Of a stretch of 34,043 nt of DNA, positions 1 through 34,043 are shown piece by piece. The first letter of the stretch is position 1, and each line of letters opens with the position of its first letter. Both the position numbers and the translations under genes were made by a program. Where the stretch lies: positions 1 to 34,043 of the forward strand of contig JAFSIA010000043.1 in assembly GCA_017440045.1 (NCBI GenBank), given 5' to 3'. Source of the stretch: Lachnospiraceae bacterium. GTDB lineage: Bacteria > Bacillota > Clostridia > Lachnospirales > Lachnospiraceae. Below the pieces are notes generated by a model. The model made no database searches. It worked only from the letters and a program-made list of their open reading frames with translations, and was not told the origin of the DNA.

Positions 1-191
1 AATTTTTATTCATGTGGAGAATATGTAGAGTTTCTTAGTGTTTTGTCTATAAACAGCAACGCCCCGACACGAGGTCGGGGCGAGGGCTTCCACTAAGCCA
101 TGGATGGCGCATGGAAGCCGGTTGCGTACGTTGTAAAAGCGTCATTCAAAACACTTAGAAAGTCTAATATTCGGAACGAAGAATAAAAATT
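1..191. repeat. 191-bp nested palindromic element (structured RNA or MITE-like)
   Basis: The two ends form a perfect 11-bp inverted repeat (1-11 with 181-191). Inside lie further matching arms: 19-24 with 167-172, 27-29 with 163-165, and 31-45 with 147-161 (14 of 15 paired). The core holds two local hairpins: a GC-rich one at 60-82 (9 bp, 5-nt loop) and one at 85-119 (7 bp, with an inner 4-bp stem at 97-108). The whole can fold into one long rod with a branched head. It lies just beyond the 3' end of the leftward ATPase gene. It may be a small non-coding RNA or a non-autonomous mobile repeat; no open reading frame is evident. The left limit coincides with the window edge, so it could extend further. 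Confidence 0.6.
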
Positions 192-270
192 AATATTTAC
201 GCACCTTTTCTTTATTACACACTTAAATCACAAATGTTTATGATGCTGCAATTTCCCCATAAACTGCGAT

Positions 271-2844
271 TTACTTGGAAATGATTTTTTTCAGCTGTAC
301 TATGATTGTCGGTAACAGTGCGAAGCCATATACCATAAGCAGGTCTGTCAAACCTATCTTTCCAATCATGAAGATGCTATGAAGTGCTGGCACAAACAAT
401 ATAATATGAAGAAGTGCAAAACCTACTGCAAATGCAAGCAGACTCATTTTGTTCTTTGTGAATCCTAACTTGTGAAGTGGCTGACTTCCTCTACAGTTGA
501 ACCCGTGAAGAAGTCTTGCAAGACATATTGTTGCAAAAGCAAGTGTTGATGCCATTGTATCTTTTTGCTGCAATCCTATCATATAAATGCACATTGTACT
601 TAGTGCTATGACAAAACCTTCGAAACCTATCTGTGCCAAAGCCTTTTTATTTAAGATTGAGTCGCCTGACTTTCTAGGTTTTTCTTTTAGTACATTGTCT
701 GAGTTTGCCTCCATACCTATAGCAATTGCTGGAAGTGAGTCGGTTATCAAATTCATAAACAATAAATGCACTGGGAAGAATGGTGTTGGCAACAGCAAAA
801 GTGATGTTATGAACACACATAATATTCCCGCAAAATTTCCTGACAACAAATAATTTATAGAATTCTTAATGTTTCTATATACGTTACGTCCTGTGATAAC
901 TGCCTTAACAATTGTAGAGAAGTTGTCATCTGTAAGTATCATACTTGCTGCATCCTTCGAAACCTCTGTTCCGGTAATTCCCATTGCCACGCCGATGTCA
1001 CTTTGCTTTAAGGCTGGCGCATCATTTACACCATCACCTGTCATAGCTACTACATCTCCTCTTCTTTGCCATGCTTTTACAATTCTAATCTTATGTTCTG
1101 GAGCTACTCTTGCATATACACTTATCTTTGTAAGCTTCTCATCAAGTTCCTCATCAGTCATACTATCTAACTCTTTACCATCTATAGAGTAGTCTCCATC
1201 CTCATAGATGCCAATCTGCTTAGCGATGCTTCTAGCTGTAACCACATGGTCACCTGTAATCATTACAGGCTTAATACCAGCTATCTTACACTTTTCTACA
1301 GCCTCTTTGGACTCTACTCTTGGCGGATCCATAAGTGAAACCAAGCCTACAAAAGTTAATTCATATTCATCTTCCAAAACAACAGTATCTTTTTTAAATC
1401 TTTTATATGCAAAACCTAATACTCTTAAGCCGTTATCTGCACATCTCTTGTTTTCATTCTGAATGGCGTTAATATGTTCCTCTGTCATTGGAACTTTTTC
1501 ACCATTTATCAAAATAGTTTCACACCTATCCAAAATCACATCTGGAGCACCCTTTGTATACAGGTGGTTAAGCGAAGATACGCTCATAAGCTTTCTGTCA
1601 GAATCAAACGGAAGCTCAAGCTGTCTTATGGCAGTATTTTTGAACTCTACATCATTTTCCGTGTACTTATTAACCAAATCAATAAGGGCTAGTTCTGTAG
1701 GATCACCAATTCTTTGCTCCTCTGTCACCACGGAATTGTTACATAAAAGGCAAGCCTTAAGAAGTACATTATGGTCATGATTCTTGCTGTTAAGTTCAGC
1801 TATATCCATAACTCTATCATAGAAATATATCTTCTGTGGTGTCATCTTATTCTGTGTAAGTGTACCCGTTTTGTCACTACATATAACAGAAACACAACCA
1901 AGACTTTCAACAGAATTTAACTCCTTTATAATGGCATTTTCCTTTACCATCTTCTGCGTGCTCATTGATAGTACAATAGTAACAATAGAACCAAGAGCTT
2001 CCGGAATAGCTGCAACAGCAAGAGCCACTGCAATCATAAGCGAATCAAGAATGGTTTCGTCAGCCAAGAAATAATTGAGACACAATACTACAATTGAAAT
2101 CACTAAGATAACAACAGAAAGCTTTGCACTCATTTCATCTAAGCTCTTCTGTAAAGGTGTCTTTCTCTCCTTTGTATCATTGAGCATTGTGGCAATCTTT
2201 CCTATCTCTGTATCCATACCTATATGTGTCACCACATATCTGCCTGTTCCATTTGTAACAAGGCTGCCTGAAAACACCATATTTTTTCTATCGCCAACAG
2301 TGACTTCATCCGATATAACATCAGTATTTTTATTTACACTTTCTACCTCACCTGTTAAGGCGCTTTCATTCACCTGCAAAGACGAATATGAAATAATTCT
2401 ACCGTCACCGCTTATAACATCACCAGCCTCAATCTGAACAATGTCACCTACTGTAAGCTCAGTTGAATCAATTTCCTGTAGCTGGCCATTACGAAGAACC
2501 TTTACCTTTGGAACCGAAAGCTTTTTAAGACTATCCAACGATTTTTGCGCTTTTAAAGTCTGAACTGTACCCAAGATTGCGTTTAATGTAATAACCACAA
2601 GAATAACTATTGTACTCTCGAACTGTTTGTTTAAACCTGAAATAACTGCTGCAATTATAAGAATAATAACAAGCAAATCCTTAAACTGCTTAAGAAACAC
2701 CATAAAAGGTGAATCCTTTTTCTTCTCAGCTAACACGTTGTCGCCGTAGGCTTCTCTATGCTTTTCTACCTGACTTGTAGTCAAACCATCAAGACTAGAG
2801 TCGCATTCTTTTAAAACCTCGGATACCTCTTTTTGATATACCAT
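271..2844 (-). CDS. P-type cation-transporting ATPase (likely Mn2+/Ca2+ exporter)
   Basis: An 857-residue P-type II ATPase that pumps divalent cations across the cytoplasmic membrane using ATP. Visible motifs are the actuator TGE (about 164-166), PEAL in TM4 (about 281), the phosphorylation motif DKTGTLT (Asp324), and TGDGVNDAP in the P domain. The N-terminal cation-ATPase domain and C-terminal membrane helices (MNLITDSLPA) are present, and length is normal. The start at 2844 is chosen over 2865 because AGGAGG lies 6 nt before it. The gene is preceded by a yybP-ykoY Mn2+ riboswitch and terminator, as for streptococcal and lactococcal Mn/Ca exporters (MgtA, YoaB), which favours Mn2+ export. 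The exact ion is inferred from the riboswitch, not from the protein. Confidence 0.93.
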   Translation of the reverse strand: MVYQKEVSEVLKECDSSLDGLTTSQVEKHREAYGDNVLAEKKKDSPFMVFLKQFKDLLVIILIIAAVISGLNKQFESTIVILVVITLNAILGTVQTLKAQKSLDSLKKLSVPKVKVLRNGQLQEIDSTELTVGDIVQIEAGDVISGDGRIISYSSLQVNESALTGEVESVNKNTDVISDEVTVGDRKNMVFSGSLVTNGTGRYVVTHIGMDTEIGKIATMLNDTKERKTPLQKSLDEMSAKLSVVILVISIVVLCLNYFLADETILDSLMIAVALAVAAIPEALGSIVTIVLSMSTQKMVKENAIIKELNSVESLGCVSVICSDKTGTLTQNKMTPQKIYFYDRVMDIAELNSKNHDHNVLLKACLLCNNSVVTEEQRIGDPTELALIDLVNKYTENDVEFKNTAIRQLELPFDSDRKLMSVSSLNHLYTKGAPDVILDRCETILINGEKVPMTEEHINAIQNENKRCADNGLRVLGFAYKRFKKDTVVLEDEYELTFVGLVSLMDPPRVESKEAVEKCKIAGIKPVMITGDHVVTARSIAKQIGIYEDGDYSIDGKELDSMTDEELDEKLTKISVYARVAPEHKIRIVKAWQRRGDVVAMTGDGVNDAPALKQSDIGVAMGITGTEVSKDAASMILTDDNFSTIVKAVITGRNVYRNIKNSINYLLSGNFAGILCVFITSLLLLPTPFFPVHLLFMNLITDSLPAIAIGMEANSDNVLKEKPRKSGDSILNKKALAQIGFEGFVIALSTMCIYMIGLQQKDTMASTLAFATICLARLLHGFNCRGSQPLHKLGFTKNKMSLLAFAVGFALLHIILFVPALHSIFMIGKIGLTDLLMVYGFALLPTIIVQLKKIISK

Positions 2845-2892
2845 ATAAATCCTCCTATTCCACATCTAATGGAGAACTATTTCTTTTACAAT

Positions 2893-2948
2893 AAAAAGAA
2901 GACAAGTTTCCCATTAAAGATGTTTAAATCTTTAATGAGTCTTGTCTT
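2893..2948 (-). terminator. riboswitch-controlled intrinsic terminator
   Basis: On the minus strand the arms 2941-2948 (AAGACAAG) and 2899-2906 (CTTGTCTT) pair, with a long inner stem (CATTAAAGAT with ATCTTTAATG) and a 6-nt loop, followed by CTTTTT. The inner 5' arm contains CTCATT, which is also the 3' strand of aptamer helix P1, so the terminator and the folded aptamer exclude each other. Confidence 0.85.
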
Positions 2949-3017
2949 AAAGATGCACCAGGATAATAATCCGAGATTGTTGGTAACATCACGCTTCTGC
3001 GAGACTACTCCCTCATT
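2934..3017 (-). promoter_or_regulatory. yybP-ykoY manganese riboswitch aptamer
   Basis: On the minus strand the leader contains GGGAGTAG near its 5' end (3005-3012), then ACCAACA, CCTGGTGCA and AGACAAGAC, in the order of the conserved yybP-ykoY Mn2+ aptamer. Helix P1 can form between AATGAG (3012-3017) and CTCATT (2934-2939). Since the CTCATT strand is also used by the terminator stem, Mn2+ binding should stabilise P1, block termination and switch the ATPase on. This is the known mode of the class. Identification is by recalled consensus, not a covariance search. Confidence 0.85.
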
Positions 3018-3034
3018 CATATTATGTTCTGCTC

Positions 3035-3063
3035 ATTATAAGCCTTTAATTTGCCTTTTTCAA
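3035..3063 (-). promoter_or_regulatory. promoter of the riboswitch-ATPase transcript
   Basis: Minus strand: -35 TTGAAA (3058-3063) and -10 TATAAT (3035-3040) with a 17-bp spacer. The -10 box lies about 17 nt upstream of the first bases of the aptamer. Confidence 0.8.
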
Positions 3064-3147
3064 GTTAAATCTATGTTAAATTTCAACCCAGCTCTGCCGT
3101 AGAAAATGAATTTAATTAAGCACATTTTATTTGCTTATACATATCAC

Positions 3148-3190
3148 TTGACATATCTGTGATTATACTGTATATATTAACATATACAGT
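3148..3190 (+). promoter_or_regulatory. promoter with overlapping palindromic operator of the ABC operon
   Basis: A -35 TTGACA (3148-3153) and a -10 TATATA (3171-3176) are 17 bp apart. A perfect inverted repeat, ACTGTATAT (3167-3175) and ATATACAGT (3182-3190) with a 6-bp centre, covers the -10 box. YtrA-type GntR repressors bind TGTA/TACA dyads, and such a regulator is the third gene of this operon, so autorepression through this site is the simplest reading. Confidence 0.75.
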
Positions 3191-3259
3191 TCAACAACAG
3201 TTGGATATAAACTTAATATACGTATCATAGATATTAATATTAAATAGGGGGATAGTTAT

Positions 3260-4117
3260 ATGATAAAGCTTGAAAATATTTCAAAACATTTTGATGAGTT
3301 CAATTTTACTCTGTCAAATATAAGTTTTTCCATTCCTAAGGGATATATATGCGGATTAATCGGCGAGAATGGCGCTGGCAAATCAACTCTCATTCATCTG
3401 ATGCTTGGTTTGTATCGACCTAGTAAAGGAGACATTTATATAAATGGTCATAATATATCTACAGATGAAATAAAAGCAAAAGATGACATTGGTTATGTAC
3501 TGTCAGAAGAGCTTTTTGACCCATATCTTACACTTCTTGCAAACGCTGACTCCTACGGAAAATATTACAGCCGATATAACCGTAAATCTTTCATCGAATA
3601 TTGTAATCGCTTTGAGCTTGATTGCAAGAAGAAATTAAAAACTTTATCCAAGGGACAAAAGTTAAAATTTCAGTTTGCTTTTGCGTTATCACATTCTCCT
3701 GGACTACTTTTACTAGATGAGCCAACTGCCAATTTTGACCCTAATTTCAGAAAAGAGTTTTTTAGTATATTAACTGATTTCATATCTGATGGCGAACACA
3801 GCGTGTTACTTGCCACCCATCTCACATCTGATTTGGAGATAATTGGCGACTATGTTACTTTTCTACACAAAGGAAAATTAGTATTCTCTACAGACAGAGA
3901 ATCCCTGTTGGAATCGTATCGTTTATTGCAGGGAGAGGCATATAAATTAAATGTAATAAACAAAGACAAGCTTATACATGCAGAAAAAAAAGACAATACT
4001 ATGACAGCACTTGTAACTCATCGTTGTTACGACACTTATGACAAAGAGCTGACTGTGTCAGTTCCAACCATAGAAGATATTATGTACCATTATGTAAAGG
4101 AGGATGCCTATGTATAA
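3260..4117 (+). CDS. ABC transporter ATP-binding protein (YtrB/BcrA-like)
   Basis: A 285-residue ATPase subunit that powers a membrane ABC exporter. Visible are Walker A GENGAGKST (about 36-44), the signature LSKGQ (about 129), Walker B LLLLDEPTANFDP and the switch histidine in ATHLTSD. The C-terminal 70 residues after the nucleotide-binding fold are not typed. A GGGGGA ribosome binding site precedes the start. Its stop overlaps the start of the following membrane-protein gene, implying translational coupling. In a GntR-controlled operon this arrangement resembles the Bacillus ytr locus, which responds to cell-wall antibiotics; the substrate here is unknown. Confidence 0.9.
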   Translation: MIKLENISKHFDEFNFTLSNISFSIPKGYICGLIGENGAGKSTLIHLMLGLYRPSKGDIYINGHNISTDEIKAKDDIGYVLSEELFDPYLTLLANADSYGKYYSRYNRKSFIEYCNRFELDCKKKLKTLSKGQKLKFQFAFALSHSPGLLLLDEPTANFDPNFRKEFFSILTDFISDGEHSVLLATHLTSDLEIIGDYVTFLHKGKLVFSTDRESLLESYRLLQGEAYKLNVINKDKLIHAEKKDNTMTALVTHRCYDTYDKELTVSVPTIEDIMYHYVKEDAYV

Positions 4118-4787
4118 ACTTATATTACAAGACTATAGAAGTCATTGGCGTAGCTCCCTTAGAAAATTGTACGATAACTCGACAATATGTTTTGTGTGGT
4201 TTTTCTATGCCATTATAGGTATTGACTCATATGAAAATAATAAGCTATCTTACGCATTTTTAGCTTTCCCTTGCCTCATCACATATATACTTGGGAGAAT
4301 GTATGGCGGTTATATGAATAAAACATTTTTCCTCTGTCCACTGGACGCAAATGCACGTCGCCAATATGCCATTCATAGCTTCAGATTACGAATTATCATT
4401 CCTTCTATACTTTTTCTTATAGGAAATATAATACTGCTATTTATGGATATATTTTCAATGGAAATTTTATTGATACGATTAATTGTATATGGATTTACCG
4501 CAGTATCCGTAAATATCTACTGTCAGCCAACTGCAACAGATAATATATACTCAACAAATCGTTATCCATTTGTTGGAAACTTTGAAACACTTAACACCTA
4601 CTCAAATGCGATAAATGTAATAAATATTATTATATTAATTCATATAGAGGAATACTCCATAGTCGAATTACATCCTCTAGAACTAGCCCTCATTGGAATA
4701 TTTATGACATTACAACTCGTTGCCACTATAAGCAAGGTTAAGCACTTCTATTGGCAATCTATAGTACTAATGGAATTTTATAAATAA
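4110..4787 (+). CDS. membrane protein, partner of the upstream ABC ATPase
   Basis: A 225-residue protein with several hydrophobic segments, probably the membrane subunit of the first ATPase in this operon. I recognise no named family from the sequence. The start at 4110 is preferred to the ATG at 4104 because GGAGG (4099-4103) directly abuts the latter and is suitably spaced for 4110. It overlaps the ATPase gene by 8 nt. It is shorter than usual ABC permeases but similar in size to small ABC-2 type subunits seen in ytr-like operons. Function is inferred from position only. Confidence 0.75.
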   Translation: MYKLILQDYRSHWRSSLRKLYDNSTICFVWFFYAIIGIDSYENNKLSYAFLAFPCLITYILGRMYGGYMNKTFFLCPLDANARRQYAIHSFRLRIIIPSILFLIGNIILLFMDIFSMEILLIRLIVYGFTAVSVNIYCQPTATDNIYSTNRYPFVGNFETLNTYSNAINVINIIILIHIEEYSIVELHPLELALIGIFMTLQLVATISKVKHFYWQSIVLMEFYK

Positions 4788-4836
4788 GCCTACATCCACT
4801 ATAACTCTGTTAAAAATAAAGAAATGGAGAAAGAAT

Positions 4837-5208
4837 ATGAATATTATTATTCGTCCTAACGGAACATTATCCATATACGAACAAATTACTAATCAAATGA
4901 AAAATGCTATCATTATGGGCGAATTGGCAGCCGGGGAGGCTCTTCCATCAATTCGCGCTCTGGCCGCCAGCCTTGGCGTCAGTGTCATTACCACAAAAAA
5001 AGCTTATGAAATCTTAGAGAATGAAAAACTTATACGCTCAGTACCTGGTAAAGGGTTTTATGTCAGTGAATATAATTCTGATTACTTGAAAGAAAAACAT
5101 TACATAGAACTGGAAAAAAGAATGGCTGAGCTCTTAGAGGATTGCACCAAGGCAGGGATGAAAAAAGAAGAAATCATCGATATGGTTGATGCCCTTATGA
5201 ACGATTAG
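4837..5208 (+). CDS. GntR-family transcriptional regulator, YtrA type
   Basis: A 123-residue regulator with an N-terminal winged helix (about 10-75: IYEQITNQMKNAI, then PSIRALAASLGVSVITTKKAY and GKGFYV) and only a short C-terminal helical tail. That size and layout fit the YtrA subfamily, which lacks a large effector domain. It sits between two ATPase/membrane-protein pairs and very likely represses the operon through the palindrome at 3167-3190. GGAG precedes the start. Confidence 0.9.
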   Translation: MNIIIRPNGTLSIYEQITNQMKNAIIMGELAAGEALPSIRALAASLGVSVITTKKAYEILENEKLIRSVPGKGFYVSEYNSDYLKEKHYIELEKRMAELLEDCTKAGMKKEEIIDMVDALMND

Positions 5209-5223
5209 AAAGGTGGAATTAAT

Positions 5224-5868
5224 ATGCTTGAATTTAGAAACGTAACTGGAAACAGTAAGAAGTTTAACCTTGAAAACATATCTTTTACCGCTCCAACAGG
5301 TTTTATAACTGGTATGACTGGTGTAAATGGAGCAGGAAAAACAACTCTTTTTCACTATATTATAGACCAGACGCAGCTCTACGATGGAGAAATCCTGTAT
5401 AATGGTCGCAACATTCGTGACAACTTTGCAAATTTCAAAAATCAAATGGCGTTTATATCTGATGAAAAACGTTTCTTTCAGGATTACTCTATTGCCGACA
5501 ACATTAAACTGCTGTCTGGATTTTTTGCAAGTTGGAATAATAAATTATTTAATGAAAAACTAACATCATGTAATATTCCATTAGGCAGAAAAATTTCCGC
5601 ACTATCACGAGGAGAATATTTAAAATTCCAGTTGGCTTTCTCATTAGCTCACAATGCTACACTATATCTTTTAGATGAGGCAACAGCTGGTATGGACCCA
5701 ATATTCAGAAAGGATTTTTTTAATATACTACATGAGCTTATCGCCAACGAAAACATAACTATTCTTATGACAACTCACATTGAAGAGGAAATAACTATTC
5801 ATATGGATTACAAGGGCGTCCTAAAAGACGGCAAGCTTTTATCTTTTGACGAAGTGGAGGTAGCATAG
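5224..5868 (+). CDS. ABC transporter ATP-binding protein, second copy
   Basis: A 214-residue ATPase with Walker A GVNGAGKTT, signature LSRGE, Walker B LYLLDEATAGMDP (Ala in place of the usual Pro) and switch histidine in MTTHIEEE. It resembles the first ATPase (shared LKFQ...FSLAH region after the signature) but lacks that protein's C-terminal extension, suggesting duplication and divergence. It begins 15 nt after the GntR stop with AAAGGTGG as ribosome binding site, and the next gene starts 3 nt after its stop. The substrate is unknown. Confidence 0.9.
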   Translation: MLEFRNVTGNSKKFNLENISFTAPTGFITGMTGVNGAGKTTLFHYIIDQTQLYDGEILYNGRNIRDNFANFKNQMAFISDEKRFFQDYSIADNIKLLSGFFASWNNKLFNEKLTSCNIPLGRKISALSRGEYLKFQLAFSLAHNATLYLLDEATAGMDPIFRKDFFNILHELIANENITILMTTHIEEEITIHMDYKGVLKDGKLLSFDEVEVA

Positions 5869-5871
5869 ATT

Positions 5872-6354
5872 ATGGATAAACTTAAAAAATTTGACGCAGA
5901 ATTTAAAAAGTTAAATTCATATAATATATTACTATTTAATGTTATTAAGTACCTCACAACTTTTTTCGTAATAGGAACCATGATTGTGTTTCCATTAATT
6001 GGAGATGACTTCCTTTTTAATTTTTATGTATTATTTTTCCTAATATATGCTCTTAATATACCTATGAGTCCCTATTTATACATAAAGCAAAACAAAAGTC
6101 GAATCTCCATCTACAAGCTTATGAGGGATACTCCAATACGCAGAGAAGACTTTGTTCGGTCTAGGCTTAGACATTTTGCAAATTATGCTTCTAAATTAGC
6201 TTCTGCGTGCATTGTAGTACGTATAATTTCCATCTTTACATTGGAGGATCCTTCTCTTTTACGAATACTTATATCGCTAGCATTTATTGCCATAATTTTT
6301 ATAATTTTAACATTAATAGCAATTTTTGATATATATATTGCCTCTCGTTATTAA
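5872..6354 (+). CDS. small membrane protein, partner of the second ABC ATPase
   Basis: A 160-residue protein with about four membrane segments (around 22-45, 48-70, 107-120 and 128-158) and a basic cytoplasmic loop. It follows the second ATPase by 3 nt and is the last gene before a hairpin at 6380-6403, so it probably forms the membrane part of that transporter. It is shorter than the 225-residue partner of the first ATPase. I saw no frameshift, but a reduced subunit is possible. No family is recognised. Confidence 0.7.
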   Translation: MDKLKKFDAEFKKLNSYNILLFNVIKYLTTFFVIGTMIVFPLIGDDFLFNFYVLFFLIYALNIPMSPYLYIKQNKSRISIYKLMRDTPIRREDFVRSRLRHFANYASKLASACIVVRIISIFTLEDPSLLRILISLAFIAIIFIILTLIAIFDIYIASRY

Positions 6355-6379
6355 GACTTTTCATCACTTAAAAAGAATA

Positions 6380-6403
6380 AAAGGCGTCCCCCTAGACGCC
6401 TTT
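6380..6403. terminator. hairpin terminator between ABC operon and degV cluster
   Basis: A perfect 9-bp stem, AAAGGCGTC (6380-6388) with GACGCCTTT (6395-6403), and a 6-nt loop. The U-tract is weak on the plus strand but better on the minus strand (TATTCTTTTT), so it may serve both converging operons. The remaining gap to 6583 holds AT-rich sequence with only a small AGTTAG/CTAAC stem near 6500-6515. Confidence 0.65.
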
Positions 6404-6583
6404 CACCCTTACAAAACACCAAAATGCTTTACGCTCATACATATCCCGCTCATATGTACTTGCAATTTAAATTTAGGATTCATATGATTTATTCGCAGTT
6501 AGTCACAACTAACCATAAGTAATATACCATATGCCTTTTTTAGTGTCAACATTTTTTTATAAATTTATATTTCCAATAATTTA

Positions 6584-7453
6584 CTAGCTTTTTTTAGTAT
6601 TTCCGCAGTAGCACAGAGCTATAGCGCCCGGACCTGTGTGCGCTCCAATTACAGGGCCAATGTCACTGATAACAATTTTTACATCGCCATATTCTTCTCT
6701 TATAAGCTCTACCAATGAATTAACATCCTCCTCACAATCACTATGAGATATGAAGATATAATTCATCTCATCAAGGCATATGTTTTCCTTCATTCTTTCA
6801 AATAATGTGGTTATGGAATTCTTACGGCCTCTTACCTTTGTAACATTGATAAGTTTTCCTTCAATATTCACTATAATAATTGGTTTAAACTTAAGAACTG
6901 AACCAACAATAGCTGTTGGAGCATTGATTCTGCCACCTCTCATAAGGAAGAATAAGTCATCAACTGTAACCTGATGGTTAATGTAATCCATCTTTCCCTT
7001 AACCTTTTCTAATACTTCCTCAATGGAAACTCCCTTATCTCTAAGCTCTGATGCATAGTACACAAGCATACCCTGACCTACAGATGCACATAGCGTATCG
7101 AGATAACAAATCTTTCTATCAGGAAACTCGCTCTTTAACTCTTCGAGAACCATAGCGCCATTATTATATGTTACTGAAAGTCCTGATGAAAAACCTAAAT
7201 ACAGGATATCTTTCCCCTCTTCGAGTACAGCCCTCATATGGTCTTCAAAGAAACCTAATGTTACTGCATTTGTCTTTGCATTTGCGCCATTTCTAAGCTT
7301 GTCATAAAACTCTTTAATATCTATGTCTCTGTTTAAGACAGGCGGATTGTCATCTATGTTTACCTCCAGCTGCATTACATGCAAATTTAACTGTTCAATC
7401 ATATCCTTTGGTAAATCGCATGACGAATCTGTAAAAATTTCAAATGACTTCAT
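6584..7453 (-). CDS. DegV family fatty-acid-binding protein (FakB-like), copy 1
   Basis: A 289-residue DegV protein. The family binds a single fatty acid in a deep pocket, and FakB members hand it to the kinase FakA for entry into phospholipid synthesis. The N-terminal FTDSSCDLP motif, the central SSGLSVTYN segment and the C-terminal GPVIGAHTGPGA motif are all present, and length is normal. It is the last gene of a leftward cluster (zinc-ribbon protein, PlsC-like, DegV, DegV) and follows the other DegV gene by 11 nt. No fakA is in the window. Which fatty acid it binds cannot be told. Confidence 0.92.
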   Translation of the reverse strand: MKSFEIFTDSSCDLPKDMIEQLNLHVMQLEVNIDDNPPVLNRDIDIKEFYDKLRNGANAKTNAVTLGFFEDHMRAVLEEGKDILYLGFSSGLSVTYNNGAMVLEELKSEFPDRKICYLDTLCASVGQGMLVYYASELRDKGVSIEEVLEKVKGKMDYINHQVTVDDLFFLMRGGRINAPTAIVGSVLKFKPIIIVNIEGKLINVTKVRGRKNSITTLFERMKENICLDEMNYIFISHSDCEEDVNSLVELIREEYGDVKIVISDIGPVIGAHTGPGAIALCYCGNTKKS

Positions 7454-7464
7454 AACTCTTCTCC

Positions 7465-8352
7465 TTATCCTTTTGCCTTTCTTCTTGGTTTAACTGAACA
7501 TCCTATACCTAAGGCGCCTTCGCCTGTGTGGCATGAAATACCCAATGTCAAATTATCACACATAACCTCCATACCTGGAAAGAAGGTTTTTATTTCATTT
7601 ATCCACTCTTCAGTAGTCGTGCCATCAGCACTAGATGCAGCCAAAAGGAATATTTCCCCATTTTCATAATATTCCTTATAAGTAACTTCCATGTCACGTT
7701 TCATAGCCTCAAGCATCTCTTGCTTCGCCTTTTTCATACCTCTACATTTTCTGTAGGTATCAAGAACACCCACTCCAAGTCTTAAAACCGGCTTGATATT
7801 AAGAAGCGTTCCAATGGCTGCTGTTGCCGGAGATACTCGACCACCTCTCTTTAAATATTCCAAGGTTTCAACAGCTATATAAATAGACATTTTGTCACTA
7901 TATTCCTCAATGGTTTCTTTTATTTCCTCTGCACTATAGCCTTCATTCCTAAGCTCTACTGCATCCATAATAGCTCTTCTAAGCGGCGTTGCAACTCTTC
8001 CGGCATCTGCTACCAGAACTCTGCCTGCAAACTCATCATCTTCTGATAACATCTTCGCAGTATTATAAGAACCGCTCAGTCCGCTGCTCATAGGTATGTA
8101 TACTATTTTTTCATATTCCTTTAAGGCTTCTCTCCACAAATCCATAACAGATTCCGGTGATGGTTGAGATGTACTTACCTTCTCTCCCTCTTTTAGCCTA
8201 GTAAAGAATTCATCTCTTGTTATAGAAACTCCTTCAAAATAGCAAGTCTCGCCAAAATAAAACGGCATAGGAAGTACTGTAACTCCCATAGACACAGCTT
8301 CCATAGGCATAATGCCACTTTGGCTGTCTGTTGCTATACCAACTAACTTCAT
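7465..8352 (-). CDS. DegV family fatty-acid-binding protein (FakB-like), copy 2
   Basis: A 295-residue DegV paralogue with ATDSQSGI at the N-terminus, the SSGLSGSYNTA segment, KRGGRVSPATAAIG and the C-terminal ISCHTGEGALGIG motif. It is clearly diverged from the downstream copy, as expected if the two prefer different acyl chains (known for FakB1/FakB2; inference here). It ends in a basic tail (KPRRKAKG). GAGGAAT precedes the start. It lies 17 nt after the acyltransferase gene, consistent with one transcript for fatty-acid uptake and phosphatidic-acid synthesis. Confidence 0.92.
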   Translation of the reverse strand: MKLVGIATDSQSGIMPMEAVSMGVTVLPMPFYFGETCYFEGVSITRDEFFTRLKEGEKVSTSQPSPESVMDLWREALKEYEKIVYIPMSSGLSGSYNTAKMLSEDDEFAGRVLVADAGRVATPLRRAIMDAVELRNEGYSAEEIKETIEEYSDKMSIYIAVETLEYLKRGGRVSPATAAIGTLLNIKPVLRLGVGVLDTYRKCRGMKKAKQEMLEAMKRDMEVTYKEYYENGEIFLLAASSADGTTTEEWINEIKTFFPGMEVMCDNLTLGISCHTGEGALGIGCSVKPRRKAKG

Positions 8353-8369
8353 AATCTATTCCTCTATCT

Positions 8370-9167
8370 CTACTTCTTTAAATGCTCTTCCATCATCTCT
8401 CTGGCCATCTCACTAAGCTTTACAGTTGTATTTTCTGCTACAACATCCTTGCCGATAACTCCGATGAAGTCTAAGTAAACATGTGTACGTCTAAAAGGCA
8501 TGTTTTTCATAATATGCTCTGTATTCTTTATAGTAGCAACAACAATATCGCACTCAGCCTTCTTTGCAATCTTAAAGGCTCCGTGCATAAATGGTAGCAT
8601 CTCATCACCAGTATTTCTTGTTCCCTCAGGATAGATTCCCATAGATGCCTTACCTTCTTTTACAATCTCACCGGCTCTTAGAATAGTCTTTGCACTATCC
8701 TTTACGTCACCTCTATTTAAGCTCAGGCAAAAACATGTGTGCATAAGCTTTGATATAACAGGAATCTTAAATAATTCCTTCTTTGCCACAAATCCCATAT
8801 TATATTTTTTCAAGATAGCCATAGTAATAAGTGGATCCATTGCACCTCTGTGGTTACCTACAAGAAGAAATTTCTCTTTTGGAAGATTTTCCATTCCTGT
8901 AATATGCATCTTAATACGCAAAAACCACATAACAATGTTCATAATACCATTTGCATAAAATCTGCATATAGGATTGTGCTTTTCCCACTGCTTATCCAAA
9001 TCGATAAATGCTGCACAAATTGAACAGCCTAAGACCCATACAAGTAAAATCGCTACAAACAATACTACAAATGCAATAGGAATAGCCCATACAGCTTCAT
9101 ATATTCCTAAAATAAAACCAACTACAGTTAAAATGGCTGATATCAGCCCTATGCCTTTAATTAACAT
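8370..9167 (-). CDS. 1-acyl-sn-glycerol-3-phosphate acyltransferase, PlsC family
   Basis: A 265-residue membrane-bound acyltransferase that should add the second acyl chain to lysophosphatidic acid. Two hydrophobic N-terminal segments (about 5-50) are followed by the catalytic HX4D motif NHRGAMDP (about 108-115) and the substrate-binding YPEGTRN motif (about 178). The ending is basic. AAAGGAG precedes the start, 12 nt after the zinc-ribbon gene. The two DegV genes after it fit a fatty-acid activation and incorporation route. PlsC-like enzymes with other acceptors exist, so the exact substrate is not certain. Confidence 0.88.
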   Translation of the reverse strand: MLIKGIGLISAILTVVGFILGIYEAVWAIPIAFVVLFVAILLVWVLGCSICAAFIDLDKQWEKHNPICRFYANGIMNIVMWFLRIKMHITGMENLPKEKFLLVGNHRGAMDPLITMAILKKYNMGFVAKKELFKIPVISKLMHTCFCLSLNRGDVKDSAKTILRAGEIVKEGKASMGIYPEGTRNTGDEMLPFMHGAFKIAKKAECDIVVATIKNTEHIMKNMPFRRTHVYLDFIGVIGKDVVAENTTVKLSEMAREMMEEHLKK

Positions 9168-9179
9168 ATTGTCTCCTTT

Positions 9180-9533
9180 TTATGCCTCATCCTTCAATGC
9201 TGCTCCACACTTGCCACAATAACTCATATCGTTGGCACATTTTTCTCCACAGCTTGGGCATATAACCTTTGTATTTTTCTTTCCCGCCTTAAGCTCATCA
9301 ATTTTTGCCCTGGCTTCAACTATGGCATCGTATCTTTCTATAATCTCCGGGCATTTTAGTTCCTCATCATTATCAAGCTTAATGACTGCAAGATTTCCTA
9401 TTTCTTTTGTAAGTGTTTTTATCTTTAGCTGCTGTTCAGCCACTTTACTCTCTACCTTACAGGTATCAACACCCTTTTTCATCAACTTGGCAGCATCTGC
9501 CATCTTAGCATTAAAACTTTCTGTGAAACTCAT
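9180..9533 (-). CDS. zinc-ribbon domain protein, first gene of the plsC-degV cluster
   Basis: A 117-residue cytoplasmic protein. Residues 1-85 are predicted to be mostly helical and probably coiled-coil (heptad-like, rich in Lys, Glu and Ala). The C-terminus holds a zinc ribbon with two CxxC knuckles (CPSCGEKC and CGKCGAAL). AAGGAGG precedes the start and the next gene begins 12 nt later. Function is unknown; such proteins are common in Clostridia and often annotated only by the ribbon. No link to lipid metabolism is known apart from location. Confidence 0.8.
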   Translation of the reverse strand: MSFTESFNAKMADAAKLMKKGVDTCKVESKVAEQQLKIKTLTKEIGNLAVIKLDNDEELKCPEIIERYDAIVEARAKIDELKAGKKNTKVICPSCGEKCANDMSYCGKCGAALKDEA

Positions 9534-9679
9534 ATTAATATCCTCCTTTTAATTTATGTTCAATCCGACTATATATTATATATGTTTGTAAGATATCAAT
9601 TTTTTGTTTATGAAATGTTAATGCAATCTCTCCTATATAATAAAACTTTTTCACGTAGTTTTCAATACTATTTTACTTT

Positions 9680-10138
9680 CTAGTACTTCTCAATCTGTGT
9701 TTCCACTAATTTTTCCCCATTATACTTTAATTTCAGGGAAAAAAATCCCTCATATTCATCTAAAAGTTTTAAAAAAATCTTATCTCCCTCCCAAAGATTT
9801 AAGTGAAACAACTGCTTCTTAGGGACCCATACAAGCTCTCCCTCATCACATTCTGTTACCTCTCCCTCATACTCTGTGGCAGTGAAAAGATGCATATATT
9901 CATCCTCCCACTTATCTGAAACAAATGATACAATTCCCCTAAATCTGTATTTTGTAAGCTTAAGTCCAGTTTCCTCCCATACCTCTCTCAAAAGACATTC
10001 CTCCGGAGTCTCACCTTCCATAAACTTTCCACCTACACCTATCCACTTATCCTTGTTGGCATCCACTTCTTTTTTCACACGATGTAGCATTAAATAACTA
10101 TCATTTTTTTCTATGTAGCATAACGTTGTCAGTTTCAT
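9680..10138 (-). CDS. Nudix hydrolase (MutT/8-oxo-dGTPase-like)
   Basis: A 152-residue Nudix hydrolase, which cleaves nucleoside-diphosphate-linked substrates. The full Nudix box is visible (GX5EX7REVWEETGL, about residues 37-59), placed as in bacterial 8-oxo-dGTP diphosphatases. The C-terminal half has WVPKKQLFHLNLWEGD, common in the MutT/YtkD-type group in Firmicutes. It stands alone between two intergenic gaps of 146 and 116 nt. Substrate choice is not determinable from the motif. Confidence 0.88.
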   Translation of the reverse strand: MKLTTLCYIEKNDSYLMLHRVKKEVDANKDKWIGVGGKFMEGETPEECLLREVWEETGLKLTKYRFRGIVSFVSDKWEDEYMHLFTATEYEGEVTECDEGELVWVPKKQLFHLNLWEGDKIFLKLLDEYEGFFSLKLKYNGEKLVETQIEKY

Positions 10139-10254
10139 TTTTTCTCCTTTTCACTAACTTTTCACAAATCTATCATTCCATCTTTTATCATTATAATGTA
10201 AAATTAGTAAAGAATAAAGATAAATAATGGCAATATGCTTGAAAGGAGCTTTTT

Positions 10255-11142
10255 ATGTTTCGAAAGAAATATTTATGGGCAGTGATTTATTCAGTCATAT
10301 TAACTGCCTTTACTACATACGCACTTCTAGATACTTTCGTTATCAAAAAGGTCGAAGCGGAAGTGGTCGATAATCTTGGTGAATCACCTGAGCTTGACCC
10401 AGACGAGATACAAATCACAGAGAACAGTTATAGAGACAACAATATTTCTATAACTATAACTGAGTACTATGAATATGATACAGCTATTTATGTTGCAGAT
10501 ATCAAATTATCTTCTCCTAATTTGCTAAAAACTGCTCTTGCAGAAAATGCATATGGACGTAATGTAACTGAAAAAACATCAGAAATTGCCGAACGTGTAG
10601 GTGCTATTCTCTCTATAAATGGCGATTTCTACGGAGCAAGAGAACAGGGTTATGTTATACGAAACGGAGTTTTATACAGAGATGATGGCGGCAGAAATCG
10701 CGAAGACTTAGTTATATATGAAGATGGCAGCTTCGGCATAATAAATGAATCTGATATCTCTGCAAAAGAACTTTTAGACAATGGTGCTGCGCAGGTTTTA
10801 TCCTTCGGTCCTGCTCTCATTGAAAATAATGAAATGGTTGTCGATAGAAATAGTGCTGTCGACAAGGAGCTTGCCAGCAATCCAAGATGTGCTATTGGCA
10901 TTATCGATGAAGGTCATTATATTTTTATGGTATCTGACGGACGTACCAATGAAAGTGAAGGCCTTTCTCTCTACGAAATGGCCCAATTTATGACTTCCCT
11001 AGGCGTTGAAACTGCCTATAACCTTGATGGTGGCGGTTCTGCAACTATGGTATTTAATGGTAAAGTTATCAACAAACCTACATCTAACGGCAAAACATTT
11101 AAGGAAAGGAGTGTAAGTGACATTGTTTGCATCGGATATTAG
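10255..11142 (+). CDS. exported phosphodiester glycosidase family protein (NAGPA domain)
   Basis: A 295-residue protein with an N-terminal signal anchor (about 5-28) and an extracellular NAGPA/DUF2233 domain (about 60-295). Recognisable features are SINGDFYGAREQGYVIRNGVLYRD, a central FGPALI, and the C-terminal NLDGGGSATMVFNGKVINKP motif typical of the family. Members in other bacteria act on cell-surface or exopolysaccharide sugars. GAAAGGAG precedes the start. Its last 26 nt overlap the next gene, so the two are probably co-translated. Exact substrate unknown. Confidence 0.88.
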   Translation: MFRKKYLWAVIYSVILTAFTTYALLDTFVIKKVEAEVVDNLGESPELDPDEIQITENSYRDNNISITITEYYEYDTAIYVADIKLSSPNLLKTALAENAYGRNVTEKTSEIAERVGAILSINGDFYGAREQGYVIRNGVLYRDDGGRNREDLVIYEDGSFGIINESDISAKELLDNGAAQVLSFGPALIENNEMVVDRNSAVDKELASNPRCAIGIIDEGHYIFMVSDGRTNESEGLSLYEMAQFMTSLGVETAYNLDGGGSATMVFNGKVINKPTSNGKTFKERSVSDIVCIGY

Positions 11143-11554
11143 TAATGATAGAAAAAGTTGTATAAAAACAGGTCTGATATATTTAATTGTATCAATATTT
11201 GTGGCTGTCTTTGGCGCTATTTATGAGCTTTTTAGCCACGGCGTATACTCTTACTTTATGATATATGCCTTCTCTTTTCCACTTATAGGTGGTCTCCTTC
11301 CTTTTTTCCTTCTGTCTTTTTCTTCTATAAGAAAGCCAGGACGCATAGGAACTAATCTATACCACTCCGGCATAGCAACACTTACCATAGGAAGTATATT
11401 CGAGGGTATCATAGCTATCTATGGCACCACCAGCTTTCTTTCCATTTTCTATTGGATTGCAGGCTCTGCACTTGCTGCAATTGGACTAATTTGTTATATC
11501 ATCTCTCTTTTATTAAAAAGAGATGACACGCCTGTTCCAACTGAGATATCTTAA
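11117..11554 (+). CDS. small four-helix membrane protein
   Basis: A 145-residue protein with about four membrane helices (around 16-36, 43-66, 83-102 and 108-133) and a short polar tail. It starts at a GTG with AAAGGAG 5 nt upstream, both inside the glycosidase gene, giving a 26-nt overlap and suggesting a functional pair. Its 3' end overlaps the end of the convergent gene by 4 nt. No family is recognised. Confidence 0.75.
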   Translation: MTLFASDISNDRKSCIKTGLIYLIVSIFVAVFGAIYELFSHGVYSYFMIYAFSFPLIGGLLPFFLLSFSSIRKPGRIGTNLYHSGIATLTIGSIFEGIIAIYGTTSFLSIFYWIAGSALAAIGLICYIISLLLKRDDTPVPTEIS

Positions 11555-12216
11555 AAGCTTACAGCTATAATTTTTTGAACTGTGAATGTTACTGCAATAA
11601 CTATTGCCGCAATTAACAAATTGGTTGTTACTAAAACTTCCGTAAGAAAAATTGTTGGCAAAATAATAATCGCCATAACTACAGTTATCCCAAGCCACAT
11701 TAGGAACGTATTCATACGCCTTTGTGGCTTTTCTTCTTTAGATAACACTGTTCTACAAATAATACGCACCGTAAGATTAGCAACAATAACTATAAGAACA
11801 GCTGTTATAACTTCACCTAATCTTAGCGAATAAGTAAACTCTTTATCATCAGATGCTATTGCCAGTATAAAACCTTTTAGAACTGACATTGCACCTAATA
11901 TCCACACTATATTTAACGATATGGACACCGCCTCCAATACTCTCTGAAAAGCTGTTCTTTTCGGCATTTTTGCAATGTATTCATCACATATTTCCCTGCT
12001 TGATTTTCCATATAATATTTCTATAGTTATACCTTGGTCAGCACATTGTATAAACTTATCTATTAACTCTGAGCGGATAAGCTCCTGATTGTACTCTGAG
12101 ATATTTGCCCATCTTATATAGACAATCATATCTGTCAGAGACTCCATATATTCTTCTGGGACAGCCTTCTCCTTCTCTTCATTTATCTTTTGCAAATGTT
12201 TTACTTCCCTATTCAT
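11551..12216 (-). CDS. uncharacterised membrane protein with N-terminal cytoplasmic domain
   Basis: A 221-residue protein. The first 90 residues are polar and probably helical (MESLTDMIVYIRWANISEYNQ is too long to be a known motif, but the block resembles cytoplasmic regulatory heads such as HAAS/DUF1048; this is only an impression). Four membrane helices follow (about 98-118, 130-150, 168-190 and 194-214). GGGAGGAAG precedes the start. It is monocistronic and divergent from pnuC. I cannot assign a function. Confidence 0.7.
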   Translation of the reverse strand: MNREVKHLQKINEEKEKAVPEEYMESLTDMIVYIRWANISEYNQELIRSELIDKFIQCADQGITIEILYGKSSREICDEYIAKMPKRTAFQRVLEAVSISLNIVWILGAMSVLKGFILAIASDDKEFTYSLRLGEVITAVLIVIVANLTVRIICRTVLSKEEKPQRRMNTFLMWLGITVVMAIIILPTIFLTEVLVTTNLLIAAIVIAVTFTVQKIIAVSF

Positions 12217-12233
12217 AAACTTCCTCCCTCATA

Positions 12234-12262
12234 TTGAAATAATTACATAATTATGTTATTAT
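12234..12262 (+). promoter_or_regulatory. promoter of the pnuC leader
   Basis: A -35 TTGAAA (12234-12239) and a -10 TATTAT (12257-12262) with a 17-bp spacer. Transcription would start about 12268-12270, placing the structured leader at the very 5' end of the RNA. Confidence 0.65.
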
Positions 12263-12275
12263 AAAGCAAATTTAA

Positions 12276-12324
12276 ACGCGTTAGCGTGTAGCTGCCACCG
12301 GGTAGCAGGATGTAATAGTATCCT
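12276..12324 (+). promoter_or_regulatory. pnuC leader aptamer candidate (possible NAD+-II riboswitch)
   Basis: Two short hairpins, ACGC/GCGT (12276-12287) and GCTGCC/GGTAGC (12291-12306, one G-T pair), are followed by AGGAT (12307-12311), which can pair with ATCCT (12320-12324). ATCCT is also the 5' edge of the terminator at 12320-12364, so this third helix is an anti-terminator. The compact two-hairpin leader upstream of a PnuC gene suggests the NAD+-sensing pnuC-motif class, but I assign it from position and general shape only. Another ligand or an unnamed class remains possible. Confidence 0.5.
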
Positions 12325-12372
12325 ATAACATATCGTTAGGTCTTTGAAGATATGTTTATAGGATGCTTTTTT
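12320..12372 (+). terminator. intrinsic terminator in the pnuC leader
   Basis: A 15-bp stem with one bulged T (12320-12334 with 12349-12364) and a 14-nt loop, followed by six T (12367-12372). It lies 28 nt upstream of the pnuC start, so full termination would silence the gene. Confidence 0.9.
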
Positions 12373-12400
12373 ATCTTTTGTGCATAAGGAGTTGTATCAT

Positions 12401-13087
12401 ATGAAAATTATTGAATGTTTTAAAAGTTTAACAAAGTTTGAATATATCTTGTGGATTTGTTCTTTAATATCTGTAACAAGTTGCTTTATGCTGGCTCCCG
12501 ATAAAGATTATCTTACTCTTATAGCATGTCTTATTGGTGTTACGGCTTTGATATTTGTAGCAAAAGGCTTTGTGCTGGGTCAAATCCTAACCGTAGTTTT
12601 CGCAGTATTTTACGGCATATTATCTTTCTATTTTGAGTACTATGGAGAAATGATTACATATCTTTGTATGACTTCTCCTATTGCCATAATGTCCGTAATC
12701 ACATGGATGAGACACCCATACGAAGGTTCCAACGAGGTTGCCATCAAGCATATGAGTAAAAAAAACATTACCATAATGATTATATTAACAATATTAACAA
12801 CTTATGCCTTTTATTTTATATTAGGTGCACTGGGTACCGCCAATTTAATAATTAGCACCATTTCTGTCACCACAAGCTTTTTAGCTTCGTATCTGACTCT
12901 TATGAGAAACCCTTATTATGCTGTTGCTTACGGCGCAAATGATATTGTATTAATTATCTTGTGGGTATTGGCATCTATTGAAGATATTGCTTACTTACCT
13001 ATGGTTGCATGTTTCGTAGTATTTTTTGTAAATGACGGATACGGTTTTATAAATTGGCAACGAATGAAACGCCGTCAAAACAGCTAA
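12401..13087 (+). CDS. pnuC: nicotinamide riboside transporter PnuC
   Basis: A 228-residue membrane protein of the PnuC family, which takes up nicotinamide riboside (or related pyridine precursors) by facilitated diffusion for NAD synthesis. About seven membrane helices are visible, with family-type blocks FYGILSFYFEYYGE, WMRHPY and the C-terminal NDGYGFINWQRMKRR. The ATG at 12401 with AAGGAG 9 nt upstream is preferred over an upstream GTG at 12380 that precedes this ribosome binding site. Expression is probably gated by the leader terminator. Related PnuT/PnuX carriers use thiamine or riboflavin, but the leader shows no TPP or FMN signature. Confidence 0.85.
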   Translation: MKIIECFKSLTKFEYILWICSLISVTSCFMLAPDKDYLTLIACLIGVTALIFVAKGFVLGQILTVVFAVFYGILSFYFEYYGEMITYLCMTSPIAIMSVITWMRHPYEGSNEVAIKHMSKKNITIMIILTILTTYAFYFILGALGTANLIISTISVTTSFLASYLTLMRNPYYAVAYGANDIVLIILWVLASIEDIAYLPMVACFVVFFVNDGYGFINWQRMKRRQNS

Positions 13088-14061
13088 CCCCTCATCATAA
13101 GAACCTGCTGTCCCCTGACTAATTCGTGGCTGATAAGCTGACTTCCATCTATATTTTCCCTATGCATATCTATGGCTGTTATTTGACTGTTGCCATAGGT
13201 GGTATAGTAATAGATACCCTTATCTGTATTGCAGCAGGATGTATATAACGTAATCTCATATTTCTCATCTTCTACTACAGTACATCCTCTTGTCTGAGAC
13301 ACCTGTGACATTATGTGAAAAAACTGACTAATACTGTCACATTCTGACTTTTCTGATACAGAATTATATTTCGTAAATACTGCCCTCACAAATCTGGACA
13401 TTGATGACAGGTCTCCCGGCAATCCAATGGCGCCCATTCCGTAGCTATATGGTTTTAAATCCAATCTGTCAGAGAAATTATTTACCGGCTCTTTACTGCT
13501 TAAATTCATATAGTTATTTAAATTAAGTAACTGCATATCAAATGTGGGATTGTTAGTCAGAACCCCCACGGAATTATCATATATTCTTATACCTTCTTTT
13601 AATGGTTCGATGGTTATGGACTCTGTTTTATCTGATATTATCCAATGAAGGGGCGATAACTTAAAATCCTGATTAAACGGCATATCGATGATATTAATAT
13701 TAGAAAGCTTATTTCTCGCCTCCTCAACTGTTGCACATTGGCATAATATCCATGGGATAAATTCAAATGGCGGAACATTATCCTTATCCGTAACCTCATT
13801 TTCATAATGAGCATTATCCGGAAAGTTTAATCCCGCCATACTTAAGCCTTTTTCATTTGTACCGTCATAATATAATGGATAATTGTCTGATATTACCGCC
13901 ATGCCAATTATGGCGTAATGATTATCTATATTCTGACATTTTCTAAATTTAAATGGATAATTGCGTGGTGTGACAACTACCTTTTCTCCATAAGATTCTA
14001 TCCAGTCAAGTGTTCTTCCAAAATAGTTATCTTTAGTAGAAAAAGTAATCGCTGTACACAT
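13084..14061 (-). CDS. bsh: choloylglycine hydrolase family protein (bile salt hydrolase-like)
   Basis: A 325-residue N-terminal-nucleophile hydrolase. Removal of Met1 exposes Cys2, the nucleophile. Other catalytic positions of bile salt hydrolases are matched: Arg16 and Asp19 in GRTLDW, Asn79 in GLNFP, Asn171 in NNP, and Arg223 in SRFVRA. The N-terminal SYGEKVVVTPRNYPF block is typical of bile salt hydrolases, favouring deconjugation of bile acids over penicillin V acylase. The start at 14061 puts Cys at position 2 and has GGAGG 7 nt upstream; the longer upstream frame would bury it. It follows the pyruvate kinase stop by 22 nt in the same direction. Its 3' end overlaps that of pnuC by 4 nt. 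Confidence 0.87.
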   Translation of the reverse strand: MCTAITFSTKDNYFGRTLDWIESYGEKVVVTPRNYPFKFRKCQNIDNHYAIIGMAVISDNYPLYYDGTNEKGLSMAGLNFPDNAHYENEVTDKDNVPPFEFIPWILCQCATVEEARNKLSNINIIDMPFNQDFKLSPLHWIISDKTESITIEPLKEGIRIYDNSVGVLTNNPTFDMQLLNLNNYMNLSSKEPVNNFSDRLDLKPYSYGMGAIGLPGDLSSMSRFVRAVFTKYNSVSEKSECDSISQFFHIMSQVSQTRGCTVVEDEKYEITLYTSCCNTDKGIYYYTTYGNSQITAIDMHRENIDGSQLISHELVRGQQVLMMRG

Positions 14062-14083
14062 ACACAAGCCTCCATTTTCCACA

Positions 14084-15502
14084 TTAGTCCACAACGTGAA
14101 CCTTAAGCATATTTGTTGTTCCTGAAACTCCCATTGGCACTCCTGATGTAATAACAACAAGCTGACCAATATCAAGAAGCTCCTGTCTCTTTGCCATCTC
14201 AACAGCATGCTCAAACAGTCCAAACACATCCATCTTTTCCTTTAAAAGAACTGGATTTACACCCCAGGATAAATTAAGCTGTCTGCACACCTTTTCCTCT
14301 GTGCTTCCTCCTATAATCATACAATCCGGACGATATCTTGATATCATTCTCGCTGATGTACCTGACTTTGTCACAGTTATAATAGCGCTTGCACCTAAGT
14401 CATAGGCTGTAGTGCATGTTGCATGACAAATAGCGTCTGTAGTATCAGGGCTCTTTTTCTTTTCTGTGTTAAAGAATCTTCCCTTATAATTTATATCCTG
14501 CTCTGTTCTCTCTGCAATCTTAACCATTGTCTTAACAGCCTCCACCGGGAACTGTCCTGCAGCAGTCTCACCAGACAGCATAATGGCGCTTGTACCATCA
14601 TAAATGGCATTGGCAATATCTGTCGCTTCTGCTCTTGTAGGTCTAGGATTGTGAATCATAGACTCAAGCATCTGTGTAGCTGTTATAACAAGCTTACCTG
14701 CATCTAACACTTTTCTAATAATAATCTTCTGGACAATAGGCACCTCCTCAACCGGAAGCTCTACACCCATATCACCTCTGGCAATCATTATACCATCAGA
14801 AGCTTCTATAATCTCATCAATATTATCAACACCTTCTCTGTTCTCTATCTTTGATATAATATTGATACCTCGTCCACCATTATCGTCCAAAAGCTTTCTA
14901 ATCTCTTTAACATCCTCAGCTGAGCGAACAAATGATGCTGCAATAAAATCTACATCATGCTCTATACCAAAGAGAATATCCTCTCTGTCCTTATCACTAA
15001 TATACGGCATATTAATGTGAACATCAGGCACATTTACACCTTTATGATTGCCTACAACGCCTTCATTTTTTACAATACAATGAATATTCTTACCCTCTAT
15101 AGCTGTAACCTCCATTCCAACAAGTCCATCATCTATAAGGATTGCTGTACCCGGCTTTACCTCTTTGTAGAGCTCATCATATGTAATGCTTACACCTTTT
15201 TCTGTTCCCTCTATATCATCACAAGAAAGAATAAACTCCTGTCCTGCTTCCAGCTTAACCTTGCCCGCTGTAAAATTCTTTGTTCTAATCTCCGGTCCCT
15301 TTGTATCTAACAAAACAGAAATGTGCTTTCTATATTTTTTTCTTAACTCTACCACATGCTCAAGTCTTCTCGCATGCTCCTCGTATGTGCTGTGGGAAAA
15401 GTTCATTCTAGCCGTATTCATACCAGCTTCAATTAATTTCTCAAGTATTCCTTCTTTGTCCGTTGCTGGACCCAATGTACATATAATTTTAGTCTTTCTC
15501 AT
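14084..15502 (-). CDS. pyk: pyruvate kinase
   Basis: A 472-residue glycolytic enzyme converting phosphoenolpyruvate and ADP to pyruvate and ATP. Motifs include KIICTLGPA with NTARMNFSH at the N-terminus, LLDTKGPEIRT, IISKIENREGVDNIDEI (catalytic Lys), IMIARGDMGVE and TATQMLESM. The C-terminal allosteric domain is present (about 345-472) and there is no extra phosphotransferase domain, as in the shorter enzyme type. AAGGAG precedes the start. It likely heads a transcript that includes the bile-salt-hydrolase-like gene. Confidence 0.97.
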   Translation of the reverse strand: MRKTKIICTLGPATDKEGILEKLIEAGMNTARMNFSHSTYEEHARRLEHVVELRKKYRKHISVLLDTKGPEIRTKNFTAGKVKLEAGQEFILSCDDIEGTEKGVSITYDELYKEVKPGTAILIDDGLVGMEVTAIEGKNIHCIVKNEGVVGNHKGVNVPDVHINMPYISDKDREDILFGIEHDVDFIAASFVRSAEDVKEIRKLLDDNGGRGINIISKIENREGVDNIDEIIEASDGIMIARGDMGVELPVEEVPIVQKIIIRKVLDAGKLVITATQMLESMIHNPRPTRAEATDIANAIYDGTSAIMLSGETAAGQFPVEAVKTMVKIAERTEQDINYKGRFFNTEKKKSPDTTDAICHATCTTAYDLGASAIITVTKSGTSARMISRYRPDCMIIGGSTEEKVCRQLNLSWGVNPVLLKEKMDVFGLFEHAVEMAKRQELLDIGQLVVITSGVPMGVSGTTNMLKVHVVD

Positions 15503-15712
15503 AGTAGCCTACTCCTTATAAATCCCATCTCTATTATAATTATCCAATAAATCTTTTATCATTATACTACATATTTATATATTTTTATACTTTTTGCAAA
15601 TTTTATATTTTTTCTTCTTCACAGGCATAACTTCACCATTAAACCTACATACTATTTTAACAGTATTTTCTTTAATGTGATACTTGAAAAATATGTAAAA
15701 AGGAGTAAAAAT

Positions 15713-16675
15713 ATGTCACCTAAAACTACAAATATTAATACAAGAAAAGCTGTTATGATTGGCTGTGGCTTCGTTGGCTCTGCATCTGTTTTCAGCCTTA
15801 TGGAAAGTGGACTTTTTTCAGAAATCGTCCTTATTGATGCTGACCAAACAAAAGCAGAAGGTGAAGCCATGGATATTAGTCACGGTATTCCCCTTGGAAA
15901 ACCAATGCAAATATATGCAGGAACTTATGACGACATAACAGATGCAGAAATAATAATTATTACTGCCGGCGCCAATCAGAAGCCCGGCGAGACAAGACTC
16001 GATCTCGTTCATAAAAATGTAGCTATCTACAAACAAATAATTCCTGAAATCTCTAAAAGAAACTTTAACGGTATTATAATTGTAGTAACTAATCCTGTAG
16101 ATATTTTGACATATGTAGCTGTAAAGCTGTCTGGCTTACCTGAAAACAGAGTTATCGGCTCCGGAACTGTTCTTGACACAGCAAGACTTAAATACGAAAT
16201 CAGCAAATTATTACATGTTGATAGTCGAAGCGTTCACGCATTTATCATCGGTGAGCACGGCGACAGTGAGATAGCTGTATTTAGTAGTGCGAATATATCC
16301 GGTATTCCTATAAGTGATTTTTATGAAATGAGAGGCCATAAAGACCCTGATGATAATATGGATGAAACTGCTGAAACAGTTAAGAATAGCGCATATGAAA
16401 TTATAAAAAGAAAGCATGCCACTTATTATGGCATTGCTGCTTCTGTAAGGCGTATCTGCGAGGTTATTTTACGTGACGAAAAATCTATTTTGCCAGTATC
16501 TAACGTAATGCACGGCGAATACGGCATAGATGATGTAGCACTAAGTTTCCCTGCCATCGTAGGCAAAGACGGTATAGAGACTAAGGTTCCTATTTCTCTT
16601 GATAAAGAAGAAATCGACGAACTGATAAGCTCGTCGAATCTCCTTAAGGATATCTTAAAAGATATTGATATTTAG
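15713..16675 (+). CDS. ldh: L-lactate dehydrogenase
   Basis: A 320-residue NAD-dependent enzyme interconverting pyruvate and L-lactate. Visible are the Rossmann motif GCGFVGS (18-24), acidic NAD-binding residues in LIDAD (40-44), and the substrate loop with Gln89 and Arg95 (ANQKPGETRL). Gln at 89 marks lactate rather than malate dehydrogenase. The active-site His182 lies in GEHGDSE. The start at 15713 follows AAAAGGAG, which rules out the longer frame from 15677. A possible promoter (TTAACA, 16-17 bp, GATACT) lies around 15657-15684. It is divergent from pyk. Confidence 0.96.
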   Translation: MSPKTTNINTRKAVMIGCGFVGSASVFSLMESGLFSEIVLIDADQTKAEGEAMDISHGIPLGKPMQIYAGTYDDITDAEIIIITAGANQKPGETRLDLVHKNVAIYKQIIPEISKRNFNGIIIVVTNPVDILTYVAVKLSGLPENRVIGSGTVLDTARLKYEISKLLHVDSRSVHAFIIGEHGDSEIAVFSSANISGIPISDFYEMRGHKDPDDNMDETAETVKNSAYEIIKRKHATYYGIAASVRRICEVILRDEKSILPVSNVMHGEYGIDDVALSFPAIVGKDGIETKVPISLDKEEIDELISSSNLLKDILKDIDI

Positions 16676-17523
16676 AGTACTATGTTCATTCCAGTACTTA
16701 TGTATTCTACCTTGTCTCCCATATATTTCTTAATCAGTTCAAAGGCCGGAATACCTGTACAATGACCTGTGTATAGTTTTTTTAAATCACTTTTAATGAG
16801 ATAATCTGCCATTTTCTGAACCTCCTCCTCAGAGAATGTGCAGATTTCTACATCTCCCGCCTTTCCCTTCATATGAAGACCGCCAAAGAATGCCAGCAGC
16901 TTTTTGTCATTTCCAAAATACTCATAAATCTCATCAATAATATTTACTATACCACCATGAGAGCAGCTGTTAAATATTATTAGCCCATTCTTTGTATCAA
17001 ACACCAAGCTATGCTCGTGGGAAAAATCATCCGGTACATACTGACCTTCTATCATTTTATACAGCTTAGCCCTCTGTCCGATTTCTCGTAAATCCTTTGC
17101 ACTATGAGGTATGACATATATATCCTTCGCAATCTGTGTAATACCATCTAAAAAAATGAAATTATCTCTATACTTAGGGTACACATTTTCCGGTATACCT
17201 ATCTCATGAATGGTGCCACCTGATGTCGAAAAATATTTGTCCTTCGCCGTATTCATAGCATAAATTTTTTTGTCTGAATTCCTGCTCAAATATGTTCCAA
17301 AGCCACCGGAATGGTCATAGTGACCATGGGATAACACACAAAAATCCGCCCCATCCACATCTATGCCCATAACATCAGCATTTCCTATAAATGCATCCGT
17401 TGTTCCTGCATCTAAAAGAATTTTTTTGTCCTCGAATTCTATAAAAAAACTTAAGCCATGTTCTGCCACAAGACCTTTATTACTTTCGCTTAATGTGTTT
17501 TCTATCAATACACTAACTCTCAT
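16672..17523 (-). CDS. MBL-fold metallo-hydrolase
   Basis: A 283-residue metallo-beta-lactamase-fold protein with the metal-binding SHGHYDHSGG motif (about 72-81), a second histidine in NSCSHGG, and GLHMKGKAG near the C-terminal metal site. The family layout matches proteins annotated as 7,8-dihydropterin-6-methyl-4-aminobenzene-phosphate synthase-like; the true substrate is unknown. The start at 17523 is supported by GGAG 9 nt upstream, which lies inside the end of the preceding lipoprotein gene. The two are separated by only 5 nt and are probably co-translated. Confidence 0.85.
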   Translation of the reverse strand: MRVSVLIENTLSESNKGLVAEHGLSFFIEFEDKKILLDAGTTDAFIGNADVMGIDVDGADFCVLSHGHYDHSGGFGTYLSRNSDKKIYAMNTAKDKYFSTSGGTIHEIGIPENVYPKYRDNFIFLDGITQIAKDIYVIPHSAKDLREIGQRAKLYKMIEGQYVPDDFSHEHSLVFDTKNGLIIFNSCSHGGIVNIIDEIYEYFGNDKKLLAFFGGLHMKGKAGDVEICTFSEEEVQKMADYLIKSDLKKLYTGHCTGIPAFELIKKYMGDKVEYISTGMNIVL

Positions 17524-17528
17524 AAATA

Positions 17529-19586
17529 TTACTCCGCCATACGTAGACATATTTCATAATATTGCCCTTCATAGTAACTAACAATATCCACTGCCACCGG
17601 GCATCCAGTTGCTGCTACCATTTGAATTACAGCATCCTCGCTAAGCTGGCTACTCGTATCTAAAATCCAAAATCTAGAATTTGCCAGCTTTCCTTTACCA
17701 ATAGCAGCTTCTATATCAGTTTTCAAACCGGCACTATCCGTTGATATGTATTTATCTTCCTCTATACCTTCTACGTAAATTATTATAAAGTTATAATGTT
17801 CACCATATGAATATTTTAAAGTGTAATTTGATTCAGCTTGCAACTTTAACAGCTTGACATTTTCACTTGCCTCATCATTGTAGGTACAAATCCACTCTGT
17901 AGATAATTTTTCTATACCTTCCTGCTGTATGAGCTTTGCCAAATCGCCTCCATTTTCAACAAAATATACACCTTTTATCTCACTTATTACAAATTTAACC
18001 ACATTACTGCATGCGACTTTTATATACGAATAAACATTATAACCCTTTGGTATCAAAGCCTTTGCCAGCAGTTCATTCATCTGACTCTCATTTGTAATTC
18101 CTGTTGCTTTATACCATATTTCTTTACTTTTTAAAGAATTAATTGTGTTGTTCTTTAAATATGTTGCTATCTCTGTTAAATCACTTACAATAAACACATT
18201 TTCCGGTCTCTGTATAGTGAATTCAACTTTTCCATCTTTGATTTCTGTACGTGCGTAAAGCTCAACCATATGCCCTGTATCATACAGCGCTCCGTCAATT
18301 AACTGATTAATATTTTCTTCTGTGGCAGTATCATCATAATACCAGAATTCTAAGTCATTCCATTTTGATTTGTTTGCATCTAAGATTTCTTTTAAATCAG
18401 TTAACTTAGTTAAGCAATATACATTTTCTTTTCTCTCTATTCTATATTTTATTATATTTCCACTTTCAGATGTATACGCTACCCACAATGGCTTTTTTGT
18501 CTTAGTTATGGCTGATGTAATTTCATCCCAATAATCATCGGTTTTATTTACCGAGAGAATATCAAATGTTTCTATTCCTTCCCCAACCACATCTGCAACA
18601 AGCTCATCGAATGAAGTTGATGAATCAGCATATACTGCCTTTACATCTCTACTAATATTTGCCAGTGCTTTCGCCAATTCTTTTGCATCATAGTCCTTAG
18701 GACACTTTGCAATATCAGGGGTATTTGGCTTATGATCTTTATTTAACGTTGCATCTGAAACAAGACAATATGTGTACCCATTATACATATTGTCGTTTTC
18801 ATCTTTTCCCTCAGATGCCGGATCATCCCAAGTAGTATCAACATTGTACCAGACACCCTGAATCTTTACCTGATTCCAGCCATGACTCTGATATCCGGCA
18901 CCGGAGCCATTGTCAGCTGTACCTGATATATACTTAACCTCAAGGTCAACTGCACTAGCTAATTCATAAAATGCCAAAGCATATCCCGCACACACAGCAC
19001 GACCTGTTTTTAATGCTCCAAGAGCTGTATAGCTCTCCGCTGGAATAGTACCTGCCAAATAATTGCTATAATCATAATCAATATTGTATGTAATATAATC
19101 ATGAATAGCCAATGCTCTTTCAAGCTCAGTCATACCAGGCTTTATAATTTTATTTAGAATATTATCCACTATAGCTTTAAGATCTGATTCTTCAGATATC
19201 TCTGGCTTCTTTGTGGTAGTCTCCTCCTCTTTTTCAGTGGAAGACTCCTTCGTTGTTTCCTGCTGCTTTGTTGTTTCACCATTTGGCTTCTTTGTTGTTT
19301 CTGTCTGATTATCAGCAGTTGAAGAACCTGTTGACTGTTCAGCTCTATTTTCTGTCGTAGCTTCCTCAAGAGGATTTTTTGTTTCAACAGAGGCACTGCT
19401 TCCATCATTTCCTTCAGTAGTCTTGCTGGTAGCGATTTCTATTTTGACAGGTTTTGTACTTTCTGTCGCACTTTTTTCTGCGGCTGTTGTTGTATTACTT
19501 TCATCTGTTGCATTGCTACACGCGCCTAATGATAATACAAGTGATAATGCAACCGTAGAAAGCTTTATGTACTTTCTAAGTTTCAT
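17529..19586 (-). CDS. surface lipoprotein with transglutaminase-like domain and C-terminal repeats
   Basis: A 685-residue exported lipoprotein: signal peptide with lipobox LGAC (Cys23), a Thr/Ser/Glu/Lys-rich linker (about 24-130), then a transglutaminase-like cysteine domain (about 135-260) with Cys199 in RAVCAGYA, His235 in QSHGWNQV and Asp250 in YNVDTTWDD, a complete triad. Residues about 290-685 form four or more diverged repeats of about 90-100 residues, each with a VY/VF..LTDL-like start and a WY or FW core. The linker would carry the enzyme out of the cell wall. Such domains act as proteases or cross-linkers, and which applies is unknown. AAAGGAG precedes the start. Confidence 0.87.
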   Translation of the reverse strand: MKLRKYIKLSTVALSLVLSLGACSNATDESNTTTAAEKSATESTKPVKIEIATSKTTEGNDGSSASVETKNPLEEATTENRAEQSTGSSTADNQTETTKKPNGETTKQQETTKESSTEKEEETTTKKPEISEESDLKAIVDNILNKIIKPGMTELERALAIHDYITYNIDYDYSNYLAGTIPAESYTALGALKTGRAVCAGYALAFYELASAVDLEVKYISGTADNGSGAGYQSHGWNQVKIQGVWYNVDTTWDDPASEGKDENDNMYNGYTYCLVSDATLNKDHKPNTPDIAKCPKDYDAKELAKALANISRDVKAVYADSSTSFDELVADVVGEGIETFDILSVNKTDDYWDEITSAITKTKKPLWVAYTSESGNIIKYRIERKENVYCLTKLTDLKEILDANKSKWNDLEFWYYDDTATEENINQLIDGALYDTGHMVELYARTEIKDGKVEFTIQRPENVFIVSDLTEIATYLKNNTINSLKSKEIWYKATGITNESQMNELLAKALIPKGYNVYSYIKVACSNVVKFVISEIKGVYFVENGGDLAKLIQQEGIEKLSTEWICTYNDEASENVKLLKLQAESNYTLKYSYGEHYNFIIIYVEGIEEDKYISTDSAGLKTDIEAAIGKGKLANSRFWILDTSSQLSEDAVIQMVAATGCPVAVDIVSYYEGQYYEICLRMAE

Positions 19587-19679
19587 ATTAAAGTCTCCTT
19601 TAAAGATTCCTAATTCTATTTAATTATTTCACCCTTATATCTAGGGTCATTATACTAACTTTTCCATTATTTGTCAAAA

Positions 19680-19705
19680 AAGTCGCAGTTTTTAAACTGC
19701 GACTT
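19680..19705 (-). terminator. intrinsic terminator after the GNAT gene
   Basis: A near-perfect hairpin (AAGTCGCAGTTT at 19680-19691 with AAACTGCGACTT at 19694-19705) followed on the minus strand by a run of six T. It ends the leftward acetyltransferase transcript. Confidence 0.88.
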
Positions 19706-19713
19706 CCTATAAA

Positions 19714-20310
19714 TTATTTTTTTGTACATTTTTCTACGGAGCTTATATCTAAATCCTTAAACTTTATGACTGATGGCTGATTATCAATATGTTCTCCAAT
19801 AAACTTTTCCATCCATATCATATTATACCAACGATTACATTTATATCCACACTTATAAAATTCCCCAACTAATCTGTAGCCCATCTTTTCATGAAAATAC
19901 GTACTATCCTTATTGAGATACTCATCATCCTCATCAATATATGCTATGCAGGCATTAAGATTTAGTATGTTCTGCAGCTTAAGTATATCCTCAAGCACTC
20001 TATATAATTCCCTACCAATACCTCTGCCTTTATAATCCTTATGGACATATATTGAAGTTTCCACACACCAGTCATAGGCTGGTCTGTTTTTAAACTGTCC
20101 GGCATATGCATAACCTACTATTTTCCCATCCATCTCCATAACGATGTATGGGTATTCTTCAATTATTTTTTTCATACGCTCTTCAAATTCTGCCAAAGTA
20201 GGCACATCATATTCGAAGGTTATAGCTGTATTTTCTACATAATATGAATATATTTCAAGTAACTCTTCTGCATCTTTAATGCACGCAACACGTATATTGT
20301 AATCGTTCAT
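19714..20310 (-). CDS. GNAT family N-acetyltransferase (phosphinothricin-acetyltransferase-like)
   Basis: A 198-residue acetyl-CoA-dependent acetyltransferase. The acetyl-CoA-binding motif is HKDYKGRGIGRELY (about 92-105), and the N-terminal YYVENTAITFEYDVP and later FHEKMGYRLVGEFYKCGYK blocks match the Pat/bar-like branch that acetylates small amines or amino acids. The real acceptor is unknown. A C-terminal extension of about 25 residues lies beyond the fold. It starts 20 nt after the prenyltransferase-like gene and is last before a strong terminator. Confidence 0.88.
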   Translation of the reverse strand: MNDYNIRVACIKDAEELLEIYSYYVENTAITFEYDVPTLAEFEERMKKIIEEYPYIVMEMDGKIVGYAYAGQFKNRPAYDWCVETSIYVHKDYKGRGIGRELYRVLEDILKLQNILNLNACIAYIDEDDEYLNKDSTYFHEKMGYRLVGEFYKCGYKCNRWYNMIWMEKFIGEHIDNQPSVIKFKDLDISSVEKCTKK

Positions 20311-20330
20311 ATCTTATCATTCCTTTGACC

Positions 20331-20951
20331 TTATCCACCTAATGTAACATCCTGCTTAGAGTACCAATCCAACGCGTTTACAAAATCTTCATCCCTATAA
20401 TCAGGCCAATAATGGTCTACTATATAAAAATCTGAGTATACGCTTTGTATAGGCAGAAAACCTGACAATCTCCGCATTCCTCCCCATCTGATTATCAAAT
20501 CTATTCTTGAAATGTCAGATGAATGTGGCTTTCCATCCTCCTTCATATGAGATAAATCCCATTGCCATCCATAGTTTACCAAAAAATTAACTTTAATTCC
20601 ACCACCATTTACCGGTGTCCTTTTTGTATACATTTTTAGCTGCTCAGGAAAACACTTTGACTGACTATTGCCAATCACCAACAAATCAGCACCTTCTCTT
20701 GTCAGTAGGTCTACTGCTTCTACGCACGCTCTCTTAAAAGCCTTAAACTGTTCTGCCGGACGCTTACAATTATCTACTGTAAAGCCATAATATGTTATCT
20801 CATCTACTCCCATATTTTTTGCAATTTTAAGCAGCTTCAACCCTGGCAGCAGACCATGCTCATAACCATCCTGCTTGTTCATCCCTCGCTCTGATGCCCA
20901 TCGACGATTTCCATCAGGAATAATTCCAATATGTTTTGGACTATTTTTCAT
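20331..20951 (-). CDS. shortened cis-prenyltransferase (undecaprenyl diphosphate synthase family)
   Basis: A 206-residue member of the cis-prenyltransferase family, which condenses isopentenyl diphosphate onto allylic primers in cell-wall lipid synthesis. The N-terminal GIIPDGNRRWA motif with the catalytic Asp is intact, as is YYGFTVDNCKRP. About 35-40 residues are missing between NYGW and IDLIIR compared with standard UppS (about 240-250 residues), and the usual RTSGEQRISNF is altered to RWGGMRRLSGF. A housekeeping UppS is expected elsewhere, so this is probably a diverged paralogue of unknown product. Confidence 0.8.
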   Translation of the reverse strand: MKNSPKHIGIIPDGNRRWASERGMNKQDGYEHGLLPGLKLLKIAKNMGVDEITYYGFTVDNCKRPAEQFKAFKRACVEAVDLLTREGADLLVIGNSQSKCFPEQLKMYTKRTPVNGGGIKVNFLVNYGWQWDLSHMKEDGKPHSSDISRIDLIIRWGGMRRLSGFLPIQSVYSDFYIVDHYWPDYRDEDFVNALDWYSKQDVTLGG

Positions 20952-21038
20952 TATTTTATCCTGCTCTTTCTAGTGACTCTTTCACCTTTTTACAGGATAG
21001 CTTTTCCAAAAATGATTGCATATATTCCAAACATATCT

Positions 21039-21806
21039 TTAATCCGATATTCTTACTGCCAACTCTAACGCAAGCTGTGAAAACATATCCATTCCCTCAA
21101 GCTCGTCACCTTCGCCAAGACTCCTTCTATCCCATTCTTCACCATCTAAGTTGTCTGCGGCATGTAAGAACTGGAATAACTCCTTTCCACGAAACTGCGC
21201 TACAGCTGACAACGCCGAGCACTCCATCTCCACGCAGATACATCCCTGTTCCTTTCGCTTCTCCATTTTCGCTCTGGTCTCGCGATAAAAGCCATCAGTG
21301 GTCCATGTCTTACCAATTATGTATGGACACTTCACTTCATCAAGTAGGCTTGTAAACTCTGGTATGTACTTAGGATTAACCTGCATTTCATCTGACGCTG
21401 GCAGATAGTGATAGCTAAGACCTTCGTCTCTCACTGCCATATCTGGAACTATAATTGCCATATCCTCTATACTTTTATCAAGCACTCCACATGAGCCAAA
21501 TACAACTACCTTTTCTATTCCCAATGCAAATGTTTCTTCCAATTGTCCTGCTGCTCCTGCCGCTCCCATATCTATCATAAATAGGGCAATATCTTTATTC
21601 TTATATCTAACCTTATATACAGGAAACTTTCCGTTGGCGTTTGATGTCTCTGCAATCTGTTCAGCCTTAAGACACTCTATCATTCTCTCAAATGATTTAT
21701 GAAAAAAACACGTTACTGCCACCTTAGGCATTCCTTCTAGCTTTTCCACAAAGTTCCATGGACTAATTATTGCTTCCTTGTCAAAATCAAATTCACTTAA
21801 TATCAT
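21039..21806 (-). CDS. nucleoside phosphorylase family protein (uridine phosphorylase-like)
   Basis: A 255-residue member of the PNP/UDP family, which splits nucleosides with phosphate to free base and ribose-1-phosphate. Visible blocks are VVVFGSCGVLD (phosphate/base site), WTTDGFYRET and the ribose-binding CVEMECSALSAVA. The start at 21806 with AAGGTGG 8 nt upstream is preferred over the GTG at 21818, which lies within that ribosome binding site. It follows the MerR-methyltransferase gene by 43 nt. Base preference cannot be read from these motifs; the ME.SAL form favours uridine-type enzymes. Confidence 0.83.
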   Translation of the reverse strand: MILSEFDFDKEAIISPWNFVEKLEGMPKVAVTCFFHKSFERMIECLKAEQIAETSNANGKFPVYKVRYKNKDIALFMIDMGAAGAAGQLEETFALGIEKVVVFGSCGVLDKSIEDMAIIVPDMAVRDEGLSYHYLPASDEMQVNPKYIPEFTSLLDEVKCPYIIGKTWTTDGFYRETRAKMEKRKEQGCICVEMECSALSAVAQFRGKELFQFLHAADNLDGEEWDRRSLGEGDELEGMDMFSQLALELAVRISD

Positions 21807-21849
21807 ATATGCCACCACCTTATACTATATTTTTTATCATTAATGTTCA

Positions 21850-23031
21850 TCATTTCTTACAATGCCAGAAGGCAGAGTCTGTATCTATAACAAGTTCTCC
21901 ACGCTCTTCTATAAGAGTTGCAAAATATCCCTTTATCTTGCCCTCATTATCAGCAATATACTTCTTATTTTGCGGGTAAGCCTGACGCAATCTGTCAAAC
22001 AATTCCTCTACACTGTCATAGCGCATCCTATTAGTAAGATTTATAATCTGAACCTTAGAGAAATAATTTTCTAATAACTCTCTAAAAGCCTCTTCCTGTT
22101 CCTTCTCTGTATCCATAACTCTTGTTACATATCCTGAACTTAAGCCCATCTTATCAAGGTGCTCTTTCCAAAAGTTATGCTCACAGTCTACCACATAGCC
22201 ATTACAAGAGAACAATCCATTCTTCTTTAAAATGGATGCTACACGCTGTATAAATGTCTCCTTGTCATTGAGAAAACTAAGCAAATAATGGGCGACAACA
22301 TAATCGTATTTCTTGTCTTTTGCCATATTACTCCATATAATCTCATCCTCTATATCACTCCACTGTATATCAATCTCTGCTCCCTCTGAAAGCTCTGATT
22401 TATGCTCTTTTATAAACTCCGCAAAATTATCTGCCCAGCTTCCGTGCAAGTCTACACCTGTGACCTTTACTCCACATGGAATATCTGTCCAGTTATTTCT
22501 CCAAAGCTTTGCAAAACCACATCCCAAATCAAGAATATTTGAATCGGTCTTAATCTCTAGAGAATTGTATATCTTTACATACCAATCTGTACTGTCTGCC
22601 GTGTGCTTCAAAGCATCAAAATGGCGTTCATCTGCACCCTGATCCTCCTGAATCATTCTTGTAATTTCTGCCACACTGTTCCAATCAGGTTGTCCATTAG
22701 CTCTATCAAGAACACTCTTTATACATGATATAGTTTTCTCTATCTCCTGCTTTTTTGCTTCCATAATCTGCAATTGATTATTAAGCGAATCAATTATATT
22801 TTCATTCTTTTCTGCAATGAGATTTTCATGAATCTCCTCCAATGAAAATCCTATATGCTTTAAAGCTATTATTCTCTCGAGAGCCAAAAGAGCTTCTTTA
22901 TCATAAAGTCTGTAATTTCCCTCTGAATATTCTGATGGCTTAAGCAAACCCTTTTCGTCATATAGACGAATTGCCCTTTGAGATACACCTGCCTTCTTTG
23001 CAATTTCTCCTGATGTCATTTTTTTATCCAT
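21850..23031 (-). CDS. MerR regulator fused to a SAM-dependent methyltransferase
   Basis: A 393-residue two-domain protein. Residues 1-70 are a MerR winged helix (MTSGEIAKKAGVSQRAIRLYD...YRLYDKEAL), followed by the dimer coiled coil (about 75-115). Residues about 140-300 form a class I methyltransferase with motif I ILDLGCGFAKLW, motif II VTGVDL and motif IV YDYVVAHYLL. GGAGGTGATT lies directly before two adjacent ATGs (23034 and 23031); I chose the inner for spacing. The promoter at 23053-23083 has the 19-bp spacer typical of MerR-activated genes, so the protein probably controls itself. What it senses or methylates is unknown. Confidence 0.85.
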   Translation of the reverse strand: MDKKMTSGEIAKKAGVSQRAIRLYDEKGLLKPSEYSEGNYRLYDKEALLALERIIALKHIGFSLEEIHENLIAEKNENIIDSLNNQLQIMEAKKQEIEKTISCIKSVLDRANGQPDWNSVAEITRMIQEDQGADERHFDALKHTADSTDWYVKIYNSLEIKTDSNILDLGCGFAKLWRNNWTDIPCGVKVTGVDLHGSWADNFAEFIKEHKSELSEGAEIDIQWSDIEDEIIWSNMAKDKKYDYVVAHYLLSFLNDKETFIQRVASILKKNGLFSCNGYVVDCEHNFWKEHLDKMGLSSGYVTRVMDTEKEQEEAFRELLENYFSKVQIINLTNRMRYDSVEELFDRLRQAYPQNKKYIADNEGKIKGYFATLIEERGELVIDTDSAFWHCKK

Positions 23032-23052
23032 CATAATCACCTCCACGTATCT

Positions 23053-23083
23053 AACGTAATGGATGCCCCAAGGGGAGAGTCAA
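23053..23083 (-). promoter_or_regulatory. MerR-type promoter with 19-bp spacer and dyad
   Basis: Minus strand: -35 TTGACT (23078-23083), a 19-bp spacer containing the dyad CTCCCC-TT-GGGG, and a -10 like TACGTT (23053-23058). The TTGACTCTCCCC start and long spacer are hallmarks of promoters activated by MerR, BmrR and TipA-type proteins. The adjacent gene encodes such a regulator. Confidence 0.75.
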
Positions 23084-23184
23084 TTTTTTTATAAAATATT
23101 TCATAATCATCTATATGTCAATGCTTTTCTGTTATATAGCAATTCAAATGTCGAATAATTTCTTTTGGTTATGAAAATTTTTTG

Positions 23185-23213
23185 TTGACAAATCAAAATG
23201 TCGGGCATATACT
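23185..23213 (+). promoter_or_regulatory. promoter of the T-box-trpB transcript
   Basis: Consensus -35 TTGACA (23185-23190) and -10 TATACT (23208-23213) with a 17-bp spacer. The RNA would begin about 23220, where the T-box leader starts. Confidence 0.88.
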
Positions 23214-23219
23214 TTATCA

Positions 23220-23554
23220 AAACCGATGAGAAAGAGTAAGTAGGTTGTATCACTTTTTCAAAGATTAAAGTTTTGCTTTAATCGAGAACAGAGAGCTGTA
23301 GATGGTGAGATTACAGTGAAAAACATATGACTGAATGGACTTTCGAGGGCAATCAGAAATGAATTTATTTGATTACAAATATTTTCAGAGTATGTGCGAC
23401 GGAGCATGACTCTCCGTAAACAAAGGTCTGCATATGATGGTATGCGTAGAGTGGGCGTATTCTAGATATACGTCAAGCCGGGTGGCACCGCAGGTTGATT
23501 TTACATCCTGTCCCAGCAGTAACTTATCAAATGTTACTTGGGACAGGATTTTTT
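23220..23554 (+). promoter_or_regulatory. tryptophan-specific T-box leader
   Basis: The leader carries the conserved T-box sequence AAGCCGGGTGGCACCGC (23475-23491), and stem I elements (AGAGAGCTG and GGTGAGA near 23290-23312). The specifier loop reads GAATGGAC, with codon TGG (Trp) at 23336-23338. The antiterminator bulge TGGC (23483-23486) would pair with GCCA, fitting a tRNA-Trp with discriminator G. Uncharged tRNA-Trp should stabilise the antiterminator and allow trpB expression when tryptophan is scarce. Confidence 0.93.
23505..23554 (+). terminator. T-box terminator
   Basis: A long stem, ATCCTGTCCCA (23505-23515) with the arm ending GGGACAGGAT (23540-23549), extended inward by AGTAAC/GTTACT. 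It is followed by T6 (23549-23554). Confidence 0.92.
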
Positions 23555-23617
23555 ATTTCCATCAAAATATAAATTCCTTTGTCCCTCCAATAGTTCAAAT
23601 TGAAAGGAGACAAAAAT

Positions 23618-24997
23618 ATGTCAGAAAAGAAAATCCCTTACAAAATCTACTTAGAGGAGCACGAGATGCCAAAGAAATGGTATAACCTTCGTGCTGATAT
23701 GAAAAACAAACCAGCACCCCTTCTTAACCCAGGAACTTTAAAACCTATGACAGCGGATGAACTTGCACCTGTATTTTGCAAGGATTTAATCCTGCAGGAG
23801 CTTGATGATACTACTCCTTACTTTGATATCCCAACAGAGATTCAGGACTTTTACAAAATGTATCGCCCTGCCCCACTGGTTAGAGCATACTGCCTAGAGA
23901 AGCACTTACAGACCCCTGCCAAAATTTATTACAAGTTTGAAGGCAATAACACTAGCGGCAGTCACAAGCTTAACTCTGCTATAGCTCAAGCATATTATGC
24001 TAAAAAGCAAGGCTTAAAAGGTGTAACCACAGAGACTGGAGCTGGTCAATGGGGTACCGCGCTCTCTATGGCATGTTCGTATTTTGACCTTGACTGCAAG
24101 GTATATATGGTAAAGGTATCTTATGAGCAGAAGCCTTTTAGACGTGAGGTTATGCGTACTTATGGCGCATCCGTAACTCCTTCTCCTTCTACGGAAACAA
24201 ATGTAGGACGAAAAATCTTAGAGCAGTTCCCTGGCACTTCAGGTAGCTTAGGTTGTGCCATCTCAGAGGCAGTTGAGGTCGCTACAACATCCGAAGGTTA
24301 CCGCTATGTTTTAGGTAGTGTTCTGAATCAGGTATTGCTCCATCAGTCTGTTATTGGCTTGGAGACAAAGGCGGCTCTTGATAAATATAATATTACACCG
24401 GATATTATTATTGGCTGCGCTGGTGGTGGCTCAAATTTAGGCGGGCTTATTGCACCATTTATGGGTGAAAAGTTAAGAGGCGAAAAGGATTATCGCTTTA
24501 TTGCCGTTGAACCAGCCTCATGTCCTAGTCTTACTCGTGGAAAATATGCTTATGATTTCTGCGATACAGGTATGGTTTGTCCTCTTGCCAAAATGTACAC
24601 TCTGGGCAGCAGCTATATTCCTGCGCCTAATCACGCAGGTGGCTTACGCTACCACGGCATGAGTTCTACTCTGTCACAATTATATGATGATGGTCTCATG
24701 GAGGCTGTCTCTGTTACTCAAACTGATGTCTTTAAGGCTGCCGAAGAATTTGCACGAGTTGAAGGCATTCTCCCAGCTCCTGAGAGCTCACACGCCATCA
24801 AAGTGGCTATAGATGAAGCTTTAAAATGTAAGGACAACGGCGAAGAAAAGACTATCGTATTTGGTCTTACAGGTACTGGATATTTTGATATGATGGCCTA
24901 CGAGAAATTCCACGATGGCAAGATGGAAAACTATATTCCAACAGATGACGAAATCGCAAAAAGCTTAGAAAAGTTACCTGTTATACCTAATATTTAA
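23618..24997 (+). CDS. trpB: stand-alone tryptophan synthase beta chain, TrpB2 type
   Basis: A 459-residue PLP enzyme joining indole and serine to make tryptophan. The PLP lysine lies in SGSHKLNSA, the glycine-rich phosphate site is GCAGGGSNLGG, and the catalytic region reads ETGAGQWG, where Trp in place of His marks the TrpB2 group. Length exceeds that of TrpB1 (about 400). No trpA or other trp gene is near, so it probably uses free indole. The start at 23618 follows AAAGGAG. The Trp T-box shows that the cell treats it as a tryptophan-supply gene. It ends before a hairpin at 25005-25030. Confidence 0.93.
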   Translation: MSEKKIPYKIYLEEHEMPKKWYNLRADMKNKPAPLLNPGTLKPMTADELAPVFCKDLILQELDDTTPYFDIPTEIQDFYKMYRPAPLVRAYCLEKHLQTPAKIYYKFEGNNTSGSHKLNSAIAQAYYAKKQGLKGVTTETGAGQWGTALSMACSYFDLDCKVYMVKVSYEQKPFRREVMRTYGASVTPSPSTETNVGRKILEQFPGTSGSLGCAISEAVEVATTSEGYRYVLGSVLNQVLLHQSVIGLETKAALDKYNITPDIIIGCAGGGSNLGGLIAPFMGEKLRGEKDYRFIAVEPASCPSLTRGKYAYDFCDTGMVCPLAKMYTLGSSYIPAPNHAGGLRYHGMSSTLSQLYDDGLMEAVSVTQTDVFKAAEEFARVEGILPAPESSHAIKVAIDEALKCKDNGEEKTIVFGLTGTGYFDMMAYEKFHDGKMENYIPTDDEIAKSLEKLPVIPNI

Positions 24998-25004
24998 ATA
25001 GTAA

Positions 25005-25030
25005 GGCGGTAAGGGTTAATCCTTACCGCC
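25005..25030. terminator. hairpin terminator between converging trpB and rsgA
   Basis: A perfect 10-bp stem GGCGGTAAGG/CCTTACCGCC (25005-25014 with 25021-25030) and a 6-nt loop. A T-rich stretch (AATATTTTTA) follows on the plus strand. It may act for both converging genes. Confidence 0.8.
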
Positions 25031-25052
25031 AATATTTTTATCATTAAATTGT

Positions 25053-26099
25053 TTAAAAGTACCTCTTCCTATCAGCCTTAATTCGCTTACTTAATTTAGA
25101 TACTTCCTTATGCCACTTTTGCTTATCTCTCATATATGCCATCTTGTCATCTGAATATTTTGCTTCATTTTTGAGATTGCAATAACTATTCCAACGCTCC
25201 CTAGACAATTCTCCGCTTTCTATAGCTGCCCTTATGGCACATCCAGGTTCAGTAATATGTTTACAGTCATTAAATTTGCATTTTCCCAAATACTTCTCGA
25301 CATCAGTAAATGCTTCTTCTAATCCGCTTGAAACATCCCACATTCCTAGTTCACGCATTCCCGGAGTATCGATAATCATAGCCCCACATTTAAGCATAAT
25401 AAGCTGTCTATGTGTTGTAGTATGCCTTCCCTTGCTATCATCCTCGCGTATTCCACTTACAGCCATAATTTCCTCACCTGCAAGTCGATTTACAAGACTG
25501 GACTTACCCACACCAGATGAGCCAAGAAATACAATTGTTTTCGATGGCTTTAAATATCCCATCAATTCTTCTATTCCATCACCTGTTTTAGCGCTTACTA
25601 TGTGAACATTTACCCCAAAAGCAACTCTCTCCACAGCGCTTATGTAATGATTATATTCCTCTACCAAATCTGCTTTTGTCAAGACAATAACAGGTGTGGC
25701 CCCTGACTGCCATGCCAATGTCAAATATCTTTCAAGGCGTTTTTCATTAAAATCCATATTAAGAGATTGCATTATAAATACATAATCAAAATTTGCCGCT
25801 ACTACCTGTTCTCCGCGCCCCGGAGTAGGATTTCGACGCAAAAAGAATGTCTTACGCGGCAATGTAGCAATAATCTGGCTATCTCCATTGTCAATATAGT
25901 TTATTAAAACAAAATCACCTGTTGTAGGAAATTCTTCATATCCACCATAATACTCCTTTGTTTTTAGCCTTGCGTACAACTCTCCATACTCACACACTAC
26001 TTGATATCGTTCCTTATGAACTGCAGTAACCCTAGCTGGAACTGCTGCCATATTTTCTGATTTCATATCTTCTGTAAATCCATAATCTTTTATATCCAT
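25053..26099 (-). CDS. rsgA: ribosome small-subunit-dependent GTPase RsgA
   Basis: A 348-residue circularly permuted GTPase that assists late 30S maturation. Order of parts: OB-fold (about 18-90), GTPase with G4 LTKADL (about 142), G1 GSSGVGKSS (about 194) and G3 DTPGMRE, then a zinc site (CKFNDCKH...GC, about 275-290) and a basic tail. It is longer than the roughly 290-residue Firmicutes form usually found beside prkC and rpe, so it may be a second copy. GGAGG precedes the start. The only clear promoter upstream lies beyond two terminators and a mini-ORF, which implies attenuation. Confidence 0.93.
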   Translation of the reverse strand: MDIKDYGFTEDMKSENMAAVPARVTAVHKERYQVVCEYGELYARLKTKEYYGGYEEFPTTGDFVLINYIDNGDSQIIATLPRKTFFLRRNPTPGRGEQVVAANFDYVFIMQSLNMDFNEKRLERYLTLAWQSGATPVIVLTKADLVEEYNHYISAVERVAFGVNVHIVSAKTGDGIEELMGYLKPSKTIVFLGSSGVGKSSLVNRLAGEEIMAVSGIREDDSKGRHTTTHRQLIMLKCGAMIIDTPGMRELGMWDVSSGLEEAFTDVEKYLGKCKFNDCKHITEPGCAIRAAIESGELSRERWNSYCNLKNEAKYSDDKMAYMRDKQKWHKEVSKLSKRIKADRKRYF

Positions 26100-26163
26100 T
26101 TTTTATTTCCTCCAAAAAATTTATTAATATAATTTGCTTGTTTCTTAACACTAACTCATTCAT
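26032..26163 (-). CDS. possible 43-residue leader ORF overlapping the start of rsgA
   Basis: A frame of 43 codons starts at ATG 26163 with AAGGAG 8 nt upstream, one of the better ribosome binding sites in the region. It reads in another frame across the rsgA start and stops at TAG inside rsgA (26032-26034). The first residues are MNELVLRNKQIILIN. It may couple ribosome traffic to rsgA initiation or be chance. No homology is recognised. Confidence 0.35.
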   Translation of the reverse strand: MNELVLRNKQIILINFLEEIKNGYKRLWIYRRYEIRKYGSSSS

Positions 26164-26203
26164 ACTTAAAACTCCTTTCCTATTTTTTTACTGAAAAAGG
26201 ACA

Positions 26204-26249
26204 TAAAAATACCGTAAGAAGCAACCCTAATAATTGCTACTCCTTACGG
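26204..26249 (-). terminator. second terminator of the rsgA leader
   Basis: Minus strand: outer arms CCGTAAG/CTTACGG (26243-26249 and 26212-26218) and an inner AGCAA/TTGCT stem, followed by TATTTTTAT. It lies about 15 nt beyond the first leader terminator and upstream of rsgA. Confidence 0.75.
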
Positions 26250-26263
26250 TTAATTATAGGTAT

Positions 26264-26288
26264 AAAAATAACACACCCTAAGAGTGTG
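26264..26288 (-). terminator. first terminator of the rsgA leader
   Basis: Minus strand: 7-bp stem CACACTC/GGGTGTG (26282-26288 with 26272-26278, one T-G pair) with a 3-nt loop, then TTATTTTTA. Confidence 0.75.
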
Positions 26289-26433
26289 CTACAACCAATA
26301 GTTATAGTATTCACAAAAGGTTACTTAAAACGGCATAGCAAAACAAATCGTAGTTGTCCTGCAACTTCGATTAATCTAAATCGCAGTTGTTCTAAGGTCT
26401 ACCACAATTTAACTGCCAGCGCCCTTATTCAGT

Positions 26434-26466
26434 TTAAACTTCAATTCCCTCGCTACAAACTGTCAT
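26434..26466 (-). CDS. 10-residue leader peptide MTVCSEGIEV
   Basis: ATG at 26466 with AAAGGAG 8 nt upstream, ten codons, then TAA (26434-26436). It begins about 40 nt after the predicted transcription start of a fully consensus promoter. The strong initiation signals on such a tiny frame argue for a regulatory leader peptide rather than a protein. No recognised peptide family. It is too short for coding statistics, so this rests on the signals around it. Confidence 0.5.
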   Translation of the reverse strand: MTVCSEGIEV

Positions 26467-26511
26467 TATTTTTTCTCCTTTCGTCATCTGCTTTCGCAGT
26501 TATTTTGTGAC

Positions 26512-26540
26512 ATTATAACACTACAAAAGGTTGCTGTCAA
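26512..26540 (-). promoter_or_regulatory. fully consensus promoter of the rsgA leader
   Basis: Minus strand: -35 TTGACA (26535-26540), 17-bp spacer, -10 TATAAT (26512-26517); both boxes match consensus exactly. The -35 box sits within a hairpin (26527-26552) that probably also terminates the upstream HAAS gene. Confidence 0.88.
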
Positions 26541-26552
26541 TTCAGCAACCTT
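26527..26552 (-). terminator. hairpin after the HAAS-domain gene
   Basis: Perfect 10-bp stem AAGGTTGCTG/CAGCAACCTT (26527-26536 and 26543-26552) with a 6-nt loop, 30 nt beyond the upstream gene's stop. The minus-strand tail is a short TTTTG, so efficiency may be moderate. It overlaps the -35 box of the rsgA leader promoter. Confidence 0.6.
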
Positions 26553-26582
26553 GCTAGTACTCTTATTTCTCTTTTACTTTTA

Positions 26583-27605
26583 TTAGCGCTTGTCATACTT
26601 ATATGTCTTATAGATGGTTACGCCTGCTTCTATAAATGCAATAAGGCAAATGATTCCCACTATAATGTCACTAATTAAATCACTTCCCCAGTAACGGAGT
26701 ATGTCGCCTTTAGCAAATTCTGTTTTACCAAGGTATTCTTTAAGCTGCTCCCCAAAACTAGGATTCCATATATTCATACATTTAAATGCTATAAACGCAC
26801 ATACTACGCTGATTGCATTACATATAATGCTACTATACATAACCACTTTGCAGTATTGACCATATATTAATCTGATTATCTCATCAAACATACATACCGC
26901 CAAGGAAAACACAAAAATTGGCACTATACTGCTCCACTCAGCTAAATTAAAGATACATCCTACACTTCTTATTCCATCATCTGTGCTTTCAAACATTCCA
27001 AACACTTCCGGCACAAACACAAGCACACCTGCAAAGGCAACCATTATAACTATGCTTATGACACTGTCCGCGCGACTTATAAGAGATTTCTTATCAGGAA
27101 CAGCCGGCAATGCCGACGGAGACCACTTAACGTCTGGCTTTATATCAAGTTTTACCTTGTAATGTTCCAGTATTGCAAAAATAATTGTCACAACACCTAC
27201 CATAGCGCATGCGCCTGAAGTGATAGTCGTTAATCCTTCCTTAAAAAATCCTTTAAGAAAATCCTTAATATCTCCTGCACCTGTAATACCATGAACAATG
27301 CCGGAAACAATTGCTGATATGCCTATGGCAAGTAAACCAATCTTCAATATCCATATATAATTATCGTAATAGTCAGGACCTATAACGTAGTTGTTATCTC
27401 CTCTGTATCTCTTTGCAAAATCAGCAGGATTACCAAGCTTCTCTAATACCTGTTCTACCGAGCACTCTTCCTCCTCACGCATGTCCTCAATAAGCGCCTC
27501 TAATTCCAGCTTTATCTCCTGACGCATATTTTGAGGCACTCTTTTGGTAACCTCATAAATATATCTTTCTGTCATGTCCTTTTCGCTTATGTTCTTCTCA
27601 CTCAT
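26583..27605 (-). CDS. HAAS-domain membrane protein (DUF1700-like), partner of PadR
   Basis: A 340-residue protein with an N-terminal cytoplasmic HAAS-type domain (about 10-75: YIYEVTKRVPQNMRQEI and LEKLGNPADFAKRYRG), then about six membrane segments. HAAS heads are commonly encoded beside PadR regulators and are thought to act in signalling or permease control. The start overlaps the PadR stop by one base (TAATG), so expression is coupled. Function of the membrane part is unknown. Confidence 0.8.
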   Translation of the reverse strand: MSEKNISEKDMTERYIYEVTKRVPQNMRQEIKLELEALIEDMREEEECSVEQVLEKLGNPADFAKRYRGDNNYVIGPDYYDNYIWILKIGLLAIGISAIVSGIVHGITGAGDIKDFLKGFFKEGLTTITSGACAMVGVVTIIFAILEHYKVKLDIKPDVKWSPSALPAVPDKKSLISRADSVISIVIMVAFAGVLVFVPEVFGMFESTDDGIRSVGCIFNLAEWSSIVPIFVFSLAVCMFDEIIRLIYGQYCKVVMYSSIICNAISVVCAFIAFKCMNIWNPSFGEQLKEYLGKTEFAKGDILRYWGSDLISDIIVGIICLIAFIEAGVTIYKTYKYDKR

Positions 27606-27940
27606 TATTTATCATCTCCTATTAAACTCTTCATTCCCTCTGACATCTTATTCCACTGTTCTACTAGCTCGTTATATATAGTGTCACCATATACTGTTCT
27701 CTTATAATACTTTCGCGGCTTAGCCTCATCTGTATTCCACTCACTGCAAAGAAGCTCCTGCTTCTCAAGTCGTCTAAGTAGCGGATATAATGTGTTAGCA
27801 TCTATGGATATTCCCTTTTCCTCCAGATTCTGAACCAATGCATATCCATATCTTGCCTCGCCTAGCTGACTTAAAACGCAGAGTATCAAGGTACCACGAC
27901 GCAGCTCTGAAAGTAGGCTCTCTAGTAAATCTTTTTCCAA
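27605..27940 (-). CDS. PadR-family transcriptional regulator
   Basis: A 111-residue winged-helix regulator: LRRGTLILCVLSQLGEARYGYAL, then the NTLYPLLRRLEKQELL recognition region, and YYKRTVYG in the wing, followed by a short helical C-terminus. A TTG start at 27940 with GAGGTG upstream is chosen: the promoter at 27971-28000 would put the longer frame's ATG at the -35 box. It is translationally coupled to the HAAS protein. Effector unknown. Confidence 0.85.
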   Translation of the reverse strand: MEKDLLESLLSELRRGTLILCVLSQLGEARYGYALVQNLEEKGISIDANTLYPLLRRLEKQELLCSEWNTDEAKPRKYYKRTVYGDTIYNELVEQWNKMSEGMKSLIGDDK

Positions 27941-27970
27941 AATATCACCTCTTTTATATTGTGTGATATT

Positions 27971-28000
27971 ATTATAGTGTATGTCGCACAGTATTGTCAA
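27971..28000 (-). promoter_or_regulatory. promoter of the padR-HAAS operon
   Basis: Minus strand: -35 TTGACA (27995-28000) and -10 TATAAT (27971-27976) with an 18-bp spacer. TGTG and CACA half-sites flank the -10 (about 27962-27990), a plausible place for PadR autoregulation. Confidence 0.75.
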
Positions 28001-28043
28001 GTATAAAATATCTTATTATAGTAACTAGCGTATATTACAATAT

Positions 28044-28085
28044 AAAAATAACCGCCCCAGTCTGCAAAACCAAGCGGTTATTTTT
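28044..28085. terminator. bidirectional terminator hairpin
   Basis: A 12-bp perfect stem, AAAAATAACCGC (28044-28055) with GCGGTTATTTTT (28074-28085), and an 18-nt loop. The A- and T-tracts allow function on either strand. It likely closed the leftward ABC exporter gene of which only a scrap remains at 28185-28265. Confidence 0.8.
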
Positions 28086-28184
28086 CTAATCATTTATATG
28101 TTGGCTAGCCGTCTATCGGTAGCACCTTTATATTATTATAGTAATACTATTTACAAACTATGTCAAAAGTTTTTTCCCACATCA

Positions 28185-28265
28185 TCATACATAATACTGC
28201 GCCTGTGCATTCCAAAGCTTCGCATACAATCCATCCTCATTCTGAACAAGGTCTTCATGGCTAGC
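28185..28265 (-). pseudogene. 3'-end remnant of an ABC exporter ATPase gene
   Basis: The minus strand between a TAG (28266-28268) and a TGA (28185-28187) encodes 26 residues, including SHEDLVQ, GLYAKLWNAQAQYY at its end. This is the usual C-terminus of half-size ABC exporters (GxHEELL...YAxLWxxQ). No upstream part is present; instead the HipA-like gene ends immediately before it. It therefore looks like a scar left when the module at 28271-29679 replaced or was inserted into an exporter gene. Confidence 0.7.
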
Positions 28266-28270
28266 CTAAT

Positions 28271-29080
28271 TTACTTAAACAAATAGCTATATTTTCTCAT
28301 CTGCGCGCATAAAATCAGCCTGACTCTCTCTCTTATTTCATCAGAATATTGAGTTGCACTATCCACTAGCTCACATATATCCTTCTCTGTAAAGCCAAAC
28401 TTTATATTAACATTGTACAATGCCTCAGCTATATCTAGTTGCTCATCCAAGCTAGTGCATATTGTCTTGGCTTGTACATTTTCCATTAGCTTATATACAT
28501 CCTCCCCAAGTGGATAATCCATAGTCGTATCTGCCAATAAAGCGGCTCCATTATCAAATATAGGACAGTATGCAAATTCTCCCCTCTCATTCATTAACAC
28601 GGCTATATTATGGGTATGCCTGTCTTCATTTAAGAAAAAGGCATCTATGGTCAATAGCTTGCACATATATACTCCAAAATCTTTCAACCCTGTTATTCTC
28701 TCCACCTGTTCGACAATAAATTTTAATCTATCCTTATTTTCAGCTATGGTGTATATAGCCTTATTAAGACTTTCACCAAAGAAGTTCTTAAATAATCTTT
28801 CTAGGGTAATAATCTGCCAGCCTTCTTTTAAAAAATTGTTACTTCTTGCTCCATTATATATGACATTATTATATTTTATTTGTTCTAAATCATATATTAC
28901 AAACTCATCCTCTAATAATGTGGATTTTTGTAAAAGATGGGAAATCACATATTCTACTAAGCCTTCATATCCCGTGAAATCCGCTTTGTACCACAATCCG
29001 TTATTTTCCCACTTTAATTGATTTCCCTTAGAGGATTGTCGTTCATTTTTCCTTACATCCTGCTGGAACAATTCAACCAT
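28271..29080 (-). CDS. HipA-like protein kinase domain protein
   Basis: A 269-residue protein resembling the kinase part of HipA. The N-terminal nucleotide-binding region has LWYKADF (about 29-35) and GYEGLVEYV, the catalytic loop is NEDRHTHN (151-158) and the metal-binding motif DNG is at 176-178, all as in active kinases. It lacks the N-terminal subdomain of full HipA (about 440 residues), recalling split HipBST-type kinases. GAGGTGAG precedes the start. It follows the HTH protein gene by 53 nt. Toxin or phage-defence roles are possible inferences; no target is known. Confidence 0.8.
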   Translation of the reverse strand: MVELFQQDVRKNERQSSKGNQLKWENNGLWYKADFTGYEGLVEYVISHLLQKSTLLEDEFVIYDLEQIKYNNVIYNGARSNNFLKEGWQIITLERLFKNFFGESLNKAIYTIAENKDRLKFIVEQVERITGLKDFGVYMCKLLTIDAFFLNEDRHTHNIAVLMNERGEFAYCPIFDNGAALLADTTMDYPLGEDVYKLMENVQAKTICTSLDEQLDIAEALYNVNIKFGFTEKDICELVDSATQYSDEIRERVRLILCAQMRKYSYLFK

Positions 29081-29133
29081 ATACTCACCTCACTGTCATC
29101 ATTCCTGAAACTATATGTTTTTGTTTTATATTT

Positions 29134-29679
29134 CTATCTCTCTATCTTTATCCAAAAATTGTCCTCTGCCATTCTACCTTCTGTTTTTTCAATTATCATA
29201 AATGTATCGTAAAATGGCAAATCTAAATCCTTTAAAATCAATTTCATCTTATCGCGACTTTTAGGAAAACATCTGGATTCTAAAAATTCCATATACATAT
29301 CGTAATCTGGATTCTCTATGACCCCAAAGGCTTTAAACATAACGTTATCTGTATAATTAGCAATTTTTATATTTTTACTTATCTCATCTACATCAATGAT
29401 AGTACATATATTTTGATTGTGCATATAATAAAGGCGAAGAGGGTATATTTTTTCTGGCATCTCTATCTCACTAATATATTCCGGATGATTTTCTAACATC
29501 TTTATCAATAGTACAACTGGTCCTGTTATAGCTTCACTACTACGCTCCCATCTTTCAATAGTAGGCTTAGAACAATTAAGCAAATGAGCAAACTCCTTCT
29601 GGGTTAATTTTAGTTGCTTTCTAATATTTTTTATTTCATTTGCAGTTATATACTCTGGTATTGCAAATCTGTTATCCAT
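29134..29679 (-). CDS. XRE/MqsA-type HTH protein paired with the HipA-like kinase
   Basis: A 181-residue protein with an N-terminal helix-turn-helix (about 13-62: ITANEIKNIRKQLKLTQKEFA, then SKPTIERWERS), a linker, and a C-terminal domain (about 110-181) with FLESRCFPKSRDKMK and a closing DLPFYDTFMIIEKTEGR block that I have seen beside HipA-like kinases. The C-terminal part may stand in for the missing N-terminal subdomain of HipA. A palindrome inside its promoter (29716-29736) suggests it represses itself, like an antitoxin. Confidence 0.78.
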   Translation of the reverse strand: MDNRFAIPEYITANEIKNIRKQLKLTQKEFAHLLNCSKPTIERWERSSEAITGPVVLLIKMLENHPEYISEIEMPEKIYPLRLYYMHNQNICTIIDVDEISKNIKIANYTDNVMFKAFGVIENPDYDMYMEFLESRCFPKSRDKMKLILKDLDLPFYDTFMIIEKTEGRMAEDNFWIKIER

Positions 29680-29712
29680 AGCATTAACCTCTCTTCGACT
29701 TATTCTAATCTT

Positions 29713-29741
29713 ATTAAACCATTATTTTGATGGTTTGTAAA
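29713..29741 (-). promoter_or_regulatory. promoter and operator of the HTH-kinase module
   Basis: Minus strand: -35 TTTACA (29736-29741), 17-bp spacer, -10 TTTAAT (29713-29718). A perfect palindrome AAACCAT-N7-ATGGTTT (29716-29736) spans the spacer and touches both boxes, the right place for autorepression by the HTH protein. Confidence 0.72.
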
Positions 29742-29744
29742 GAA

Positions 29745-29771
29745 AAAAAGTCGTTAAAATAACGACTTTTT
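29745..29771. terminator. bidirectional terminator between glnQ-like gene and HTH module
   Basis: A 12-bp perfect stem (29745-29756 with 29760-29771) and a 3-nt loop, with A-rich and T-rich ends. It ends the leftward amino-acid transporter operon and shields the HTH-kinase module from read-through. Confidence 0.88.
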
Positions 29772-29791
29772 ATTCAAAATATTTATTATAA

Positions 29792-30535
29792 TTATAAAAC
29801 CTTTGACAAGAAATCTTTTAATCTCTGATTCTTAGGATTATTAAATACTTCCTCTGGCGTTCCGCTCTCTGCTATCTTACCTTGGTCAAAAAATACTACT
29901 CTGCTGGCCACCTCTCTGGCGAAGCCCATCTCGTGTGTTACACATATCATAGTAATTCCACTTCCTGCAAGTCCTTTCATAACATCAAGAACCTCTCCAA
30001 CCATCTCCGGATCAAGAGCCGATGTAGGCTCATCAAAAAGTATTGCTTCTGGTTCCATCGCCAACGCTCGACATATAGCTACACGCTGCTTCTGACCTCC
30101 CGAAAGCTGACTAGGATACGCATTCTCCTTGTCACTAAGTCCAACTCTTGCAAGCAGCTCCCTTGCCTTTGTCTCCGCCTCTTCCTTGCTCATCTTCTTA
30201 AGCTCCATAGGACCAATTGTAAGATTCTTAAGAATGGTCATATGTGGAAACAAATTAAAATTCTGAAATACCATCATCATTTTCTGTCTCTGCTTGTTTA
30301 TATCTACCTTTTTATCATTGATATTGATACCATCTATAAAGATTTCGCCACCAGTTGGCTCCTCAAGATGATTTATACAACGTAAAAACGTAGATTTACC
30401 ACAGCCTGATGGTCCAATAATAGCGATAACCTCGCCTCTTTTTATATCTATATCAATGCCGTCTAAAACTTCCAAATCCTTAAAGGATTTTTTAAGTCCT
30501 CGTATGCTTATCATGATATCGTTGTTCTCGTTCAT
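29792..30535 (-). CDS. glnQ: polar amino acid ABC transporter ATP-binding protein
   Basis: A 247-residue ATPase of the polar-amino-acid uptake family (GlnQ/HisP type). Walker [10 protein letters not shown] (about 38), Q-loop [14 protein letters not shown], signature LSGGQKQR, Walker [15 protein letters not shown] and switch [12 protein letters not shown] are all present. The sequence is one of the most conserved in the window. It lies 18 nt after the fused binding protein-permease gene and provides the energy for that transporter. The precise amino acid is unknown; the name is by family. Confidence 0.93.
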
Positions 30536-30553
30536 ACATTTTATCCTTTCTGC

Positions 30554-32080
30554 CTATTTTCCGTCTGTTTTCAGCTTCTTTTCCAGCTTTCCGACAAGTG
30601 CTGTAAGTATCATTACAATCAAGAGATACACAAGCGCCACTGCTATAAGTGGCGGAAACGCATCATATGTACGGCTTCGTATATAATCTGCACCTCTTGT
30701 CATATCCATAATACCTATATATCCCGAAATAGACGTTTCCTTTATGAGAACTATCAACTCATTACCGATGGCAGGCAATACATTTTTCAGAGCCTGTGGC
30801 AATATGAAATGTCTCATCGTCTGAACATAATTAAATCCAAGGCTTCTTCCCGCCTCAAACTGTCCATTATCAATAGACATAATACCTGAACGAACAATCT
30901 CTGTCATATACGCTGCTGAGTTAAGTCCAAATGCAAGGACTGCAACAAACACCTTATTAATATTGCTTGTGGCAAAGATTACATAATATATAATAAGTAA
31001 CTGTATCATTACCGGTGTTCCTCTGATAATGGTTACATATATCTTAACTAATAAATTTAACAGCTTAAGCTTGCCTGTCTTGTCGCTGGTTGCTCTTATA
31101 ATAGCAAATATAAAGCCCAAACCAACACCTATGACAACTGCAAAAAAGCTGATTTCCAATGTTGTAAGAAGTCCCTCTGCTATGTACTTCCAGCGGCTAT
31201 CTTTAATGAAATTGTTCTCATATCTCTCTAATGAAAAAATCGATAAGTCATCGCTCTTACCATTTCTCACTACAATGACCTGAGTAGAAGTAGTGTAGCT
31301 GTCAGTAAAGTTAATACTCTTAAGTCTGTCCTCTGTAACTGTAAGACCTGCCATACCCATATCGGCCTTACCAGAGCTCACTGCTGTGATAATAGAGTCA
31401 AACTCCATATCCTCTATCTCTAACTCCATACCAAGAATATCTGATATAGCAAGTGCCATGTCAGCATCTATACCTACAATCTTGCCACCTTCCACATACT
31501 CATATGGCTCAAAGGCAGCATTTGTAGCCATTACCAGTACACCATTTGATTTGTCTGTACCTTCCGGTGTCTCGTACTTGTAGCTACCTTTATTATCACC
31601 AATGTAATTATCGATAATTTTCTGCATTATTCCGTTTGCTTCTAACTCATCTAAAGCAGCATTTATCTTATCCAACAACTCATCATTTTCCTTTGCAACA
31701 GCAATGGCGTAATCCTCATTGGTAAATTCCTCATCTAATATAGACAAATCCTTATTCAATGCTATAAATGCTTCTGCCGGAAGCTTGTCTATAACAACAC
31801 AGTCTACCTTTCCCTGCTTCAACGACTGAATGGCATCTGCACCCTTATTAAACTGCTGTATCTCTGCATCAGGATACTCATCTGATACGTATATATCACC
31901 TGTCGTTCCAAGCTGAACACCGATTTTGGCATTTGCTAAATCGTCAACCTTCTCTACTGGCGATTTGCCAACTGTTTCACCTGAGCTGCATGATGTTATT
32001 GTAAACGTAGCGGCACATATAGTTATAAACAGCAAGAATAGTGCTGTTATTCGTCTGAATTTTGAATTGTTGAAATTCAT
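30554..32080 (-). CDS. amino acid ABC transporter: lipid-anchored binding protein with permuted lobes fused to permease
   Basis: A 508-residue fusion. A signal peptide with lipobox ITSC (Cys31) is followed by family-3 solute-binding sequence in unusual order. Residues 44-163 match the second lobe plus C-terminal end (DDLANAKIGVQLGTTGD to NGIMQKIIDNYIG). Residues 180-273 match the first lobe (VLVMATNAAFEPYEY to TSTQVIVVRNG). The permease domain (about 296-505) holds about five helices and the EAA loop (406-430). Normal proteins run lobe 1 then lobe 2, so this is a circular permutation. GGAAGGAT precedes the start. It pairs with the ATPase 18 nt downstream. Confidence 0.88.
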   Translation of the reverse strand: MNFNNSKFRRITALFLLFITICAATFTITSCSSGETVGKSPVEKVDDLANAKIGVQLGTTGDIYVSDEYPDAEIQQFNKGADAIQSLKQGKVDCVVIDKLPAEAFIALNKDLSILDEEFTNEDYAIAVAKENDELLDKINAALDELEANGIMQKIIDNYIGDNKGSYKYETPEGTDKSNGVLVMATNAAFEPYEYVEGGKIVGIDADMALAISDILGMELEIEDMEFDSIITAVSSGKADMGMAGLTVTEDRLKSINFTDSYTTSTQVIVVRNGKSDDLSIFSLERYENNFIKDSRWKYIAEGLLTTLEISFFAVVIGVGLGFIFAIIRATSDKTGKLKLLNLLVKIYVTIIRGTPVMIQLLIIYYVIFATSNINKVFVAVLAFGLNSAAYMTEIVRSGIMSIDNGQFEAGRSLGFNYVQTMRHFILPQALKNVLPAIGNELIVLIKETSISGYIGIMDMTRGADYIRSRTYDAFPPLIAVALVYLLIVMILTALVGKLEKKLKTDGK

Positions 32081-32165
32081 AATGTAATCCTTCCTTTATC
32101 ACTAAGTATGTTCTATATTTTACTATATCTTCTGAAAAATTTAAAGAGTCATTATATAGACATAA

Positions 32166-32855
32166 TCATTTCCAAGGCCTTTTCTTATCCAGCCAACCAT
32201 TATTTTTCCAATAATCTTTTTCTATTTGACTTGAGCCCATACCATTAAGCTGCATCATTCGCATCATATTAAATATAAATCTTGTTTTGATGCCAACATG
32301 AACTTTTGTCTTCTTAATGGTTTTTGCTAATTTTGCAATGTCTTTACTAATTTTATCCTTTTTCTTGTCGGCAACCTGCTCCCAGCTCATCGCCTGAACA
32401 GCTATGCCATATCCCTTAACATATGGTATTCCCCAATAAAACAATGCATTTGTAATATCCTTGATAGCTGATTTTGCTCCTCTGCCTGCTGCTGTTGATA
32501 TTACCACAGCCTTCTTTGAAAACATACACGCTCTTGGTCTATGTGACATCCAATATGTAAAAGTAAGGTCAATAAATGCTTTCATTGACGCTGATGCACG
32601 CATACAATAAGTTGGCGTGGTAAAAATTAATAAATCCGCACACTCAACCGCCTGCATAATCCGATTTTTCTCATTATAGAAAGGACATTTTTCATCATCC
32701 TCAATACACTTATAGCATCCCACACAGAAATGTTCCAAATCTCTTGGTAAAAAGAATTCCTGTATATCACTGTTAACAAACTGTTCTTCAAGTAGCTTAC
32801 TGATATGATATGTGCTGCCCTTATGATTTTGACCGTGTATTAATGTAATTTTCAT
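32166..32855 (-). CDS. flavodoxin-fold NAD(P)H reductase, iron-sulfur-flavoprotein-like
   Basis: A 229-residue protein with a flavodoxin-like fold for FMN (GQNHKGSTYHISK phosphate loop; LIFTTPTYCMRASASMK). Cys44, Cys47, Cys50 and Cys57 form the compact CX2CX2CX6C motif of iron-sulfur flavoproteins, which may hold a 4Fe-4S cluster. It probably carries electrons from NAD(P)H or ferredoxin to an unknown acceptor. The start overlaps the TetR stop by one base, and the pair is controlled by the promoter at 33506-33534. Confidence 0.85.
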   Translation of the reverse strand: MKITLIHGQNHKGSTYHISKLLEEQFVNSDIQEFFLPRDLEHFCVGCYKCIEDDEKCPFYNEKNRIMQAVECADLLIFTTPTYCMRASASMKAFIDLTFTYWMSHRPRACMFSKKAVVISTAAGRGAKSAIKDITNALFYWGIPYVKGYGIAVQAMSWEQVADKKKDKISKDIAKLAKTIKKTKVHVGIKTRFIFNMMRMMQLNGMGSSQIEKDYWKNNGWLDKKRPWK

Positions 32856-33472
32856 TACTTTTCCTCCGCATAATTTATATTAAATTGGTGTATATGTGCT
32901 TCTAGTAATTTTAATGCTTCCTGCTCTCTCTCTGGATGGCGGTCGCATATTGTGAGTAGAGTATATATGGGAGCATAGAATTGCATTGCCAAAATCTTTG
33001 CGTCTGCTTGTTTAAACTTGCCGTTCGCAATAAATATTTTAAACAATTCACTTTGATAGTCCAAAGGGGCATCAAAATATTGCTTCGAATATATAGCTGC
33101 TAACTCTGAATCACGGAACTGCTCGATAGTCAGCAATTTTCTAAATAATCTCATCTGGTTGTCATGCAGAAAATAAAGAAACAAATTCTTCCCCATCTCC
33201 ACAAGAGCTTCCTCGGATATATCAGCATATATACCGGCATCTATATTTACATCATTCCCAGCAATCCCCATTGTAGCAGTATGCTTTACATAACCTTCTT
33301 TTAATTCTTCAAGTATGGCATTAAATATTTCCTGCTTATTCTTATAGTGCTTGTATAGGGATGGTGCTTTTATTCCTACAGCTTTAGCAATATCATTAAC
33401 ATAGACATCACTATAACCTTTTTCTGAAAATAATATCAATGCCTCTTCTATTATCCTCTTCTTCGTATTCAT
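32855..33472 (-). CDS. TetR/AcrR-family transcriptional regulator
   Basis: A 205-residue repressor with an N-terminal helix-turn-helix (about 5-50: TKKRIIEEALILFSEKGYSDVYVNDIAKAVGIKAPSLY is the region; SLYKHYKNKQEIF closes it) and a C-terminal ligand-binding helical domain. The start at 33472 is preferred because GGAGG lies just upstream, inside the longer frame. It is translationally coupled to the flavoprotein gene and probably binds the two palindromes in its own promoter. Inducer unknown. Confidence 0.9.
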   Translation of the reverse strand: MNTKKRIIEEALILFSEKGYSDVYVNDIAKAVGIKAPSLYKHYKNKQEIFNAILEELKEGYVKHTATMGIAGNDVNIDAGIYADISEEALVEMGKNLFLYFLHDNQMRLFRKLLTIEQFRDSELAAIYSKQYFDAPLDYQSELFKIFIANGKFKQADAKILAMQFYAPIYTLLTICDRHPEREQEALKLLEAHIHQFNINYAEEK

Positions 33473-33486
33473 ACAAACCTCCATTG

Positions 33487-33534
33487 GCTAATTCAGATTA
33501 GCTATATTGTAGGCTAATTTAGATTAGCTGTCAA
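33487..33534 (-). promoter_or_regulatory. TetR promoter with two tandem operators
   Basis: Minus strand: -35 TTGACA (33529-33534), 17-bp spacer, -10 TACAAT (33506-33511). Two copies of a 16-bp palindrome, GCTAAT-N4-ATTAGC, lie at 33513-33528 (exactly between the boxes) and 33487-33502 (just after the -10). Their centres are 26 bp apart. This fits tight autorepression by the TetR protein. Confidence 0.85.
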
Positions 33535-33543
33535 GTGATTAAT

Positions 33544-33577
33544 AAAAAGAGCGAATTGCATGTAAACTTGCTCTTTT
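33544..33577. repeat. terminator-like direct repeat, copy A
   Basis: A 34-nt unit whose ends AAAAAGAGC and GCTCTTTT pair. It matches copy B at 33751-33784 in about 30 of the first 32 positions. The A- and T-tracts make it a possible terminator on either strand. Confidence 0.7.
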
Positions 33578-33597
33578 CCCTACGGATTACTGCAAAA

Positions 33598-33733
33598 CCA
33601 AGAAATGAATTCGCAGACACTTCGTGTCTTGCTCATCATCTCTTGGTGCTTCACTACGTATTATCTGCGTACTCTGAGACAATCTCGAATCCGGTCGCTT
33701 CGCTCCCTTCTTCTCGACCATCTCAGATTCCTA
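33598..33733. other. stem-loop-rich intergenic sequence
   Basis: Hairpins at 33598-33646 (CCAAGA/TCTTGG outer, AGACAC/GTGTCT inner with a TTC loop) and about 33673-33727 (TCTGAGA/TCTCAGA outer). A 12-bp inverted repeat joins 33658-33669 with 33807-33818, enclosing copy B. No gene is seen. The pattern suggests a palindromic extragenic element or complex terminator array downstream of rpsI. Confidence 0.5.
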
Positions 33734-33734
33734 T

Positions 33735-33807
33735 GGAATTGCGGATATACAAAAAGAGCCAATTGCAAGTAAACTTGCTCTTGACTCTTTTTCCATATCC
33801 GCATTCC
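33735..33807 (-). terminator. nested terminator hairpin after rpsI, containing repeat copy B
   Basis: Outer arms (33735-33748 and 33795-33807) pair with one unpaired base. Inside, repeat copy B (33751-33784) forms a GAGC/GCTC hairpin followed on the minus strand by TTTTTGT. It lies 11 nt after the rpsI stop and probably ends that ribosomal-protein operon. Confidence 0.65.
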
Positions 33808-33817
33808 GCAGATAATA

Positions 33818-34043
33818 CTATCTCTTGCTGAACTGTGGTGCTCTTCTCGCTGCCTTTAAACCTGGCTTCTTTCTTTCCTTCATTCTTGGATCTCTTGTTA
33901 AGAATCCTTCCTTCTTTAATGTTGGTCTGAAATCTGCGTCTGCCTGTAATAAAGCTCTTGAGATACCATGTCTGATAGCACCAGCCTGACCTGTGTAACC
34001 GCCACCATGAACGTTTACCAATACATCATACTTGTCAACTGTC
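33818..34043 (-). CDS. rpsI: 30S ribosomal protein S9, C-terminal part (runs off the window)
   Basis: The last 74 codons of S9, a small-subunit protein whose C-terminal tail reaches the P-site tRNA. The frame continues to the window edge with [15 protein letters not shown], so the 5' part lies outside. The conserved [17 protein letters not shown] block and basic tail ending in APQFSKR are present. In most Firmicutes rplM lies just upstream, outside this window. Confidence 0.97.

Follow-up and report, generated by a model that had tools for sequence, protein, structure and literature searches.

Leader-peptide attenuators are known, and the closest precedent for the locus described here is the HflXr (rli80) attenuator of Listeria monocytogenes, in which mutation of the leader start codon prevented induction (PMC6310831). 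Like rsgA2, the gene studied here, HflXr is a second paralogue of a ribosome GTPase. In both cases a short leader ORF lies inside an anti-antiterminator, which we propose to be formed here by pairing of the Shine-Dalgarno (SD) sequence with an anti-SD box, and a terminator precedes the gene. The two differ in that HflXr is another GTPase and its peptide carries an RLR macrolide motif, which was not seen among 81 peptides of rsgA2-type and similar leaders (PMC6310831). The uORFC-6-1 element, found mainly before hflX, is likewise a uORF motif of Firmicutes that shows covariation and precedes the gene of a ribosome factor, but the gene is a different one and the peptide contains an Arg-Leu-Arg motif (PMC8632094). 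In the toiL uORF of Escherichia coli topAI, the signal is a ribosome held at the start codon by tetracycline or retapamulin, as we propose for rsgA2; toiL, however, acts on translation, with Rho-dependent termination following and no intrinsic terminators, and its target is unrelated (PMC12121999). The vmlR and bmrCD leaders of Bacillus subtilis also attenuate transcription in the leader region of antibiotic-related genes; their targets are different (PMC9226507, PMC4191407). In the open-licence literature we found no paper on an rsgA leader, and the main text of two ncRNA surveys does not contain the term 'rsgA'. No Rfam 15 family reached its gathering score on the leader of the window or of 12 related loci, all matches at the leader's place being below it. 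Within the open-licence literature and Rfam 15, what is new is the target, the peptide and the range of genes preceded.

The window is a stretch of 34,043 nucleotides from Lachnospiraceae bacterium (GCA_017440045.1, contig JAFSIA010000043.1, positions 1 to 34,043, forward strand). The gene following the leader had been described as rsgA. Its product does belong to the RsgA family, scoring over the cut-off for both PF03193 (180.7 bits) and TIGR00157 (182.1 bits), but it is not the housekeeping protein. A further RsgA, with a 296-aa open frame, is encoded in the same genome. We built a tree from 57 RsgA proteins, some of them partial and with types labelled beforehand by similarity; in it, 41 RsgA2-type sequences are separated from 16 housekeeping-type sequences by a 100/100 branch. 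The genome has one protein on each side, and the window protein lies outside the clade of the shorter RsgA proteins of the order. Judged by the tree, the window gene is a second RsgA paralogue, which we call rsgA2. The RsgA family acts on and binds the 30S subunit.

Features of the rsgA2 leader region in the window, in the direction of transcription.
Feature	Position	Strand	Basis or remark
Promoter TTGACA-17-TATAAT	26512..26540	minus	12/12 consensus, TG before -10
Leader SD GAAAGGAG; also 5' strand of long-range helix P0	26475..26482	minus	sequence
Leader ORF MTVCSEGIEV, 10 codons	26434..26466	minus	sequence; short ORFs at the same place in relatives
Helix P1, 5' arm GGCGC	26419..26423	minus	P1 covaries in relatives
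Inserted palindromic repeat (three 11-nt arms)	26339..26389	minus	outside the conserved leader
Helix P1, 3' arm ATGCC	26332..26336	minus	P1 covaries in relatives
Anti-SD box AACCTTTTGTGAATACTAT; 3' strand of P0	26304..26322	minus	conserved in alignments A1 and A2
Hairpin P3 CTATAAC/GGTTGTAG, between anti-SD box and terminator 1	26289..26307	minus	by eye, A1 and A2
Terminator 1 and U run	26262..26292 (hairpin 26292-26268)	minus	terminator scan; RNAalifold on A1 and A2
Terminator 2 and U run	26205..26250 (hairpin 26250-26211, then TTTTT)	minus	minimum-energy fold
Possible second short ORF, 43 codons, out-of-frame overlap with rsgA2 start	26032..26163	minus	own SD
rsgA2, second RsgA-family GTPase, 348 aa	25053..26099	minus	PF03193, TIGR00157; tree

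The leader region contains elements expected of a ribosome-mediated attenuator: a promoter, a short ORF with an SD and an intrinsic terminator before the gene. The exact-consensus promoter, the 10-codon ORF with its ribosome binding site, the two terminators and the lack of a further promoter had all been noted in the preliminary description, and each is borne out. In the 4 kb scanned, promoter-like sites overall occur at shuffle level (15 versus a mean of 16.5), and only two sites score 12/12. Between position 26512 and rsgA2 the scan finds no promoter-like site at 9/12 or above on the minus strand. Boxes resembling the promoter can be seen by eye at the same place in several relatives. Terminator-like sites in the 4-kb scan are also at chance (2 versus 1.9); terminator 1 is flagged by the scan, and terminator 2, which is not, appears in the minimum-energy fold. 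Terminator 2 is not seen in two related leaders (L057 and that of genome G002). The 409-nt leader folds better than 100 of 100 shuffled sequences, with a z of -5.6 that owes part of its size to the repeat and the terminators.

Several other features of the surroundings were recorded. A perfect 10-bp inverted repeat at window 26527-26552 overlaps the -35 box; L057 has an altered, still palindromic version at this position, so the repeat may act either as operator or as upstream terminator. Short ORFs overlapping the start of the gene, similar to the one listed in the table, occur, as a raw count, in 31 of the 59 loci checked. Just upstream, at window 26583-28000, lie what we take to be a gene for a PadR-like small regulator and one for a membrane protein with a DUF1700-type start. 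At the window edge (12-179) there is a TwoAYGGAY RNA (Rfam RF01731, 105.8 bits).

Conservation is the strongest argument against a chance arrangement. Starting from a seven-sequence profile, we built two covariance models of the leader, R1 from 44 rsgA2 leaders and R2 from 29 mixed leaders. The search covered the best 80 contigs retained from 200 loci coding for relatives of the window protein; R2 matches upstream of rsgA2 in 73 of them at E <= 0.05 and in 71 at E <= 0.01. Fifteen of the 80 had been used in training R2; among the other 65, 58 match. Across the 73 matched contigs the leader occurs in 71 different sequences, and the distance from its end to the start of the rsgA match is 74-352 nt. 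Of the seven contigs that R2 does not match, two have too little upstream DNA (L062, L082) and five have ample (L096, L099, L102, L130, L131). By record titles, the matched taxa include Lachnospiraceae, Oscillospiraceae, Christensenella, Peptococcaceae and one Paenibacillaceae strain. What is conserved before rsgA2 in many Bacillota comprises the SD, the ORF, the context after its stop codon, P1, the anti-SD box and the terminator, so the expectation that the mini-ORF would recur upstream of rsgA in relatives was confirmed.

The linkage is to one kind of RsgA gene. No match to the leader models at E <= 1 was found at 15 housekeeping-type rsgA loci of relatives, nor an R2 match at the housekeeping locus of the same genome. 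Among ten more distant RsgA2-like loci (L031, L033-L041), one, L033, matches R1 at E <= 0.01 (L039 has an E-value of 0.59); because of this, the leader, as traced by these models, belongs to part of the RsgA2 clade. A search of 391 class genomes for the exact 19-nt consensus form of the anti-SD box, from which the window box differs by one base (T for C), gave 5 genomes, and the reversed control gave none. In all five it precedes an ORF recognised by eye as RsgA2. Spread by mobile elements was considered and set aside: in one query each, the L057 leader has no match in plasmids and phages, and the exact box none in viral contigs.

A similar leader is found before other genes. When R1 was run on 295 genomes of the order, 28 genomes were matched, the source genome included. 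The 29 loci (L142-L170) have an RsgA2 relative in 17 cases and another context in twelve. These twelve include seven MutS2-family genes, a tetracycline ribosomal-protection-type gene (L161), an Lsa-like ABC-F gene (L168), a GNAT acetyltransferase gene (L166), an ORF 301 nt on from the leader that we assume to be RidA-like (L162), and a leader at a contig end (L169). R2, applied to two families, matched 7 of 16 and 15 of 38 genomes and added one tetracycline-type locus (L177), one Lsa-like locus (L178), two MutS2 loci (L179, L182) and one rsgA2 locus (L181). Besides rsgA2, the leader is thus associated with nine MutS2-family, two tetracycline-type and two Lsa-like ABC-F loci. All nine MutS2 frames exceed the TIGR01069 cut-off. 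The tetracycline-type and ABC-F frames are clipped at the locus end and score below curated whole-protein cut-offs, and we therefore regard these genes, from their partial frames, as relatives and not as typed resistance genes.

Seven MutS2 leaders, L161 and L166 were part of the R2 training set but not of that of R1, which finds these nine with per-genome E-values of 2.5e-8 to 2.7e-4. Three others are weak singly, again as E-values per genome: L168 (0.003, R1), L177 (0.0035) and L178 (0.006), each of which could be chance at such a search size. What favors all three is that a protection-type gene follows immediately and that SD, short ORF and terminator come in the right order, but no clear anti-SD box can be made out by eye in L168 and L178. 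Several of the nine MutS2 leaders (the nine are L151, L156, L158, L160, L163, L165, L170, L179 and L182) show a changed SD:anti-SD pairing, AAAAGG:CCUUUU, and another terminator. In B. subtilis, stalled ribosomes are reported to be split by MutS2 (PMC10897456).

The leader peptides share a pattern near their end. Among 81 distinct leader ORFs, a count that leaves out L148 and L149 (wrong stretch cut, no ORF) and in which the script mis-picked some starts (for example in L058, L061, L080, L165 and L179), the fourth codon counting back from the stop is Val in 63 and the third is Ile or Val in 50. The codon preceding the conserved Val ends in G in 63 of 63 cases although it encodes different amino acids (Glu, Met, Leu, Ser and others), which suggests that peptide and RNA may both be constrained. 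The window leader is atypical, with the repeat insertion, a shortened P1 (about 4 pairs left, by eye in A1) and Gly at the usual Val codon.

For both A1 and A2, RNAalifold predicts a pairing between the leader SD and the box (GAAAGG:CCUUUC), helix P1 and the terminator hairpin. In A3 (44 sequences), 94.9% of the P0 and P1 cells are paired, versus 39-58% in slid versions. The covariation score of the two helices exceeds that of 500 of 500 shuffles, and four of six P1 pairs and one of six P0 pairs change on both sides. Other measures are unexceptional: five pairs changed on both sides compare with a mean of 3.4, with 56 of 500 shuffles as high, and the number of pair types is reached by 80 of 500 shuffles in A3 and 93 of 500 in A4. 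In A4, the mixed set, four pairs change on both sides, as high a number occurring in 9 of 500 shuffles, and the outer P0 pair is GC in 16, AU in 6, GU in 3 and other in 4 sequences (n=29). The SD:anti-SD pairing is thus supported by covariation in the alignments. Two further pairings were rejected by eye. A Trp-type alternative, in which the 3' arm of P1 would pair with the 5' arm of the terminator, fails where P1 is GUACC and the terminator is unchanged, and an extension of P3 (GUG:CAC) into the terminator is not kept in the MutS2 leaders, L078 (Acetivibrio mesophilus), L072 and L112.

The fold predictions point weakly to a second partner of the anti-SD box, the terminator. Complementarity to the box is -6.1 kcal/mol for leader terminators and -4.3 kcal/mol for control terminators, calculated with 78 leader terminators from 46 of 81 loci (the script gave no usable box or terminator at the remainder) and 123 control terminators from the same contigs. 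Against shuffled boxes, p <= 0.05 is reached in only 10 of 46 loci, with a median of 0.15. In the 46 partial transcripts, SD:anti-SD pairing dominates without a ribosome or with one at the stop codon. Placing the ribosome at the start codon raises the mean computed anti-SD:terminator pairing from 0.28 to 0.79 in A1 and from 0.11 to 0.52 in A2; the window's own value rises from 0.00 to 0.78. Folded singly, the partial transcripts of L057 and L083 show no such shift; in L083 the nascent terminator rises from 0.15 to 0.64 with the ribosome at the start. Once complete, the terminator hairpin wins in every ribosome state (means of 0.78-0.90), and therefore the switch can only be kinetic.

Based on the conservation of the leader before rsgA2 and the presence of a similar leader before ribosome-protection-type genes, we suggest that the region probably controls rsgA2, which encodes an accessory paralogue of the 30S GTPase RsgA, by ribosome-mediated transcription attenuation. 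The arrangement suggests a gene switched on when ribosomes are jammed. Transcription would start at the strong promoter and normally end at terminator 1 or 2, and a ribosome would translate the leader ORF of about 10 codons. When the leader SD is empty, the anti-SD box (AACCUUUCGUGAAUACU), just before the terminators, would pair with it to form P0. A drug or another stress that holds the ribosome at the leader start would block P0. The freed box is then predicted to capture the forming terminator by its purine-rich top or 3' arm and so to delay the hairpin, which would let RNA polymerase continue into the gene and RsgA2 be produced. Because E. coli ribosomes stall at start codons in the presence of tetracycline (PMC12121999), start-codon-stalling drugs such as tetracycline would be the first candidate inducers. 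The most likely role of RsgA2 would then be to shield 30S subunits or to clear them. Antibiotic sensitivity has been reported for a cpgA mutant of B. subtilis (PMC12445079). As E. coli RsgA is reported to be capable of inactivating ribosomes and inhibiting T4 phage (PMC10475562), a shut-down role for RsgA2 may, by analogy, also be considered.

The same switch could respond to a different signal. The attenuator might sense the general state of translation, such as a shortage of free 30S subunits or the initiation rate, and not antibiotics; RsgA2 would be made when initiation on the leader changes, as a homeostatic control of 30S maturation. The mechanism overlaps the one we favor and the signal differs. 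The action of the RsgA family on the 30S subunit fits this possibility, as do two results: the computed fold changed with a ribosome at the start but not with one at the stop, and the RLR drug-stalling motif is absent from the 81 leader peptides, some of whose starts are mis-picked. The similar leader before tetracycline-type and ABC-F-type genes points instead to drug stress, and we consider sensing of the translation state rather unlikely, if credible. That the leader does not switch at all, being a gene for a small peptide that ends at terminators of its own, with leaky read-through supplying rsgA2, is clearly less plausible. A strong promoter, complete terminators and a complete hairpin that prevails in every folded state would be expected of such a gene; conservation of the context after the stop codon, of helix P1 and of the anti-SD box, all between the ORF and the terminators, would not, nor would retention of the leader upstream of a small set of gene families.

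The anti-SD box resembles the 3' end of 16S rRNA, which raises the question whether RsgA2 binds its own leader RNA as a mimic of its 16S rRNA site and thereby controls termination. RsgA proteins bind the 30S subunit, and solved structure entries include RsgA chains. This kind of autoregulation is nevertheless very unlikely, as a similar leader precedes the unrelated MutS2, tetracycline-type and ABC-F proteins. An amino-acid attenuator of the trp or ilv kind would share the leader ORF and terminator, and Val and Ile are frequent near the stop; inspection by eye of the 81 distinct ORFs found no single-amino-acid run, and the downstream genes have no biosynthetic theme, making this reading highly improbable.

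The core idea of the preliminary description, a leader-ORF attenuator controlling an rsgA gene, agrees with the conserved leader and its occurrence elsewhere, but the switch had been placed in the three 11-nt arms. Elsewhere in the genome, five intergenic sites carry similar copies of the stretch containing them. A scripted palindrome pattern (AATCGnAGTTG...AAyTnCGATT) fits all five, and it is also present in 5 of 5 loci of genome G005 and 2 of 3 loci of G003 fetched for the repeat. The leaders of G002, G004 and G006 lack this stretch. A similar palindrome at several unrelated intergenic places is characteristic of REP-like elements, and by its distribution the repeat is an inserted dispersed element that is not part of the switch. 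That the arms form the terminator/antiterminator switch is hardly credible: they exist and can pair in two ways, but they belong to this dispersed repeat and failed the expectation of conservation upstream of rsgA in relatives, being absent from 28 of 28 other rows of A1. Matches to the Y1-transposase family with internal stop codons were seen in the same genome (G000:C2:28798-29889; L137-L140). A link between repeat and transposase was set aside: none of these four loci carries a copy of the repeat.

We favor the attenuator reading, and a broader version of it can be put forward tentatively: one old attenuator family that senses start-codon-held ribosomes may induce tetracycline-type GTPases, ABC-F proteins, MutS2 and RsgA2 in Clostridia, with RsgA2 as the 30S counterpart of HflXr. 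If true, RsgA2 in this role would represent a new kind of inducible protection factor, and the accessory RsgA of many Bacillota would be a drug- or stall-induced ribosome factor. MutS2 under such leader control would merit its own study. The leader would also serve as a sequence signature for finding further ribosome-protection genes, and it allows a direct test of whether a start-codon-arrested ribosome can control termination through its own SD.
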